Assembly: GCA_001770815.1 (NCBI GenBank)
Contig: MESD01000019.1
Location: forward strand, 15,973-79,972
Source: Burkholderiales bacterium RIFCSPHIGHO2_12_FULL_69_20
GTDB taxonomy: Bacteria; Pseudomonadota; Gammaproteobacteria; Burkholderiales; Burkholderiaceae_C
Direction: 5' to 3'
Length of the DNA: 64,000 nucleotides
The position numbers and the translations under genes were made by a program. The notes below the pieces were generated by a model. That model had not been told where the DNA came from. It made no database searches and was given only the letters and a program-made list of their open reading frames with translations. Shown one piece after another: positions 1 through 64,000 of this stretch (positions within the stretch are counted from its first letter, which is position 1; the number at the start of each line of letters is the position of its first letter).

Positions 1-2
1 CG

Positions 3-560
3 ATGGTGCTGCGCCTCACGCCGTTCAGCCGGCCTGCCGGTCTGGATCAGCGCCTGGCCAGTCTGGGCTATCACCGCCTGGACGACACCCGCGTGATGGT
101 GGCGCCGCAATGCCCTGCGGTGGCCGAGCCGCTGCCGGATGATCTGCAACTGCAGCGGCTGGACCCGGCCGGGTTTGCCGAAGCCGTGGGGGCCTTGCGT
201 GGATCACCCGCCGGCCAGCGCAAGGCGATGGCCCAGCGGCTGGTCGCCTCGCCGGTGCCCTACCAGGGTTGGGTGCTGCGCCGGCCTGAGGACGACGCCA
301 TCCTGGCCTGTGCCCAGAGCGCCACCGAGGCCGATCTGGTCGGCCTGTACGACGTTTTCACCCACCCCGATGCGCGGGGCCAGGGGCTGGCGCGCCGGCT
401 GTGCAGCCAGTTGCTGGCCCAGGCCCGTGCGGCCGGCGCCCGCGTGGCCTATTTGCAGGTGGAGGCCGACAACGCGCCGGCGCGTGCCATTTACCACCGG
501 CTGGGCTTTGCCGATGCCTACGCCTACCACTACCGCAGTCAGGATGTGAGCGCACACTGA
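3..560 (+). CDS. GNAT family N-acetyltransferase (5' partial)
   Basis: This is the C-terminal part of a GNAT acetyltransferase that transfers an acetyl group from acetyl-CoA to an unidentified amine. The acetyl-CoA loop is visible as RGQGLARRL (about residue 123), followed by the typical AYLQVEADNAPARAIYHRLGF segment that ends the fold. The frame is open to the left edge of the window, and the first ATG is at base 3 with no visible ribosome-binding site. The real gene therefore probably begins upstream, and the coding part shown is the second half of a two-lobed GNAT. The substrate cannot be told from the sequence. Confidence 0.8.
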   Translation: MVLRLTPFSRPAGLDQRLASLGYHRLDDTRVMVAPQCPAVAEPLPDDLQLQRLDPAGFAEAVGALRGSPAGQRKAMAQRLVASPVPYQGWVLRRPEDDAILACAQSATEADLVGLYDVFTHPDARGQGLARRLCSQLLAQARAAGARVAYLQVEADNAPARAIYHRLGFADAYAYHYRSQDVSAH

Positions 561-724
561 CGGTGTTGCCCGCGGCGCCGGACCACCCGGGTGCGGGGCC
601 CGTCGTTTGATGCAGGCGCGCTGATGGTCGCCGGGGCGCCTCAGGGCAGCGCTGTCATGCGATCACGGTACGCTTGGCGCCGCGGCGCATGCGTTGCGCC
701 GCCGCCACTGAACCGGGAGCCCGT

Positions 725-2677
725 TTGGACCACGCCAACGCCAACGCCAACGCCACCGCCGACGTGCAGGCCACCGAGCCTGCCGGCGCGCCGCCCAACC
801 AGTTCGCCCTGCTGCGCCAGCGGCGCTTCGGCCCGTTTTTCTGGACGCAGTTCCTGGGCGCGGGCAACGACAACCTGTTCAAGTTCGCCTTCACCGTGAT
901 GGTGACCTACCAGCTGCAGGTGCCCTGGCTGCCCGACGGCCTGGCCGGGCTGGTGATCGGCGCGCTGTTCATCCTGCCCTTCGTGCTGTTCTCGGCCACC
1001 AGCGGCCAGCTGGCCGACAAGCTGGAGAAGACGCGGCTGATCCGTTTCGTCAAGAACCTGGAAATCGCCATCATGGCCGCGGCCGGCCTGGGCTTCATGA
1101 CCCACAACGCCGCGCTGCTGCTGGGCTGCGTGTTCATGATGGGGCTGCATTCCACGCTGTTCGGGCCGGTGAAGTTCGCCTACCTGCCGCAGCACTTGAA
1201 TGAGCGCGAGCTGACCGGCGGCAACGGCATGGTGGAGATGGGCACCTTCGTCGCCATCCTGCTGGGCAGCCTGGCGGGCGGTGTATTGATCGCGCTGCCG
1301 CAGGTGGGCGCCACCGCGGTGGCCGTGGCCTGCTTCGGCGTGGCGCTGGCTGGCCGCTGGACAGCGCAGGGCGTGCCGCATTCGCCGGCCACCGATCCGC
1401 GGCTGGCCATCAACTGGAACCCGTTCTCCGAGACCTGGCGCAACCTGCGGCTGGCGCACCAGAACATCGTGGTCTTCCGCTCGCTGCTGGGCATCAGCTG
1501 GATGTGGTTCTTCGGTGCGGTGTTCCTGGCCAACTTTCCGGCCTTTGCCAAGAACGTGCTGCATGGTGACGAGCATGTGGCCTCGTTGCTGCTGGTGGTG
1601 TTCTCGGTGGGTGTGGGCACCGGCGCGCTGTTGTGCGAGCGCTTCTCGCGCCGGCATGTCGAGATCGGCCTGGTGCCGGCCGGCGCCATCGGCATGAGCG
1701 TGTTCGCGATCGACCTGTACTTCGCCTCGCACGCCTTGCCGCCCTCCGCGGCACAAAGCCTGGGCACGTTCATCGCCCAGCCCGCGCACTGGCGCGTGAT
1801 GGCCGACCTCGGCTTGCTGGCGCTGAGCGCCGGCATCTACAGCGTGCCGATGTACGCACTGATCCAGCTGCGCAGCCAGCCCACGCACCGCGCGCGCATC
1901 ATCGCGGCCAACAACATCCTCAACGCGCTGTTCATGATCGTCAGCTCGCTGGGCGCGGGGGTGATGTTGGGCGCGGGTTTCAGCGTGCCCGAGGTCTTCC
2001 TGGCCACCGCGCTGCTCAACGTGCTGGTGGGGGCCTACGTGTTCCTGCTGGTGCCCGAGTACCTGCTGCGCTTCGTGGCCTTCTTGCTGTCACGGGTGCT
2101 CTACCGGTTCAGGGTGACGGGCGAGCAGCACCTGCCGGCCAGCGGCGCGGCCATCGTGGTCTGCAACCACGTCAGTTATGTCGATGCGCTGCTGCTGATG
2201 GCCGCCAGCCCGCGGCCGATGCGCTTCATCATGGACCACCGCATCTTCGCGGTGCCGGTGCTGGGTTGGTTGTTCCGGCTGGCCAAGGCCATCCCGATCG
2301 CGCCGCAGGACGACGACCCGGCGGCCTACGCCGCCGCCTTCGACGCCGCCGACCGCGTGCTGGCCGAGGGTGAGCTGTTGTGCATCTTCCCCGAAGGTGC
2401 GATCACCCGCGACGGCACGCTGGGCCCGTTCAAGGCCGGCGTGATGAAGATCCTGCAGCGACGCCCGGTGCCGGTGGTGCCGGTGGCGCTGTGCCACCTT
2501 TGGGGCTCGTATTTCTCGCGCATCGAAAGCGGCACGGCCATGGTGCGGCCGCTGCGCCGCGGTTGGTTCAACCCCGTGGGCCGGGTCGGTCTGGTGGTCG
2601 GGCCGGCGCTGGCGGCGGCCGAGGTCTCGCCCGAGGTCTTGCGTGCGCGGGTGGCGGCGTTGCTGCAGGCGGGTTGA
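725..2677 (+). CDS. LplT-like MFS transporter fused to PlsC acyltransferase
   Basis: Inner-membrane fusion of about 650 residues. The first about 400 residues are a major facilitator of the lysophospholipid transporter type, starting FFWTQFLGAGNDNLFKFAF. The last about 220 are a PlsC/LPLAT acyltransferase with the HX4D motif NHVSYVD and the FPEGAITRDG motif. The likely role is import and re-acylation of lysophospholipids. Enterobacterial Aas also carries an acyl-ACP synthetase domain; that domain is absent here, so activated acyl groups must come from elsewhere. The ORF track starts at a TTG at 674. I prefer the in-frame TTG at 725 because a GGGAG ribosome-binding site lies 5 bases upstream; an ATG at 689 has none. 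Family assignment is firm, substrate is inferred. Confidence 0.85.
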   Translation: MDHANANANATADVQATEPAGAPPNQFALLRQRRFGPFFWTQFLGAGNDNLFKFAFTVMVTYQLQVPWLPDGLAGLVIGALFILPFVLFSATSGQLADKLEKTRLIRFVKNLEIAIMAAAGLGFMTHNAALLLGCVFMMGLHSTLFGPVKFAYLPQHLNERELTGGNGMVEMGTFVAILLGSLAGGVLIALPQVGATAVAVACFGVALAGRWTAQGVPHSPATDPRLAINWNPFSETWRNLRLAHQNIVVFRSLLGISWMWFFGAVFLANFPAFAKNVLHGDEHVASLLLVVFSVGVGTGALLCERFSRRHVEIGLVPAGAIGMSVFAIDLYFASHALPPSAAQSLGTFIAQPAHWRVMADLGLLALSAGIYSVPMYALIQLRSQPTHRARIIAANNILNALFMIVSSLGAGVMLGAGFSVPEVFLATALLNVLVGAYVFLLVPEYLLRFVAFLLSRVLYRFRVTGEQHLPASGAAIVVCNHVSYVDALLLMAASPRPMRFIMDHRIFAVPVLGWLFRLAKAIPIAPQDDDPAAYAAAFDAADRVLAEGELLCIFPEGAITRDGTLGPFKAGVMKILQRRPVPVVPVALCHLWGSYFSRIESGTAMVRPLRRGWFNPVGRVGLVVGPALAAAEVSPEVLRARVAALLQAG

Positions 2678-2791
2678 GCGTGCGCAAGTGGACGCTTCAG
2701 CACGCGCACACGCCCCTGTGCCGGGGATTCACCCGAGCGCATTGACCGTACAGTTTGAAACACTCCTTCCGTCGCCACCCGCCACCGCTCT

Positions 2792-3466
2792 ATGAACCTC
2801 TCCCGCGCCGCGCTGTTGCGCATCCTGCCCTTCGTGGCCTTCATGGCTTTGCTGGCGCTGCGGGGCATGGCACCTGCCGATGATCGCTGGGGCTTCGACA
2901 CCCGCTGGCTCTACGGCCTGAACCTGGTGGTGGTGGGGGCGATGCTGGTGGCGTGGTGGCGTGAGTACGGCGAGCTGGCCTGGCAGAACGCGCCCACGCT
3001 GCGCGAGTGGGGGCTGTCCATCGCCGTCGGGTTGGTTGTGTTCGTGCTGTGGATCCATCTGGACGCGCCGTGGATGCAGATCGGCGAGCCCACCGCCGCC
3101 TTCGTGCCGGTGGACGCACAAGGCCAGTTGCTGTGGCCGCAGATCGTGGTGCGCTGGCTGGGTGCGGCGCTGCTGGTGCCGGTGATGGAAGAGCTGTTCT
3201 GGCGCTCGTTCCTGATGCGCTGGCTGCAGGCGCCGGTGTTCGAGGGCGTGGATCCGCGGCGCACCGGCGCCAAGGCGGTGATGCTGTCGACCTTCGTCTT
3301 CATGCTGGCACACCCGCTGTGGCTGGCCGCCATCGTGGCCGGGCTGGCTTACGCGCTGCTGTACCGCACTACCGGCAAGCTGTGGACGGCGGTGGTCGCC
3401 CATGCGGTGACCAACGGTGCGCTGGGTGTGTGGGTGGTGGCCTCGAGGCAATGGCAGTTCTGGTGA
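2792..3466 (+). CDS. CAAX prenyl protease-related protein (PEP-CTERM type)
   Basis: Polytopic inner-membrane protein of 224 residues from the CPBP/Abi intramembrane protease family. The glutamate pair EELFWRS (about residue 131) and the later histidine motifs in MLAHPLW and VAHAVTN are the conserved active-site elements. The ending HAVTNGALGVWVVASRQWQFW closely resembles the subgroup found with exosortase/PEP-CTERM sorting systems, from memory of the family. A PEP-CTERM protein lies 12 kb downstream, but no exosortase is in the window. It may process or mature exported proteins; the substrate is unknown. It follows the LplT-PlsC gene by about 110 bases on the same strand. Confidence 0.8.
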   Translation: MNLSRAALLRILPFVAFMALLALRGMAPADDRWGFDTRWLYGLNLVVVGAMLVAWWREYGELAWQNAPTLREWGLSIAVGLVVFVLWIHLDAPWMQIGEPTAAFVPVDAQGQLLWPQIVVRWLGAALLVPVMEELFWRSFLMRWLQAPVFEGVDPRRTGAKAVMLSTFVFMLAHPLWLAAIVAGLAYALLYRTTGKLWTAVVAHAVTNGALGVWVVASRQWQFW

Positions 3467-3500
3467 GACTTGAGCGCGTCGTTGACGCCCTCGCTCAGGT

Positions 3501-5996
3501 TCACGTGCCGGTGCCGTCCAAAGCCGCCTGAAGCGCGGTCAGCCAGGCGTTGAGCCGCTCGCCCTGCAGATAATCGCGTGCGCCGCTGTCGGCCAGGCCA
3601 CGCGGCACATCGCTGCGCTGGGCCAGGGTGTCGAACAGGGCGCATTCGATGCTGTCCTGGGCCACCAGGTACACCCATTGCTGACCGGGCGCCGCGTCGC
3701 CGCGCGGCCCCGCCGGGTGGCGGCGCGGGCGCCACGGCACACCGACCTGCAGCACCGCGTCCAGGCCCGGGGGCAGCGCATCGTCGGGGCCGACCAGGGT
3801 GACCTGCGGGCCGCCTTCGCCGGCACCGTCACCATCGCTGTCGGCCTGCCCGGCGGGTGCCAGCCAGTCGGCCAGGCGCTGCGCCAGCTGGGCCCGGTCG
3901 GCCTCGCTGGCGCACAGCACGGCCACGCGCGGCGCGCCGGTGGTCGCCCATTCTTCGAGCTGGGCCGCCAGCACCTGCACCGTGGCTTCGGCCAGCGCGC
4001 TGTCGGGGTTGGATGGCTCGGCACGGTGGCAGGCCTGCTGCATCGCCCGCAGCGCCACGGCCAGGCGCCAATGGTCGGTGTCGCTGCAGTAGCCGCTGAC
4101 CTGCCAGCCGGCCAGCAGGCGCCGCGCCTTGGCGGCGTGTGCGTCGTGTTGCTCGCGCTGGCCCGGCGCCAGTGGCACCAGGCGTTCGGTGTGCACCAGC
4201 GGCGGCAGCTGCTCGGCCAGGTCGGTGCGCAGGCGTTGCAGCATCACGCGCGACAGGCCGGCCGTCAGGCGCTCGATGTCGGCCTCGTCCAGCGCGCGGC
4301 CGCTCTGGCTGGCGTCGTACAGCTCGCGCAGCGCGGCCAGCGGGCCCAGGCGCTGCACGTCCAGCCAGCTCACCAGGGTGTCCATCAACTCGGGCTGCTC
4401 GGCCAGCGGAGCGCCGCACAGCACCAACGCGTGTGGCGAGGTCAGCTGGGCCCAGGCCTCGTCGCGCAGCGCCAGCTGCTGGGGTTCGTCGACGATGATC
4501 AGGTCGGGCGCCCAATGCGCGAGGTGAGCGGCATCGCTGTCCAGTGCCTCGGGCGAGAGGATGCGCACGCCGGCGGTGGTCGACCACATCGCCTGGCGCT
4601 GGTGCAGGCCACCGTCGATCACCTGCGCGGCGTCGGGCGCGCTGCGGTCGGCGGGGCCGGCAAAACGCTGCCAGGCCCGCTGCCAGGCGCTGCGCTGCGA
4701 CGGCGCGCACAGCACCAGCACCCGCTGCACGCCGAAGTGGCGGCGCCACAGCTGGGCCGCGGCAATGGCCATCACGCCCTTGCCCAGGCCACGCTCGTCG
4801 GCGATCAGCGCGCGTCCGGCCACCACGGCAAACAGCGCGCCTTCGACCTGGAACAGCGGCAGCGGTGCGCGCAGCAGCTGCTGCAGCGTGGCGCTGGCCG
4901 GGCCCTCGGGATACGCGGCCTCCAGTGCCCCCAGGCGGTGGCGGGCGTCGCGGTGCGCGGCCAGGTGGGCCCACACCGCCTCGTCGACCTGCAGCGGGTG
5001 GCCGGCCTCGCTGGCCAGGCGCAGCAGCAGCGGCAGCGCGGCATCGTCTTCGGGCGACAGGTGGCCGGCGGCGTCGATCCGGCGCTGCCCGGCTTGCCGC
5101 AACTCGGCGGGGCAGGCATGGCCGGGTAACCAGGCGAGCTGGCGCTGGTCAGCGTCGACCAGCACGATGGCGCTGTGCGCCGGGCCGGTGGGCGGTGCGG
5201 CCACGGGTTCGGGCAGCACGGCGGCCACCGGCGTGGCCGCCACCGCGGCCGGCGCGGCCAGCACCGCCAGCACCGCCTGCACGGTGTCGTCGGCCGGTGC
5301 GGACCTGGCGTCGGCGCCGGTGCGCTTGGCGCGGCGGGCGCTGCGGTCGGGCCGCGGTGCCTGCTGGCGTTGTTGGCGCGAGGACTTGGCGGAGGCCGGC
5401 GCAGGGACCGGTGCAGGCGCCTTGCCACGGGCCCGACGGCCTGGCCGGTCCGCCTGCTCGGGCTCGACGGGGGCTTGCGGCGCCTCGGGCGGCGAGGCCG
5501 GCTCGGGCGCCGGCGCGGGCACCTCGGCCATTGGCGCAGGCGCCTTCACCGGCGCGGCAGCGGGGGCCGGCACCGGCACCGGCACCTCGTCCATCGTTTT
5601 GCGCGCAGGCCGCGCGCGGCGCGATGGCTTGGCGGATGGTGCCGCCGCTGCGGGGGGCGTGGCCGGCGCTTCAGCCTTCTTCGCCGGCGCGGCCTTGCGT
5701 GCCGGCCGCGGCGCGGGGGCCTCAGGCGTCACCGGGGCTGGCGCCGGCGCGGGGGCAGCGACCGCCACCTCGGTGGGCTTGGCGGTCGTCGGCGCCTTGC
5801 GCGGGCGCTTGGCCGGTGCTGGGGCCGGGGCCGGTGCGGCGACCGGCGCCACCGTCGCTGCGGGCGCCGGCTTCGACCGCGAGCGGGTCTTGGCCGCAGG
5901 CGGGGTCGACTGCTGGGGGGTGATCGTGGCGGGCGCCGGGGCGGCGGTGTCGGGCTGCAGTGGCGTCTTGCGCCGGGTCTTGGGGGAGGTCGCCAT
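3501..5996 (-). CDS. Degenerate SNF2/DEAD-like helicase with Ala/Pro-rich tail
   Basis: Protein of 831 residues. Residues 1 to about 275 are low-complexity Ala/Pro/Lys/Arg sequence, positively charged and probably disordered. The rest resembles an SNF2-type superfamily 2 ATPase. The Walker A region is LIADERGLGKGVMAIAA (about residue 398), where the usual Ser/Thr after the lysine is Gly. The Walker B region is LIIVDEPQQL (DEPQ instead of DEAH or DEGH). A motif III-like LVLCGAPL and a second RecA-like lobe with VAVLCASEAD and a motif VI-like VYLVAQDSIECALFDTLAQR follow. It may be a remodeller or an ATPase-dead DNA-binding protein. The basic tail recalls histone H1-like Ala/Lys tails. It ends convergently 34 bases from the CAAX gene and lies downstream of tgt. 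Confidence 0.7.
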   Translation of the reverse strand: MATSPKTRRKTPLQPDTAAPAPATITPQQSTPPAAKTRSRSKPAPAATVAPVAAPAPAPAPAKRPRKAPTTAKPTEVAVAAPAPAPAPVTPEAPAPRPARKAAPAKKAEAPATPPAAAAPSAKPSRRARPARKTMDEVPVPVPAPAAAPVKAPAPMAEVPAPAPEPASPPEAPQAPVEPEQADRPGRRARGKAPAPVPAPASAKSSRQQRQQAPRPDRSARRAKRTGADARSAPADDTVQAVLAVLAAPAAVAATPVAAVLPEPVAAPPTGPAHSAIVLVDADQRQLAWLPGHACPAELRQAGQRRIDAAGHLSPEDDAALPLLLRLASEAGHPLQVDEAVWAHLAAHRDARHRLGALEAAYPEGPASATLQQLLRAPLPLFQVEGALFAVVAGRALIADERGLGKGVMAIAAAQLWRRHFGVQRVLVLCAPSQRSAWQRAWQRFAGPADRSAPDAAQVIDGGLHQRQAMWSTTAGVRILSPEALDSDAAHLAHWAPDLIIVDEPQQLALRDEAWAQLTSPHALVLCGAPLAEQPELMDTLVSWLDVQRLGPLAALRELYDASQSGRALDEADIERLTAGLSRVMLQRLRTDLAEQLPPLVHTERLVPLAPGQREQHDAHAAKARRLLAGWQVSGYCSDTDHWRLAVALRAMQQACHRAEPSNPDSALAEATVQVLAAQLEEWATTGAPRVAVLCASEADRAQLAQRLADWLAPAGQADSDGDGAGEGGPQVTLVGPDDALPPGLDAVLQVGVPWRPRRHPAGPRGDAAPGQQWVYLVAQDSIECALFDTLAQRSDVPRGLADSGARDYLQGERLNAWLTALQAALDGTGT

Positions 5997-6099
5997 GGGG
6001 CGTTGCGGTCCGGTGGGCGCGTCCGGTGTGAAGGGGTCGGATCGCGCGGTTGGTGTGGGGTGCCGACAGGGCGGGGCGGTTTGGGGCGTTCAGGAGCGT

Positions 6100-7329
<1,230 letters not shown>

Positions 7330-7364
7330 TCAAGTCGGGGGCTGGCTGTCCGATACTTGAATGG

Positions 7365-10154
7365 ATGAACCCCTGTCGTCCGCGATCGATCCGCACCGCC
7401 TGCCTGATCAGCCTGGCTTTGCTCACCGGCCTGGCCGGCAGCCCGGCACAAGCCGCCGACAAATGGGTCAGCCTGGACAAGGCGCGCGGTCAGGGCGTGT
7501 TCCAGTGGGACAACGGGGCGCGCTACGAGGGCGAGGCCGCCAACGGCAAGCGCCATGGCCGCGGCACCATCACCTACCCGGACGGGCGGCGCCTGGAAGG
7601 GGTGTTCAGCAACGACGACATCGTCTCCGCGCGCACCACGCGCGCCGACGGCACGGTGCACGACGGCAGCTACCAGCGCGGCCGGGCCAACGGCCGCGGC
7701 AGCCAGACCTGGCCCGATGGCCGGCGCTTCGAGGGCGAGTTTCTCGACGACCAGCCGATGCAGGGCAGCCTGCAGCTGGCCAGCGGCCAGCGCATCGAGG
7801 TCGACCGGCGCATGGTGCTGCAGCGCCAGACCGGCCGCGGCGTGTTCGTGGGGCTGGCGGGTGAACGTCACGAGGGCAGCTTCGAGGCCGGCTCGCTGCA
7901 GGGCAGCGCGGTCAGCGTGATGCTCAGCGGCCAGCGCTACGAGGGCCAGTATCTCCAAGGCCGGCAACACGGCAGCGGCCGCTACAGCTGGCCCAGCGGC
8001 CAGTACTACGACGGCGAGTGGCAAGCCGGCACCTACCACGGCAAGGGCACGCTGGTGATGGCCGATGGCCAGCGCTACGAGGGCGCCTTCGTCGCCGGCA
8101 AGCGCGAGGGCCAGGCCCGCGTGACCTGGCCGAACGGCGATGCCTTCGAAGGCCGCTATGCCGCCGGCGTGGTGGCCGAAGGGCGCATGAAGTACGCCAG
8201 CGGTCAGGTCTACGAAGGCGGCTTCGATACCGCTGGCTACCGCGGCGGCCCGGGTGTCTACACCTGGCCCAGCGGCCAGCGCGTGCAGGGCAACTACGTC
8301 AAGGGCCGGCTGCAGGGGCCGGGCCAGTTGGCCTGGGCCAACGGCGACCGCTTCGAGGGCGATTTCCACGACAACGAGCCGAGCTTCGGCCGCCACATCG
8401 CGGCGGACGGCAGCTCGCGCGAAGTGGACCGCCGCGCCGAAGCCAGCGGCCTGACCGGCCGCGGCGTCAGCATCGGCGCCGGCGGCGAGCGTTATGAAGG
8501 CGAGTTCGTCGAGGGCAAGCGCCAGGGCGCGGGCGTGCTCACCTGGCCCGACGGCCGGCGCGACGAAGGCCAGTACCACCAAGGCCGGATGGCCAGCGGG
8601 CGCATCGCCTACGCCACCGGCCAGGTCTATGAGGGCGGCTTGGACGACCAGGGCCGGCGCCACGGCCGCGGCACCTACACCTGGCCCAGCGGCCAACGCT
8701 ACGAGGGCGACTGGCTGGCCGGCCAGTACCACGGCAAGGGCAAGCTCACGCTGGCCGACGGCGGCATCTACGAGGGCGACTACGTGGCCAACCAGCGCAA
8801 CGGCCAGGGTGTGCTGACGATGGCCGACGGCGCGCGGTACGAAGGCGGCTGGCTGGCCGACAACTACGCCGGCCAGGGCCGCATGCGCTACGCCAGCGGC
8901 CAGGTCTACGAAGGCCAGTGGTTGGCCGGCCAGCGGGCCGGCCGCGGCGCCTACACCTGGCCCAGCGGCCAGCGCTACGACGGTGAATGGGTGGCCGGCG
9001 AGCAGCAGGGCCAGGGCGAGATGGTGTTTGCCGACGGCGACCGCTACGCCGGTGAGTGGCTGGCCGGCAAACGCCAGGGCAGCACCCGCAACGAGCAGGC
9101 CAACAGCAGCCGCCAGACCGAGCGCGCCAGCGAATCGGTGAGCACCGGCCAGGTGATGGCCAGCCTGTTCGGTGCCGCGCTGATCGGGCGGGCGTCGGGC
9201 ATCGACGGTGGCGAGAAGGCGCGGCTGATCACCGGCTTCGTCTCCGACGTGATGGGCGATGGCAAGGGCCAGGCCACCCGCGCGGCCTCGGCCGAGATCC
9301 AGGCCGGCCGGCAGCAGGCCGAGGCCGCCCGCCTGGCGCTGGCCGAACAGGCCCGGCGCATGGACGAGCAACGCCGCGCGCAGCAGCAATTGCAGCAGCA
9401 GCAACAACAGCAGCAGTCCCAGCGCCAGGCCGAGCAGCAGGCGCAGCAGCGCCGCCAGTCGACGGCGCAGGCGTCGGGCTCAACGGCGCCGCAGGCCGAC
9501 CCGCTGCTCAACCAGCTCAAGGCCCAGCTGAGCCCGGCGCAGGCCGCGCAGTTCCAGGCCGTGGTCGATGCCGAGGCCCGGCGCAAGGCCGATGCGGCCC
9601 GGGCCGGCCAGAGCCAGGTCGTCGCACAAGCGCAGGCACAGGCGCAGTCACAAGCGCAGTCACAAGCGCAGTCACAGGCGCAGTCACAGGCGCAGTCACA
9701 GGCGCAGGCACAAGCCCAGGCACGCGCGCAGCGCGACGCCGAAGAGGCGCAGCGTGCGATCGACGAGGCCAGGCGCAAGGCCGATCGCGACGCCGAGCAG
9801 GCGCGCAAGAAGGCCGAGCGCGAAGCCGAGCGCCAGGCCGAGGCAGCGGCCAAGGCGCAGGCCGAGACCGAGTACCTGCAGCAACTGCGCAGCACCGCCA
9901 AGCTGCGGGTGATGAACTGCTTCGGCGAGATCCACGTCGCCGCGGCCGCGCCCAAGGCCAAGGAAGTGGTGCCCTGCGTCGACCTGCGCTTCAGCGCCTA
10001 CTGCCCGGGTTCGGCCGTGCCCATCCCCGGCCTGCTGAAGAACTGGATCCGCTACGACGGCGGCTGCTACGGCGACACCGCGCGCATCCCCAAGCCGGTC
10101 TGCAACTACAAGGACCTGCGGCTGGTAGCCGACGAGGCCACCAGTTGCCGCTGA
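7365..10154 (+). CDS. Exported MORN-repeat protein with coiled-coil and Cys-rich C-terminus
   Basis: Protein of 929 residues with a Sec signal peptide (ISLALLTGLAGSPAQA, cut about residue 30). Residues about 35 to 570 are more than twenty MORN-type units of 23 residues (pattern YTWPSGQRYEGDWLAGQYHGKG). MORN arrays form elongated beta-sheets that bind lipids or proteins. Residues about 640 to 850 are Gln/Ala/Arg-rich, with a QAQS repeat and a predicted charged coiled coil (KADRDAEQARKKAEREAE). The last 80 residues form a small domain with six cysteines, fitting disulfides in the periplasm. It starts 77 bases from the divergent tgt gene. No function is assigned; a structural or scaffold role in the envelope is inferred. 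Confidence 0.85.
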   Translation: MNPCRPRSIRTACLISLALLTGLAGSPAQAADKWVSLDKARGQGVFQWDNGARYEGEAANGKRHGRGTITYPDGRRLEGVFSNDDIVSARTTRADGTVHDGSYQRGRANGRGSQTWPDGRRFEGEFLDDQPMQGSLQLASGQRIEVDRRMVLQRQTGRGVFVGLAGERHEGSFEAGSLQGSAVSVMLSGQRYEGQYLQGRQHGSGRYSWPSGQYYDGEWQAGTYHGKGTLVMADGQRYEGAFVAGKREGQARVTWPNGDAFEGRYAAGVVAEGRMKYASGQVYEGGFDTAGYRGGPGVYTWPSGQRVQGNYVKGRLQGPGQLAWANGDRFEGDFHDNEPSFGRHIAADGSSREVDRRAEASGLTGRGVSIGAGGERYEGEFVEGKRQGAGVLTWPDGRRDEGQYHQGRMASGRIAYATGQVYEGGLDDQGRRHGRGTYTWPSGQRYEGDWLAGQYHGKGKLTLADGGIYEGDYVANQRNGQGVLTMADGARYEGGWLADNYAGQGRMRYASGQVYEGQWLAGQRAGRGAYTWPSGQRYDGEWVAGEQQGQGEMVFADGDRYAGEWLAGKRQGSTRNEQANSSRQTERASESVSTGQVMASLFGAALIGRASGIDGGEKARLITGFVSDVMGDGKGQATRAASAEIQAGRQQAEAARLALAEQARRMDEQRRAQQQLQQQQQQQQSQRQAEQQAQQRRQSTAQASGSTAPQADPLLNQLKAQLSPAQAAQFQAVVDAEARRKADAARAGQSQVVAQAQAQAQSQAQSQAQSQAQSQAQSQAQAQAQARAQRDAEEAQRAIDEARRKADRDAEQARKKAEREAERQAEAAAKAQAETEYLQQLRSTAKLRVMNCFGEIHVAAAAPKAKEVVPCVDLRFSAYCPGSAVPIPGLLKNWIRYDGGCYGDTARIPKPVCNYKDLRLVADEATSCR
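9625..9720. repeat. 12-bp tandem repeat in MORN protein gene
   Basis: Eight imperfect copies of CACAGGCGCAGT (variants CACAAGCGCAGT and CACAAGCCCAGG) within the coding frame, producing Gln-Ala-Gln-Ser repeats between the Gln-rich linker and the coiled coil. Unit length is a multiple of three, so copy change alters linker length only. Confidence 0.9.
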
Positions 10155-10158
10155 GCAC

Positions 10159-10176
10159 CCGGCGCGCATGCGCCGG
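10159..10176. terminator. Hairpin between convergent genes
   Basis: A 7-bp perfect stem CCGGCGC / GCGCCGG with a 4-base loop in the 36-base gap between the MORN gene and the convergent cytochrome gene. There is no T-tract, so it would be at best a weak or factor-assisted bidirectional terminator. Confidence 0.35.
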
Positions 10177-10190
10177 CGTGCGGCGCCGTC

Positions 10191-10580
10191 TTACTTGGCG
10201 GCGTCCAGGCTCAGGATCCACTTGACCAGCTGCTTGGCATCGGCCTCCTTGATGGCCACCGCATTGGGTGGCATCGCCAGGCCCGAGACCTTGCCCTTCC
10301 AGTGGCTGTCATAGGGGTTGGAGCCGGTCAGCACGGTGTGGGTCAGCTTGGCCGAGGCGTCCTTCTGGCCCTTGTACTTGGCGGCCACGTCCTGCCAGGC
10401 CGGGCCGATCGGCGCCAGGCCGTCGGGGCCCTTGCCGCCGGGCTGGATCTGGTGGCAGGTCATGCAGCCGCTGGTGGTGGCCAGCTTGAGGCTGGCGTCG
10501 TCCTTGCCGGCGGCCTGGGCACCGGTGGTGGCCAGGGCGGCCAGCATCAGGCCCAGCGTGAGGGGGATGGAGCGGGTCAT
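10191..10580 (-). CDS. Periplasmic class I cytochrome c (c-551/c-552 type)
   Basis: Small electron carrier of 129 residues in the periplasm. A signal peptide (LGLMLAALATTGAQA) is followed by one haem site CMTCH (residues 39-43) and a probable Met axial ligand in SGLAMPPNAV near the C-terminus. The KLVKWILSL-like helix (here QLVKWILSL) closes the domain, as in c-551-type cytochromes that feed nitrite reductases, peroxidases or oxidases. The partner is not in the window. A FNR/Anr-like half-palindrome lies about 70 bases upstream, which would fit oxygen-controlled expression. Confidence 0.9.
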   Translation of the reverse strand: MTRSIPLTLGLMLAALATTGAQAAGKDDASLKLATTSGCMTCHQIQPGGKGPDGLAPIGPAWQDVAAKYKGQKDASAKLTHTVLTGSNPYDSHWKGKVSGLAMPPNAVAIKEADAKQLVKWILSLDAAK

Positions 10581-10649
10581 GGAGGTTCTCCTGAAAGGCG
10601 ATCAAAAAAGGGTGGATGCCGCATGGTGCGGTGTGATGCGGGCCGGGAT

Positions 10650-10663
10650 TTGATCGATCTCAA
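10650..10663 (-). promoter_or_regulatory. FNR/Anr-like box upstream of cytochrome c
   Basis: TTGATCGATCTCAA matches the FNR/Anr consensus TTGAT-N4-ATCAA at nine of ten fixed positions. It is centred about 76 bases upstream of the cytochrome start codon on the minus strand. The position fits an activator site, but no -10 element was verified. Confidence 0.45.
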
Positions 10664-10821
10664 GTGCGGCGGGCATTTCGCCAGGATGGAGCAAGGCTGT
10701 GGCGGCGTGGAGCATGCGCCGATGCCCTGATGCCACGACGGGCCAAGGACGGGCCCTGCCACGCCGGTGCGTCTGCCGGACCGCCGGCTGGCGCCCGTCG
10801 GCCACCGTTGGGCCGGGCGCG

Positions 10822-11949
10822 TTACAGCGTGCCTTGCCAGCTCAGCGCGAATTCGCGCGAGCGCGCGGCGGCGTCCAGGCGGTCTGCGCCGGCCTGCAGC
10901 TGCCAGCCGCGCCAGGCCAGTGCCAGCGTGGCGCGGCGCTCGTGCAGGCGCCAGCCCAGGCCCAGCTGCACCGGACCGATGGCCGCTGAGTTCAGCCGCT
11001 GCTGCCACTGCAGCGCTGGCAGGGCGCCGAAGCCGGGCACGGTGTCGATGGTTGCGGCCAGTTGCTGGCCCTCGGCCACCGTGCGGCTGAGGGCCAGATG
11101 GCCGCGCCAGGGCTGCGTGCGCGTCAAGCCCGCCTGGGCATTGCGGCCCTGAACCAGCGGGCGGAACACCACGAAGCCGTCGGCATCCAGCCCCTGCGCA
11201 TCGGTGGCCAGCGTGGCCTGCTGTTGCGGCAGGCCGCGCCAGTGCAGCCAGCCGCCATCGCGCAACGCGGCGCGTGCCGACCAGGGGCCGGCATGCCATG
11301 CCAGCTCGGCGCCAAGCAAGGCGCCGACACCACGCCGGGCAAAGGCCTGCTGGAACGGGAAGTCGAGCCGGTCATCCAACTCGCTGGATTGCAGCGCAAA
11401 GGCATAACTCGCGATCGACGCGTCGTAGTGCACCGGGCCGTGGATGCTGCGCTCGCGCCAGCGGCCCAGCGCCAGCAGCTGGGCCGACAGCTCCAGCGTG
11501 AGACCCGGTGCCAGCGGCCATTCACGCGCCACCAGCGCCCCGGCGCCCGAGAAGGCGCGCAGCTGCATGTCGGCCGCCCAGCGTGCATCGGCCGCCGGGC
11601 GCTGGCCACTGTCGACCAGCGCGGCCAGCAGCAGCGTCTCGCGGCTGGCCACCAGCGTGGCCTGGCTGCGCGCCAGCAGGCCGAACGTCCAGCCCCCGCT
11701 GCGCCGCTGCAGCCGCAGTTGCTCGTCGACATAGGCCAGGTTGCGGCCCGGCCGCGGCGCCAGGTGGCGCCAGTCGTCGTCGCCCAGGGCGGCCAGCGGC
11801 AGCGCGTCGCTGTGGCGATCGCTGCGAAGGTTGAACTGCCAGGCCGTATCGGCCTGGGCAAGCTGGGCGGGTAGTTGGGCCGCTGCCGGCCGCAGCACGG
11901 CCAGCAGCGCCAGCGCGCCGCCGGCCGCGATTCGGCCGAGCCGACTCAC
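10822..11949 (-). CDS. Exported beta-rich protein, possible outer-membrane barrel
   Basis: I do not recognise this 375-residue protein. It starts with a signal peptide (ALALLAVLRPAAAQ) and continues with alternating hydrophobic/polar stretches rich in Trp, Arg and Leu, such as GGWTFGLLARSQATLVASRE. The ending SREFALSWQGTL resembles the last strands of outer-membrane barrels, though the final residue is Leu and not the classic Phe. The GTG start overlaps the stop of the upstream lipoprotein gene by 4 bases (GTGA), so the two are translationally coupled and probably act together at the outer membrane. Confidence 0.6.
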   Translation of the reverse strand: MSRLGRIAAGGALALLAVLRPAAAQLPAQLAQADTAWQFNLRSDRHSDALPLAALGDDDWRHLAPRPGRNLAYVDEQLRLQRRSGGWTFGLLARSQATLVASRETLLLAALVDSGQRPAADARWAADMQLRAFSGAGALVAREWPLAPGLTLELSAQLLALGRWRERSIHGPVHYDASIASYAFALQSSELDDRLDFPFQQAFARRGVGALLGAELAWHAGPWSARAALRDGGWLHWRGLPQQQATLATDAQGLDADGFVVFRPLVQGRNAQAGLTRTQPWRGHLALSRTVAEGQQLAATIDTVPGFGALPALQWQQRLNSAAIGPVQLGLGWRLHERRATLALAWRGWQLQAGADRLDAAARSREFALSWQGTL

Positions 11950-14432
11950 AGACCGACGTCCAGCGACACGAAGCTGTTGTCGCTGAAGGTGACCACGCCG
12001 CTGTTCATGTTGACGCTGCCGATCACCAGGCTGTCGCCCTGCACCAGCTCGACCGCGCTGGCGCCGTCGACCCAGTTCAGCGACAGGCCGGCGCTGGCCT
12101 CGGTCAGCTTGAAGCGGTTGACCTCGCCGGTGGCCGCATCGCGCGAGCCGGTGACCGAGACCACCAGCCGCGGCTGGCCGGCCACCAGTGTGCGGTACTG
12201 CAGCGTCACGCCCTGGGTGCTGCCGTCGTCGCTGTCGCGCAGGTGCGTGCCGCCGAAGCTGATCTCCAGCACCGGCCGGCCGGGGGCGGTGATGCTGCCG
12301 ACGAAGCCCATGTCCGTGCTGTAGTGGTTGCTCGCCGAATACACCTGCGTGGCGTCGAAGGCCGCGTAGCCGGTGGTGCTGGCCGTGAACTCGCCCTTCA
12401 GGAACTCGGTCGTCGTGCTGCCGGCGATGTTGCGCAGCGCGCCGCTGAGCTTGGCTGCGGTGGGCAGCAGCACGGTGCCGCTCTTGTCCCAGGCCGATGC
12501 GCCGATCTCGAACACGCCTTCGAACTCGGCCGTGGCGGTGGCAAACACCAGGTCCAGCGTGCCGCCGGTCAGGTCGCCGCCGGCCGGGGCCACGGCCGCG
12601 GCCGAGCTGGGTGACACCAGGTTGCCATCGGCATCACGGCTGACCGGTGCGCTGTTCAGGCTGGCGCTCTTGACGGTCAGCGTGGACAGCGTGGTGCCGG
12701 CGCTGTCCTTGGCGGCCAGGCTGCCGGTCACCGTGGCCGATTCCAGCTTGGCGGTGGTGGCGTCGATGGTGCGGGTGCCGCTCAGCGAAACAGCATGCTG
12801 GTGATTGGCCAGTGCCGTGCCGCCGCTTTCGAAGCCGCCGGCCCAGGTGCCCACCATCGTGAAGGCGGTGATGCTGCCGTTGCCGAGCGTGGGCGTCACG
12901 GTGCCGGTGAACGGCGGCAGGTCGGCGCCGGCACTGTCCTGCTGCAGTGCGGCGTTGGACAGCGTGGCGCCGGTGTTGGTGGTCACGCGCAGCCGGGCGC
13001 GGGTCTGCCAGCCGTAGCTGCCGTCGCTGTTGGGCGTGATGGTGAAGCCGTGGCGGTACTCGTTGGTGGTGAAGCCCGTGCTGGTGGCGCTGCGTGTCAG
13101 GTAGTAGCGCGCGCTGCAGCCGATGAAGTTGGCGTTGTCAGGCGCGGTGGCGGTGGTCAGCGTGGTGGCGTCCTGGTACAGCGTGCAGCCGGCTGCGTTG
13201 TAGCCCGAGAAGTTGGCGGAGCCATCGTTGTCCACCTGGTCGAGCCCACGGCCGCGGCTGGGCACCGAGGTGCGGCCGGCCTTGTAGTCGTTGAACAGGT
13301 CGATGCCCATCAGCAGCGCGCCACTGTTGGTCAGCAGCGTATTGACCGGCAGGTGCACGTCGCGCATCGCGTCGTCGAAGGCGTTGGCCTGCAGGTTGGC
13401 CGCGCCGCTGGAGATGGCGCTGCCGCGGCTGAACATCGCCGACCAGTCGCTCTTCATCTCGGCAAACAGCAGTTTGGCCGCGGCGATGGCGGTGGCGGTC
13501 TTGTCGACGGTGGGTGTGGTGCCGGTGGTGGCGGCGGTGCAACTGGTGGTGCAGGCCAGGTTGGCCACCACGGTGGCCAGTGCCGACGAGCTGACCGCGC
13601 CCGCCAGGTCGGGGTTGGCCAGCACCGTGCTGACCGCGCCGCTGAGCACGGCCGAGACATCGGTGGCGGTATTGCCGCTGCCGCTGCTGAGCTTGATCGA
13701 GGTGGTGGAGGCGGCGGCGCCCAGCGCGTCGACCACACACTGGGTCTTGTCGCCGGCGCTGCCGGTGCCGCAGCCCAGATCGCCGTTGCTGGCCATCTGC
13801 GACACGGCGGTCAGCATCACCGCCAGCTTCTGCTCGTCGCCGCTGACGGCGGTGGCGGTGGTGGTGGCAGCCACGGTGGTGGGGTTGAAGCCCAGCAGCT
13901 GCGTGACGGTGGAGATCGCCTGCGCCGCATTGCCGGCGGTGACGCCGCCGGTGGCCTTGGCCGCGGCGGCCACGGCCATCTCGCTGAACGGCGTGATGCT
14001 GGCGCTGGTGGTCACCGCGCCGGTGGCGGTGGGCACCACCAGCGAGCGCATCTGGAAGCCCACCGGCAGCGGCTGGGCGGTGCCGGTCACCTCGTCGGCA
14101 TGGGTGGTGCTGGCGTTGGCGCTGACACGCACCACGTAAGGCTGGTCCTTGGTGCCGGTGAAGCTCAGGCTGTAGCGGCCCTGCGCGTCGGTGGTGGTGG
14201 TCTGCAACGCCACGGTGGCCACGCTGCCGTCGGCATTGACGGCATACACGCCGACATCGGCATTGGCCATCAGGCCCTTGGCCGCGGTGCCGCTGAGCGC
14301 CACGGTGGCGGTGGTGGTCGGCGTGACCGGGGTGACCGGGGTGACGGGCGTGGTGGCATCGGTGCCACTGCCACCACCGCAGGCGGCCAACAGGCCGGCA
14401 CTGGCCATCGCGACGAAAAGGGTCTTGCGCAT
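11946..14432 (-). CDS. Large putative outer-membrane lipoprotein
   Basis: Lipoprotein of 828 residues. The start at 14432 gives a clear lipoprotein signal: MRKTLFVAMASAGLLAAC, lipidated at Cys18, then a Gly/Ser linker and a VTPVTP repeat. A GGAG site lies about 11 bases upstream. The ORF-track extension to 15014 crosses the response-regulator gene and is not real. The body is Thr/Ala/Ser/Gly-rich and beta-like, with an early Ig-like segment (ALSGTAAKGLMANADVGVYAV) and no catalytic motif that I can name. It heads a two-gene operon with the exported protein downstream and faces the divergent response regulator, with a palindromic operator in between. The function is unknown; surface adhesion or ligand binding is only a guess. 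Confidence 0.7.
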   Translation of the reverse strand: MRKTLFVAMASAGLLAACGGGSGTDATTPVTPVTPVTPTTTATVALSGTAAKGLMANADVGVYAVNADGSVATVALQTTTTDAQGRYSLSFTGTKDQPYVVRVSANASTTHADEVTGTAQPLPVGFQMRSLVVPTATGAVTTSASITPFSEMAVAAAAKATGGVTAGNAAQAISTVTQLLGFNPTTVAATTTATAVSGDEQKLAVMLTAVSQMASNGDLGCGTGSAGDKTQCVVDALGAAASTTSIKLSSGSGNTATDVSAVLSGAVSTVLANPDLAGAVSSSALATVVANLACTTSCTAATTGTTPTVDKTATAIAAAKLLFAEMKSDWSAMFSRGSAISSGAANLQANAFDDAMRDVHLPVNTLLTNSGALLMGIDLFNDYKAGRTSVPSRGRGLDQVDNDGSANFSGYNAAGCTLYQDATTLTTATAPDNANFIGCSARYYLTRSATSTGFTTNEYRHGFTITPNSDGSYGWQTRARLRVTTNTGATLSNAALQQDSAGADLPPFTGTVTPTLGNGSITAFTMVGTWAGGFESGGTALANHQHAVSLSGTRTIDATTAKLESATVTGSLAAKDSAGTTLSTLTVKSASLNSAPVSRDADGNLVSPSSAAAVAPAGGDLTGGTLDLVFATATAEFEGVFEIGASAWDKSGTVLLPTAAKLSGALRNIAGSTTTEFLKGEFTASTTGYAAFDATQVYSASNHYSTDMGFVGSITAPGRPVLEISFGGTHLRDSDDGSTQGVTLQYRTLVAGQPRLVVSVTGSRDAATGEVNRFKLTEASAGLSLNWVDGASAVELVQGDSLVIGSVNMNSGVVTFSDNSFVSLDVGL

Positions 14433-14570
14433 GGGTGAACTGCTCCAGGAAGTCGAAAAAGGGGGGCCGGATTGCAGGCCACCAAGGGCGCTGCACCGGC
14501 GGTGCCGCAGCGGCCCGAGGGTAGTGACCACCAGCGACACCATTCTTGGCCCCAAAGACAACAGGGCGCC

Positions 14571-14586
14571 TCGGCCATTCGGCCGA
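14571..14586. promoter_or_regulatory. Palindrome TCGGCCATTCGGCCGA, copy 1
   Basis: A perfect inverted repeat (6-bp arms, 4-bp centre) between the divergent lipoprotein and LuxR-type regulator genes. The identical 17 bases including the next T occur again at 16310, and a 14/16 copy is found at 18831. It is a candidate operator of the neighbouring two-component regulator. A second shared word, TTGGCCCCA, lies at 14546-14554. Confidence 0.6.
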
Positions 14587-14661
14587 TGGTCAGGCGATGG
14601 TGCGTGCTGTAATTCGCGCTCCTGATCCCGCATAACTCGAAGAGACCGCGTCCACCGTCGC

Positions 14662-15297
14662 ATGAAAGCCCTGCTGATCGATGACCACACCCTGTTTCGT
14701 GATGCCCTGGGCCTGCTGATCGGCGCACGGTTTCCTGAGCTTGAACTGCTGGCCGCCGGCGACCTGGCCGGTGCGCTGGCCACGCTGGCCGCGCATACCG
14801 ACGTGCGGCTGGTGCTGCTGGACCTGAACCTGCCCGATTCACAAGGCCTGGCGTCGATCACCCGGCTGCGCGAGGCCGCGCCGGAGGCCCGGCTGGTGGT
14901 GCTGTCGGCCGACGACCGGCCCGAGACGGTGGAGCAGGCGATCGAGCAGGGCGCCTGCGGCTTCGTGCCCAAGACGTCGCGCGGCGACCTGCTGCAGCAG
15001 GCGCTGCGCATCACGCTGGACGGGGGCGTCTACCTGCCGCCGGGCAGCACGGTGAGCGCGGCGCCGCCGCCGGCGGCCGGCGTCACGCCGCAGGCCCTGG
15101 GCCTGTCGCCGCGCCAGGCCGACGTGCTGCGCCTGCTGATCGACGGCCAGCCCAACAAGCAGATCTGCCGGGTGCTCGATCTGTCGGAATCCACCGTCAA
15201 GACCCACCTGGCCGCGGTGTTCCGCCGCCTCGACGTGAACACCCGCACCCAGGCGGTGCTGGCTGCGGCCAGGCTGCGGCTGCGGTTCAGCGACTGA
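14662..15297 (+). CDS. NarL/FixJ-type response regulator
   Basis: Two-domain transcriptional regulator of 211 residues. The receiver domain (1 to about 120) has the acidic pair DD at 7-8, the phospho-acceptor Asp54 in VLLDLNLPDS and the conserved Lys in FVPKTS. A Pro/Ala linker joins it to a LuxR-type helix-turn-helix (about 145-205: LSPRQADVLRLLIDGQPNKQICRVLDLSESTVKTHLAAVFRRL). It lies convergent to the hybrid histidine kinase/PEP-CTERM frame, which is its likely partner, and divergent to the lipoprotein operon. NarL-type regulators bind short palindromes such as the one at 14571 in its own promoter region. Confidence 0.92.
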   Translation: MKALLIDDHTLFRDALGLLIGARFPELELLAAGDLAGALATLAAHTDVRLVLLDLNLPDSQGLASITRLREAAPEARLVVLSADDRPETVEQAIEQGACGFVPKTSRGDLLQQALRITLDGGVYLPPGSTVSAAPPPAAGVTPQALGLSPRQADVLRLLIDGQPNKQICRVLDLSESTVKTHLAAVFRRLDVNTRTQAVLAAARLRLRFSD

Positions 15298-15333
15298 CCG
15301 GTGCGGCCGGCGGACCGGCCGGCCTCGGCTGCG

Positions 15334-16230
15334 TCAGGCTGGGCGCCGGCGCGCCGCCGCCCAGCCCAGCAGCCCCAGGCCGCCGAGCATCATCGCCAGC
15401 GTCGAGGCCTCGGGCACCGGCATCGCCACGATAGGGATGCTGCTCTGCACCACGCTGAAGCGATCGGCGAACGCCGGGTCGATGGTGATGATCGGGTCTA
15501 TGTAGCCGCCCAGAGCCCAGCTATAGCCCGCGTCGTTGTAGAGGCTTGAGTTCAGCGGCGTGCCGTGCGCTTCCATGCTGATGGTGTGGAAGAGGTTCGG
15601 CATGACCAGCGCGCTGAAGGTTTCCGAGAACGACCCCGAGCCGCTGGCTGTGACGCTGCCACCCGGCGCGGACAGCACGGCGCCCCCGAAGTCGGAATAG
15701 GGCACGCTCATCCCCAGTCCGGCGGACACGCCGTGGACCCGCTCGTGCGAGCGCCCGTCTTCATACAAGTAGAACCGGCTGCTGATGCCCACGACCAGCC
15801 AGTTGGCATCGGCGCTGGCACGGTGGTCCGGGTCCAGGGACGTGGCTGAGACCCGGCCCCAGATTTGACCCAGCGTTGTGATGGTGACCGGCACCAGCTC
15901 ACCGTCGTCGCTGGCGCCGGCGATGGACCACTGGTAGCTGAGCGAGGCATCGACAACGGCAAAGCTGCGACCGCTGGCGGCGGCGCTGAACGCAATGAAC
16001 GGCACGGCCCCTGCGCTGGCGCCCAAGGTGGCGCTGGCGCTGGCCGGGCCGCTGGACAGCTGGTGCGTGCCGAAGCTGTTGGCAGACGCCACGTCCGGGA
16101 CGACGAGTCCGGAGCCCGCGATCAGATTCGTGGAGACCGTAGCCGTCGGCACCGCCACCGTGGCCGAAGCCGTTGTTGCCGCAAGGGTTAGGACAAACAG
16201 GGCCGACAAGGGGATCAGGGTGCGATTCAT
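15334..16230 (-). CDS. PEP-CTERM sorted exported protein
   Basis: Probable separate 298-residue product starting at ATG 16230. It has a signal peptide (MNRTLIPLSALFVLTLAATTASA), a beta-rich Ser/Ala/Gly body without a known enzymatic motif, and a textbook C-terminal sorting signal: VPEASTLAMMLGGLGLLGWAAARRRPA (PEP-like motif, hydrophobic helix, basic tail). Such proteins are cleaved and attached by an exosortase at the cell surface, often together with exopolysaccharide. The palindrome and the TGGGGCCAA word shared with the lipoprotein promoter lie 43-95 bases upstream, which supports an own promoter. No strong ribosome-binding site is seen. It is in frame with the upstream kinase without a stop codon between. 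Confidence 0.75.
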   Translation of the reverse strand: MNRTLIPLSALFVLTLAATTASATVAVPTATVSTNLIAGSGLVVPDVASANSFGTHQLSSGPASASATLGASAGAVPFIAFSAAASGRSFAVVDASLSYQWSIAGASDDGELVPVTITTLGQIWGRVSATSLDPDHRASADANWLVVGISSRFYLYEDGRSHERVHGVSAGLGMSVPYSDFGGAVLSAPGGSVTASGSGSFSETFSALVMPNLFHTISMEAHGTPLNSSLYNDAGYSWALGGYIDPIITIDPAFADRFSVVQSSIPIVAMPVPEASTLAMMLGGLGLLGWAAARRRPA

Positions 16231-18795
16231 GGGGTGCGGGGCGGGGCTGCGCCGGTTCGGGTGAGTGACGTTTTGGCCCCAGTCTGGACGCCGGGCTGCA
16301 CCCCGCCCATCGGCCATTCGGCCGATCCCCCCGCGGGTGCGGGTAGATCCCCCCGCGCGCGGCCCCGCCATCACCTCGGCGATCGCCGCGTGCAACTGCT
16401 CGGCACGAAACGGCTTGTGCAGCACCGGCAGCCCGCTGGCGCCCAGCGCGGCGATGTCGGCCGGCGCGGTGTTGCCGGTGACCACCAGCACCGGCAGCTG
16501 GCCGAAGCGGCGCCGCGCCAGCGCCACCACGTCGAAGCCGCTGCCGCCGGGCAAGCGCAGGTCGGTGATCAGCAGGTCGGCCTGGCGCTCGCCCGGGGGC
16601 AGCGCGTCCAGCGCGGCGCGCAGCGCGCGCGGGCCATCGAAGGCGGTCACGCTGGCGCCCCAGGCCTGCAGGCGGGCGGCCAGGGCCTCGCGCACCGCGC
16701 GGTCGTCGTCCACCAGCACCAGGTGCCGGCCCGCCAGCCAGCGCGCAGGCACGGCCATCGACGGCGCGCTGCCCGCCTCAGGCGCTGCCGCAGCGAGCAG
16801 CAGCAGGCTGAAGCAGCTGCCGCGCCCGGGCACCGAGCGCAGGCCCAGCGTGGCGCCCATCAGGTCGGCGCTGCGCTGCACGATGGCCAGGCCCAGCCCG
16901 AGGCCCTGCGCCCGGTCGCGCTGCGGGTTGGCCAGCTGCACGAACTCCTCGAACACGGCCGCCTGCTGTTCGACGGGAATGCCATGCCCGCTGTCCCACA
17001 CCTGCAGCCGCACCTGGCCGTCGGCCGTGGCGCGCGCGGCCAGCAGCAGGCCGCCGCTGTCGGTGTAGCGCACCGCGTTGCTGACCAGGTTGCGCAGGAT
17101 CTGCTCGAGCAGCGCCGGGTCGGCCTGCACCGCCAGCGCCGTGGGCCGCACGCGCAGCCGCAGGCCTTTCTGGCGCGCGGCCTCGCCCTCGTGCACGGCC
17201 ACGGCGTCGAACAGCGGCTGCAAGGCCATCGGCTGCGCCTGCACCCGCACCGTGCCCGAATCCAGCCGCGACAGATCAAGCAGCCGGGCCAGCAGCGCCT
17301 CCATCGCCGCCACCGCCTCGTCGACCTTGGCCACCATGTGGCGCTGCGCCGGGGCCAGCACCTGCTCGCGCAGCAGGCCCACCAGCAGCCCGATGGTGAC
17401 CACCGGCTGGCGCAGGTCGTGGCTGGCCGCGGCCAGGAAGCGCGACTTGGCCGCGGTGGCCGTGGCCAGCGCATGGGTGCGCTCGCGCACGCGCTGCTCC
17501 AGCGTGAGGTTGAGCACCTCCACTTGCGCCATGGCCTGCGCCAGGCGGCCCACCATCAGCACCGCGAAGGCCAGCACCATCAGCGGCGTGGCCAGCGGCA
17601 GCCACCAATGTGCGGTGATGGCCAGGTGGCCCTGCTGGAAGCGGTAATCGTGCGCGCCGGCCACCATCACCACCACCAACGAGGCCAGCAGCGCGGCCAG
17701 CTCGCCACCGCGCATGGCCCGCACCCGTTGCGCGATCAGCACCAGTGCGGGCAGCGCCAGCGCACCCAGCAGCGGGTAGGCCACCGCGCGCACCCGGTCA
17801 ATGGCCACCGTGCCCGACAGGCTGGCGCCCGCGCCGACCAGCACCATCAGCGTCGCGCCACCCAGCAGCAGCGGCCGGTAACCGCGGGGCCGCTGGCGTG
17901 TCAGCGACATCGCGAACAGCCCCAGCAGCACCACCGTGCCCACCTGCACGGCAAAAAACAGCGCCGAGGCCAGCGCCGGCGGCAGCCCCGGGTTGACCAC
18001 GTAATAGGCCTGGTTGCGCAGCGACACGCCCAGCCCCAGCAGGCCGAACCAGCCCATCGCCGATTCGCTGCGCCGCCGCCACCACATCAGCAGCGCAAAG
18101 CCACAGGCACCGGCCGCCGCCAGGTTGAGCTGCTGCGGCAGCCCCACCGTCAGGTTCTGGTGCAGGCGGTGCTCCAGCGCCATCGCCGTGGCCGGCCCCA
18201 GCCGCAGCGTTGACAGGCCGGCGCGCAGCCCGCTGTCGACCTGCAGCAGCACCTGGTTGGCACCCGGGCGCAGCAGGGCCGGCGGCAGCGGCAGCAGCCG
18301 CGGCAGCGCCTGGGCGCGGCCCACCTCGTCCTCGCCGAAGCTGTCGTGCAGCAGCGCGCCGTTGAGCCACAGCCGGTGGCGGCTGCCCAGGCGCTCGGCA
18401 CGCAGCGCCCACAGCGTGCCGTCGGCGGCCGGCGGGCCCGCCGGCTGCGCGGGCGCCGGGGTCTGCGGGGTCGGCAGCGTCATCTGCCAGCGGTACCAGC
18501 CCATCGCCGGGCGCGCCACCCCGCGCTGCGACCAGGTGTCGGGCAGGGCGACGCGGGTCCAGGGTCCGTCGGGCGACAGGGCGAATTCGGCCTCGCGCAG
18601 TTCCTGGGGCGCCGGCGTGGCCTGGGCTGTCGCCAGGGTGGGCGCGGTGGCGGCCAGCCAGGCCAGCAGCATCCGCAAAAACACACGCAACAACGCACGC
18701 AACAACGCATGCCACGACAGCGGCCCGATCCAGGCCAGGCCTGGCCGGGGCCCCCAGGGCGGCGCGGCGCCGCAGGCAGCGCGCACCCACTTCAT
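15334..18795 (-). CDS. 7TM hybrid sensor histidine kinase, frame continues into PEP-CTERM protein
   Basis: The continuous 1153-codon frame encodes a sensor kinase in its first about 820 codons. A signal anchor and an extracytoplasmic beta-sandwich domain (about 60-205, WYRWQMTLP and HRLWLNGALL) resemble the 7TMR-DISM sensor type. About seven membrane helices follow (225-420), then HisKA with SHDLRQP (His459), a HATPase with NAVRYTDSGG and WDSGHGIP, and a C-terminal receiver domain (LVLVDDDRAV, LLITDLRLPGGSGFD). The kinase part should end near EVMAGPRAGG, but no stop exists there. The frame runs through the presumed promoter region of the next gene and into its signal peptide. A separate PEP-CTERM gene is listed below. 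A real fusion, stop loss, or a miscount in one of two G6 runs are the alternatives. Confidence 0.8.
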   Translation of the reverse strand: MKWVRAACGAAPPWGPRPGLAWIGPLSWHALLRALLRVFLRMLLAWLAATAPTLATAQATPAPQELREAEFALSPDGPWTRVALPDTWSQRGVARPAMGWYRWQMTLPTPQTPAPAQPAGPPAADGTLWALRAERLGSRHRLWLNGALLHDSFGEDEVGRAQALPRLLPLPPALLRPGANQVLLQVDSGLRAGLSTLRLGPATAMALEHRLHQNLTVGLPQQLNLAAAGACGFALLMWWRRRSESAMGWFGLLGLGVSLRNQAYYVVNPGLPPALASALFFAVQVGTVVLLGLFAMSLTRQRPRGYRPLLLGGATLMVLVGAGASLSGTVAIDRVRAVAYPLLGALALPALVLIAQRVRAMRGGELAALLASLVVVMVAGAHDYRFQQGHLAITAHWWLPLATPLMVLAFAVLMVGRLAQAMAQVEVLNLTLEQRVRERTHALATATAAKSRFLAAASHDLRQPVVTIGLLVGLLREQVLAPAQRHMVAKVDEAVAAMEALLARLLDLSRLDSGTVRVQAQPMALQPLFDAVAVHEGEAARQKGLRLRVRPTALAVQADPALLEQILRNLVSNAVRYTDSGGLLLAARATADGQVRLQVWDSGHGIPVEQQAAVFEEFVQLANPQRDRAQGLGLGLAIVQRSADLMGATLGLRSVPGRGSCFSLLLLAAAAPEAGSAPSMAVPARWLAGRHLVLVDDDRAVREALAARLQAWGASVTAFDGPRALRAALDALPPGERQADLLITDLRLPGGSGFDVVALARRRFGQLPVLVVTGNTAPADIAALGASGLPVLHKPFRAEQLHAAIAEVMAGPRAGGSTRTRGGIGRMADGRGAARRPDWGQNVTHPNRRSPAPHPMNRTLIPLSALFVLTLAATTASATVAVPTATVSTNLIAGSGLVVPDVASANSFGTHQLSSGPASASATLGASAGAVPFIAFSAAASGRSFAVVDASLSYQWSIAGASDDGELVPVTITTLGQIWGRVSATSLDPDHRASADANWLVVGISSRFYLYEDGRSHERVHGVSAGLGMSVPYSDFGGAVLSAPGGSVTASGSGSFSETFSALVMPNLFHTISMEAHGTPLNSSLYNDAGYSWALGGYIDPIITIDPAFADRFSVVQSSIPIVAMPVPEASTLAMMLGGLGLLGWAAARRRPA
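16310..16325. promoter_or_regulatory. Palindrome TCGGCCATTCGGCCGA, copy 2
   Basis: Exact second copy of the 16-bp inverted repeat, about 80 bases upstream of the PEP-CTERM start codon (minus strand) and inside the read-through part of the kinase frame. As at copy 1, the word TGGGGCCAA (plus strand TTGGCCCCA, 16273-16281) lies between the palindrome and the gene. The spacing differs from copy 1 by 12 bases, close to one helical turn. Confidence 0.6.
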
Positions 18796-18830
18796 GCGCC
18801 GATTGTGGGCCGGCGTCGGGCCCGGTCGCC

Positions 18831-18846
18831 TCGTCCATTTGGCCGA
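18831..18846. promoter_or_regulatory. Palindrome copy 3 (TCGTCCATTTGGCCGA)
   Basis: Matches copies 1 and 2 at 14 of 16 positions. It lies 36 bases upstream of the histidine kinase start and about 68 bases upstream of the divergent serC gene. Its place fits autoregulation of the kinase by its cognate regulator. Confidence 0.45.
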
Positions 18847-18913
18847 AGGCCGGTGACGACAACCGTAAACTCGTGCGCTTGCCCTGCCCCCTCACAGACC
18901 GGAGACCCCGCCC

Positions 18914-19996
18914 ATGACCCGCGTGTTCAACTTCAGTGCCGGCCCCGCCGCCCTGCCCGAATCGGTGCTGCAGACCGCTGCCGCCGAGATGCTCGACTGG
19001 CACGGCTCGGGCATGAGCGTGATGGAGATGAGCCACCGCGGCAAGGAGTTCATCAGCATCGCCGACGAGGCGCAGGCGCTGCTGCGTGAACTGCTGGCGG
19101 TGCCCGCCAACTACAAGCTGCTGTTCATGCAGGGCGGCGCGCTGGCCGAGAACGCCATCGTCCCGATGAACATGCTGCGCGGCAAGACCGCGGCCGACTA
19201 CATCGACACCGGCGAGTGGTCGAAGAAGTCGATCAAGGAGGCGCAGAAGTACTGCACGGTCAACGTGGCGGCCAGCGCCAAGGCCGGTGGCTACACCAGC
19301 ATCCCGCCGCGCGCCGAGTGGCAGCTCAACCCCGATGCGGCCTACGTGCACATCTGCAGCAACGAGACCATCGGCGGCGTCGAGTACCACTTCACCCCCG
19401 ACGTGGGCAGCGTGCCGCTGGTGGCCGACATGTCCAGCGACATCCTCTCGCGCCCGATCGATGTCGCGAAGTACGGCCTGATCTACGGCGGCGCGCAGAA
19501 GAACATCGGCCCGGCCGGCCTGACGATCGTGATCGTGCGCGACGACCTGATCGGCCAGGCGCTGCCGGCCACACCCTCGGCCTTCGACTACAAGACCGTG
19601 GCCGACAACGACTCGATGTTCAACACCCCGCCCACCTACGCGATCTACATCGCCGCTCTGGTGTTCAAGTGGATCAAGGACCAGGGCGGCCTGGCCGCGA
19701 TGGCCACCCACAACGCCGCCAAGGCCGCGCTGCTGTACGACTTCCTCGACACCACCACGTTCTACAGCTGCCCGGTGGCGCGGGATTGCCGCTCGCTGAT
19801 GAACGTGCCGTTCCGCCTGAAGGACGAGAAGCTCGACGAGGCCTTCCTGAAGGGCGCCAAGGAACGCGGCATGGTGCAGCTGAAGGGTCACCGCTCGGTG
19901 GGCGGCATGCGCGCGTCGATCTACAACGCGATGCCGCTCGAGGGCGTGAAGACGCTGGTGGCCTTCATGAAAGAGTTCGAGGCGCAGCATGGCTGA
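18914..19996 (+). CDS. serC: Phosphoserine aminotransferase
   Basis: PLP enzyme of 360 residues that converts 3-phosphohydroxypyruvate to phosphoserine with glutamate as donor. It also serves the parallel step of pyridoxal phosphate synthesis. The start [20 protein letters not shown], the [12 protein letters not shown] motif and the PLP lysine in [11 protein letters not shown] are diagnostic. The length is normal. A GGAG site precedes the ATG by about 10 bases. The stop overlaps the serA start by 8 bases, so both serine-pathway genes are one operon and probably translationally coupled. Confidence 0.96.
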
Positions 19997-21194
19997 CCCG
20001 GGGCGGAGTCAGGCGCAGGAGCGCGCCGGCGTGCTGGTGCTCAACCAGATCTCGGCCCAGGGTCTGTCGCGCCTGCCGGCCGACCGCTACCGGGTGGGCA
20101 AGGACGTGGCCGCCCCGGCCGCCATCCTGGTGCGCTCGGCCGACCTGCACGGCCTGGCCATCCCGGCCAGCGTGATGGCCATCGGCCGGGCCGGCGCAGG
20201 CACCAACAACATCCCCGTCAAGGCGATGAGCGAACGGGGTGTGCCGGTGTTCAACGCGCCCGGCGCCAATGCCAATGCGGTGAAGGAACTGGTGCTCGCC
20301 GGCATGCTGATGGCCGCGCGCAACCTGGCGCCGGCGCTGCGCTTCACGGCCGCGCTCGATGTCGCCTCGCCCGATCTGGAGAAGGCGGTCGAAGACGGCA
20401 AGAAGGCCTTCGCTGGCTTCGAGATCGCCGGCCAGACGCTGGGCATCATCGGCCTGGGCAAGATCGGCTGCCTGATCGCCGACGCCGCCATCAAGCTGGG
20501 CATGGACGTGCTGGGCTACGACCCCGAGATCACGGTCGACGCGGCCTGGAGCCTGCCCAGCCAGGTGCGGCGTGCCGGCAGCGTCAACGAGGTGCTGCGC
20601 AGCGCGCAGTTCGTCAGCCTGCACGTGCCGCTGGTGGCGGCCACGCGGCACCTGGTGAACGACGGCAACATCGGCCTGATGAAGCCCGGCGCGGTGCTGC
20701 TGAACTTCAGCCGCGAAGGCGTGGTCAGCGACAGCGCGGTGCTCGAATCGCTGGCCGCCGGCCACCTGGGCCAGTACGTCTGCGATTTTCCGGGTGCCGA
20801 GATCCACGGCCATCCGAAGATCATCGCGCTGCCGCACCTGGGCGCCAGCACCCGCGAGGCCGAGGAGAACTGCGCCATCATGGTGGTCGACCAGGTGCGG
20901 GATTACCTGGAAAACGGCAACGTGGTCAACGCGGTGAACTTTCCGAACCTGGCGATGGCGCGTGAGAGCCCCTGGCGCGTGGCGATTGCCAACGCCAACG
21001 TGCCCAACATGCTGGGCCAGATGTCGACCGCGATGGCCAGCGCGGGCTTGAACATCCACAACATGGTCAACAAGTCGCGCGGCGACATGGCCTACACGCT
21101 GGTGGACGTGGACAGCCCCGTCGGCGATGCGGTGATCGCCAGCCTGGGCAGCATCCCCGGCGTGTTGTCGGTGCGCTACTTGCCGGGCGCCTGA
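19989..21194 (+). CDS. serA: D-3-phosphoglycerate dehydrogenase
   Basis: Oxidises 3-phosphoglycerate to 3-phosphohydroxypyruvate, the first step of serine synthesis; the product is the SerC substrate. The protein has 401 residues. The NAD-binding segment is [28 protein letters not shown], the catalytic histidine region is [17 protein letters not shown], and a C-terminal ACT domain ([20 protein letters not shown] to the end) allows feedback control by serine. Size and ACT domain place it with the E. coli-type enzyme. It overlaps serC by 8 bases. Confidence 0.95.
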
Positions 21195-21222
21195 GCCAGC
21201 GGGCCACTGCCGCCGGTGGTGA

Positions 21223-22344
21223 TCACAACCGCCCGGCGGCGCGGCGGAATTCCATGCGCGCCATCATGCGCGAGGCCATGTTGGCGGAGAACAGCAGCGC
21301 CACCCACTGGGTGCGCGGCTGCACGAACATCGCCGTGCCGCTGATGCCTGACCAGCACAGCTCGCCGGCCGTGCAGGGCATCGCCGCGGGGCCCCAATCG
21401 TGGCGCACGGCCAGCCCCAGGCCGAAGCCGAAGCCCGGGCCGCAGTAGCTGGCCGGGCCGGCCACACCCGCGGGCAGCTGGTTGCGCGCCAGCTCGTCGA
21501 ACAGGCGCTGCGACAACAACCGCTGGCCATTGGCCGCCACGCCGCCGGCCGCCAGCAGCCGGGCGAAGGCGAGCGTGTCGTCCAGCGTGCTGACCAGGCC
21601 GCCGCCGCCGCTGTCCATCCACGGCTGGCCGGCCTGCCGCTGGCCGATGGGCGGGATGGTGGCGTGCCAGCCGCTGTCCTCGGCATGGGCCACGGCGAGT
21701 TGGGCATGCTCGTCGGCCGCGATCTGAAAGCCGGTGTGCTGCATGCCCAGTGGATCGAACAGGCGCTGGCGCAGTGCCTGGCCCAGCGGTTGGCCGTCGA
21801 GCTGCGCGACGATGCAGCCCAGCACGTCGGTGGAATAGCCGTACTGGAAGGCGGTGCCCGGCTCGGCGGCCAGCGGCAAGCCGGCCAGCCGGGCCAGAAA
21901 GGCCGGCGCGTCCAGGCCGCTCATCGCCGGGGTGAATGCGGCCTGCACCCAGGCCGCGCGCGTGCTGTCGTCGGTGATCTCGAACGGGTAGGGCAGCCCC
22001 GAGGTGTGGCGCATCAGGTCGCGCACCGTGGGCGCGGCGCGCGGCGGCACACCGCCGGGCCGGCGCAGATCGCGCAGCACCGGCAGCAGTTCGGCCACCG
22101 GCGCGTCCAGGTCCAGAGCGCCCTCGTCGACCAGCATCAGCGCGGCCAGCGTGACCATCGGCTTGGTCAAAGACGCAATGCGAAAGCGCACGCCGGCGTG
22201 CATGGCCGCGGTGTCGTCGGGCCGGATGCGGCCGACGGCGTGGCGTGCCAGCACCTGGCCGTCACGTTCGATGTGCACCAGCGCGCCGGGGCAGTGGCGC
22301 GCTGCAAGCTGGTGATCCAGCAGGTTGGTGATGGCTGTGGTCAT
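21223..22344 (-). CDS. Beta-lactamase-fold serine hydrolase (family VIII esterase-like)
   Basis: Protein of 373 residues from the class C beta-lactamase/penicillin-binding fold. The SxxK nucleophile motif is ASLTKPMVTLAALML (about residue 75). The YxN-type motif reads YGYSTDVLG. A late GELCWSGISGT motif resembles the Trp-Gly-Gly region of EstB-like esterases. No signal peptide is visible, which argues for a cytoplasmic esterase or amidase and against a resistance beta-lactamase. It is convergent with serA and lies downstream of queA on the same strand. The substrate is unknown. Confidence 0.85.
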   Translation of the reverse strand: MTTAITNLLDHQLAARHCPGALVHIERDGQVLARHAVGRIRPDDTAAMHAGVRFRIASLTKPMVTLAALMLVDEGALDLDAPVAELLPVLRDLRRPGGVPPRAAPTVRDLMRHTSGLPYPFEITDDSTRAAWVQAAFTPAMSGLDAPAFLARLAGLPLAAEPGTAFQYGYSTDVLGCIVAQLDGQPLGQALRQRLFDPLGMQHTGFQIAADEHAQLAVAHAEDSGWHATIPPIGQRQAGQPWMDSGGGGLVSTLDDTLAFARLLAAGGVAANGQRLLSQRLFDELARNQLPAGVAGPASYCGPGFGFGLGLAVRHDWGPAAMPCTAGELCWSGISGTAMFVQPRTQWVALLFSANMASRMMARMEFRRAAGRL

Positions 22345-22402
22345 GGCGGTGCGGGCAGTTCAGCCCGAGCATAGGCCCGGATGCGCCGATCACCACCCCG
22401 GG

Positions 22403-23509
22403 TCAGCCCGCTGGCGCTGGGGGCCAGTCGATCGCCCTATCCAGCAGCATGGCGTCGCCGTAGCTGAAGAAGCGGTAGCGCGATTCGATCGCGTGGCGGT
22501 ACAGCGCCCGCGCATGGGCATGGCCGGCAAAGGCCGACACCAGCATCAGCAGCGTGCTCTTGGGCAGGTGGAAGTTGGTGATCAGCCGGTCGACCACGCG
22601 GAAGGGGAAGCCCGGCGTGATGAAGATGTCGGTCTCGCGCGCGCCGGGCTGCAGGCGGCCGCCCAGCGCGGCCGACTCCAGCGCACGCAAGGTGGTGGTG
22701 CCGGCCGCCACGATGCGCCCGCCCGCCGCGCGGGTGTGCGCTATCGCCGCCACCGTGGCCTCGCCCACCTCGTACCACTCGCTGTGCATCTTGTGCTCGG
22801 CCAGCGTGGCGCTGCGCACCGGCTGGAAGGTGCCGGCGCCCACGTGCAGCGTGACCTGCGCACGCTGCACACCGCGCGCGGCCAGCGCCGCCAGCACCGC
22901 TTCGTCGAAGTGCAGCGAGGCAGTGGGTGCGGCCACCGCGCCGGGGCGCCGGGCGAACACGGTCTGGTAGCGCGCCACGTCGTCGGCGCCGTCGGCATGG
23001 TTGATGTAGGGCGGCAGCGGCACATGGCCGAAGGCCTCCAGCAGCGCCAGCGGATCACCCGGAAAGCGCAGGTGGAACAGCCCGTCGTCGGGGCCGCCGC
23101 GGCCCAGCACCTCGGCCTCGAAGGCGCCGCGCGCAAAGCTGACCAGGCTGCCGGCGCGTGGTGATTTGCTGGCGCGCAGGTGGGCCAGCACCTCGTGGTT
23201 GGGCAGCACCCGTTCGATCAGCGCCTCGACCGCGCCGCCGGTGGGTTTTTCACCGAACAGCCGCGCCTTGATGACCCGGGTGTCATTGAACACCAGCAGA
23301 TCGCCGGGGTTCAGCAGGCCGGGCAGATCGTGGAACACCCGGTCCACCGGCACGGCGCCGGTGCCGTCGAGCAGCCGCGAGCCGCTGCGCTGGGCCGCCG
23401 GGTGCTGGGCGATCAGCGCGGGCGGCAGGTCAAAATCAAAATCGGCCAGCGTCAATGGGGCGGCGGCGGATTGGGCGTCGGCTTCGGCGGGGTGGGGTTG
23501 ATCGCGCAT
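22403..23509 (-). CDS. queA: S-adenosylmethionine:tRNA ribosyltransferase-isomerase
   Basis: Transfers and rearranges the ribosyl part of S-adenosylmethionine onto preQ1-tRNA, giving epoxyqueuosine; it acts after Tgt. The start at 23509 ([13 protein letters not shown]) gives 368 residues, close to the usual 350. The longer ORF start is not supported. Family motifs include [41 protein letters not shown], the ATGTT-like region here [12 protein letters not shown], and [34 protein letters not shown]. The gene follows the glutamate dehydrogenase gene on the same strand with an 88-base gap. Confidence 0.95.
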
Positions 23510-23597
23510 GATGTCCAGGCTGTACCGGCCTGAAGACTCGGGAAGGGGGCGGATTGTTCCATGCAGCCTTTGTGCACCAGCCCCCGCGTGCCGTTTC

Positions 23598-24866
23598 TCA
23601 GGGATACAGCCCACGCGACTGGCGTGCCGCCAGGATGCGCTCGCAGGCCACCGCAAAGGTGGCGGTGCGCAGCGTGATCTGGTGTTGGTCGGCGGTGTCC
23701 CAGATCTTCCTGAGTGCGCCGACCATGATCTTGTCCAGCCGCATGTTGATCTCGTCCTCGGTCCAGAAGAAGGACGAGAAGTCCTGCACCCATTCGAAGT
23801 AGCTCACCGTCACGCCACCGGCGTTGCAGATCACGTCGGGCACCACCAGGATGCCGCGGTCGGCCAGGATGTCGTCGGCCGCCGATCCGGTGGGGCCGTT
23901 GGCGCCTTCGAGCACCAGCCGGGCCTTCAAGCGGTTGGCGCGCGCCGCGGTGATCTGGTTCTCCAGTGCGGCGGGAATCATGATCTGGCAGTCCACGTCC
24001 CAGAACGACTCGTTGTCCATCGCCTCGGCGCCGGCAAAACCGGCCACACCGCCGGTGGCCTTGACGTGCGGCACCAGCAGCGACAGGTCGAAGCCGCGGG
24101 CGTTGAAGATGCTGCCGGTATGGTCTTGCGCGGCGACGATGATCGCGCCGGCCTGGCCGAACAACTCGGCCGCCGACGAGCCCACGTTGCCGAAGCCCTG
24201 CACCGCCACCTTGGCACCGATGATCTCGAGGTGGATGCGCCGCGCCGCCTCGCGCCCGGTGACGAACACGCCGCGGCCGGTGGCCTTCACCCGGCCCAGG
24301 CTGCCGCCCAGGTGGATGGGCTTGCCGGTGACCACGCCGGTGGCGGTGGCGCCGGTGTTCATCGAGTAGGTGTCCATCATCCACGCCATGATCTGCGCGT
24401 CGGTGTTCACGTCGGGCGCGGGGATGTCCTGCTGCGGGCCGATGATGATGCCGATCTCGCTGGTGTAGCGGCGCGTCAGCTTCTCCAGCTCGTTCAACGA
24501 CAGCTGCTTGGGATCGACCCGGATGCCGCCCTTGGCCCCGCCAAAGGGCAGGTTGACCGCGGCGTTCTTGATGCTCATCCAGGCCGACAGCGCCATCACC
24601 TCCTCAAGCGTGACATCGGGGTGGTAGCGCACGCCGCCCTTGCCGGGGCCGCGCGTCAGGCTGTGCTGCACCCGATAGCCTTCGTAGTGCGCGATGCGGC
24701 CGTCGTCCATCTCGATGGGCACGTCGACGATCAGCGTGCGCTTGGGGCGCTTGAGCGTCTCCACCCAGCGCGCCAGCGGCCCCAGGTAGGGGATCACGCG
24801 GTCGACCTGGGTCAGGTAGGTGCCCCAGGGGCTGTCCGAGGTCGGGTTCACATACGAAAGTGGCAT
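23598..24866 (-). CDS. gdhA: Glu/Leu/Phe/Val dehydrogenase family glutamate dehydrogenase
   Basis: Interconverts glutamate and 2-oxoglutarate plus ammonium with NAD(P). The start at 24866 ([20 protein letters not shown]) gives 422 residues, a normal length for the hexameric enzyme. Key elements are [16 protein letters not shown], the catalytic lysine in [13 protein letters not shown], and the Rossmann motif [22 protein letters not shown]. The ORF-track extension to 25046 lies in a probable leader region. The Gly-rich loop suits NAD preference, but I cannot settle the cofactor. Upstream lies a 252-base gap to the divergent proC with no other gene. Confidence 0.93.
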
Positions 24867-25118
24867 GGTCGTCCTGTGGTGTGACGGGTGGGGTTGGCGT
24901 TGCCGCGGCGCGCCTCGTGGGCGCATCGGGTGTTCGCGCGTTTGGGCTTTCCGGTGTTGCCGGCGCGTCAGACGCCTCGGATCGCCCGGGGCGCAATGTA
25001 GAGGCTGGGCACGGGTTTGGCGTGCGTTATGCGTCGATTGCATCATGTCGACCCTGCATCACATGACGCGCTGCAGCATCGCCGCAGCGGCCGGAAGTGG
25101 CTGGCTACACTGCCCGGC

Positions 25119-25955
25119 ATGAGCTTTCACCCCCACTCCACCATCGCCTTCATCGGCGGCGGCAACATGGCCAGCGCGCTGATCGGCGGGCTGATCCGGG
25201 CGCAGCGCGCGCCCACCAGCATCCTGGTGATCGACCCCGGCGAGGGCCAGCGCGCCCGGCTGGCCGCTGATTTTGGCGTGCGCGTTTTGCCCGCCGCCGA
25301 TGCGGCGCTGGCCGACGCAGCGCTGGTGGTGTGGGCCGTCAAGCCGCAGCTGTTCGGCGAGGCTGCCGCACCCTGCGCGGTGCATGTGCGCGGCGCCCTG
25401 CACCTCAGCGTGATGGCCGGCATCCGCAGCGACGCGATCGCCCGCGCCTGCGGTGCCACGCCGGCCGCGGCGCGCATCGTGCGCAGCATGCCCAACACGC
25501 CGGCGCTGATCGGCCGCGGCATCGCCGGGCTGTTTGCCACGCCGTCGGTAACGCCCGAAGAACGCGGCCTGGTCGAACAGGTGCTGGCGCCCACCGGCCA
25601 GACGCTGTGGGTCGAGCGCGAGGCCGATCTGGATGCGGTGACCGCGCTGTCGGGCTCGGGCCCGGCGTATGTCTTCTATTTCGTCGAGTCGATGATGGCC
25701 GCCGCCACGCAGATGGGCTTGTCGGCCGAGCAGGGCAAGCGCCTGGCGCTGGCCACCTTCGACGGCGCCACCGCGCTGGCCGCGCAGTCGGCCGATCCAC
25801 CCGAGCTGCTGCGCGAGCGTGTCACCAGCAAGGGCGGCACCACCCACGCCGCGCTGCAATCGCTGGAGGCCAGCGGCGTGAAGGCGGCCTTCGTGCAGGC
25901 GCTGATCGCGGCGCAGCAGCGTGCGCGGGCGCTGGGCGACGAGTTCGGCGGGTGA
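25119..25955 (+). CDS. proC: Pyrroline-5-carboxylate reductase
   Basis: Final step of proline synthesis, reducing pyrroline-5-carboxylate with NAD(P)H. The start at 25119 (MSFHPHSTIAFIGGGNMASALIGGL) places the Rossmann motif near the N-terminus as usual and gives 278 residues. The ORF-track start at 25017 adds an unrelated leader. Conserved segments are VRSMPNTPALIGRG, the substrate loop SGSGPAYVFYFVESM and VTSKGGTTHAAL. It is convergent with the restriction gene, 18 bases away. Confidence 0.95.
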   Translation: MSFHPHSTIAFIGGGNMASALIGGLIRAQRAPTSILVIDPGEGQRARLAADFGVRVLPAADAALADAALVVWAVKPQLFGEAAAPCAVHVRGALHLSVMAGIRSDAIARACGATPAAARIVRSMPNTPALIGRGIAGLFATPSVTPEERGLVEQVLAPTGQTLWVEREADLDAVTALSGSGPAYVFYFVESMMAAATQMGLSAEQGKRLALATFDGATALAAQSADPPELLRERVTSKGGTTHAALQSLEASGVKAAFVQALIAAQQRARALGDEFGG

Positions 25956-25973
25956 ATTCGCGGGTGATGGCCG

Positions 25974-28900
25974 TCAAGCAGCCGCGGCGGTAGCTGACTT
26001 CGCAGCAAGTGCCGCCAGCATCTGCAGCAACTGCTGGGGCTCATAGCAGGCGAGAAAATCCCAGCGACCCAGCTTGCCCCAGCGATTGACCGCCTGTACC
26101 CAGCGGCGGGCAGCTTCGTGCTTGGCCGGCGTCTCGGCCTGCTGCGCCCCCTTGATCTCCAGCAGCAAGTGGTTGCCGTCTTGCAGCCGCACCACGAAGT
26201 CAGGCTCATAGGCCCTCGCCTGGCCGTGAAATTCGTAGGGCACGTTCAGCTCCAGCCGATCGTTGCGCACGTAGCAGATCACCAGGCCACTCACCGCAGC
26301 GATCTCCAGTTGGGTTGCCGCAGCCTGCTCCCATGAGCCGGTATCGGCCGCCACGAAGTTCAAGTGGCTGGCCTGCGTGCCCTGCACCGGCTTCACGGTC
26401 TTGAAGCGCACGGCGGCCGAGCTGCCGATCGGCCGATAGCGGTTCAACCGCGGCAGCATCGGGGTTTCGCCCTTGGCCTCGTTGGGCCGGATCGCAGCCA
26501 CCAGCAGGCCGACCACGGCCTCGGCGTAGGTCTGCAGGCCCAACTCGCAGGCATGGCAGTTGTTGAAGTCCACGCGCTGAGCGACATAGCGTTGTGTGAT
26601 GGCGAGCACTTGCGGAAACAGGGTGGTTCGCCCAGCGGTGCGCAGACGCTCGCTTCCAGGGTGCGCTGCATCGGTCAGCCTGCGCACCACCTCCCGTGCC
26701 ATCTCGAAGGCGATGGTCTGCGGGTGCGCCTCGCGGTAATACACCTCGCGCGTCACCTTCTCGAAGCCGAAACCGGTCTGCGCCGCAGGCACGCCCACCG
26801 CGTAGCCCACCTGCGGCCGCACGAAGGCCGCCGTGGGCGTGCTCCAGGGGTCGAGCCGCGTGGTCTGCATCGCGTCCACGTCGCACACCACCTGGTGCTG
26901 CTGCAGATCGACGACGAAACCCTCCACCACCGGAAAGCGGATCTCGAACGCCGCCCGCTCGGGCATCGCCAGCACCTCGTGCTTGGGCCGGTCATCGGGC
27001 GGCGGGCCGTCGCCGGGCGGCCGCCCCTTGAACGGGATCAGCGAGAACGGCACGCCGAACACGTCCACGTACTCCTCGGTCAGCCGGCCGGTGGCCGGGT
27101 CGGGCGTGTAGTCCATGCGGCGCAGGCCGCGGCCCACCACCTGCTCGCACAGCAACTGGCTGTGGAAGGCGCGCAGCCCGAGGATGTGCGTCACGTTGTT
27201 GGCGTCCCAGCCTTCGCTGAGCATGTTCACGCTCACCACGCAGCGGACATGACCGCCGGGCGTGCCGGGCCGGCCCACGGTGGAGACGATGCGTCGCAGT
27301 TCTTCGGCCGCCTCCTTGCGGGTGGCGTTGGGGTCTTCGCTCTCGGCTGCGGCCAGCAGGCTGGAGTCGATGCGCAGCGTCACCTCGGCACCCAGGCGGT
27401 TCCACAGTTCCGGGAAGCCTGGCAAGCCATCGCCGTAGCGCTTGACCGGCTTCGCCTTCTTGCGGCGGCGCGGCGGCGCGTCGTCGTCCTCGCTGTCGTC
27501 GTCAGCCTGTTCGACTTCGGCTTTGAGGGTTTCCTCGCCCGAGATCACCCGGTGAAAGTGCTCGGCGATGTCGGTGTTGTCACAGACGATGATCATCACC
27601 GGCGGGGTGCGGTCCTGCCCTGGCGCGGCGGCATCGATCTGCACCATGCGCTGCTGCCACTGGCCGGCCAGCGTCAGTAGCGCGGCCTGGGCCTTGCGGT
27701 ACACCACCTCGGGCTTGGGCTTGCCGCCGGTGAAGCGCTCGCCAGCCGACAGGTTGGCCGTCACGTGCTGCCACAGCTTGAAGAACTGCGGCTCGGGGCG
27801 GCCGGTGTTGTCGATCGCCGGCAGCCGCGGGATCTTGGTGATACCGCTCTCGATCGCGTCGACCAGCCCGAAATCGCTCACCACCCAGGGGAAAGGCGAG
27901 CCCTCGGGGTAGCCGCTGCTGTGCAGGTAGAAGGGCGTGGCCGACAGGTCGACGCAGAAGGCCACGCCGCAGGCCGCGTTGAGCTTGTCCAGGCCGTTGA
28001 CCCAGACCGTGGCCTCCTCGCGGTCGGCCCGCTCCTCGGCCGTCAGCGCGTCACCGTCGCGCACCGGCGCGGGCCGATAGGCATGGTGGCCCTCGTCGTT
28101 CAGCACCATCAGCGGCTCGTCGTGCCACAGCTCGCCCAGCCGGTCACGCGCAAAGGCCTCGGGCGTTTCCGCTCCCAGCCGGCCCACCGCCACCCCCCCG
28201 ACGCGGATCTCTTCGGCCTTCGGGTTGAAGTCGTGCCAGTTGGTCACCCGCACCCGGCCCTTGCCCAACTCGGGCCGCAATGCCGAAGGCACGATGTCGA
28301 ACTGGTCGTAGTAGTTGCCCGCGTCCTCGGGGCGCAGCACCGACAGCCGTTCCTTGATCGTCAGGTTGGGGCACACCACCAGCGCGCGCCTCGGGTGGCG
28401 CGCATCACCCGGCTGGCGGCCGCGGTTGCAGAACGCCCAGGCGATCAGCATCGCCATCACCACGGTCTTGCCGCTGCCGGTGGCCATCTTGCAGGCATAG
28501 CGCAGCAGCGGCGCCAGGCCGGCCTCGTGCGGGCGGTCGGCCAGCTTGGGGTGCTGCGCCACCCGCACCCGCCATTCCAGCGGGCGCGGGTTGTGGCCGC
28601 TGAGCAGCGCTTCGTGGTCGGCCAGCGTCAATTGCGGCTTGAAGCGGGGCGTGCGGCCCTGGGCCAGCATCTCGCGCAGGTAGATCACCGTTTCCACCGC
28701 TTCGAGCTGGCAGAAGAACAGGCGCCGCGAGCGGTCGTCACGCGACCAGTGGTGCAGCAGCGTCTTGGTGGTCTCGCTGGCGCCCAGCCAGCCCGACGCA
28801 CGCCAGCGCCGCACGTCCTCGCGCAAGGTGTTGACCAGCGGCAGGTCGTCGCGCTCTTCCTCGGCCATGAAGCCCAGCTGCTGCTGCGCGCTGCCGGTGC

Positions 28901-29102
28901 GTTCGCTCTTGAACCAGTAGCTGGCCGGCCGGCGACCGGGCGTCCGGGTGGGGATGCCGGTGCGCGTGTCGTAGACCCAGTGCTGGTCGGGCTCGACGTA
29001 GGGCGAGCACAGGATCGGCTTGTCCACCGGCTGGATCGGCAGCTCGGCCTGGGCCGCATCGGCAGCCGGATGCGGGCGGGTGCGGGGGGATCGGGTGGCC
29101 AT
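25974..29102 (-). CDS. res: Type III restriction enzyme, Res (helicase-nuclease) subunit
   Basis: ATP-dependent restriction subunit of 1042 residues, start at ATG 29102 (MATRSPRTRPHPAADA); the longer track ORF crosses the toxin-antitoxin genes. Superfamily 2 helicase motifs are present: Walker A ACKMATGSGKTVVMAML, Walker B MVLNDEGHHAYRP, SATPF, and motif V/VI VSVNMLSEGWDANNVTHILGLRAFHSQLLCEQVVGRGLRR. Near the C-terminus YEPDFVVRLQDGNHLLLEIKG fits a PD-(D/E)xK nuclease. The matching Mod subunit is encoded 660 bases upstream on the same strand, but a divergent toxin-antitoxin pair lies between them. It cuts DNA when unmodified sites are met, together with Mod. Confidence 0.92.
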   Translation of the reverse strand: MATRSPRTRPHPAADAAQAELPIQPVDKPILCSPYVEPDQHWVYDTRTGIPTRTPGRRPASYWFKSERTGSAQQQLGFMAEEERDDLPLVNTLREDVRRWRASGWLGASETTKTLLHHWSRDDRSRRLFFCQLEAVETVIYLREMLAQGRTPRFKPQLTLADHEALLSGHNPRPLEWRVRVAQHPKLADRPHEAGLAPLLRYACKMATGSGKTVVMAMLIAWAFCNRGRQPGDARHPRRALVVCPNLTIKERLSVLRPEDAGNYYDQFDIVPSALRPELGKGRVRVTNWHDFNPKAEEIRVGGVAVGRLGAETPEAFARDRLGELWHDEPLMVLNDEGHHAYRPAPVRDGDALTAEERADREEATVWVNGLDKLNAACGVAFCVDLSATPFYLHSSGYPEGSPFPWVVSDFGLVDAIESGITKIPRLPAIDNTGRPEPQFFKLWQHVTANLSAGERFTGGKPKPEVVYRKAQAALLTLAGQWQQRMVQIDAAAPGQDRTPPVMIIVCDNTDIAEHFHRVISGEETLKAEVEQADDDSEDDDAPPRRRKKAKPVKRYGDGLPGFPELWNRLGAEVTLRIDSSLLAAAESEDPNATRKEAAEELRRIVSTVGRPGTPGGHVRCVVSVNMLSEGWDANNVTHILGLRAFHSQLLCEQVVGRGLRRMDYTPDPATGRLTEEYVDVFGVPFSLIPFKGRPPGDGPPPDDRPKHEVLAMPERAAFEIRFPVVEGFVVDLQQHQVVCDVDAMQTTRLDPWSTPTAAFVRPQVGYAVGVPAAQTGFGFEKVTREVYYREAHPQTIAFEMAREVVRRLTDAAHPGSERLRTAGRTTLFPQVLAITQRYVAQRVDFNNCHACELGLQTYAEAVVGLLVAAIRPNEAKGETPMLPRLNRYRPIGSSAAVRFKTVKPVQGTQASHLNFVAADTGSWEQAAATQLEIAAVSGLVICYVRNDRLELNVPYEFHGQARAYEPDFVVRLQDGNHLLLEIKGAQQAETPAKHEAARRWVQAVNRWGKLGRWDFLACYEPQQLLQMLAALAAKSATAAAA

Positions 29103-29201
29103 CGTCGATTCGCTTTCAGGCGGGCTCAGGCAGCCGTTCGCGCAGGGCATGCCCGGCGCAGTGGGTGGGCGATAAACTGGCCGGACACCTCGGAGATCAC
29201 C

Positions 29202-29432
29202 ATGCCCGACACCGTCACTGAGCTTGCCGAAATGGGCAAGGCGCTCTCGCCCGAAGAGCGCTCGCGCCTGGTCGACCTGCTGCTGGAATCGCTGCACGAG
29301 GCCCCGGCGTCCGAAGTCGAAGCGGCCTGGGCGGCCGAGATCGAGAGCCGGCTGGCCGCGCACGACCGCGGCGAGGTCGAAGCCGTCGAAGCCGAACGGG
29401 TGTTCGCCGAGGCCAGCCGCATCGCGCGGTGA
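29202..29432 (+). CDS. Addiction module antitoxin component
   Basis: 76-residue acidic protein of the putative addiction module component family: MPDTVTELAEMGKALSPEERSRLVDLLLESLHEAP followed by EVEAAWAAEIESRL. These antitoxins neutralise RelE/ParE-type toxins by direct binding and usually repress their own promoter. The ATG at 29202 follows a CGGAG site at 6-10 bases. The stop overlaps the GTG of the toxin gene by 4 bases. The pair lies on the plus strand between the minus-strand res and mod genes. Confidence 0.88.
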   Translation: MPDTVTELAEMGKALSPEERSRLVDLLLESLHEAPASEVEAAWAAEIESRLAAHDRGEVEAVEAERVFAEASRIAR

Positions 29433-29725
29433 TCCGCCCGCGCTTCCTGCCCGCCGCCGAAGCCGAGCTTCTGCGAGAAGTGGGCTACTACTCGGACGCA
29501 CGCACTGGTGCCGGCATCCGGTTCCAGGCCGCAGTGGCGGCGGCGGTTGAGTTGGCATCCCGGCAGCCTCAGGGCGGCGTGCCCGGCCCGCACGGCACGC
29601 GCAGCTGGCGGGTGAAGGGCTTTCCGTTCAGCGTCGTCGGCCGGGCCGGCACCGACACGCTGCTGGTCGTGGCGATCGCCCATCATCGGCGCAAGCCCGG
29701 GTACTGGGCTGCACGCGTCGCGTGA
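29429..29725 (+). CDS. RelE/ParE-family toxin
   Basis: 98-residue basic protein of the RelE/ParE superfamily. The N-terminal helix region AEAELLREVGYYSDARTGAGIRFQAAVAAAVELASRQPQG is followed by the strand pattern SWRVKGFPFSVVGRAGTDTLLVVAIAHHRRKPGYWAAR, typical of ParE-like toxins. It would inhibit translation or DNA gyrase; which of the two cannot be told. GTG start in a GTGA overlap with the antitoxin gene. The 3' end lies 38 bases from the convergent 3' end of mod. Confidence 0.88.
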   Translation: MIRPRFLPAAEAELLREVGYYSDARTGAGIRFQAAVAAAVELASRQPQGGVPGPHGTRSWRVKGFPFSVVGRAGTDTLLVVAIAHHRRKPGYWAARVA

Positions 29726-29763
29726 GGCGGGGCACCTCGCGTGTGCTGCCCGCAGGCACCGCG

Positions 29764-32700
29764 TCACAGCCCCTCCAGCGTCAGCACCCGCAGGCCTTCG
29801 TTGCCGCGCGGGTCAATCACCTTCACCGCCACGCGCCAGGGGCGCCCGGCGGGCAGCGCGGGCGGCCGGGCAAAGGGCAGGCTCTGCCAGCCGGTCAGCG
29901 CGTCGAAGCGCGATTCGTCCACCACGCCCTTGTCACCCAGCGCGCGCGCCAGCCTGTCCCACTTCTTGCGGTCGGGGAAAAACGCCTGGCAGATGCAGAA
30001 GCTGCGGCCGTCGTAGTCGGTGTCGACAAACCAGGCGGCGATGCGCTCGCGGCTGGTCGGGTACAGCGCGTTGCTCACCGGGTCGTAGATGTCCATGCCC
30101 TCGACTTCCAGCACGCACTGGCCATCGTCCAGCCGGCGTGGTGGCTTGACGCGCGGCGCCGAGAACACCATGAACAACTGGCTGCCGGGCTGGGTTTTCA
30201 GCAGCTCGCCCATCGCCACGTCGGGCCGGATCAGCGCCATGTGCAGGCGCAGGCGCGGATGGCTGGCCTCGTCGATCACCGCCTGGGCCTGGGCGTCGAA
30301 GCCGAAGCCGGCGAACACCAACTCGTCGTAGCCGGCACGGTTGGCGCTGCGCACTGCATCCTCGACCTGGAACGCCGAGACATTGCCCACCTCGGGGCCG
30401 ATCGACACCGCCACCCGCCGCTCGTCGGCGTCGCCCCAGGCGCCTTCGGCATGCAGCAGGCCCGGCGAGCTGATGGGCTCCAGCCGGGCGAAGCGCTGGT
30501 GCTTGTTGCCGGCAAAGTCCACCCCCGCGGCCTTCAGCAGGCGCAGCACCTTGTCGAGATGGGCCTCGGCATTGCTGCTGCTGATGGCGCCGGTGGAGGC
30601 TTCATCGGCATCGTCGCCAAAGGTGTCCAGTGATTCGGGCGCGCCGGTGATGGGCGAGGCCGGCGGATCGTCGTGCAGGCCCTGCTCCAGAGCGATCACG
30701 CCCTCGATCGAGAACGGCCCGGCCACCCGCACCACGCCGGGCACCGTCTCGGGCTGGTCGACCAGCTCTTCCAGCTCGGCGTTGGCGGCGATGCAGGCAT
30801 TCACCTCGTCCATCTTGGCGCGCCAGGCCGTGCGGTACGCCGCCAGCGCCTGGGCCAGCAGCGGCGGCCAGTCGGCATCGGCGTCGAACGGTACCTGCCA
30901 CGGCTGCCAGGCTGTTTTGGGGATGGCGGCGCGGTAGGCGGTGGCCTGCTTGGCGGTGAGTGCCTTCAAAGGCTTGGCGGCCTTGGCTTCGATGAGGGCT
31001 GCCGGATGGGTGTCAGGCAGCAGCCAGCGGCGCTGGTCGGCTTCGGTCACCGCGTTGGCGCCTTCTTCGCGGTGCTTGCGCACCAAGCGGCCGGCCAGCT
31101 CCTGCCGGTAGGACTTGGCCACCGGCGCCAGCGCGGCGTTCAGCGCCGCCAGCCGCTCGGCCAGCACGGGGTCGTGGCGGGCGAACATCGCGTCGAGTGC
31201 GGTGTTGCGTGCAATGCTGCGCAGCGTGATGTGCGGAACCTTTTTGCAATCGAAAGTCTTCGTCTCGGTCGTGTCGTGTCGTGTCGTGTCGTGTCGTGTC
31301 GTGTCGTGTCGTAGCCACGCGCCACGCGGGTTGCGGGCCAGGTCTTCAGCGCTCAGAGAACGCAGCTTGAAATGCTCGAAGCTGGCCGTCATCAGCCGCT
31401 GCTTGGCCAGCGCCAGCGCCACCCGGCTGGTGTCGCAGGTGATCCAGCGCCGGCCCCATTTCTCGGCGACGAAGGCGGTGGTGCCGCTGCCGCAGGTGGG
31501 GTCGAGCACGAGGTCGCCTGGGTCGGTGGCCATCAGGATGCAGCGCTCAATCACCTTGGTGTTGGTCTGCACAACATAGACCTTGGCATCCGTGAAGCTG
31601 CCAGTGCTGGTGTCGGTCCACATGTTACCCATCGGTTTGACTGCGAAGTCGGCAATGAATCTCTTGTAGCGGAGTGTCGAACCAGTCACGCCTAGTCGAT
31701 TCGCTCGCTCCAGCCTTTTCAGGCCTGGGCCATCACTCTTAAAAGTCCCTTTGGTCACTGGAAAATCCTCGCCCCGGAACTCGAACGACTTCAAGTCACC
31801 GTCGCCGGCCGACCGTGACGAGGTGATGTTGTCCATCGAGAACAGCCGCGAAGACTCCATCAGTGCCTGACGATCGTCGGAGTTGCTGCCACTGAGCGTC
31901 AACTCGTGACCGTTGGCGAATTCGAGGTACTTGTAGATGTTGTCCGGTTCGTTCTCTTTGGGCAGATAGACCGGGTTGAACCGGACGCGGTTGCGGTCCT
32001 TGGCATACCAAATGAGGTAGTCATCAACGGTGGCGAGTAGATCGCCGGACCCTGTCGTTGTCGTCTTGAACGACACGACGCTGACGAAATTCTCTGGACC
32101 GAACACCTCATCCATCAAGCACCTGACCCGATGCAGGTTCTCATCCGAAATCTGCACAAACACGCTGCCGCTGTCGGTCAGCAGCTCCCGCGCCATCGCC
32201 AGGCGGTCGCGCAGGTAGGCCAGGTACGAGTGCACACCCAGCGTCCAGGTGTCGCGGTAGGCCTTCACCATCTCGGGCTCGCGGGTCAGGTCTTGCACCT
32301 TGTCCTTGACGTCGCGCTGGCCCAATTGCGGCTGAAAGTTGCTCTTGAAGCTGATGCCGTAGGGCGGGTCGATGTAGACCATCTGCACCTTGCCCGCCAG
32401 GTCCTCGCGCCGCGACAGGCTGGCCATCACCGCCAGGCTGTCGCCCAGGATCATGCGGTTGCTCCAGTCCACCTCATGGCGGTAGAACTGCACCGCCTCG
32501 GCGTAGCTTTGCTGCGGGTCTGCAAACAGGTCGCGGTTAACGTCCTCGCGCGCCAGCACCCGCAGCATGGCCTGGGTGCTCACCCGCTCATGGATGTGCA
32601 GCGCCACCGGGTCGACTTCGAACCAGGGCCGCTCGCGCTTGCCGCTCCATTCCAGCCAGGGCTCGTGGCGGCGCAGCGCGGCGGCCAGCAATTGCGCCTC

Positions 32701-32979
32701 GTCGTCGCTCAGCGCACGCTGGCGCGCGGTCTGCAGCAGCTCGGGCAGGCGGTCGGTGTCGGCCGGCTGGGTTGACGAGCGCAGCACCGGGCTGAGGTGC
32801 GGGTTGTAGTGGTGGCGCAGCTTGGGCGCTTCTTCCACCCGGCCCTGCGCCTCGATGCCGGCCGGCGGGATGTTCTTGCGCCGGGCGCGGTGCTTGACGG
32901 TCTGGATCGCGTCGCCGGCGTCCTGCGCAGGGGCCGATGTATCCACAACCTCGGCTTGCAGCTTCTTGCGGGTCGCCAT
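29764..32979 (-). CDS. mod: Type III N6-adenine/cytosine methyltransferase (Mod), likely phase-variable
   Basis: Modification subunit of 1071 residues; ATG at 32979 with GGAG 9 bases upstream. It has beta-class motif order: DPPYGISF (about residue 201), a target-recognition region (about 270-475), then DPTCGSGTTAFVAEKWGRRWITCD (about 490). After the catalytic domain, eight GACAC pentanucleotides (31271-31310) encode RHDTT repeats at about residues 557-570. Then follows a C-terminal extension of about 500 residues that probably contacts Res. The tract unit is not a multiple of three, so slippage would cut off the extension; the two other frames end at 31140 and 31013. As given the frame is open (ON). 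The target-recognition region is visibly AT-richer than its surroundings. Confidence 0.93.
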   Translation of the reverse strand: MATRKKLQAEVVDTSAPAQDAGDAIQTVKHRARRKNIPPAGIEAQGRVEEAPKLRHHYNPHLSPVLRSSTQPADTDRLPELLQTARQRALSDDEAQLLAAALRRHEPWLEWSGKRERPWFEVDPVALHIHERVSTQAMLRVLAREDVNRDLFADPQQSYAEAVQFYRHEVDWSNRMILGDSLAVMASLSRREDLAGKVQMVYIDPPYGISFKSNFQPQLGQRDVKDKVQDLTREPEMVKAYRDTWTLGVHSYLAYLRDRLAMARELLTDSGSVFVQISDENLHRVRCLMDEVFGPENFVSVVSFKTTTTGSGDLLATVDDYLIWYAKDRNRVRFNPVYLPKENEPDNIYKYLEFANGHELTLSGSNSDDRQALMESSRLFSMDNITSSRSAGDGDLKSFEFRGEDFPVTKGTFKSDGPGLKRLERANRLGVTGSTLRYKRFIADFAVKPMGNMWTDTSTGSFTDAKVYVVQTNTKVIERCILMATDPGDLVLDPTCGSGTTAFVAEKWGRRWITCDTSRVALALAKQRLMTASFEHFKLRSLSAEDLARNPRGAWLRHDTTRHDTTRHDTTETKTFDCKKVPHITLRSIARNTALDAMFARHDPVLAERLAALNAALAPVAKSYRQELAGRLVRKHREEGANAVTEADQRRWLLPDTHPAALIEAKAAKPLKALTAKQATAYRAAIPKTAWQPWQVPFDADADWPPLLAQALAAYRTAWRAKMDEVNACIAANAELEELVDQPETVPGVVRVAGPFSIEGVIALEQGLHDDPPASPITGAPESLDTFGDDADEASTGAISSSNAEAHLDKVLRLLKAAGVDFAGNKHQRFARLEPISSPGLLHAEGAWGDADERRVAVSIGPEVGNVSAFQVEDAVRSANRAGYDELVFAGFGFDAQAQAVIDEASHPRLRLHMALIRPDVAMGELLKTQPGSQLFMVFSAPRVKPPRRLDDGQCVLEVEGMDIYDPVSNALYPTSRERIAAWFVDTDYDGRSFCICQAFFPDRKKWDRLARALGDKGVVDESRFDALTGWQSLPFARPPALPAGRPWRVAVKVIDPRGNEGLRVLTLEGL
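31271..31310. repeat. (GTGTC)8 pentanucleotide repeat in mod
   Basis: Eight perfect copies of GTGTC on the plus strand (GACAC on the mod coding strand), flanked by a partial GGTC and GT. All three reading frames on the coding strand stay open across the tract. This is the typical build of a slipped-strand phase-variation switch. Confidence 0.95.
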
Positions 32980-33063
32980 GGACGGAGTCTCCCTGAACTC
33001 TGTTGCTTTGATCCAAGCGCCCCAAGGCCGGCCGGGGCCGGCCGTCCCCCACGGGGATCAAGG

Positions 33064-33083
33064 AAAGTGGCGACGCCACATTT
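33064..33083 (-). terminator. Hairpin after ubiA
   Basis: GTGGC-GAC-GCCAC stem flanked by AAA and TTT, in the gap between the end of ubiA and the start of mod on the minus strand. On that strand the stem runs into CTTTCCTT. It is a weak candidate for ending ubiA transcription before mod. Confidence 0.35.
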
Positions 33084-33134
33084 CTCATGAGTCTATGTCC
33101 AGGCTGGCAGCGGCCCGGCGGCAGCCGGGTGACT

Positions 33135-34043
33135 TCAGCGCAGCGCCAGATCCAGCGCCACACCGGCGAACACCGCAAAGCCCAGCCAGTGGTTCAGCCG
33201 GAAGGCCTTGAAGCAGCCTTCGCGAGTGCGGCCGCGGATCAGCGTGTAGTGCCACAGCGCCTGCACGCCCGCGGCGGCGATGCCGGCGGCGAACACCGCG
33301 CCCAGGCCCAGCCTGTGCCCCAGCACCGCCCAACTGGCCAGGTACGCGGCATAAAAGCCCATCACCGCGGCCACGTCCCAGCCGCCCAGCGTCAGCGCCG
33401 AGGTCTGGATGCCGATCTTCAGGTCGTCGTCGCGGTCGACCATCGCGTACTCGGTGTCGTAGGCCAGCACCCAGCACAGGTTGCCCAGCAGCAGCAGCCA
33501 GGCGGCCGCGGGCACCGCCGCGGCGATGCCCGCCACGCCCCAATCGCGCCCGCCCAGCACCGCGGAGAAGGCCATCGGGATGCCGAAGCTGAAGGCCACG
33601 CCCAGCACCGCCTGCGGCATCGCCACGCTGCGCTTGGCATAGGGATAGATCAGCGCGATGGCCAGCGCGGCGAACGACAGCGTGATGGTGGGCGGGTTGG
33701 TCGTCAGCACCAGCATGAAGGCCGCCAGCGCCAGCAGCGCGCCCAGCATCAAGGCCTCGCGCACCGGCAGCGCACCGCTGGTGACCGGCCGGCGCGCGGT
33801 GCGCTTGACGTGGCGGTCGAACTCGCGGTCGGCCACGTCGTTGCTGCAGCAGCCGGCGCTGCGCATCAGGATGGTGCCGAGCACGAACACCGCCAGCAGG
33901 TGCCAGCCGGGCCAGCCGTCGGCGGCGATCCACAGCGCGCTGAGCGTGGGCCACAGCAGCAGCAGCCAGCCGGCCGGGCGGTCCCAGCGGACCAGATCGA
34001 GGTAAAGCGTCAGGCGCGAGGGTGCCGGGGCGGTGAGGGCCAT
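33135..34043 (-). CDS. ubiA: 4-hydroxybenzoate octaprenyltransferase
   Basis: Integral membrane enzyme that attaches the polyprenyl tail to 4-hydroxybenzoate in ubiquinone synthesis. The start at 34043 ([26 protein letters not shown]) gives 302 residues; the long ORF from 34838 runs into the neighbouring gene. Both Asp-rich magnesium/diphosphate motifs are present: [19 protein letters not shown] and [16 protein letters not shown]. Eight or nine membrane helices can be read. It lies 47 bases downstream of the esterase-monooxygenase fusion on the same strand. Confidence 0.95.
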
Positions 34044-34090
34044 GGCCGGAATTATCGGCCGCCCACGCAAGCCGCCGGCCATGCCGGCCT

Positions 34091-36517
34091 TCAACCGAAG
34101 CGGTAGCTGGCGAAATCGGGCTGCGCGATGGCGCGCTGGTACTCGCCCGTGAAGCCCGGCCACAGCGCCACCACCTTGCCAGCTTCGGTGCGGTACCAAC
34201 TGCGGCAGCTGGTCCACACCGAGCCGTTCAGCCGCGCCTGCAAGGCATCGTTGTGGGCGCGAAAGACCTCGGGCTTGAGGTCCAGCCAGCGCTCGCCGCC
34301 GGCCAGTACCCGCTGCATGCAGGCCACCGCGTAGGCCGCCTCGGGCTCGATGTAGAGCAGGGTGCTGGTGTGGCCGGTGGCGGTGTTGGGGCCCAGCATC
34401 AGGAACAGGTTGGGGAAGCCCGCGACGGTGATGCCGAAATAGGCTTCGGGGCCCTGCGCCCAGGCCTCGCGCAGCGTGCGCCCGCCCCGGCCGGTGACGG
34501 TGATCGTCGACAGCAGCTGCACCGTGTCGAAGCCGGTGGCGCACACCAACGCATCGATGGCCCGCTCGCGGCCATCGGCGGTGACGATGCCGTGCGGCGT
34601 GATGCGGCTGATCGCCTCGGTCACCAGCTCGCAGTGGGGCCGCGCCAGCGCCGGCAAGTACTCGTTGCTGTAGATCAGCCGCTTGCAGCCCAGCGGGTAA
34701 GGCGGCGTCAGCTTCTTGCGCAGTGCGGCGTCGGGCACCTGGCGCTGCAGGTGCATCGCCGCGGTCTTGAGCATGCCGCGGCGCGCGGCCGTGCCCTCGT
34801 CGAAGCCCTTGCGGCCCCATTCCAGCACCCGGTACCAAAACCCGCGCACCGCCTTGGCATAAGGCGGCAAGTGAGCGAGCAGCCGGTCGAGTGCGTTGTA
34901 GCGACGGTCGAGCCGCGGCAGCACCCAGTTGGCGGTGCGCTGGAAGACGTGCAACTGCGCCGCCTGGGCGGCAATCGGCGGGACCAGCTGCGAGGCGGTG
35001 GAGCCGGTGCCGATCACCGCCACCCTCTGGCCACTCAGGTCGACGCCGTGATCCCAGCGTGCCGAGTGCAGCAACTGGCCCTTGAAATCATCCAGCCCGG
35101 GGATGTCGGGAAAGCGCGCCTGGCTCAGCGGCCCGGTGCTGCAGACGAAGAAGCGCGCGCGCAACCGCTGGCCCGCGGCGGTGGCCAGCTGCCAGTGGCC
35201 GCTGGTCTCGTCGAAATGCGCCTCGGTCAGCTGGGTGCCACAGCGGATGTGCGGGGTGATGCCGTGCTGCTGCGCCACCCGCCGCATGTAGGCCTGGATC
35301 TCGGGCGCGGTGGCGAAACGCCGCGTCCATTGTGGGTTGGGCGCAAACGAGAACGAGTACAGCGGCGCCGGCACGTCGACCTGCGCGCCGGGGTAGGTGT
35401 TGTCCCACCAGGTGCCGCCCAGGCCGGGCGACTTCTCCAGGATCACGAAGTCGTGCAGGCCGGCCTTCTTCAGCGCGATGGCGATGCACAGGCCCGACAT
35501 GCCGGCGCCCAGGATCACCACGGTGTGCTCGCTGATCTGGGCGGCGGGCGCGGTGGCGGCGGTGGTGTTCACCGCATCGACCGCTTGGCCGATGAAGTGG
35601 GCGGCACGCGCCAGCGCCGCATCGGCACTGGGCAGCGCGCCGGCGTGCGACTGGAAGACATGCCAGCGGCCGGCAGTCACCTCGCAGCGCACGGCCCCAC
35701 CGGCGGCCTGCAGCGCATCGTGCAGGCGCAGGCTTTCGGCGTGCAGCAGGTCGTCGGTGCCGACCTGGATCAGCGCCGGCGGCAGGCCCTGCAGATCACC
35801 CAACAAGGGCGAGACGCCCGGCTGCGCCGCATCGGCACCGGCCAGGTAATGCAACGCGCCAGCGGCCACCCAGGCATGGCTGAGCATGGCCTCGCCCGAC
35901 GTGGGGGGCGGCAGCCGGGCCAGCGTGGCATCGACCCAGGGCGCCATCAGCAGCAGCGCGGCGGGCGCGGCAGCGCCGACATCAGTGGGCTCGGTGGCAT
36001 CACGCAGCGCCAGCGCGGTGGCCAGCGCCAGGCCGGCGCCGGCCGAATCACCGGCCAGCACCACCGGGCCTTGCAGGCGCAAGGCGCGCACGGCGGCCAG
36101 CGCATCGTGCAGTGCGGCGGGAAAGGGATGCTCCGGCGCCAGCCGGTAGTCGAGCGCAAACACCGCCATGCCGGTGCCCCGTGCCAGCGCGCCGGTGATG
36201 CCGCGGTGGGTGGCCGGGCTGCCCACGCAGTAGGCGCCGCCGTGCAGGTACAGCACAGTGCCACGGCGCGGTGTGCCGTCTCGTGGACGCACCCACTCGC
36301 CGGGCACACCGGCCATGCCGCCAACGCGGTCGGGCGTGATCCGCACACCGCGCGGCGGCAGGTTCAGCCGCGCCACCACGCCCAGCCAGCGGCGCTGCGC
36401 GGTGATGGACCAGCGCGGCGAAAACGCCGGCTTGAGCAGGGCCTTCAGCGTGCCGCGCAGCAGCGGGGCCAGCAGCGCTTCGAGGGCGCCTGCGGGATGG
36501 AAGGTTTCAAGCGCCAT
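34091..36517 (-). CDS. Esterase (HSL family) fused to Baeyer-Villiger-type monooxygenase
   Basis: Two-enzyme fusion of 808 residues. Residues 1 to about 325 are an alpha/beta hydrolase of the hormone-sensitive lipase family: oxyanion motif [11 protein letters not shown], nucleophile GDSAGAG, acid in [11 protein letters not shown], histidine in GRWHVFQ. Residues about 330 to 808 are a flavin monooxygenase with FAD motif [15 protein letters not shown], the Baeyer-Villiger fingerprint [12 protein letters not shown] and NADP motif [12 protein letters not shown]. One chain could oxidise a ketone to an ester and then hydrolyse it to alcohol and acid. The substrate is unknown, and other family members act on cyclic ketones or long-chain acetates. 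The start at 36517 is supported by the complete hydrolase fold. Confidence 0.88.
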
Positions 36518-36574
36518 GACGCGGCGACGCAGCGGCCGGGGCGTGGCGGGCCGATGGCCTGATGAGCCGGTCGC

Positions 36575-36994
36575 TCACGGCTTGGCGAAGAACTTCACCC
36601 CGGGGAGGCCTTCGAAGTGCCGGTCCTGGGTCCACAACTCGGCACCGTGTTGGCGTGCGGTGGCGTAGATCAGGCTGTCGGCCATCGGCAGGCCATTGAC
36701 GGCAGCGGCCAGCACCAGGTTCAGGTCGATCGGTACCACCTGGCCGCGCTGCATCAGGCCGAGTGCCGCCACGGCGGCCTCTTCACCCGCTTCGCGGGCC
36801 AGCTTCTTGACCACCTCGTACACGGTCAACACCGGCACGACCAGGGTCTCGACGGCGTCGATGGCGGCGGCGAACTGGTCGGCCTGGGGGCTGTCGGCAA
36901 AGTACTCCAGCCAGCACGAGGAGTCGATTACCCGCACGACTGCGGCAGTGGCCGGCGCGCGCCGCGTGCGCCTGGGCTTGGCGGCGGTGGTCAC
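36575..36994 (-). CDS. vapC: VapC-type PIN-domain ribonuclease toxin
   Basis: 139-residue PIN-domain toxin, probably a Mg-dependent RNase that cuts tRNA or rRNA. The acidic active-site residues are seen in VIDSSCWLEYF, TVYEVVKKLA, MADSLIYATA and LWTQDRHFEG. An unusual basic N-terminal extension of about 20 residues (AAKPRRTRRAPATAA) precedes the fold; a start nearer VVRVIDSS is possible but no better start codon is apparent. The start overlaps the antitoxin stop by 4 bases. Confidence 0.88.
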   Translation of the reverse strand: MTTAAKPRRTRRAPATAAVVRVIDSSCWLEYFADSPQADQFAAAIDAVETLVVPVLTVYEVVKKLAREAGEEAAVAALGLMQRGQVVPIDLNLVLAAAVNGLPMADSLIYATARQHGAELWTQDRHFEGLPGVKFFAKP

Positions 36995-37200
36995 AGCGGC
37001 CTATCGTCGTCGCGGATGACGTGGGTGTCGATGCCGCGCGCCAGGCCGCGCAGGGCCGACGGCGGCAACAGCGGCATCAGGCGCAGGCCGCCGTTGAATT
37101 CGATGACCTGCAGCTTGGCGCCGGGCTGCAGATTCAGGCGCTGGCGCACCGCCAGCGGGATCACCACCTGGAACTTGGGCGAAACGGTCACGGTCGTCAT
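36991..37200 (-). CDS. vapB: AbrB/SpoVT-type antitoxin (VapB)
   Basis: 69-residue swapped-hairpin DNA-binding protein: VTVSPKFQVVIPLAVRQRLNLQPGAKLQVIEF is the AbrB/MazE-type domain, and the C-terminal tail LARGIDTHVIRDDDRPL is the toxin-binding part. It should bind the VapC toxin encoded immediately downstream and repress the promoter in the 126-base gap to the divergent restriction enzyme gene. That gap is shared, so VapB could also affect the restriction gene. Confidence 0.87.
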   Translation of the reverse strand: MTTVTVSPKFQVVIPLAVRQRLNLQPGAKLQVIEFNGGLRLMPLLPPSALRGLARGIDTHVIRDDDRPL

Positions 37201-37326
37201 ATCGATGACTCTAGCGTATGACGTTGTGGCTGTCGATCAAAAGGGCGGTCTCAGGGATGCCCGCCCCGCGTGCGCGCGTAGCGAGTCGCCTGTTGGTTAT
37301 GCTCACCCGGAGATCCCTGGAGTCCC

Positions 37327-40300
37327 ATGAAAGCAATGTCCATCGACGTGGCGGTGTCCACGTTCGGCGCTGCAGCCGCGGCCAAGCTGCGAAGTGCTGC
37401 GGCGGTCGGTCAGCCCGAAGACCAGATCCGCGGTCCGTTCGAGCGTTTGCTCGAAGACCTGGCGGCCCTGGGCGGCTTTGGCAAAGGCACGGTGGTCGCC
37501 ATCGGTGAGAGCATCGTCTCCGACCTGCGAACCCGGCCCGACTACGCCGTCACGGTGCATGGCGCATTGGTCGGCTTCATCGAGCTCAAGGCGCCTGGAA
37601 AAGGTGCCGATCCCCGCCGATTCAGAGACGTGCATGACAAGGCCCAGTGGCAGCGTCTGCAGTCGCTGCCCAACCTGATCTATACCGACGGCAACGAGTT
37701 CAGCCTGTGGCAGAACGGCCTACTGGCCAGTGCGGTGGTGCGCCTGCAGGGCGACATCGAAATCGACGGTGCCGCGCTGTTGCCGGCCCCGGGCCTGCAA
37801 GGGCTGTTCGACTTCTTCCTGCGGTGGCAGCCGATCGCGCCGCGTTCCGCCAAGGAATTGGCCGAGGTGAGCGCCAGGCTGTGCCGCCTGCTGCGCGACG
37901 AGGTGATCGAGGCGCTGGAACGCAAGACCGAGGCGTTGACCACGCTGGCGCTCGACTGGCGCGGCCTGCTCTTCCCCCAGGCCAGCGACGAGCAGTTTGC
38001 CGACGGCTACGCGCAGGCAGTCACGTTTGGCCTGCTGATCGCGCGGGCGCGAGGCATCACCATCGGCACCGATCTGCACAAAGTGGCCGAAGGTTTGAAG
38101 GACTCGGCCTCGCTGATCGGTGCCGCGCTGCAACTGCTGACCGACAACCAGGCCACCCGCCGGGCGCTCAACACCGCCCTCAGCACGCTGGAGCGTGTGC
38201 TCGACGCGGTGGACTGGCCCAGGATCAGCAAGGGCAAGGCCGATGCCTGGCTGTACTTCTACGAAGACTTCCTGGGCATCTACGACAACACGCTGCGCAA
38301 GGAAACCGGCTCGTACTACACGCCGCCTGAAGTGGTCGGCGCGATGGTGGCGCTGGTCGACCAGGCCTTGCAGCGCCCGGGCTTCGGCCTGCCGCGCGGG
38401 CTGGCCGACGACAGCGTGACGGTGGCCGACCCCGCCACCGGCACCGGCACCTTCGTGCTGGGCGTGCTACGGCACCTGGCCGCGCGCATCCATGAGGATG
38501 AAGGCGAAGGGGCCGTGCCGGCCGGCATCGAATCGGCGTTGAAGCGGCTGGTGGCCTTCGAGCTGCAGCTGGGGCCGTTTGCAGTGGCCCAGCTGCGCCT
38601 GCTGGCCGAGGTGGTGGCCTTGACCGGGGCGCTGCCCAAGGTGGCGCCACGCATGTACGTGACCGACACACTGAGCAACCCCAACGACGACGGCGGCAGC
38701 TTTCCCGGCTTCACCGCGGCCATTGGCCAGCAGCGGCGCGCCGCCAACCGCGTCAAGCGCGAGCAGCCCATCACGGTGGTCATCGGCAACCCGCCCTACA
38801 AGGACAAGGCCAGGGGCCTGGGCGGCTGGGTCGAAGGCGCCAGCCGCCTGAAGGGCGAGTACGCACCGCTCGACGACTGGCAGCCGCTGCGCGAGTGGGG
38901 CATGGGCGCCCATGCCAAGCACCTGCGCAACCTCTACATCTACTTCTGGCGCTGGGCCAGCCGCAAGGTGTTCGAGCCCTTCGACGGCCAGGCCGAGGGC
39001 GGTGGGCACGGCATCGTGGCCTTCATCTCGGCGGCGGGCTTCATCAGCGGGCCGGCCTTCGAGCGCATGCGCCAGCACCTGCGCGAGTGGTGCCACGAGA
39101 TCTGGGTGATCGATTGCTCACCCGAGGGCCACCAGCCCGAGGTGTCGTCCCGCATCTTCCAGGGTGTGCAGCAGCCGGTGTGCATCGTGCTGGCGGCGCG
39201 GCATGTGGGCACGCACAGGTCCGGGCCGGCGCAGGTGCGTTGGCGGGCATTGCCTGAAGCGCACCGCAACGCCAAGTTCGAGGCCTTGAAGACCTTGACG
39301 CTGAACGACACCGGCTGGCAGGACTGCCCGAGCGACGGGCGCGCGCCGTTCTTGCCGACAACGAGTCGTCAGTGGTCGCAATTCCCTCTTGTAGACGACC
39401 TGTTCGTCTACGGCGGCTCAGGAGTTCAACCGATGCGCGTGTGGGTAATTGCGCCTGATGCCGAGTCCCTGGCGTCACGTTGGCGGCGGCTGGTTGAGGC
39501 CCCAGCGGACCAAAAGCAGACCCTGTTCCACCCTACCTTGCGCGGCGGCCTGCCCGCCGACCGGCACATCGACTCCGTGGTCAGGGACCCCATTCCTGGC
39601 TACCCGCAGAACCTCCAGCCCGTCGCTGAAGACACGGGCGTTTGCCCGCCACCGCTCCGGTATGGCAGTCGATCGTTTGACCGGCAGTGGATCATTCCCG
39701 ATGCGCGCGTCATCACCCAGCCGAATGCAAATCTCTGGCGCGGGTTGTCGGAGCGGCAGGTTTTCCTGACCTTGCTGCATGATCGCCACCCCGGAAGTGG
39801 CCCCGCGACAACGTTTACGGGGCTGGTTCCGGACAAGCATCACTTCAAGGGCTCGTTTGGCGGGCGGGCATTTCCGCTGTGGACCGACGCGTCCTCGGCC
39901 CTCCCCAACCTGCGGTCAACGTTGGTGGCGCATTTGGCTGGCACCTTTGGGCAAGCCGTCGATGCCGAGGACCTCTTTGCCTACATCGCCGCCGTCACCG
40001 CTCACCCCGGTTATGGGCAACGCTTCGACCAAGACTTGGCCACTCCGGGTCTGCGCATCCCGCTGACCGCCGACGCCGCCACTTTCGCCGAAGCGGTCGC
40101 CCTCGGCCGTCGCGTGGTGTGGCTGCACACCTTCGGCGAACGCTTCGCCGACACGGCCGCCGATCGCCCGCCGGCCCCGCCGCGTCTGCCGGCGGGCCGC
40201 CGGCCCCAGGTGCCCAAGGGCGGCGCCATCCCACTCGACGCTGTGGGCATGCCCGATGTAATGAGTTACGACGCCGCGTTGCAGCGCCTGCACATCGGCA

Positions 40301-40698
40301 GCGGCTTCATCGAGCCGGTGCCCAGCGCCGTGTGGCACTACCAGGTGTCGGGCAAGCAGGTGCTGGTGCAGTGGTTCAGCAGCCGCAGGAAGAACCGTGA
40401 GCGCCCGCTGATCGGCGACCGTCGCCCGCCCTCGCCGCTGGGCGAGATCCACCCAGACTCCTGGCCGGCCGAGTACACGACCGAGCTGCTCAACGTGCTG
40501 AACGTGCTGGGCTTGCTGGTCGATCTGGAGCCGGCGCAGGCCGCGTTGCTGGAGCGCATCTGCACGGGGCCCTTGATCGACGATGCCACGCTGCGCCAGA
40601 CCGGGGTGTTTGCGGTGACCCAAGTACCGAAGCGCAAGGCCGCCCAAGCCTCGCACGGGCCTGACCTGTTGACCGATGTGCCGTCGCTGGGCGTATGA
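37327..40698 (+). CDS. Single-chain type IIG/ISP-like restriction-modification enzyme
   Basis: Protein of 1123 residues combining nuclease, methyltransferase and recognition domain. The N-terminal PD-(D/E)xK site is RPDYAVTVHGALVGFIELKAPG (about 70-90). A helical connector follows, then gamma-type N6-adenine methyltransferase motifs: ETGSYYTPPEVV, ADPATGTGTFVLGVL (about 367) and IGNPPYKDKA (about 487). The last 400 residues include the target-recognition region. Type ISP enzymes have a helicase between nuclease and methyltransferase; none is present here, so a type IIG-like mode without ATP is likely. A GGAG site lies 6 bases before the ATG. VapBC precedes it divergently and MNT-HEPN follows after 37 bases. 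Confidence 0.9.
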   Translation: MKAMSIDVAVSTFGAAAAAKLRSAAAVGQPEDQIRGPFERLLEDLAALGGFGKGTVVAIGESIVSDLRTRPDYAVTVHGALVGFIELKAPGKGADPRRFRDVHDKAQWQRLQSLPNLIYTDGNEFSLWQNGLLASAVVRLQGDIEIDGAALLPAPGLQGLFDFFLRWQPIAPRSAKELAEVSARLCRLLRDEVIEALERKTEALTTLALDWRGLLFPQASDEQFADGYAQAVTFGLLIARARGITIGTDLHKVAEGLKDSASLIGAALQLLTDNQATRRALNTALSTLERVLDAVDWPRISKGKADAWLYFYEDFLGIYDNTLRKETGSYYTPPEVVGAMVALVDQALQRPGFGLPRGLADDSVTVADPATGTGTFVLGVLRHLAARIHEDEGEGAVPAGIESALKRLVAFELQLGPFAVAQLRLLAEVVALTGALPKVAPRMYVTDTLSNPNDDGGSFPGFTAAIGQQRRAANRVKREQPITVVIGNPPYKDKARGLGGWVEGASRLKGEYAPLDDWQPLREWGMGAHAKHLRNLYIYFWRWASRKVFEPFDGQAEGGGHGIVAFISAAGFISGPAFERMRQHLREWCHEIWVIDCSPEGHQPEVSSRIFQGVQQPVCIVLAARHVGTHRSGPAQVRWRALPEAHRNAKFEALKTLTLNDTGWQDCPSDGRAPFLPTTSRQWSQFPLVDDLFVYGGSGVQPMRVWVIAPDAESLASRWRRLVEAPADQKQTLFHPTLRGGLPADRHIDSVVRDPIPGYPQNLQPVAEDTGVCPPPLRYGSRSFDRQWIIPDARVITQPNANLWRGLSERQVFLTLLHDRHPGSGPATTFTGLVPDKHHFKGSFGGRAFPLWTDASSALPNLRSTLVAHLAGTFGQAVDAEDLFAYIAAVTAHPGYGQRFDQDLATPGLRIPLTADAATFAEAVALGRRVVWLHTFGERFADTAADRPPAPPRLPAGRRPQVPKGGAIPLDAVGMPDVMSYDAALQRLHIGSGFIEPVPSAVWHYQVSGKQVLVQWFSSRRKNRERPLIGDRRPPSPLGEIHPDSWPAEYTTELLNVLNVLGLLVDLEPAQAALLERICTGPLIDDATLRQTGVFAVTQVPKRKAAQASHGPDLLTDVPSLGV

Positions 40699-40735
40699 CG
40701 CCCACGCGGCTCCGCCCTTGCGGCATGATGTGCCC

Positions 40736-41029
40736 ATGGACCGCGATACCGTCCTCGCCCTGCTGCGCGAACATCTGCCGGTGCTGACCGAGCGTTTCGG
40801 CGTGCAGCGTCTGCGCCTGTTTGGCAGCATGGCGCGTGGCACTGCGCGGCCCGACAGCGATGTGGACGTGTTGGTGGACTTTGGCCAGCCTGCCACGCCC
40901 GAAGCATTGTTTGGCACCCAGTTCTATCTTGAAGACCTGTTCGGTCGCGATGTCGATCTGGTGACGGAGCGTGCCTTGCGTCCGCAACTAAGACCGTATG
41001 TCGAACGAGACGCCATCGCCATTGCCTGA
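40736..41029 (+). CDS. MNT-type nucleotidyltransferase antitoxin
   Basis: Minimal nucleotidyltransferase of 97 residues with the motif RLFGSMARGTARPDSDVDVLVDF and a third acidic residue in RDVDLVTE. In MNT-HEPN pairs such proteins silence the HEPN RNase by AMPylating it near its active site. The start at 40736 is chosen over the ORF-track start because the protein begins with the family-typical MDRDTVLALLREHLP. It overlaps the HEPN gene by 32 bases. Confidence 0.9.
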   Translation: MDRDTVLALLREHLPVLTERFGVQRLRLFGSMARGTARPDSDVDVLVDFGQPATPEALFGTQFYLEDLFGRDVDLVTERALRPQLRPYVERDAIAIA

Positions 41030-41387
41030 GCGCGAGTGGCGCCTGTATGTGCGCGACATGGTCGAGTTCTGCGACCAGGTGCTGCTGTACACCGACGGTC
41101 ACAACCTGGAAAGCCTGCTCGCCGACCGCATGCGCCTCGACGCCACCATGCGCAACCTGGAGCTGATCGGCGAAGCCGCCACGCATGTGCCAGCGGCGGT
41201 GCGAGACAGCGCGCCAGACATTCCCTGGCGACAGGCCGTCAGCACACGCAACCGGCTGGCGCATGCCTACCTGACGATTGAACCGGAAACGGTCTGGCTG
41301 ATCATCACGCAGCATTTGCCGCCGCTGCGCGAACGTCTGGCGGCCCTCGCCGGCGACACCGGAGCCACTGGCGCGGGCAGGGATTGA
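40998..41387 (+). CDS. HEPN-domain (DUF86/HepT-like) RNase toxin
   Basis: 129-residue HEPN toxin. The RX4-6H ribonuclease motif is seen in VSTRNRLAHAYLTIEPETVW, with the Tyr following the His that MNT partners modify in characterised pairs. The N-terminal part REWRLYVRDMVEFCDQVLLYT and MRLDATMRNLELIGEAA is typical of the family. Together with the MNT gene it forms a HepT/MntA-like pair, which is often linked to phage defence. It ends 15 bases from the convergent prfC. Confidence 0.9.
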   Translation: MSNETPSPLPEREWRLYVRDMVEFCDQVLLYTDGHNLESLLADRMRLDATMRNLELIGEAATHVPAAVRDSAPDIPWRQAVSTRNRLAHAYLTIEPETVWLIITQHLPPLRERLAALAGDTGATGAGRD

Positions 41388-41402
41388 CCTGCGGCCGGTC
41401 GC

Positions 41403-43115
<1,713 letters not shown>

Positions 43116-43266
43116 GGCAAATCGGCGCGCCGCGGGTGGCGGGCGCGCCGAACCTGAGCAAGGTGGAAACCGGCGATTATCGGCGGGCGGGCGGTTTCGT
43201 CGCAGCCCGGCAAGTGCGATGATTTCAGTCCCCCCGGCCCCTCACGCCCACCGCAGCGACCCCACC

Positions 43267-43581
43267 ATGCCCGATCTACTCGCCGCTCACCGCCACACGA
43301 CCAACAACCGGGCCGAGGTCGAGGCCAGCGCGCTCTGCGGCTGCTGCTATTGCATGCAGACCTTTCCGCCGTCGGAGATCGTGGCCTTCACCGGCCTGGA
43401 CATGGACAACCTCGATGATCCCGATGCGGCCGACGCGGAAACTGCCCTGTGCCCCCGGTGCGGCAGCGAATCGGTGATCGGCGACCGGTCGGGCTACAAG
43501 ATCAATGCCCAGTTTCTGGGCAACATGAACGAGGCCTGGTTCCAGCGAACCATCATCCACAAGCCCCGCCCCAAGCCTTAG
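43267..43581 (+). CDS. Small zinc-ribbon-like cytoplasmic protein
   Basis: 104-residue protein of unknown function. Two Cys pairs, CGCCYCMQTF and LCPRCGSESVIGD, suggest a zinc ribbon, and the end GYKINAQFLGNMNEAWFQ is typical of a widespread small family of uncharacterised cytoplasmic proteins. The start at 43267 (MPDLLAAHRHTTNNRAEVE) replaces the ORF-track start that lies inside prfC on the opposite strand. It faces the nSTAND gene convergently. Confidence 0.75.
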   Translation: MPDLLAAHRHTTNNRAEVEASALCGCCYCMQTFPPSEIVAFTGLDMDNLDDPDAADAETALCPRCGSESVIGDRSGYKINAQFLGNMNEAWFQRTIIHKPRPKP

Positions 43582-43609
43582 CTTGGCAGCCCGGTTGCGC
43601 GGTGCCGCC

Positions 43610-45973
43610 TCAGTGGCCCGGCCCGGCCGGCCGGCGCAGCACCCGCGTGCCGGCCAGCCGGTCGTGCAGCGTGCGGCGTTGCTGGCCGAAGAACATCGGC
43701 AGCCAGCCCAGCAGGCCCAGCCAGTAGCTGAAGAACTTGGCCAGAAAGCGCCGATAGCCGCGCCAGAAACCGATGCGCTGACCGTCGAGATCGGTGACCA
43801 CCAGGCCCATCAGCCGCTTGCCCAGCGTGGCCTGGCGCGCCGAGCGTGTGGATGCGGCCGACACGGCGCCCAGGATCGACACCACGGCCAGCAGCAGCCA
43901 GGCGTCGCGGACGTCGCTGTCCTGCGGCTTGACCCACTCGAGCTCGATGGCGATGCCCCAGGCAAACAAGGTCAGCACCAGGGCCAGCGCCAGGTCGATC
44001 AGCCCGGCCAGCAGCCGGCGCAGGTGGCCGGCGCGGGCGGCGGGGTCGACCGCCCAGGCCTGCGCCGCGCTGAGCGCCGGTGCGGTGGGCTCCGCCGGGG
44101 TCTCACCTGGTTGCGCCACGGCGGCCACCACCATCGGCGCGATCGGCACGGGCAGCGGCGGTGCGGCATCGGCGGCGGCGGCCACCTGCCGGCTGACCGC
44201 GGCGCGGGCGCGCTGCGCATGCAGCCGGCGCCCGATGGGCTCCAGCAGGTCGTAGGCCAGCAGCGCGGGCAGGCCGGCCAGCACATGCGCCATCAGTTCG
44301 ATGGCCACCTTCCAGCCGCCGCTGTGGGCGCCGCCCAACTGGTCGAGCCCAGCCGCCAGCTTGGCGCCACCCATCAGGTCGTCGATCTTGCGCGCCAGCA
44401 GCATCTGGCCGACGACGAACAGCACCGCCACCACGCCCATCACCGCAAAGCGCCAGCGGGTGCGCCAGAGGCGGTCGATCTCGGCCTCGGCCCGGGCGGC
44501 CAGCCGCACCTCGCGGCTGCGAAGGATGAAATCGTCCACCGCCTCGAAGTGGCCGCCGTACTGGGCCGCCCAGGCGGCGTTGGGCGCCGCGTGGCGCTGC
44601 CATTCCAGCGCCAGGTCGAGCTCGCGGTCGGACAGCAGCGCGGCGTCGTTGCGGGCGAACAGCGCGGCGCTCTCGGCCAGCCGGCGGTACTGGCGTGCGG
44701 CGGCGGCTTCTTCGTCGGCCCAGCGATCGAGCCGCTGCCACACCCGCATCAGGCTCTCGTGCGAGATGTCGATGCGGGTGTCGGGCGCCAGCGCCTCGCC
44801 TTCGGGCGGCATCAGGAACGAGCGGCTGCCCTTGCGGAACACCGCCATCACCGCCGTCAGCTCGGCCGCGCTGGCGCCGGTGATGGCGCCCAGGTCGGCC
44901 AGCGCGGTGGGCCGGCGGATGCCGCGCGCATCGGTGCCCTTGTCGGTGAGCGCGCGGAACACCCGCTGCGCCAGCTGCTGGCGCGCCGACAGTCCCGGCG
45001 GCGCGTCGGGCGCGGCCAGCTCGCCGAAGGCCTTCTCGGCATGCCGGTCGAGCGCGCCGTGCATGCCGCCGATGGCCTCGTAGTCGGCCAGCGCCAGCGG
45101 GCCGGTGGCGCCGCCCTCGTTCTCCCAGTGGTACCAGGTGCGGTTCAGCGCATGCTGCAGGATCGACAGCTGGTCGGGGTTGTCGCCCACGTCGTTGAGC
45201 AATCGTGTCAGCAGCACCGGGCTGACCTGCGCCTGCGCCAGGCTGGCCGGGCCGGTGATGGCCGCGCGGATCTCGTCGCGCGCCAGCCGCGGCACCAGGT
45301 ACTGGCCCTCGTTCATCACCTCGGGCAGGCCGTGGAACTGCGCGCAATCGCCCAGGTAATCCGAGCGCATGGTCAGCACCACGTGGATCGGCAGCGCGGT
45401 CTGGTCCACCGCCTCGAGCAGCAGCTTGACGAAGGCGGTGGCCTCGGGCCCGGGGCCGTGGGCGTGGCTGTGGTCGGCCACGTCTTGCCGGCCCTGGTAG
45501 CGAAACAGCTCCTCGAACTGGTCGACCACCACCAGCAGGTTGGTGCCGGCTGGCAGCCGCGCCTGGCGCACGATGTCGACCAGGCCCAGCCCGCTCATGC
45601 GCAGCGTGCCGCGCACCAGCTCCTCGGCGGTCATGCCATCGCCCAGCGATTTGGTGAACAGCACGTCGGGCACCGCCAGCGCCTGCGCCAGTGCGGTGAT
45701 CGGGTCGTGGCCCGGGCGGCAGGTGGCCATGCGCCAATCGGTGCCGGCACGCGCCATGTAGCCGCGGTGCAGCGCCGGGCGCAGGCCGCAGTTCACCAAC
45801 GACGACTTGCCGCTGCCCGAGGTGCCCACCACCGCCAGGAAGCGCCGCACCGCCAGCTTGTCGACCATGCGGTCGATCTGCCGCTCGCGGCCGAAGAACA
45901 GGTGCTCCTCGTCAGTGCGAAACGGCCGCAGGCCCGGGTAGGGGTTGCGCGTTGCGGTCGCAGCGTCAGCCAT
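43610..45973 (-). CDS. nSTAND ATPase with membrane helices and C-terminal RDD domain
   Basis: 787-residue protein, second gene of an operon with the TIR gene. Residues 1 to about 450 are a novel-STAND type 1 NTPase: start NPYPGLRPFRTDEEHLFFGRERQ, Walker A VVGTSGSGKSSLV, Walker B NLLVVVDQFEELFRYQ, then a winged-helix/helical part. Most nSTAND1 proteins end in WD40 or TPR sensor repeats. Here a membrane helix (FAVMGVVAVLFVVGQMLL) and further hydrophobic stretches are followed by a complete RDD domain (RRLLAGLIDLALALV, TLGKRLMGLVVTDLDGQR, RRTLHDRLAGTRVL). It may be a membrane-anchored sensor/switch that passes a signal to or from the TIR partner. The start overlaps the TIR gene by 8 bases. Confidence 0.88.
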   Translation of the reverse strand: MADAATATRNPYPGLRPFRTDEEHLFFGRERQIDRMVDKLAVRRFLAVVGTSGSGKSSLVNCGLRPALHRGYMARAGTDWRMATCRPGHDPITALAQALAVPDVLFTKSLGDGMTAEELVRGTLRMSGLGLVDIVRQARLPAGTNLLVVVDQFEELFRYQGRQDVADHSHAHGPGPEATAFVKLLLEAVDQTALPIHVVLTMRSDYLGDCAQFHGLPEVMNEGQYLVPRLARDEIRAAITGPASLAQAQVSPVLLTRLLNDVGDNPDQLSILQHALNRTWYHWENEGGATGPLALADYEAIGGMHGALDRHAEKAFGELAAPDAPPGLSARQQLAQRVFRALTDKGTDARGIRRPTALADLGAITGASAAELTAVMAVFRKGSRSFLMPPEGEALAPDTRIDISHESLMRVWQRLDRWADEEAAAARQYRRLAESAALFARNDAALLSDRELDLALEWQRHAAPNAAWAAQYGGHFEAVDDFILRSREVRLAARAEAEIDRLWRTRWRFAVMGVVAVLFVVGQMLLARKIDDLMGGAKLAAGLDQLGGAHSGGWKVAIELMAHVLAGLPALLAYDLLEPIGRRLHAQRARAAVSRQVAAAADAAPPLPVPIAPMVVAAVAQPGETPAEPTAPALSAAQAWAVDPAARAGHLRRLLAGLIDLALALVLTLFAWGIAIELEWVKPQDSDVRDAWLLLAVVSILGAVSAASTRSARQATLGKRLMGLVVTDLDGQRIGFWRGYRRFLAKFFSYWLGLLGWLPMFFGQQRRTLHDRLAGTRVLRRPAGPGH

Positions 45974-47456
45974 GGCGCGCCGCCTCCAGCGCCGCCAGGA
46001 AGGGCTCGGCCAGCGCCGCGCTGAAGCCGTCCAGCCCGTTGATCAGCCCGGCCTCGCCGCGGTCGATGCGCTTGGTCTTGTCGAACGACTCGTCGGGCGC
46101 CAGCCAGGTGTGCACCGTGGTGATGGGCCGGCCCTGGCGCAGCGACGGCGCCTTGGCCACGTCGGTCAGCACGCTGGCGTACCAGTCCTTGGTGCCGGCG
46201 CCGTAGTACACCAGCACCGCGTCGCACTGCGCCAGGCGCTGCTCGTGCGCCAGGCGCGCGGCCTGGGCATCGGGTGCAAAGGCCGGCAGCCGCACCTTGC
46301 AGCCGCGCGAGGCCAGCCACTCGCCGATCGGATCGGCCGCATCGCTGTCACGCGGGTCGCAAACCAGGTAGACCAGCTTGCCGCCGCCCTGCACCGGCGC
46401 GGCCGGTGGCGGCGCCTCGATCTCGGCCAGCGCGTCGAGCGCGGCCTTCTTCACCGCCTGCAGGTCGGCGGTGATCAGCTCGCCGCCCTGCACCCGCGGA
46501 TCGGTGTGCAGCGCCTGGATGAACTGCTGCTGGCGCGCATCGCTGCCCTGCAGCCCGGCGGGCAGCGAGACGACGCGGCGCAATCCGCCGCCCTGGGCCC
46601 GCGCGGCCGATTCGGCGTTCTGCAGTTCCACCGCCGGGCGCTTGAGCGGGCCCTCGGGCACCCAGCCGCTGTCGTTGCCCACCAGGTGGATGGCCAGCGC
46701 GCAGCGCGACAGCGCCTCCTGCACCGCCTGGCGGTAAGCCGCCTCGCCACGCGGCAGCTCGCGGTCGGGCAGCACGCGGTAGCCGCGCACGGCCAGCTCG
46801 ATGGCCAGCTCGCTGCGGTCGGCGCTGCGGTCGTGGTCGCACTCGGCCAGGTAGACGGCCGGCTTGGCCGGGCCGGCGTCGGCCGCGCTCTGGTCGTTGG
46901 CGGCCTCGGACTCGAGGTCGTTGATCAGCGAAGTCAGGTGGAAGGCCAGCGTCATGATCTGGTCGATGTACTTGGCCCGCGACTCCTTGCCGAAGTCGGG
47001 GTCGAGCTCCTTGGGCGCGTTGTCGGCATTGCGCTCGAAGAAGTTGTAGCCGGTCATCTCGCGCATCACCGCCGGCAGTGGGTCGAGTGTGGCCGGCGGC
47101 GCCTTGAACACCTTGAACACACGCGACTTGTTGTCGCGGGTCAGGCCGCCGGTCTGCTCGGCCGCCTCGCAGAAGGCCTGGGCCTCGTCGCGGCACCACT
47201 TCGAGGCCACATAACCTTCGCTGACCACGGCCAGCAGCACCGCCGATTCAGGCAGCCTGGCCATGATCTCGGGCGTGAACACGTCGTTGCCCTGCAGCCG
47301 CTCGTCGCGCCAGATCTCGGGCATGCGGCCCAGCCGCTGCTCCAGCACCACGCCCAGCGTCTTGTGGAAGCGGCTGACCCAGCCCTCGGCATCATTGAGC
47401 AGCGGCTTGTTGTCCTTGTGCGTGTAGCTGATGAACAGGTGGCGCTTGAAGCGCAT
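45966..47456 (-). CDS. Triple TIR/TIR-like domain protein
   Basis: 496-residue protein with three consecutive TIR-like domains. Domain 1 (about 1-150) begins KRHLFISYTHKDNKPLL and has SKWCRDEAQAF, where the Glu fits the catalytic residue of NAD-cleaving TIR domains. Domain 2 (about 190-350) begins VYLAECDHDRSADRSELAIEL with IHLVGNDSGWVPEG. Domain 3 (about 365-496) begins LVYLVCDPRDSDAADPIGEWL with CDAVLVYYGAGTKDW; both lack an obvious catalytic Glu and are probably binding or assembly modules. I chose ATG 47456 because GAGGG lies 7 bases upstream; ATG 47474 has no such site. Translationally coupled to the nSTAND-RDD gene. The probable role is abortive anti-phage immunity through NAD depletion or signalling. 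Confidence 0.87.
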   Translation of the reverse strand: MRFKRHLFISYTHKDNKPLLNDAEGWVSRFHKTLGVVLEQRLGRMPEIWRDERLQGNDVFTPEIMARLPESAVLLAVVSEGYVASKWCRDEAQAFCEAAEQTGGLTRDNKSRVFKVFKAPPATLDPLPAVMREMTGYNFFERNADNAPKELDPDFGKESRAKYIDQIMTLAFHLTSLINDLESEAANDQSAADAGPAKPAVYLAECDHDRSADRSELAIELAVRGYRVLPDRELPRGEAAYRQAVQEALSRCALAIHLVGNDSGWVPEGPLKRPAVELQNAESAARAQGGGLRRVVSLPAGLQGSDARQQQFIQALHTDPRVQGGELITADLQAVKKAALDALAEIEAPPPAAPVQGGGKLVYLVCDPRDSDAADPIGEWLASRGCKVRLPAFAPDAQAARLAHEQRLAQCDAVLVYYGAGTKDWYASVLTDVAKAPSLRQGRPITTVHTWLAPDESFDKTKRIDRGEAGLINGLDGFSAALAEPFLAALEAARHG

Positions 47457-47577
47457 GGGGCGGCCCTCGGTCATGCCGGCACCGGGCTGGCACCGCCACG
47501 CTGGCAGGGTAGGTGTGCGGGCTGCCGCTGGCAATCCCCAGGCGCCCGCCCAGGCACCCCGCCGCGGGGCGCCCGGT

Positions 47578-48513
47578 TCAGGCGGTGAGCCGCGTCACGC
47601 CGTCGAGCTGGCAGGCATACACCGCGTTGCGCAGCGCCGCGATGGCCTCGTAGCGGGTGAAGCTGCGCCGCCAAGCCAGCACCACGCGGCGCGTGGGCAC
47701 CGGCGGCTCGAACGGGATGTAGACCACGTGGCCCGGGCCGCCGGGGTGATCCCAGGCGCTGACGCTGAGCTGCGGCACCACGGTGATGCCCATGCCCGAG
47801 GCCACCATGTAGCGGATGGTCTCCAGCGACGAGCCTTCGAAGCTCTTGCGGATGCCCTCGGCATCGCTGGCGAAGCGGGCGAACTCGGGGCACACCTCGA
47901 GCACATGGTCGCGAAAACAATGCCCGGTGCCCAGCAGCAGCATGGTCTCCTTCTTCAGCTCCTCGCTGCTGATGCGCTGGCGCTGCGCCAGCGGGTGGCT
48001 GTCGGGCAAGGCCACCATGAACGGCTCGTCGTAGAGCGGCGCCACGGCCAGGCCGGTGTCGGGGAAGGGCTCGGCCATGATGGCGCAGTCGAGCTCGCCG
48101 GTGCGCAGCATGTCCAGCAGCTTGACGGTGAAGTTCTCCTGCAGCATCAGCGGCATCTGCGGTGTCAGCGCGATGACGTTGCGCACCAGCTCGGGCAGCA
48201 GGTAGGGGCCGATGGTGTAGATGATGCCCAGGCGCAGCGGGCCGCTCAGCGGGTCTTTGCCGCGCTTGGCGATCTCCTTGATCGCCGCGGCCTGCTCCAG
48301 CACCGACTGCGCCTGCCGCACGATGGACTCGCCCAGCGGCGTCACGCTGACCTCGCTGGCGCCGCGCTCGAAGAGCTTCACGTCCAGCTCTTCCTCCAGC
48401 TTCTTGATCGCCACGCTCAGCGTGGGCTGCGAGACGAAACACGCCTCGGCGGCGCGGCCGAAGTGCCGTTCACGGGCCACGGCGACGATGTAGCGCAACT
48501 CGGTGAGGGTCAT
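47578..48513 (-). CDS. oxyR: OxyR, peroxide-sensing LysR-type regulator
   Basis: 311-residue LysR-type regulator that activates the peroxide defence genes. The N-terminal helix-turn-helix is MTLTELRYIVAVARERHFGRAAEACFVSQPTLSVAIKKLEEEL. The two redox cysteines are in the proper context: GTGHCFRDH (equivalent to Cys199 of E. coli OxyR) and LEVCPEF (Cys208). In several proteobacteria oxyR neighbours recG; here a protease gene separates them. Catalase or Dps targets are not in the window. Confidence 0.95.
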   Translation of the reverse strand: MTLTELRYIVAVARERHFGRAAEACFVSQPTLSVAIKKLEEELDVKLFERGASEVSVTPLGESIVRQAQSVLEQAAAIKEIAKRGKDPLSGPLRLGIIYTIGPYLLPELVRNVIALTPQMPLMLQENFTVKLLDMLRTGELDCAIMAEPFPDTGLAVAPLYDEPFMVALPDSHPLAQRQRISSEELKKETMLLLGTGHCFRDHVLEVCPEFARFASDAEGIRKSFEGSSLETIRYMVASGMGITVVPQLSVSAWDHPGGPGHVVYIPFEPPVPTRRVVLAWRRSFTRYEAIAALRNAVYACQLDGVTRLTA

Positions 48514-48555
48514 GGGCGGATTATGAGCAGGCGCGTGTGGCGGCCGGACACGCCA

Positions 48556-48588
48556 GAAAAAACGCCCCGGGGCGAACCCCGGGGCGTT
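48556..48588 (-). terminator. Rho-independent terminator after S8 protease gene
   Basis: On the minus strand AACGCCCCGGGG-TTCG-CCCCGGGGCGTT, a 12-bp perfect GC-rich stem with a stable TTCG tetraloop, runs directly into TTTT and CTGG. It lies 25 bases beyond the protease stop codon and about 45 bases upstream of the oxyR start, so oxyR needs its own promoter or read-through. Confidence 0.9.
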
Positions 48589-48612
48589 GGTCGCGCAAGG
48601 TCTGCCGGCCGA

Positions 48613-51600
48613 TCAGTGGTCGATGCGCACGATGGTCGGGTTGGGCATGCCCGCGGCGCCGCCGTAGGCAATCGAGCCCAGGTACTTGGTGCCGGCGGCC
48701 AGGCCGCTGGTGCTGATGCCGATGGCCGCGGTCTGGCCCATGACGGCCGCGGCGGGCGCCGTGACGGTCATGTTGCCGGCATCGGCCGAGCCCAGCACCC
48801 AGCTGTGCAGCGTGAACGGGCTGGATCCGACCACGCCCCAGCCCTGCACCACCACGGTGTAGGTGTCCGCGGCCGGATTGCGCAGGTTCACCTCTTCGGC
48901 CGAGGTGCCACTGCCACTGGCCCCCACCAGCGTGCCGGCGCTGTTGAACACGCACAGGTCGATGTCGGCCCCGGCGCTCACGTCTGCATCGAACAGCGCG
49001 AAGCGCGCGTAGGTCGTGCCGGCGGGCACGCTGACCGGCACCAGCTGGGCGTTCGGCGAGCTCAAGGCGCAGGTGCCGTCGGTCGGATCGTCGGCGACGG
49101 TGTTGGCCGTCAGCACCGCGGGCACCAGGCCACGCGCCGCGGCGGTGAAGGGGCCGTCATAGCCGAAGGTGACGCTGTAGGCGCCACCGACCTGGACCGG
49201 TGCGGCCAGCGCCACCGGCACCACCACGATCGGCAGGCGCACGTTGTGCAGCCCGTCGCTCAGCGTCAGCTGGCCGCCGGTGTAGGCGTTCAGTGCCGCG
49301 GTGGTGCGGGTGATGGTGATCGTGATGTCCTTGGTCTGCCCGGCGGCCAGCACCAGCGGCGCTGGACTCACCGAGACGCTGAAGCCCGCGGCAGCGTACG
49401 ACGCCGCGTAGGTGGCCGGGTTGCCGCCCACGTTGGTGACCCGGCGCTTGACCGTCTGTGAACCCGGCAGGGCGCCGATCGCGATCGACGCCATGTTCAG
49501 GTCGCTGGGGTTGAGCACCGGAATACCCGCCGAGGTGCAGAAAGAACTGGGCAGTTGTGTGCCGCACAGGAAGCCCAGCCAGTCGGCGTAGCCCGAGTCG
49601 AACACCAGCCCCGGGTTCATCGCCTTGTTGGGCTGAACGTGGCCGGCGCCCTGGCGGAAGATCAGCACCGGGTTGTTGCTCGGGGCGGGTGTGCCACCGT
49701 CGAGCACGTCACTGCCGGTGGTCATCAGCGCGGACTTGATCGCCATCGGCGACCAGTTGGGGTAGCGCTGCTTGAACAGCGCGCCCAGGCCGGCCACATG
49801 CGGGCTGGACATCGAGGTGCCGCTGTACAGGTCGAACAGCTTGCCGCCGTTTCCGGGAGGCGCCACGCCGGCCAGGATGTCCTGCCCCGGCGCGATCAGG
49901 TCGGGCTTGAGCAGGTTGCCGCTGGCCGCCAGCGGGCCGCGTGACGAGAAGCTGGCGGTGAACGGCGCCGCTGCCGTCAGCACCACGCTGGCGCGGTTGA
50001 CCGTGGCCGTGGCACCCGCCGTGGCGGCATAGGCCTTGACGGCGGCGCGGTCGGTGTCTCGCAGGTGCACGCTTGGCAGGGCATGCAGGTCGGCGTTGAT
50101 CGAACCGGGCGCGACGTTCACCAGCACCATGCCCAGGCCGCCGGCCTCCTTCACGGCCAGGCTCTTGTTGACGCGGGCGCTGACGCCACGGTCGCACAAC
50201 ACGATCTTGCCGGCCACCACGGCCGGGTCGAGCACCGGCGCGGTGACCGTGCGCAGTACCACCGTCCCGTCGGCGTTGAGGTACTCGTCGCCGGGGCGCA
50301 GGCACAGCGCAACGTCCAGCGGCACCGCGCCGGGCAGGCCCGCCTGGGTCGAATCGATGAAGGGCAGCGGACCGACGCCGGTGAGTGTGGCCATCGAGGC
50401 CCCGCTGTAGGTGGCGGCATTGCCCAGCGTGGCCGATCCGGCGCCATCACGGTTGTGGGTGCCGGCCGCCACCGTGGTCAGCCAGGGGCCGGGGTGGGCC
50501 ACGGTGCCGCTGGTCGGACCACTGTTGCCCGCGGACGCGGCGACGAAGACACCGGCATCGGCGGCGTACAGGAACGCGATCTCGACCGGATCGCGGAAGT
50601 TGGTGCGCGAGCCGCTGATCGAGTAGTTGATGACATCGACGCCGTCGGCCACGGCCTGGTCGATGGCGGCCAGCAGGTCGACGCCCGAGCACGAGCCGGC
50701 GGTGCCCGGCACCGACCAGCAGGCCTTGTAGGCGGCAATGCGCGCGCGCGGCGCGATGCCGTTGGTGCTGCCCAGCACGGCCGCGGGGCCGCTGGTCGCC
50801 ACCTTGGCATTGCCGCCGGCCGTGCTGGCGGTGTGGGTGCCGTGGCCGTTGTGGTCACGCGGCGAATTGAATTCGAACGGCAGGTCGGCATCGATGCCGG
50901 CGTTGCCACCGAAGCCGGCGTTGTAGAAGCGTGCGCCGATCAGCTTCTGGTTGCAGTGGCTGGCAGCAAAGGCTTCACCGGGCTCGCACTTGCCATGCCA
51001 GCCGGGAATCTGCTGGTACGACAGCTTGCCGTCCTTGCTGGCATTGCCATTGGCGCCGGTGCGGTCGGAGAAGCTCGGGTGCTCGGGCCAGACACCGCTG
51101 TCGACGATGCCGATGATGACGCCTTCGCCGGTGGCGCCGGTGCTGTTCCAGAGGCCGCCGGCGCCGCTGAGGCCCAGGAAGTCCGGCGTGGTGGCGGTGT
51201 CGACGCTGCGGAACTCGTCCTTGGTCACGGCCAGCACGCCGGGCAACTGCGCCAGCTTCTGCGCCTGCGCCGGGGTCAGGTCGGCCGCAAAACCGTTGAA
51301 GGCGTAGCCGTAGTTGTAGTGCTTCTTGCCCGCGCCGACACGGGCCAGCGCCGCGCTCTGTCTGGCGGCCAGGTAGGCCATGTAGTTGACGACGGCCGGC
51401 GCCTTCGGATTGATCTTCTTGCCCTTGCCCGGCTTGGTGGCGGCATAACCCTTGATGCCGCCCTGGTAGGCGGTGACCGGCATGTCGGCCATCTGCACGA
51501 TGTAGGCCGAGTTGGTGGGGGCGGCGCGCCCCTTGGCCTGGGCCGCCGTGGGGGCGGCGCCGACCGGCAGCGCGACGGTGCCGAGGCCGATCGCCGATAT

Positions 51601-51645
51601 GAGTAACGCCAGGCTCAATGGCCTGGCCAACTGCTTGATGCGCAT
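48613..51645 (-). CDS. Secreted subtilisin-like (S8) serine protease
   Basis: Exported protease of 1010 residues. ATG at 51645 with AAGGA 7 bases upstream. A signal peptide (PLSLALLISAIGLGTVALPVGA) is followed by an I9-type propeptide (SAYIVQMADMPVTAYQGG to about 150). The catalytic triad is in GIVDSGVWPEHPSF (Asp), HGTHTASTAGG (His) and GTSMSSPHVAGLGAL (Ser), with the oxyanion Asn in AASAGNSGP. A PA insert (KIVLCDRGVSARVNKS) sits between His and Ser, as in plant subtilases and C5a-peptidase-like enzymes. Fn3-like and pre-peptidase-like beta domains form the C-terminus. It lies between recG and oxyR on the same strand and ends in a strong terminator. The substrate is unknown. Confidence 0.93.
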   Translation of the reverse strand: MRIKQLARPLSLALLISAIGLGTVALPVGAAPTAAQAKGRAAPTNSAYIVQMADMPVTAYQGGIKGYAATKPGKGKKINPKAPAVVNYMAYLAARQSAALARVGAGKKHYNYGYAFNGFAADLTPAQAQKLAQLPGVLAVTKDEFRSVDTATTPDFLGLSGAGGLWNSTGATGEGVIIGIVDSGVWPEHPSFSDRTGANGNASKDGKLSYQQIPGWHGKCEPGEAFAASHCNQKLIGARFYNAGFGGNAGIDADLPFEFNSPRDHNGHGTHTASTAGGNAKVATSGPAAVLGSTNGIAPRARIAAYKACWSVPGTAGSCSGVDLLAAIDQAVADGVDVINYSISGSRTNFRDPVEIAFLYAADAGVFVAASAGNSGPTSGTVAHPGPWLTTVAAGTHNRDGAGSATLGNAATYSGASMATLTGVGPLPFIDSTQAGLPGAVPLDVALCLRPGDEYLNADGTVVLRTVTAPVLDPAVVAGKIVLCDRGVSARVNKSLAVKEAGGLGMVLVNVAPGSINADLHALPSVHLRDTDRAAVKAYAATAGATATVNRASVVLTAAAPFTASFSSRGPLAASGNLLKPDLIAPGQDILAGVAPPGNGGKLFDLYSGTSMSSPHVAGLGALFKQRYPNWSPMAIKSALMTTGSDVLDGGTPAPSNNPVLIFRQGAGHVQPNKAMNPGLVFDSGYADWLGFLCGTQLPSSFCTSAGIPVLNPSDLNMASIAIGALPGSQTVKRRVTNVGGNPATYAASYAAAGFSVSVSPAPLVLAAGQTKDITITITRTTAALNAYTGGQLTLSDGLHNVRLPIVVVPVALAAPVQVGGAYSVTFGYDGPFTAAARGLVPAVLTANTVADDPTDGTCALSSPNAQLVPVSVPAGTTYARFALFDADVSAGADIDLCVFNSAGTLVGASGSGTSAEEVNLRNPAADTYTVVVQGWGVVGSSPFTLHSWVLGSADAGNMTVTAPAAAVMGQTAAIGISTSGLAAGTKYLGSIAYGGAAGMPNPTIVRIDH

Positions 51646-51807
51646 GGAAGTTCCTTGGTTGATGTGGGTGGTCATCCACCAGCGACGGCGGCTGCTTGAC
51701 CTCGGCCGACGTGAGGAGCCACTCGACCCTGCGGACAGGCGGCTTGATGACGCATCGGCTCATTAGACAGGTCGGCGCTTTGGTGCGGTACGTCGTGATT
51801 TCCCTGC

Positions 51808-51851
51808 TTTGAGGGGATCGGGAGGGAACCACCCCCTCAAATGAGGGGGTG
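51808..51851. promoter_or_regulatory. Two mutually exclusive hairpins between recG and S8 protease
   Basis: Arm TTTGAGGGG (51808-51816) pairs with CCCCTCAAA (51833-51841) as a 9-bp stem. The overlapping arm CACCCCCTCA (51830-51839) pairs perfectly with TGAGGGGGTG (51842-51851). Both stems share the central arm, so only one can form. It lies just beyond the recG stop and about 165 bases upstream of the protease start. There is no T-tract. It could be the recG terminator with an alternative fold, or a leader control element of the protease gene. Confidence 0.45.
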
Positions 51852-51859
51852 TCGGTTGC

Positions 51860-53986
51860 TCAGGCTTTCAGAAAATCCGCCCGCGTGTCCAGCCAGCGCG
51901 CCACATGCGCGCGCGCTGCGGCCGGGTGGCGCGCCAGCAGCGGCGGTGCGGCATCACGGGCGCGTTGCAGCAGCGGCGCGTCCTCGGCCAGGTCGGCAAA
52001 GCGCAGCAGCGCGTCGCCGCTCTGGCGTGCGCCCATGAACTCGCCCGGCCCGCGGATCTCGAGATCCCGCCGCGCGATCTCGAAGCCGTCGGTGGTCTCG
52101 GCCATCGCGCGCAGCCGGTCCTTGCCCGTGGGCGACAGCGGCCCCTGGTAGAGCAGCACGCAGACGCTGGCCACCGCGCCGCGGCCCACCCGGCCACGCA
52201 ACTGGTGCAGCTGGCTCAGGCCGAAGCGCTCGGCATGCTCGATCACCATCAGGCTGGCATTGGGCACGTCCACGCCCACCTCGATCACCGTGGTGGCCAC
52301 CAGCACCGCCATCTGGCCGCCGGCAAACAGCGCCATCACCGCGGCCTTCTCGGCCGCGGGCAGCCGCCCGTGCAGCAGGCCGACCGCCATGCCCGGCAGC
52401 GCGGCGCTGAGCTGGGCATGGGTCTCGGTGGCGTTCTGCAGATCGATGTGCTCGCTCTCCTCGATCAGCGGGCACACCCAGTACACCTGCCGGCCCTTGG
52501 CCACTTCATCGGCGATGCGCGCGATCACCGCGCTGCGGCGCTCGTCGGCAAACACCTTGGTCAGCACCGGCGTGCGCCCGGGCGGCAGCTCGTCGATGGT
52601 GCTGACGTCCAGGTCGGCGAAGTAGGTCATCGCCAGCGTGCGTGGGATCGGCGTGGCGGTCATCATGAGCAGATGCGGCTCCAGTGACTGCAGCGCCAGC
52701 TTGCGCCGCAGCTCCAGCCGCTGCGCCACGCCGAAGCGGTGCTGCTCGTCGATGATGGCCAGCCCCAGCCGCGCGAAGTGCACGCTGTCCTGGATCACCG
52801 CCTGCGTGCCCACCACCAGCGCGGCCTCGCCCGTGGCCACCTTGTCGACCATCCCCGCACGCGCCTTGCCCTTGCGGCTGCCGGTGAGCCAGGCGATGGA
52901 CTGGCCGCGTGCGGCCAGCAGCGGCTCCAGCCATTGCACCAGCTTGCGAAAATGCTGCTCGGCCAGCAGCTCGGTGGGCGCCATCAGCGCGCATTGCCAG
53001 CCGGCGTCGATGGCCACCGCCGCGGCCAGCGCGGCCACCACCGTCTTGCCCGAGCCCACGTCGCCCTGCAGCAGGCGGTTCATCGGCGTGGCGCCATCGC
53101 TGTCGGCTGCGGCCCCCTCATCTGCTGCTGCCACACGGCCCAGGTCGGCGGCAATCTCCTCGCCCACCCGGCGCTGGGCGGCGGTCAGCTGGAAGGGCAG
53201 CGCGGCCAGCAGCTGCTCGTGCAGGCCGCCGGGCACGGCGCGCAGCCGCGGTGCGCGCAGGCGCTGACGCTCACGTTGAGCGGCCAGTTGCGACAGCTGC
53301 TGAGCCAGCAGCTCCTCGAACTTCAACCGCTGCCAGGCCGGGTGGCTGCGGTCTTCCAGCGCCGCCATCGATTCACCGGCCGGCGGGTGGTGCAGCCGCA
53401 GCAGCGCCTCGCGCAGCGGGGGCAGGCCGGCTGGCACGGTGCCGGGCGGCAGCACCTCGTCCAGCGGCACGCGGGCCAGTGCGGCGGCCACGGCCTTTCG
53501 AAGGTAGGCCTGTGGCAGCTGCGCGCTGGTGGGATAGACCGGCGTCAACGCGCTGGCCAGCGGCGTGTGCTCGTCCACCGCCTTGAAGTGCGGATGCACC
53601 ATCTCGCGGCCGAAGAAGCCGCTGCGCGCCTCGCCGCGCACCCGCACACGGGCGCCCACAGCCAGGGTCTTCTGGTGGCTGGGGTAGAAGTTGAGGAAGC
53701 GCAGCAGCAGCGATTCGCTGGGATCGGTCAGACGCACCAGCAGTTGGCGGCGGCCACGCTGCTCGATGCGCGATTCGGTCACCACGCCCTCGACCTGCAC
53801 CGGCTCGCCGTCGGGCGCGTCGGCGATGGACAGCACGCGGGTCTCGTCCTCGTAGCGCAGCGGCAGGTGCAGCGCCAGGTCGATGTCGCGCGCCAGCCCC
53901 AACTTCTCCATCGCGCGCTGCGGGGCGGATTTCTCCCGCGGGGGCGAGTCGGGCGCGGGCGCAGGAGCGGGCTTGGCCGGGGGCAT
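51860..53986 (-). CDS. recG: ATP-dependent DNA helicase RecG
   Basis: Branch-migration helicase that remodels stalled forks and Holliday junctions. The start at 53986 (MPPAKPAPAPAPDSPPREK) gives 708 residues, the usual size; the longer track ORF is not needed. The N-terminal wedge/OB domain includes LPLRYEDETRV and VRVRGEARSGFFGREMVHPHF. Helicase motifs are LLQGDVGSGKTVVAALAA, AIIDEQHRFGVAQR, MTATPIPRTLAMTYFADLD and HQLRGRVGRGAVAS. A short insert (AAADEGAAADSDGATP) before the Walker A motif is unusual. Divergent to the PBP gene. Confidence 0.95.
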   Translation of the reverse strand: MPPAKPAPAPAPDSPPREKSAPQRAMEKLGLARDIDLALHLPLRYEDETRVLSIADAPDGEPVQVEGVVTESRIEQRGRRQLLVRLTDPSESLLLRFLNFYPSHQKTLAVGARVRVRGEARSGFFGREMVHPHFKAVDEHTPLASALTPVYPTSAQLPQAYLRKAVAAALARVPLDEVLPPGTVPAGLPPLREALLRLHHPPAGESMAALEDRSHPAWQRLKFEELLAQQLSQLAAQRERQRLRAPRLRAVPGGLHEQLLAALPFQLTAAQRRVGEEIAADLGRVAAADEGAAADSDGATPMNRLLQGDVGSGKTVVAALAAAVAIDAGWQCALMAPTELLAEQHFRKLVQWLEPLLAARGQSIAWLTGSRKGKARAGMVDKVATGEAALVVGTQAVIQDSVHFARLGLAIIDEQHRFGVAQRLELRRKLALQSLEPHLLMMTATPIPRTLAMTYFADLDVSTIDELPPGRTPVLTKVFADERRSAVIARIADEVAKGRQVYWVCPLIEESEHIDLQNATETHAQLSAALPGMAVGLLHGRLPAAEKAAVMALFAGGQMAVLVATTVIEVGVDVPNASLMVIEHAERFGLSQLHQLRGRVGRGAVASVCVLLYQGPLSPTGKDRLRAMAETTDGFEIARRDLEIRGPGEFMGARQSGDALLRFADLAEDAPLLQRARDAAPPLLARHPAAARAHVARWLDTRADFLKA

Positions 53987-54134
53987 GGCGGCGATTCTGC
54001 CGCCTGGGTCGGCGGGCCGATGCGGCGCTCGACCGCCTACTCGGTCACACCGCGGGCATCTTGTAACTCGGCGCGGCGCAGCGCTGCCGATAATCGCGCC
54101 CACCTCGCTGACCGGGCCATCGGCCCCGCCCTTC

Positions 54135-56531
54135 ATGCCCCAAGCCGCCGCCCGCCTTGCGCAGCCCCGCCGCCACGTGCTGCGTGGGCTGCTGATCGGC
54201 GGCATCGGCGCGGCGATGCTGGGTGTGGGCTTGCTGGTCGGCTCGGTGGTCTGGTACGGGCCGCAGCTGCCGTCGCTCGATCCCGTCACCACCTACCAGC
54301 CACGCCAGCCGCTGCAGGTGTTCACCGCCGACGGGGTGGAGATCGCGCAGTTCGGTGCCGAGCGCCGCCAGTTCACGCCCATCGACAAGATGCCGCTGCT
54401 GATGCAGCAGGCGGTGCTGGCGGTGGAGGACGCGCGTTTCTACGACCACAGCGGCATCGACCTGAAGGGCCTGGCACGCGCGGTGCTGGCGCAGTTCACC
54501 GGCGGGCTGCGGCAGGGGGCGTCCACCATCACCCAGCAGGTGGCGCGCACCTTCTTCCTGTCGCAGCGCTTCACGCCCGAGCGCAAGATCAAGGAGGCGC
54601 TGCTGGCGCTGGAGATCGAGCGGCGCCTGAGCAAGCCGCAGATCCTCGAGCTGTACATGAACCAGATCTACCTGGGTGCACGCAGCTACGGTTTTGCCGC
54701 CGCGGCCGATGCCTACTTCGGCAAGCCGCTGGCCCAGCTGTCGATCGCCGAGGCAGCCATGCTGGCCGGCCTGCCGCAGAACCCGCACTACGCCAATCCG
54801 CAGACCAACCTGGAGCGGGCCACCCAGCGCCAGCGCATCGTGCTGGCACGCATGGTGGCCACCGGTGTGATCACGCCCGAGCAGCAGGCGGCGGCGCGTG
54901 CCGAGGTGCTCAAGCTGCGCACCCCCAGCCAGCAGCCGCTGCATGCCGAATACGTGGCCGAGATGGCGCGCCGCGTGGTGTTCGACCGCTTCGGCGCCAA
55001 CGCCTATTCGCAGGGCCTGCGGGTGATCACCTCGCTGCGCTCGGCCGACCAGCACGCCGCCTGGGACGCGGTGCGCCGCGCGGTGCTGGGCTACGACGCA
55101 CGCCAGCGCTGGCGCGGCCCCGAGGGCCAGGAGTCGCTGCCGCCCGAAGGCCGCCCCGAGCTGGAGGCCGCCGCAGCGCTGGCGCTCAAGGACTACCGCG
55201 ACGACGAAGACCTGCGCGTGGCCATCGTGCTGCGCGCCGTGCCGAAAGCGCTGCTGGCACAACTGGCCAGCGGTGAACAGGTCACGGTGTCCGCCGACGG
55301 CCTGCGGCTGGGCCAGGCGGGTCTGGCACGCAGGGCCAGTGCCGAACTGGCGATCCGGCCGGGCTCGGTGGTGCGGCTGGTGCAGGTGGCGGCCAAGCCG
55401 GGCAGCAGCGCGCCCGGTGGCTGGCAGCTGACGCAATGGCCCGAGGTGCAGGCCGGCCTGGTGTCGCTGGACCCGGTGACCGGCCGGGTGCGTGCGCTGG
55501 TGGGCGGCTTCGACTTCACGCGGCAACCGTTCAACCATGTCACGCAGGCACGGCGCCAGCCGGGCTCGGCGTACAAGCCCTTCCTGTATTCGGCGGCGCT
55601 GGAGGCCGGCGTGATGCCGGCCACGCTGGTCAACGACGCGCCGTTCGTGGCCGGCAATGGCTGGTCGCCGCAGAACAGCGATGGCAGTTTCGACGGCCCG
55701 ATCACGCTGCGCCAGGCGCTGGCGCGCTCGAAGAACCTGGTCAGCATCCGCGTGCTGCAGCAGCTGGGCATGGCGGCGGCGCGCAGCTGGGGCCAGCGCT
55801 TCGGTTTTGCCGCCGCCGACCTGCCCGACAACCTGACGCTGGCGCTGGGCGCCGGCAGCACCACGCCGATGCGCCTGGCGCAGGCCTACGGCGTGCTGGC
55901 CAACGGCGGCTGGGCGGTGACGCCGGTGGTCATCGAGCGCATCACCGATGCCCAGGGCAAGCTGCTGTTCGAGGCGCCGCGCCCGCTGCCGCTGGAAGGC
56001 ACCGACCGCGTGGTGCCGGCGCGCAACGTCTTCGTCACCAACAGCCTGCTCAACGACGTCACGCGCCACGGCACCGCGGCACGCGCGCAGGCGCAGTTGG
56101 GCCGCAGCGATCTGTACGGCAAGACCGGCACCACCAACGAGGCGGTGGATGCCTGGTTCGCCGGCTTCCAGGCCGGCGCCGGCAATGGCCTGGTGGCGGT
56201 GGTGTGGATGGGCCACGACGAGCCGCAGAGCCTGGGCACGCGTGAATCGGGCGGCGGCCTGGCGCTGCCGGTGTGGATCGACTACATGGCCCAGGCGCTG
56301 AAAGGCCTGCCGGTGGCGCCGCGCCCCGAGCCCCCGGACGGCCTGGCCTGGCGCGACGACGACTGGGTCTATGCCGAATTCGCCGACGGTGGCGCGGTGG
56401 CCGGCATCGGGCTGGACGACGAGCCGCTGGCAGCCGCTGAGGCGGCATCGGCGGCGGCGGCGTCGGCGGCGATCGAGGGCAGCGGCGCCGCATCGGCCGC
56501 ACCGCTGCCGGCCTCTGCCGGGTCGCGCTGA
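54135..56531 (+). CDS. mrcA: Class A penicillin-binding protein (PBP1a type)
   Basis: Bifunctional peptidoglycan synthase of 798 residues anchored by one N-terminal membrane helix (LRGLLIGGIGAAMLGVGLLVGSVVWY). The glycosyltransferase domain shows EDARFYDHSGID, GASTITQQVART and RRLSKPQILELYMNQIYLG. The transpeptidase domain shows PGSAYKPFLYS (SxxK), RSKNLVSI (SxN-like) and YGKTGTTNEAVDAWFAG (KTG). The start at 54135 (MPQAAARLAQPRRHVLRG) places the membrane helix correctly; the ORF-track start runs through the recG promoter region. The C-terminus ends in an Ala-rich tail. Confidence 0.93.
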   Translation: MPQAAARLAQPRRHVLRGLLIGGIGAAMLGVGLLVGSVVWYGPQLPSLDPVTTYQPRQPLQVFTADGVEIAQFGAERRQFTPIDKMPLLMQQAVLAVEDARFYDHSGIDLKGLARAVLAQFTGGLRQGASTITQQVARTFFLSQRFTPERKIKEALLALEIERRLSKPQILELYMNQIYLGARSYGFAAAADAYFGKPLAQLSIAEAAMLAGLPQNPHYANPQTNLERATQRQRIVLARMVATGVITPEQQAAARAEVLKLRTPSQQPLHAEYVAEMARRVVFDRFGANAYSQGLRVITSLRSADQHAAWDAVRRAVLGYDARQRWRGPEGQESLPPEGRPELEAAAALALKDYRDDEDLRVAIVLRAVPKALLAQLASGEQVTVSADGLRLGQAGLARRASAELAIRPGSVVRLVQVAAKPGSSAPGGWQLTQWPEVQAGLVSLDPVTGRVRALVGGFDFTRQPFNHVTQARRQPGSAYKPFLYSAALEAGVMPATLVNDAPFVAGNGWSPQNSDGSFDGPITLRQALARSKNLVSIRVLQQLGMAAARSWGQRFGFAAADLPDNLTLALGAGSTTPMRLAQAYGVLANGGWAVTPVVIERITDAQGKLLFEAPRPLPLEGTDRVVPARNVFVTNSLLNDVTRHGTAARAQAQLGRSDLYGKTGTTNEAVDAWFAGFQAGAGNGLVAVVWMGHDEPQSLGTRESGGGLALPVWIDYMAQALKGLPVAPRPEPPDGLAWRDDDWVYAEFADGGAVAGIGLDDEPLAAAEAASAAAASAAIEGSGAASAAPLPASAGSR

Positions 56532-56638
56532 CCTGATCTGCGCTGACCCTGCCCATGCGCACCCCGCCCGCTCGCCCGCCGCCCGCCCGGGGCTGCGGCG
56601 AGAATGCGGCAACCCTCCACCCGCCTGCAACCACCGCC

Positions 56639-57613
56639 ATGCAACGTCGAACCCTGCTTGCCGCCGCCGCCCTTCTGGGTGCCACCCTCAGCCCCGTCGC
56701 CTGGGCACAGGCCTGGCCCACCCAGCCGGTGAAGATCATCGTGCCCACCGGGCCGGGCAGTTCGCTCGACCTGATCGTGCGGCTGATGAGCAACCAGCTG
56801 GCCGCACGCTGGGGCCAGCCGGTGCTCATCGACAACAAGCCCGGCGCCGGCGGCCTGCTGGGCATCGACCTGGCGGCCAAGGCCGGCGATGGCCACACGC
56901 TGGCGATCGGCTTCAACGGCCCGCTGGCCTACGCGCCCTACCTGTATGCCAAGGTGCCTTACGACCCGGCGCGCGATCTGAAAGCGATCGTGATGACCAC
57001 CTCGCAGGCCAACGTGCTGGCGGTCAATGCCGAGAAGGTGCCGGCCAAGACCGTGGCCGAGTTCGTCGCCTGGGCCAAGGCGCAGGGCGGCAAGCTGAAC
57101 TACAGCTCGCTGGGCCAGGGCAGCTCGGCGCACCTGACGATGGAGCTGTTCCTGGCCGAAGCCGGCCTGCAGGCGGTGCATGTGCCCTTCAACGGCTCAC
57201 CGCCGGCGGCGATGGCCGTGGCCCAGGGCACGGCCGATGCCACCTTCATGGTGGCACCGGCGTTGCTGCCGCATGTGCAGTCGGGCAAGGTGCGGCTGCT
57301 GGCCGTCAGCGCCAATGCGCGCCCCGACAGCCTGAAGGCCCTGCCCTCGCTGGCCGAGGCCGGTTATCCGAAGGTGGAATCGCTGGCCTGGAACGGCCTG
57401 GTCGGCCCGGCGTCCATGCCGGATTCGACCGTGGCGCGCATCAACGCCGACGTCAACGAGCTGCTGGCCAAGGACGCGCCGCTGCGTGATGCGATGGCCA
57501 AGAGCGGGCTGACCATCGTGGGCGGCAGCGCGGCCGAGTTCCGCCGCTTCATCGACGCCGACGTGGCCCGCTGGGGCCCGGTGATCACCAAGCTGGGCGT
57601 CAAGCTGAACTGA
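56639..57613 (+). CDS. Tripartite tricarboxylate transporter receptor (Bug/TctC family)
   Basis: Periplasmic solute-binding protein of 324 residues. The signal peptide is MQRRTLLAAAALLGATLSPVAWA. The mature start QAWPTQPVKIIVPTGPGSSLDLIVRLMSNQLAARWGQPVLIDNKPGAGG is characteristic of the Bug family that is greatly expanded in Burkholderiales. No membrane TctA/TctB partners are nearby, which is common for orphan Bug receptors. The ligand, often a carboxylate or amide, is unknown. Its neighbour 18 bases downstream is an Lrp-type regulator, possibly co-transcribed. Confidence 0.93.
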   Translation: MQRRTLLAAAALLGATLSPVAWAQAWPTQPVKIIVPTGPGSSLDLIVRLMSNQLAARWGQPVLIDNKPGAGGLLGIDLAAKAGDGHTLAIGFNGPLAYAPYLYAKVPYDPARDLKAIVMTTSQANVLAVNAEKVPAKTVAEFVAWAKAQGGKLNYSSLGQGSSAHLTMELFLAEAGLQAVHVPFNGSPPAAMAVAQGTADATFMVAPALLPHVQSGKVRLLAVSANARPDSLKALPSLAEAGYPKVESLAWNGLVGPASMPDSTVARINADVNELLAKDAPLRDAMAKSGLTIVGGSAAEFRRFIDADVARWGPVITKLGVKLN

Positions 57614-57631
57614 ACCGGGCAACGGCGGACC

Positions 57632-58129
57632 ATGTCGGGCGCTGTGATCCCCGCCGACCCGGGCGCCGAGCGCGGGCTCGACAAGATCGACCTGCGCATC
57701 CTGCGCGTGCTGCAGGCCGACGGCCGCATCAGCAACCTGAAGCTGGCCGAAGAGGTGCACCTGTCGCCCACCGCGGTGCTGGAGCGGGTGAAGCGCCTCA
57801 CCCGCGACGGCTACATCCTGGGCTACGAAGCACGGCTCAACCCGGCCAAGCTGGGGGCCGGGCTGCTGGTGTTCGTCGAGATCCTGCTCGACCGCACGGT
57901 GCACGACGTGATGGACACCTTCCGCGCCGCGGTGCAGGTGCGCGACGAGATCCTCGAATGCCATCTGGTGGCCGGCGGCTTCGACTACCTGCTCAAGACC
58001 CGCGTGGCCGACATGGCCGCCTACCGCGAGTTCATCGGCACGGTGATCTGGACCCTGCCCGGCGTGCGCGAGACCCGCACCTACGCGGTGATGGAAGAGG
58101 TCAAGCACACCACGCGGTTGAAGGTGTAG
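57632..58129 (+). CDS. Lrp/AsnC-family transcriptional regulator
   Basis: 165-residue regulator that senses amino acids. The helix-turn-helix is LDKIDLRILRVLQADGRISNLKLAEEVHLSPTAVLERVKRLTRDGYI, followed by the RAM ligand domain (LVFVEILLD to VMEEVKHTTRLKV). It is close in style to Lrp and BkdR. The ATG at 57632 lies 18 bases after the Bug receptor stop, so both may be one transcript. Targets are not evident from the window. Confidence 0.92.
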   Translation: MSGAVIPADPGAERGLDKIDLRILRVLQADGRISNLKLAEEVHLSPTAVLERVKRLTRDGYILGYEARLNPAKLGAGLLVFVEILLDRTVHDVMDTFRAAVQVRDEILECHLVAGGFDYLLKTRVADMAAYREFIGTVIWTLPGVRETRTYAVMEEVKHTTRLKV

Positions 58130-58150
58130 GGCGGGAGGGTGTCGGTTGAC

Positions 58151-58171
58151 GCCAGCGCTGCCGCCGCTGGC
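58151..58171 (+). terminator. Hairpin after Lrp-type gene
   Basis: GCCAGCG / CGCTGGC, a 7-bp stem with a 7-base loop, 22 bases beyond the regulator stop. There is no clear T-run (only TGCACTCTT follows), so it is a weak terminator candidate. Confidence 0.3.
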
Positions 58172-58263
58172 TGCACTCTTGAATGCGGGCGTTCGACGGC
58201 CGCAACGAGCCACGATCAGCACCAGCCCTCACCTGCGCCCACCAACCCCTCGCCCGCCGCGGT

Positions 58264-59970
58264 TCAGCGTGGGCCGCCGCTCACCACCGCCTGGCCGGTA
58301 TGGCCACGCAGCGTCATGCCGCCGCGTGCCACCCAGTCGACCAGCGCGTCGAGTGCCGGCCGCGCGGCGGCGGCCTTGTCGTGATTGACCATCGCCGCCA
58401 CCGCCCACAGCCGGCCCTGCGGGTCGGGCACGTAGCCGGCCACCGCGGTCACGTTGCGCAGCGTGCCGGTCTTCAGCCGGGCCAGGCCGGCGGCGGGGCT
58501 GGTCTTCAGGCGGTTGCGCATCGTGCCGTCGACACCGGCGATGGGCAGGCTCATCATCAGCTCGGGCGCCCAACGCCCCTGTTGAGCGGCTTTCAGCATC
58601 AGCGCCAGCTGGCGCGGTGTCAGCCGCTCGCTGCGCGACATGCCCGAGCCGTTGTCCAGCACCATGCCGGCGCTGCCGATGTCGCGCTCGGCCAGCCAGC
58701 GCCGCACCTCGCGCTCGGCCAGCGCGGCGGTGGTGGCACCGGGTTCGTCGGCCGTTGGGCCCAGGCCCAGCGACAGGTAGAGCATCCGGGTCAGCGCGTT
58801 GTCGGACTGCTTGTTCAGCGTGCGCAGCACTTCACCCCAGGGCCGCGCCACGTGGATCGCCAGCAGGCGCACGCCCGCGGGTGTGGCCTCAGGGTGGCCA
58901 GTGCGGGCCACGCCGGGGGTGACCACGGCGGCGCCGGGCAGCAAGGGCGGTTGCGCCGCGGCCACCGAGGCGGCCACCACCGCGGCCGGCAGCGGGGTGA
59001 TCAGCGGCGCCGTGGCTTCGCGTGCGCGGCCGGTCCAGCTGCCGCCCAGGCTGGCCCACAGCCAGCGCAGCTGGCGCTCGACCAGTGCCTGGCGGTCGAT
59101 CAGCTGCAGGCTGGGTTGCCGCGTGCAGCCTTTCGGAAAACCGCCCTGCAGCCGCACCCGCAGCATGCCGGGCTCGGGTTCGTCGACCAGGGGCGGGGTG
59201 ATCCAGTCCTCGTCCCAGTCCTTGCACGGGCGGTCGGTCAGGCGCATGCCGCTGGCGTCGATCACCAGGCCGGGCAGCGGCGGCAGGGCGCGCGCGGTTG
59301 GCGTGCCTGCCGGCATGTCACCCGACGCGCCACTCGCCGTGCCACCCGGCGGGGCCGGGACTTCGCTGCTGATCTCCAGCCGCATCAGGCTGCCCGCCAG
59401 TTGCAGCGCATCGGGGATCACGTTGTAGGGAAACTCGGGCTGCTCGTCGAACGGCGGCACACCCAGCTCCTGGCGCTGCGGGTGGAACAGCGTGCGGTCG
59501 ATGACGATGTCGCCGGCGATCTCGCGGATGCCGTGGGTGTGGCGCAGTTCGGCCAGCATCGCCCACAGCTGCGGCAGGCCCAGCTCGGGGTCGGCGCCGC
59601 CGCGCAGCACCAGGTCACCGGCCAGCACGTCGCCCTGTTGTGGCGCGCTGGTCAGCAGCTCGGTGAAGCCGCGATGGTTGGGCCCCAGCCGGTCGAGCGC
59701 GACGATGCTGGTCACCAACTTGATGGTCGAGCCGGGCTGCATCGGCCGGTCGGCCTGGTACTGCCAGCGCGGGCCGAAGCGGGTGAGTGGCAGCACCACG
59801 CCGGCCAGCGCGTCGACCGGCACCTGGGCGCGCTGCAGGGCCTCGGTGACGGCGGCGGGCAGGCGCGACTGATTGCCCTGCGCGGCGGCCGGCGCCGCCA
59901 CCGCGGCCAGGACGGCGGCGGCCAGCAAGGCCACGATGGGTCGGGCGGGTGTCGGGATCAGCACGGTCAT
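58264..59970 (-). CDS. dacB: D-Ala-D-Ala carboxypeptidase/endopeptidase (PBP4 type, S13)
   Basis: Exported peptidoglycan hydrolase of 568 residues that trims D-Ala or opens crosslinks. The signal peptide is PIVALLAAAVLAAVAAPAAA. Active-site motifs are PGSTIKLVTSIVAL (SxxK), KQSDNALTRML (SxN) and RLKTGTLRNVTAVAGYV (KTG), in the usual order and with the large insert between SxxK and SxN that marks the S13 family. It is somewhat longer than E. coli DacB (477). It is divergent to the amidase gene with a 105-base gap. Confidence 0.93.
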   Translation of the reverse strand: MTVLIPTPARPIVALLAAAVLAAVAAPAAAQGNQSRLPAAVTEALQRAQVPVDALAGVVLPLTRFGPRWQYQADRPMQPGSTIKLVTSIVALDRLGPNHRGFTELLTSAPQQGDVLAGDLVLRGGADPELGLPQLWAMLAELRHTHGIREIAGDIVIDRTLFHPQRQELGVPPFDEQPEFPYNVIPDALQLAGSLMRLEISSEVPAPPGGTASGASGDMPAGTPTARALPPLPGLVIDASGMRLTDRPCKDWDEDWITPPLVDEPEPGMLRVRLQGGFPKGCTRQPSLQLIDRQALVERQLRWLWASLGGSWTGRAREATAPLITPLPAAVVAASVAAAQPPLLPGAAVVTPGVARTGHPEATPAGVRLLAIHVARPWGEVLRTLNKQSDNALTRMLYLSLGLGPTADEPGATTAALAEREVRRWLAERDIGSAGMVLDNGSGMSRSERLTPRQLALMLKAAQQGRWAPELMMSLPIAGVDGTMRNRLKTSPAAGLARLKTGTLRNVTAVAGYVPDPQGRLWAVAAMVNHDKAAAARPALDALVDWVARGGMTLRGHTGQAVVSGGPR

Positions 59971-60075
59971 GCGGGCAGCGGCCAGTGGTTGACGAACCCC
60001 CCGATGCTGCCATCAACCCCGCCGCCGCCGGCCCGCTGCGCCTGAGCGCCTTGCGCCCGCTGCACAATCGACGGC

Positions 60076-60948
60076 ATGTCCTTGCCCGCCTGCCACCCGG
60101 CCATCGGTTCGATGGCCCTCAACCGCTGCCTGCACCGCGGCCGCACCTGGGCCATGGGCCTGCTCGTGGGCCTGTCGGCGCTGCTGCTGGCCGGCTGTGC
60201 CACGCCCTGGATCGACACCCGCTACACCGCGCAGGGGCAGGACAGCCGCGCGCAGTTCCTGATCCTGCACTACACCGACCTGCCGCTGGACAGCTCGGTG
60301 CGCGTGCTCACCCAGCAGTCGGTGAGCGCGCATTACCTGGTCAGCGACGAGACGCCGCCGGTGGTCTACCGCCTCGTCGACGAGCAGCGCCGCGCCTGGC
60401 ACGCCGGGCTCAGCTTCTGGAAGGGCGCGACGATGCTCAACGCCGCGTCGATCGGCATCGAGATCGTCAACCCCGGCGAAGAGACGCTGGCCGACGGCAC
60501 CCGCGCCTTCGCGCCCTACCCGCCGGCACAGATCGACCTGCTGCTGCGGCTGGTGCGCGACATCGTCGATCGCCACCAGATCAAGCCCGAGCGCATCCTG
60601 GGGCACAGCGACATCGCGCCGCAGCGCAAGATCGACCCCGGCGCGGCCTTTCCGTGGCGGCGGCTGGCCGACGCCGGGCTGATCGCCTGGCCCGATGCCC
60701 AGCGGGTGGCCGCCCACCAGCTGCGTTATCAGGAGGCGCTGCCCGACGTGGCCTGGTTCCAGCGCGCGCTGGCCACGGTGGGCTACCAGGTGCCCGATCA
60801 CGGCCAGTTCGACGAGCCTACGCGCCGGGTGATCGCCGCCTTCCAGATGAAGTACCGGCCCGGTCGATACGATGGCCAGCCCGATGCCGAGACGGCGGCG
60901 CTGCTGCAGGTGATCAACACGCCGCTGCCTGCAGCCCTGGCCCGGTGA
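60076..60948 (+). CDS. AmiD-like N-acetylmuramoyl-L-alanine amidase lipoprotein
   Basis: Cuts the bond between muramic acid and the stem peptide. 290 residues from the first ATG. The lipoprotein signal GLLVGLSALLLAGC puts the lipidated Cys at 41, which is late, so a start at one of the internal Met codons (60112 or 60154) is possible. The Amidase_2 zinc fold shows FLILHYTDLPLDSS, SIGIEIVNPG and LGHSDIAPQRKIDPGAAFPW. A PG_binding_1 domain (FQRALATVGYQVPDHGQFDEPTRRVIAAFQMKYRPGRYDG) closes the protein. The architecture matches outer-membrane AmiD. The stop overlaps the next gene by 4 bases. Confidence 0.93.
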   Translation: MSLPACHPAIGSMALNRCLHRGRTWAMGLLVGLSALLLAGCATPWIDTRYTAQGQDSRAQFLILHYTDLPLDSSVRVLTQQSVSAHYLVSDETPPVVYRLVDEQRRAWHAGLSFWKGATMLNAASIGIEIVNPGEETLADGTRAFAPYPPAQIDLLLRLVRDIVDRHQIKPERILGHSDIAPQRKIDPGAAFPWRRLADAGLIAWPDAQRVAAHQLRYQEALPDVAWFQRALATVGYQVPDHGQFDEPTRRVIAAFQMKYRPGRYDGQPDAETAALLQVINTPLPAALAR

Positions 60949-62279
60949 ACGTGCACGACCCGCAGCGCCGCGCCTTCAACGCCGCCGCGCTGGCGGCGGT
61001 GGCGGGTGGCCTGGCGGCCTGCACGGCGGTGCCTGTCGCCGTCGAAACACCGCCGGCACGGCCCGCACCGCCACCCGCGCCGCCGGGTGCGCCGGCCGAG
61101 TTCCGCGCCGCCTGGGTGGCCACCGTCGCCAACATCGACTGGCCCAGCCGGCCGGGGCTGCCCGCCGCCCAGCAGCGCGCCGAGGCGCTGGCGATGCTGG
61201 ACCGGGCCGCGGCCATCGGCCTGAACGCCATCGTGCTGCAGGTGCGCCCGGCGGCCGATGCGATCTACCCGTCGGCGCTGGAGCCGTGGAGCGAGTACCT
61301 CAGCGGTGCGCAAGGCCAGCCGCCCGACGATGGCGTCGATCCGCTGGCTTTCTGGGTGGCCGAGGCGCACCAGCGCGGCCTGGCGCTGCACGCCTGGTTC
61401 AACCCTTACCGGGCGCGGCATCCGTCGGCCCAGGGGCCGCTGGCGCCCAACCACCTGGCCCACACCCAGCCCGCGCTGGTCAAGGCCTACGGCGACTTGC
61501 TGTGGATGGACCCCGGCGAGCCGCTGGCCGCCGAGCGCACGCTGGCGGTGGTGGCCGACGTGCTGCGGCGCTACGCAGTGGATGGCATCCACATCGACGA
61601 CTACTTCTACCCCTACCCGGTGCGCAGCGGCAGCGGTGATGCCGCGGTGGTGCAGCCCTTTCCCGACGAGCCCGCCTGGCAGCGCTACCAGCAGGGCGGC
61701 GGTGCACTGGCGCGCGACGACTGGCGGCGCGACAACGTCGACCGGCTGGTGCAGGCGATGCATGCGCTGGTCAAGCGTGAACGGCCCCAGGTGCTGTTCG
61801 GCATCAGCCCCTTCGGCCTGGGCCGGCCCGAGTGGCGGCCGCCCGGCATCCTGGGTTTCAGCCAGTACCACCAGCTCTATGCCGACGTCGAGCGCTGGTG
61901 CGCTGAGGGTTGGTGCGACTACCTGGCGCCGCAGCTGTACTGGCCCATCGACCCGCCGGCGCAGGCCTTCGGTGTGCTGCTGGATTACTGGCTGGCGCAG
62001 GCGCGGCCCGGCATGGCCGTGTGGCCGGGGCTGTTCACCAGCCGCATCGGCGCGCCGCAGCGGGCCTGGGGCGCCGACGAGGTGTTGCGCCAGGTGGCGT
62101 TGTTGCGAGCGCGCGCTGGCAGTGCCACCGGCGCCGGCCACCCAACGCCCGAGCCGAGCGGCCACATCCACTTCAGCATGATCGCGCTGATGCAGGACCG
62201 CGACGCCATCGCCACGCGCTTGCGCGCCGGTCCGTATGCCGTGGCGGCAACCCGCCCGATGCCGGCCCCGCGGGCCTGA
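60945..62279 (+). CDS. GHL10/DUF187-type putative glycoside hydrolase lipoprotein
   Basis: 444-residue exported protein. The GTG start overlaps the amidase stop (GTGA); the signal AFNAAALAAVAGGLAAC is a lipobox with Cys26. After a Pro-rich linker comes a TIM-barrel typical of the GHL10 family: EFRAAWVATVANIDWPSRPG, NAIVLQVRPAADAIYPS, GLALHAWFNPYRA, DGIHIDDYFYPYP, LFGISPFGLGRPEWR and YLAPQLYWPID. Members are predicted glycosidases; some act on peptidoglycan lacking stem peptides. Its coupling to an amidase that removes stem peptides and to murQ fits that role well. Confidence 0.88.
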   Translation: MNVHDPQRRAFNAAALAAVAGGLAACTAVPVAVETPPARPAPPPAPPGAPAEFRAAWVATVANIDWPSRPGLPAAQQRAEALAMLDRAAAIGLNAIVLQVRPAADAIYPSALEPWSEYLSGAQGQPPDDGVDPLAFWVAEAHQRGLALHAWFNPYRARHPSAQGPLAPNHLAHTQPALVKAYGDLLWMDPGEPLAAERTLAVVADVLRRYAVDGIHIDDYFYPYPVRSGSGDAAVVQPFPDEPAWQRYQQGGGALARDDWRRDNVDRLVQAMHALVKRERPQVLFGISPFGLGRPEWRPPGILGFSQYHQLYADVERWCAEGWCDYLAPQLYWPIDPPAQAFGVLLDYWLAQARPGMAVWPGLFTSRIGAPQRAWGADEVLRQVALLRARAGSATGAGHPTPEPSGHIHFSMIALMQDRDAIATRLRAGPYAVAATRPMPAPRA

Positions 62280-62296
62280 ACGATCCACCCCCTGCC

Positions 62297-63208
62297 ATGA
62301 CCACACCGCCGCCGCTGCTCAACACCGAAAGCCCCAGCACCCAGCACCCCACGCTGGACCAGTACGACAGCGCGGCGCTGGTGGCGGCGCTGGCCGGCGA
62401 CCAGCAGCAGGCGCTGGCGGCGGTGCTGGCTGCCGCGCCGCAGATTGCACAAGCGGTGGACGCCGCGCTGCCGCGGCTGCGCGCGGGCGGGCGGCTGATC
62501 TACGTGGGCGCGGGCACCAGCGGGCGGCTGGGCGTGCTCGACAGCGTGGAGCTGAACCCCACCTTCTCGTGGCCGCGCGAGCGCGCCATCGGCCTGCTGG
62601 CCGGTGGGCAAGAGGCGATGTTCGCGGCGGTCGAAGGCGCCGAGGACGATCGCGAGCAGGGCGGCTACGACCTGCAGGCGCTGCTGCCCAGCGCGCACGA
62701 CGTGGTGATCCTGCTGGCCGCCTCGGGCGCCACGCCTTATGCGATGGGCGCGCTGGCCGAGGCCCGGGTGACGGGCGCGCTGACCATCGCCATCGCCAAC
62801 AACCCCGGCGCGCCGCTGACCACCGGCGCCGACGTCGGCATCCTGCTCGACACCGGGCCCGAGCTGATCTCGGGCAGCACCCGGCTGAAGGCCGGCACCG
62901 CGCAGAAGATGACGCTCAACACGCTGAGCAGCGCGCTGATGGTGCGGCTGCACAAGGTCTACGGCAACCTGATGGTCGACGTGCGCGCCACCAATGCCAA
63001 GCTGATCAAGCGCGCATTGCGCCTGACCATGCTGGCCAGCGGCGCCGCCGAACCCGAGGCCCGCGCCGCACTGGGCGCCTGCGGCTGGCGGGTGAAAGTG
63101 GCGGTGGTGATGCTCAAGGGCGGGCTGAAGGTGCACGAGGCCGAGGACCGGCTCGACGCCGCCGAAGGCAGCGTGCACGCCGCGCTGGCCCCGCCGCCGG
63201 TGGCCTGA
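62297..63208 (+). CDS. murQ: N-acetylmuramic acid 6-phosphate etherase
   Basis: Splits MurNAc-6-phosphate into GlcNAc-6-phosphate and D-lactate in cell-wall recycling. The start at 62297 (MTTPPPLLNTESPSTQHPTLDQYD) gives 303 residues, the normal length; the long track ORF covers another gene in a different frame. The signature VGAGTSGRLGVLDSVELNPTFSWP contains the catalytic Glu, and the SIS-domain phosphate-binding segments VILLAASGATPYAMGAL and ELISGSTRLKAGTAQKMTLNTLS follow. Third gene of the amidase-GHL10-murQ cluster, 17 bases from its neighbour. Confidence 0.95.
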   Translation: MTTPPPLLNTESPSTQHPTLDQYDSAALVAALAGDQQQALAAVLAAAPQIAQAVDAALPRLRAGGRLIYVGAGTSGRLGVLDSVELNPTFSWPRERAIGLLAGGQEAMFAAVEGAEDDREQGGYDLQALLPSAHDVVILLAASGATPYAMGALAEARVTGALTIAIANNPGAPLTTGADVGILLDTGPELISGSTRLKAGTAQKMTLNTLSSALMVRLHKVYGNLMVDVRATNAKLIKRALRLTMLASGAAEPEARAALGACGWRVKVAVVMLKGGLKVHEAEDRLDAAEGSVHAALAPPPVA

Positions 63209-63278
63209 TCGGCGCGCCGGGCGGGCCGCCCGGGCCCGCAACAGCGCACAACCAGGTGGCCAGCGCCGGCCGAAAGAA

Positions 63279-63296
63279 TGGGGCCCGCAGGCCCCA
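63279..63296 (-). terminator. Hairpin after truncated hydrolase gene
   Basis: TGGGGCC-TGCG-GGCCCCA on the minus strand, followed by TTCTTTCGG. It is a plausible rho-independent terminator for the hydrolase gene at the right edge. A second perfect 10-bp stem (CCTGAGCGCC / GGCGCTCAGG, 63331-63355) overlaps that gene's stop codon. Confidence 0.5.
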
Positions 63297-63350
63297 CTCC
63301 ATGCGTCCCGGCCCGGCCGGTGGCGCAGTGCCTGAGCGCCTTTCGGGCGC

Positions 63351-64000
63351 TCAGGGGCAGGCCGGCGTCGAGCCCAGGATCGCCGGGCGCAGCGCGCGGG
63401 TGGTGCCGCTCTCGTCGGGGCCCAGGGTGTTGCGGGTGTAGGTGCAGCCGTAGGTGGGCGCGGCCACGGTGGCGGCCGTCACCACGTCGTCGCCGGCGGG
63501 CTTGATGCCGTCGCGCTCCCACTTGATCATGTCGTCGAAGGCCTCCGCCTGCTCGGCCACGGTGAAGTCGCAATGGCTGGCGCCGCGGATGGCGCGCTGC
63601 ACCAGCCAGCCGCCGTTGCCCTTGGCGGCCGTGCGCTTCTGGTAGACCTGCTGCATGCTGAACGGCACGAACAGGTCGCCCAGCGTGTGGATCGAGACCA
63701 CCGGGATCTTGAACTCGCCGTTGATCTGCGGAATCCAGCGCAGGCCGTCGCGGCGCAGCCGGTTGGCCTCGGCGGCGGCGGTCATCTTCTGCGCCGTGGT
63801 GTTGAGCCCCGCCGTGCCGGCGGCATCACCGTCGATGGCGTAGGTGTAGGCGTTGGTGTCGAGCACGTTCTTGTTGAGGATGCCGCTGACCGTGCCGTCG
63901 CTGCCGAAGGTGCCGTAGGCCGACGGAAAGCTGCCGCCGAAGGCGATGCCCTGGTCAAACAGCGGCCGCTCACCACCGGTGATATTTTTCACCACCGACA
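63351..64000 (-). CDS. Alpha/beta hydrolase, C-terminal part (runs off the window)
   Basis: The last about 216 codons of a hydrolase whose start lies beyond the right edge. The segment FKIPVVSIHTLGDLFVPFSMQQVYQKR carries the likely catalytic Asp, and AIRGASHCDFTVAEQAEAFDDMIKW the catalytic His, in the usual order for the late part of an alpha/beta hydrolase. The nucleophile region is missing. Two Cys (YGCTYTRN and the final STPACP) suggest a disulfide and thus an exported enzyme. Exact family (esterase, tannase-like or polymer hydrolase) cannot be settled from this part. Confidence 0.7.
   Translation of the reverse strand, partial: SVVKNITGGERPLFDQGIAFGGSFPSAYGTFGSDGTVSGILNKNVLDTNAYTYAIDGDAAGTAGLNTTAQKMTAAAEANRLRRDGLRWIPQINGEFKIPVVSIHTLGDLFVPFSMQQVYQKRTAAKGNGGWLVQRAIRGASHCDFTVAEQAEAFDDMIKWERDGIKPAGDDVVTAATVAAPTYGCTYTRNTLGPDESGTTRALRPAILGSTPACP

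Follow-up and report, generated by a model that had tools for sequence, protein, structure and literature searches.

The window, i.e., the whole stretch of 64,000 nucleotides analyzed, harbors a locus (Table 1) in which the genes encoding a NarL/FixJ-type response regulator and a hybrid histidine kinase converge, with a PEP-CTERM gene between them and an operon headed by a lipoprotein gene diverging from the regulator gene. The response regulator matched PF00072 and PF00196 above their cut-offs, while its best NCBIfam match was ErdR (NF041830), at 140.5 bits against a cut-off of 390 and hence below the equivalog threshold; its score with the PrsR-type model TIGR02915 was 26.7 bits (cut-off, 502.6). 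The kinase scored 293.4 bits with NF041832 (cut-off, 400) and, judged by this model, is a relative of the NahK/ErcS-type hybrid kinases rather than a member. No Pfam 7TMR-DISM match was obtained for the kinase at 0.001. Its structural model (mean pLDDT of 62) comprises strands across positions 27 to 160, followed by long helices, and the matches listed by Foldseek were glycosidases, for the most part GH2 enzymes (beta-galactosidases and beta-glucuronidases; best E value, 1.8e-3). The PEP-CTERM protein carries the C-terminal motif (PF07589, 31.5 bits against a cut-off of 20.7), being one of approximately 60 such matches in the host genome, which also contains two exosortase genes. Folding of the product of the second operon gene produced a low-confidence model (mean pLDDT of 36).

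Table 1. Genes, predicted operator sites and predicted -10 elements of the locus (positions in the window)
Feature	Position	Strand	Remarks
Second gene of lipoprotein operon	10822..11949	-	No Pfam family; adjoins the lipoprotein gene in L064, L161 and L300 too
Lipoprotein, 828 aa	11946..14432	-	LLAACGGG lipobox; heads the divergent operon; orthologues in L064, L161 and L300
Predicted -10 AAGAAT, lipoprotein operon	14542..14547	-	23 bp from site 1
Operator site 1 (predicted), TCGGCC-ATTC-GGCCGA	14571..14586		Between divergent lipoprotein and response regulator genes; L064 retains it in the corresponding intergenic region
Predicted -10 TGTAAT, response regulator gene	14608..14613	+	21 bp from site 1; TGCTGTAAT also precedes the regulator of L064 and L161
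NarL/FixJ-type response regulator, 211 aa	14662..15297	+	Receiver and GerE/LuxR HTH; presumed binder
PEP-CTERM surface protein, 298 aa	15334..16230	-	Homologues in G018 (53%) and G008 (44%), both with the palindrome upstream
Predicted -10 CAGACT, PEP-CTERM gene	16281..16286	-	23 bp from site 2
Operator site 2 (predicted), exact palindrome	16310..16325		Before the PEP-CTERM gene, where the kinase frame stays open 3' of the kinase gene; same placement before both genus homologues
Hybrid histidine kinase	16381..18795	-	Putative GH2-like sugar-binding jelly roll and 7-TM region; HisKA, HATPase and receiver
Predicted -10 CACAAT, kinase gene	18802..18807	-	23 bp from site 3; L064 has GACAAT at this spacing
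Operator site 3 (predicted), TCGTCCATTTGGCCGA	18831..18846		14/16 matches to the palindrome; before the kinase gene; 16/16 kept in G018

An earlier note on this DNA had described a palindrome, TCGGCCATTCGGCCGA, occurring twice in exact form and once at 14 of 16 positions, and all three copies were confirmed in the window, as was the T that follows both exact copies. Across the whole 5.5-Mb genome, sites 1 and 2 represent the only exact copies, and the single copy with one mismatch lies within a coding sequence. With up to three mismatches allowed, the window contains eight matches compared to a shuffle mean of 1.39, a count reached in none of 100 shuffles. Random scatter across the genome, coding regions included, had been named as an outcome that would speak against a regulatory role; this did not hold, the better matches elsewhere being almost all intragenic, with the exception of the three sites themselves. 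The palindrome may be summarized as a 6-4-6 inverted repeat of the half-site TCGGCC, with the consensus TCGGCC-RWWY-GGCCGA. The reported placement before the lipoprotein operon and regulator, the PEP-CTERM gene and the kinase gene was likewise observed, although site 2 does not lie in a clean gap, as the kinase frame remains free of stop codons through this site into the PEP-CTERM gene (15334 to 18795).

The distance between the palindrome and the predicted -10 elements is constant. When -10 elements were scored by offset from the palindrome, a sharp peak appeared at 23 (+1.23, compared to -5.47 at the next offset), and this peak was matched by 0 of 1,000 shuffles; a good -10 at this offset was lacking in one direction on the kinase sides of G033 and G181 and at C13 of G008. 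The hexamers are mostly nonconsensus, and the site stands in the -35 position. With the -10 located 23 bp beyond the palindrome, the operator would occupy about -51 to -36 relative to the predicted transcription starts, which fall near 14535 (-), 14620 (+), 16274 (-) and 18795 (-).

A further element, TTGGCCCCA, had been noted to accompany the first two sites, and it is indeed present at both, with exactly two copies in the window (14546 and 16273). It was not found, however, at the orthologous site in L064 or at the L208 and L189 sites, and its position relative to the inferred -10 is inconsistent, overlapping this hexamer from upstream at site 1, whereas at site 2 it stretches from the -10 as far as the predicted start. 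It was consequently rejected as a companion element and looks incidental.

Elsewhere, the consensus (with at most one mismatch) was found in 13 other genomes, 12 of which demonstrably carry a relative of the NarL-type regulator; in these 13 genomes, the palindrome is intergenic, keeps its distance to the gene start and precedes a gene for a kinase, a regulator, a lipoprotein of the "AACGGGG" type or a PEP-CTERM protein. Within regulator loci, 13 palindrome sites were counted, compared to 0.14 in shuffles. With the window excluded and the center of the motif left unconstrained, 14 intergenic sites were present in 12 of 27 regulator loci, whereas 59 permuted half-sites applied to the same 27 loci as a control yielded a mean of 0.71 and a maximum of 3. 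The motif occupies orthologous intergenic regions in L064, which is Rubrivivax sp. C18, and a palindrome with no more than one mismatch lies near 10 further regulator orthologues, intergenic in every case. The spacer surrounding the fully retained site 3 in G018 has otherwise diverged. All three carriers of the PEP-CTERM homologue in the genus possess the palindrome 70 to 85 bp upstream of that gene, and in G008 and G018 this palindrome and the kinase gene are situated on different contigs.

The palindrome, whose conservation, exclusive promoter placement near the regulator, coupling to the same genes and fixed spacing to the -10 are properties of the sequence itself, very probably represents the binding site by which this sensor system switches on both itself and surface proteins. 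It is, therefore, proposed, with a probability of roughly 85%, that the locus specifies an autoregulated NarL-type two-component regulon which activates surface lipoproteins and one of the approximately 60 PEP-CTERM proteins. We infer three things: the identity of the binder, taken to be the adjacent response regulator; its activating effect on transcription; and the nature of the signal. The stimulus is probably a carbohydrate or a component of the matrix, which the convergent kinase would perceive through its presumed GH2-like periplasmic domain; once activated, the kinase would phosphorylate the regulator, a dimer of which is predicted to bind the 6-4-6 inverted repeat in place of a -35 box and to recruit RNA polymerase to the downstream -10. 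The presumed outcome is activation of the regulator's own gene, the kinase gene, the divergent lipoprotein operon and the PEP-CTERM gene, with the lipoprotein operon and regulator gene sharing a single symmetrical site that lies between their promoters. The local, autoregulated regulon of a LuxR-type regulator suggested in the earlier note thus gains support from the association of sites with these gene types across 14 genomes, from their promoter placement and from the fixed -10 distance; it is not strictly local, however, because targets can be unlinked (G008, G018 and G181). Its proposed command of surface proteins extends to lipoproteins but to just one PEP-CTERM gene, and a general PEP-CTERM regulon was rejected, since no other listed palindrome with up to one mismatch lies near any of the 60 PEP-CTERM matches.

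A search of the literature for this motif or regulon returned nothing relevant, and three characterized systems offer partial parallels. CrbS/CrbR (MxtR/ErdR) similarly pairs a hybrid kinase with a NarL-type regulator, which activates its targets from an imperfect inverted repeat of similar length, the ACTU repeat, reported at -52 to -36 (PMC5715377), and the predicted operator position before a sigma-70 promoter agrees with this arrangement. The half-site TCGGCC, however, differs from the ACTU repeats, of which TACGACTAAAGTCTAAA is an example, the kinase gave no match to an SLC5/STAC sensor domain, and the predicted targets are surface proteins rather than acs/actP. BmfS/BmfR of Rubrivivax gelatinosus, a Burkholderiales relative, promotes matrix and biofilm formation and combines a LuxR-type regulator with a 7-TM kinase bearing a periplasmic carbohydrate-binding-like domain (PMC3684757), which resembles the architecture predicted here. 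In that system, bmfR lies downstream of bmfS, beside phoH/ybeY in relatives, in contrast to the convergent arrangement described here, and no description of a BmfR operator was found (PMC3684757). In the related bacterium Aquincola, PrsK/PrsR and RpoN regulate PEP-CTERM surface proteins (PMC9850573) but do so through sigma-54 -24/-12 promoters, whereas the system proposed here combines a regulator of NarL type with a sigma-70-like -10.

The palindrome might instead be recognized by another transcription factor, encoded at an unlinked locus and governing both the two-component system and the surface proteins. Approximately half of the regulator relatives (40 to 60% identity) have no recognizable site within 6 to 7 kb, and a difference in the recognition helix was sought in loci lacking sites but none was found; this favors such a factor and makes the association of regulator and site a statistical one. 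We nevertheless consider this factor improbable, as in a dozen genomes the sites remain with the genes for regulator, kinase and lipoprotein although the neighborhoods differ, and autoregulatory sites beside a regulator's own gene are common. Moreover, in sampled genomes without a regulator match at an E value of ≤1e-45, perfect palindromes are intragenic or lie between convergent gene ends (G018, whose kinase contig is truncated, was set aside from this group), and the geometry agrees with that of CrbR, a relative. That the regulator represses rather than activates from the same sites is a somewhat less remote prospect, though still unlikely: binding at -51 to -36 might also block the access of polymerase, and ErdR of P. 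aeruginosa raises some targets and lowers others (PMC9927353), yet replacement of the -35 at a fixed distance from a mostly nonconsensus -10 is typical of activator-dependent promoters, and CrbR activates from this very position (PMC5715377).

GGCC-rich palindromes are common in such GC-rich genomes, and approximately 57 two-mismatch matches exist in this one, as might be expected of chance palindromes or of a dispersed repeat element. Against this, the exact copies are unique to the locus, degenerate copies elsewhere are almost all intragenic, the sequences on either side of the sites are not related to one another, and the shuffle, permuted half-site and -10 offset tests all point the other way. 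Explanations of this type have a negligible likelihood, and the tests of conservation and of -10 spacing may be taken to have refuted them.

Activation by the adjacent regulator thus remains the preferred reading, and it would place outer-surface lipoproteins, together with just one of the 60 proteins of a PEP-CTERM family, under a carbohydrate-type sensor, providing a testable entry, other than sigma-54 and PrsK/PrsR, into the regulation of these abundant and poorly understood proteins. At slightly better than even odds, we further suggest that it exemplifies an undescribed, family-wide sugar- or matrix-sensing regulon of the Burkholderiales, in which lineage-variable lipoproteins and PEP-CTERM proteins would be controlled by a NarL-type regulator and a 7-TM kinase, the latter with a sugar-binding, GH2-like ectodomain, through a fixed promoter grammar (6-4-6 palindrome, 23 bp, -10), surface genes being recruited or moved together with the operator, as the PEP-CTERM gene apparently was. 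An anonymous two-component system becomes a predictive rule, whereby operator, spacing and -10 locate target promoters in other genomes without annotation. This composite pattern was applied blind to 401 genomes, where at one mismatch its background resembled that of the reversed control and it was informative only in combination with intergenic placement; it recovered new lipoprotein/regulator loci in G231 and G211, and it also pointed to one lipoprotein each in G394 and G263 and to a second one in G181.

The palindrome TCGGCC-RWWY-GGCCGA is predicted to be the operator of the NarL/FixJ-type response regulator encoded beside site 1, at which, judging from promoter geometry, this regulator would activate rather than repress transcription. 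The exact 16-mer TCGGCCATTCGGCCGA at sites 1 and 2 and the 14/16 copy at site 3 were confirmed, as was their placement in the earlier note in the lipoprotein operon-regulator gap and at the PEP-CTERM and kinase starts (see the table). Sites 1 and 2 are the only exact copies in the 5.5-Mb genome, whose single one-mismatch copy lies within a gene, and the window harbors eight matches at three or fewer mismatches versus 1.39 expected from shuffles. The short sequence TTGGCCCCA, which the same note had placed with sites 1 and 2, is not supported as a companion element, being absent at the sites of loci L064, L208, and L189 in relatives and differing in promoter position between sites 1 and 2.

Palindrome copies and associated genes in the window, with predicted -10 hexamers
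Feature	Position	Strand	Location	-10 hexamer	Distance past palindrome
Site 1	14571		between divergent lipoprotein operon and NarL-type response regulator		
Lipoprotein operon	11946-14432 and 10822-11949	minus	divergent from regulator	AAGAAT	23 bp
NarL-type response regulator	14662-15297	plus		TGTAAT	21 bp
Site 2	16310		upstream of PEP-CTERM gene		
PEP-CTERM gene	15334-16230	minus		CAGACT	23 bp
Site 3	18831		upstream of hybrid histidine kinase		
Hybrid histidine kinase	16381-18795	minus		CACAAT	23 bp

Across 25 aligned site-to-gene directions, the sigma-70 -10 hexamer score peaked at exactly 23 bp past the palindrome (mean, +1.23), compared with -5.47 for the second-best offset, a peak matched by none of 1,000 shuffles. 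Setting the -10 hexamer at -12 to -7 places the palindrome at about -51 to -36, which matches the operator of the related regulator CrbR, located at -52 to -36 (PMC5715377). Such hexamers flank several palindromes on both sides, namely, site 1, that of relative G179, and, in a later scan, that of L204; this arrangement is compatible with a single regulator dimer serving two divergent genes.

The regulator was found in 22 further genomes among the 401 family genomes searched, gene boundaries in relatives being assigned by a small codon-usage gene finder. Rubrivivax sp. C18 (L064), the closest of the named relatives, with a 77% identical regulator, keeps the lipoprotein-regulator arrangement, with TCGGCCATTCGGCCTA in the corresponding gap and TGGGCCGTTTGGCCGA upstream of the kinase, whose far-side neighbor is queA-like as opposed to serC in the window; the PEP-CTERM gene is absent. 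Palindromes with at most one mismatch, all intergenic, were present in the scanned loci L160, L162, L163, L165 (twice), L170, L173, L175, L176, L177, and L178. The genes that follow them encode a kinase, a regulator, a PEP-CTERM protein, a lipoprotein whose lipobox is of the AACGGGG type, or, at L177, a secreted protein. Perfect palindromes away from these loci in the same genomes lie, with few exceptions, within genes. As judged from these sequences, the promoter is constant while its target gene varies. The lipoproteins encoded behind the site are themselves diverse in sequence (L162, 10801-11994; L163, 3699-4895), one being an RCC1-repeat protein and others carrying an N-terminal GxAAxGxxL motif. 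A PWM scan of the loci detected no recognizable nearby site in roughly half of the regulator relatives, some of the compared genomes being fragmentary.

In a permutation test of 27 nonwindow regulator loci (354 kb), TCGGCC-N4-GGCCGA at up to one mismatch occurred intergenically 14 times, in 12 of the loci; when the same letters were rearranged in 59 other ways, the mean was 0.71 and the maximum 3. The RWWY-centered form occurred 13 times versus 0.14 in approximate dinucleotide-preserving shuffles. Across 48 genomes, the perfect palindrome was counted 19 times and the reversed control 3 times; of the 12 perfect copies in genomes bearing the regulator, 6 are no more than about 4 kb away from it.

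The 401 genomes were also searched blind with a composite pattern in which the palindrome is followed by 23 bp and nAnnnT, no more than one mismatch being allowed. Its matches fell mostly within genes, as chance would predict; among those in intergenic DNA are new instances of exactly this system, such as G231 (regulator only 44% identical), where lipoprotein and regulator are divergent, the kinase is convergent, and operon gene 2 is present, and G211, where lipoprotein and regulator are divergent. Also among these intergenic instances are a second lipoprotein of the AACGGGG type, unlinked, in G181 and one common to G394 and G263. Weaker sites upstream of lipoproteins or the regulator were recovered by PWM in the seemingly empty L161 and L204, a supportive rather than independent result, since the PWM was built with the earlier sites.

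No Pfam-named sensor was found in the kinase beyond HisKA, HATPase, and receiver domains. Searched against the PDB, its N-terminal profile gave weak matches to GH2 sugar-binding domains (E of about 0.015), and its model (pLDDT 62, modest confidence) comprises a beta-sandwich followed by a multihelix membrane part, the listed structural matches being glycosidases, mostly GH2 enzymes. In these features it resembles the published description of BmfS (PMC3684757), a Rubrivivax gelatinosus kinase with seven TM helices and a carbohydrate-binding-like domain, which promotes the formation of matrix. Based on these likenesses, a carbohydrate or matrix signal is plausible.

Homologues of the PEP-CTERM protein occur in only 3 of 21 genus members, each with a perfect palindrome 70 to 85 bp upstream of the start. 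Independent DNA-pattern and protein searches converged on the same two genes, in G008 and G018, where the PEP-CTERM gene and kinase lie on separate contigs and the former has TetR/SsuA-like neighbors. The PEP-CTERM gene, it appears, carries its own predicted site along. In the window, no stop codon interrupts the kinase frame ahead of the PEP-CTERM start, and the two genes form one 1,153-codon open frame (15334-18795, minus) with site 2 inside; the kinase of relatives (e.g., L064) ends with the receiver domain, and the G008 PEP-CTERM gene lies elsewhere. The missing stop either genuinely results from the arrival of the PEP-CTERM gene or reflects a sequence error. At the boundary, GATCCCCCCGC occurs twice as a direct repeat (16324-16356), a possible insertion junction of a PEP-CTERM cassette; a similar GC-rich hairpin and GGGGGGATCGGCC lie upstream of the G018 palindrome.

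Site 3 is retained at 16/16 positions in G018 (kinase 89% identical) within an otherwise changed spacer, and is thus maintained rather than decayed. Divergent serC starts 68 bp from this site (18831-18914), with TAAACT at 19 bp, kept in G018, which may be the serC -10; as such, effects of site 3 on serC would be possible.

Lipoprotein operon gene 2 matches no Pfam family and adjoins the lipoprotein in L064, L161, and L300; its product, predicted at low confidence to be mostly beta, is possibly an outer-membrane barrel partner. At 7365-10154 (plus), the window encodes a 929-amino-acid protein that contains numerous MORN-like repeats of the YEGE type and a long tract rich in glutamine, alanine, and serine.
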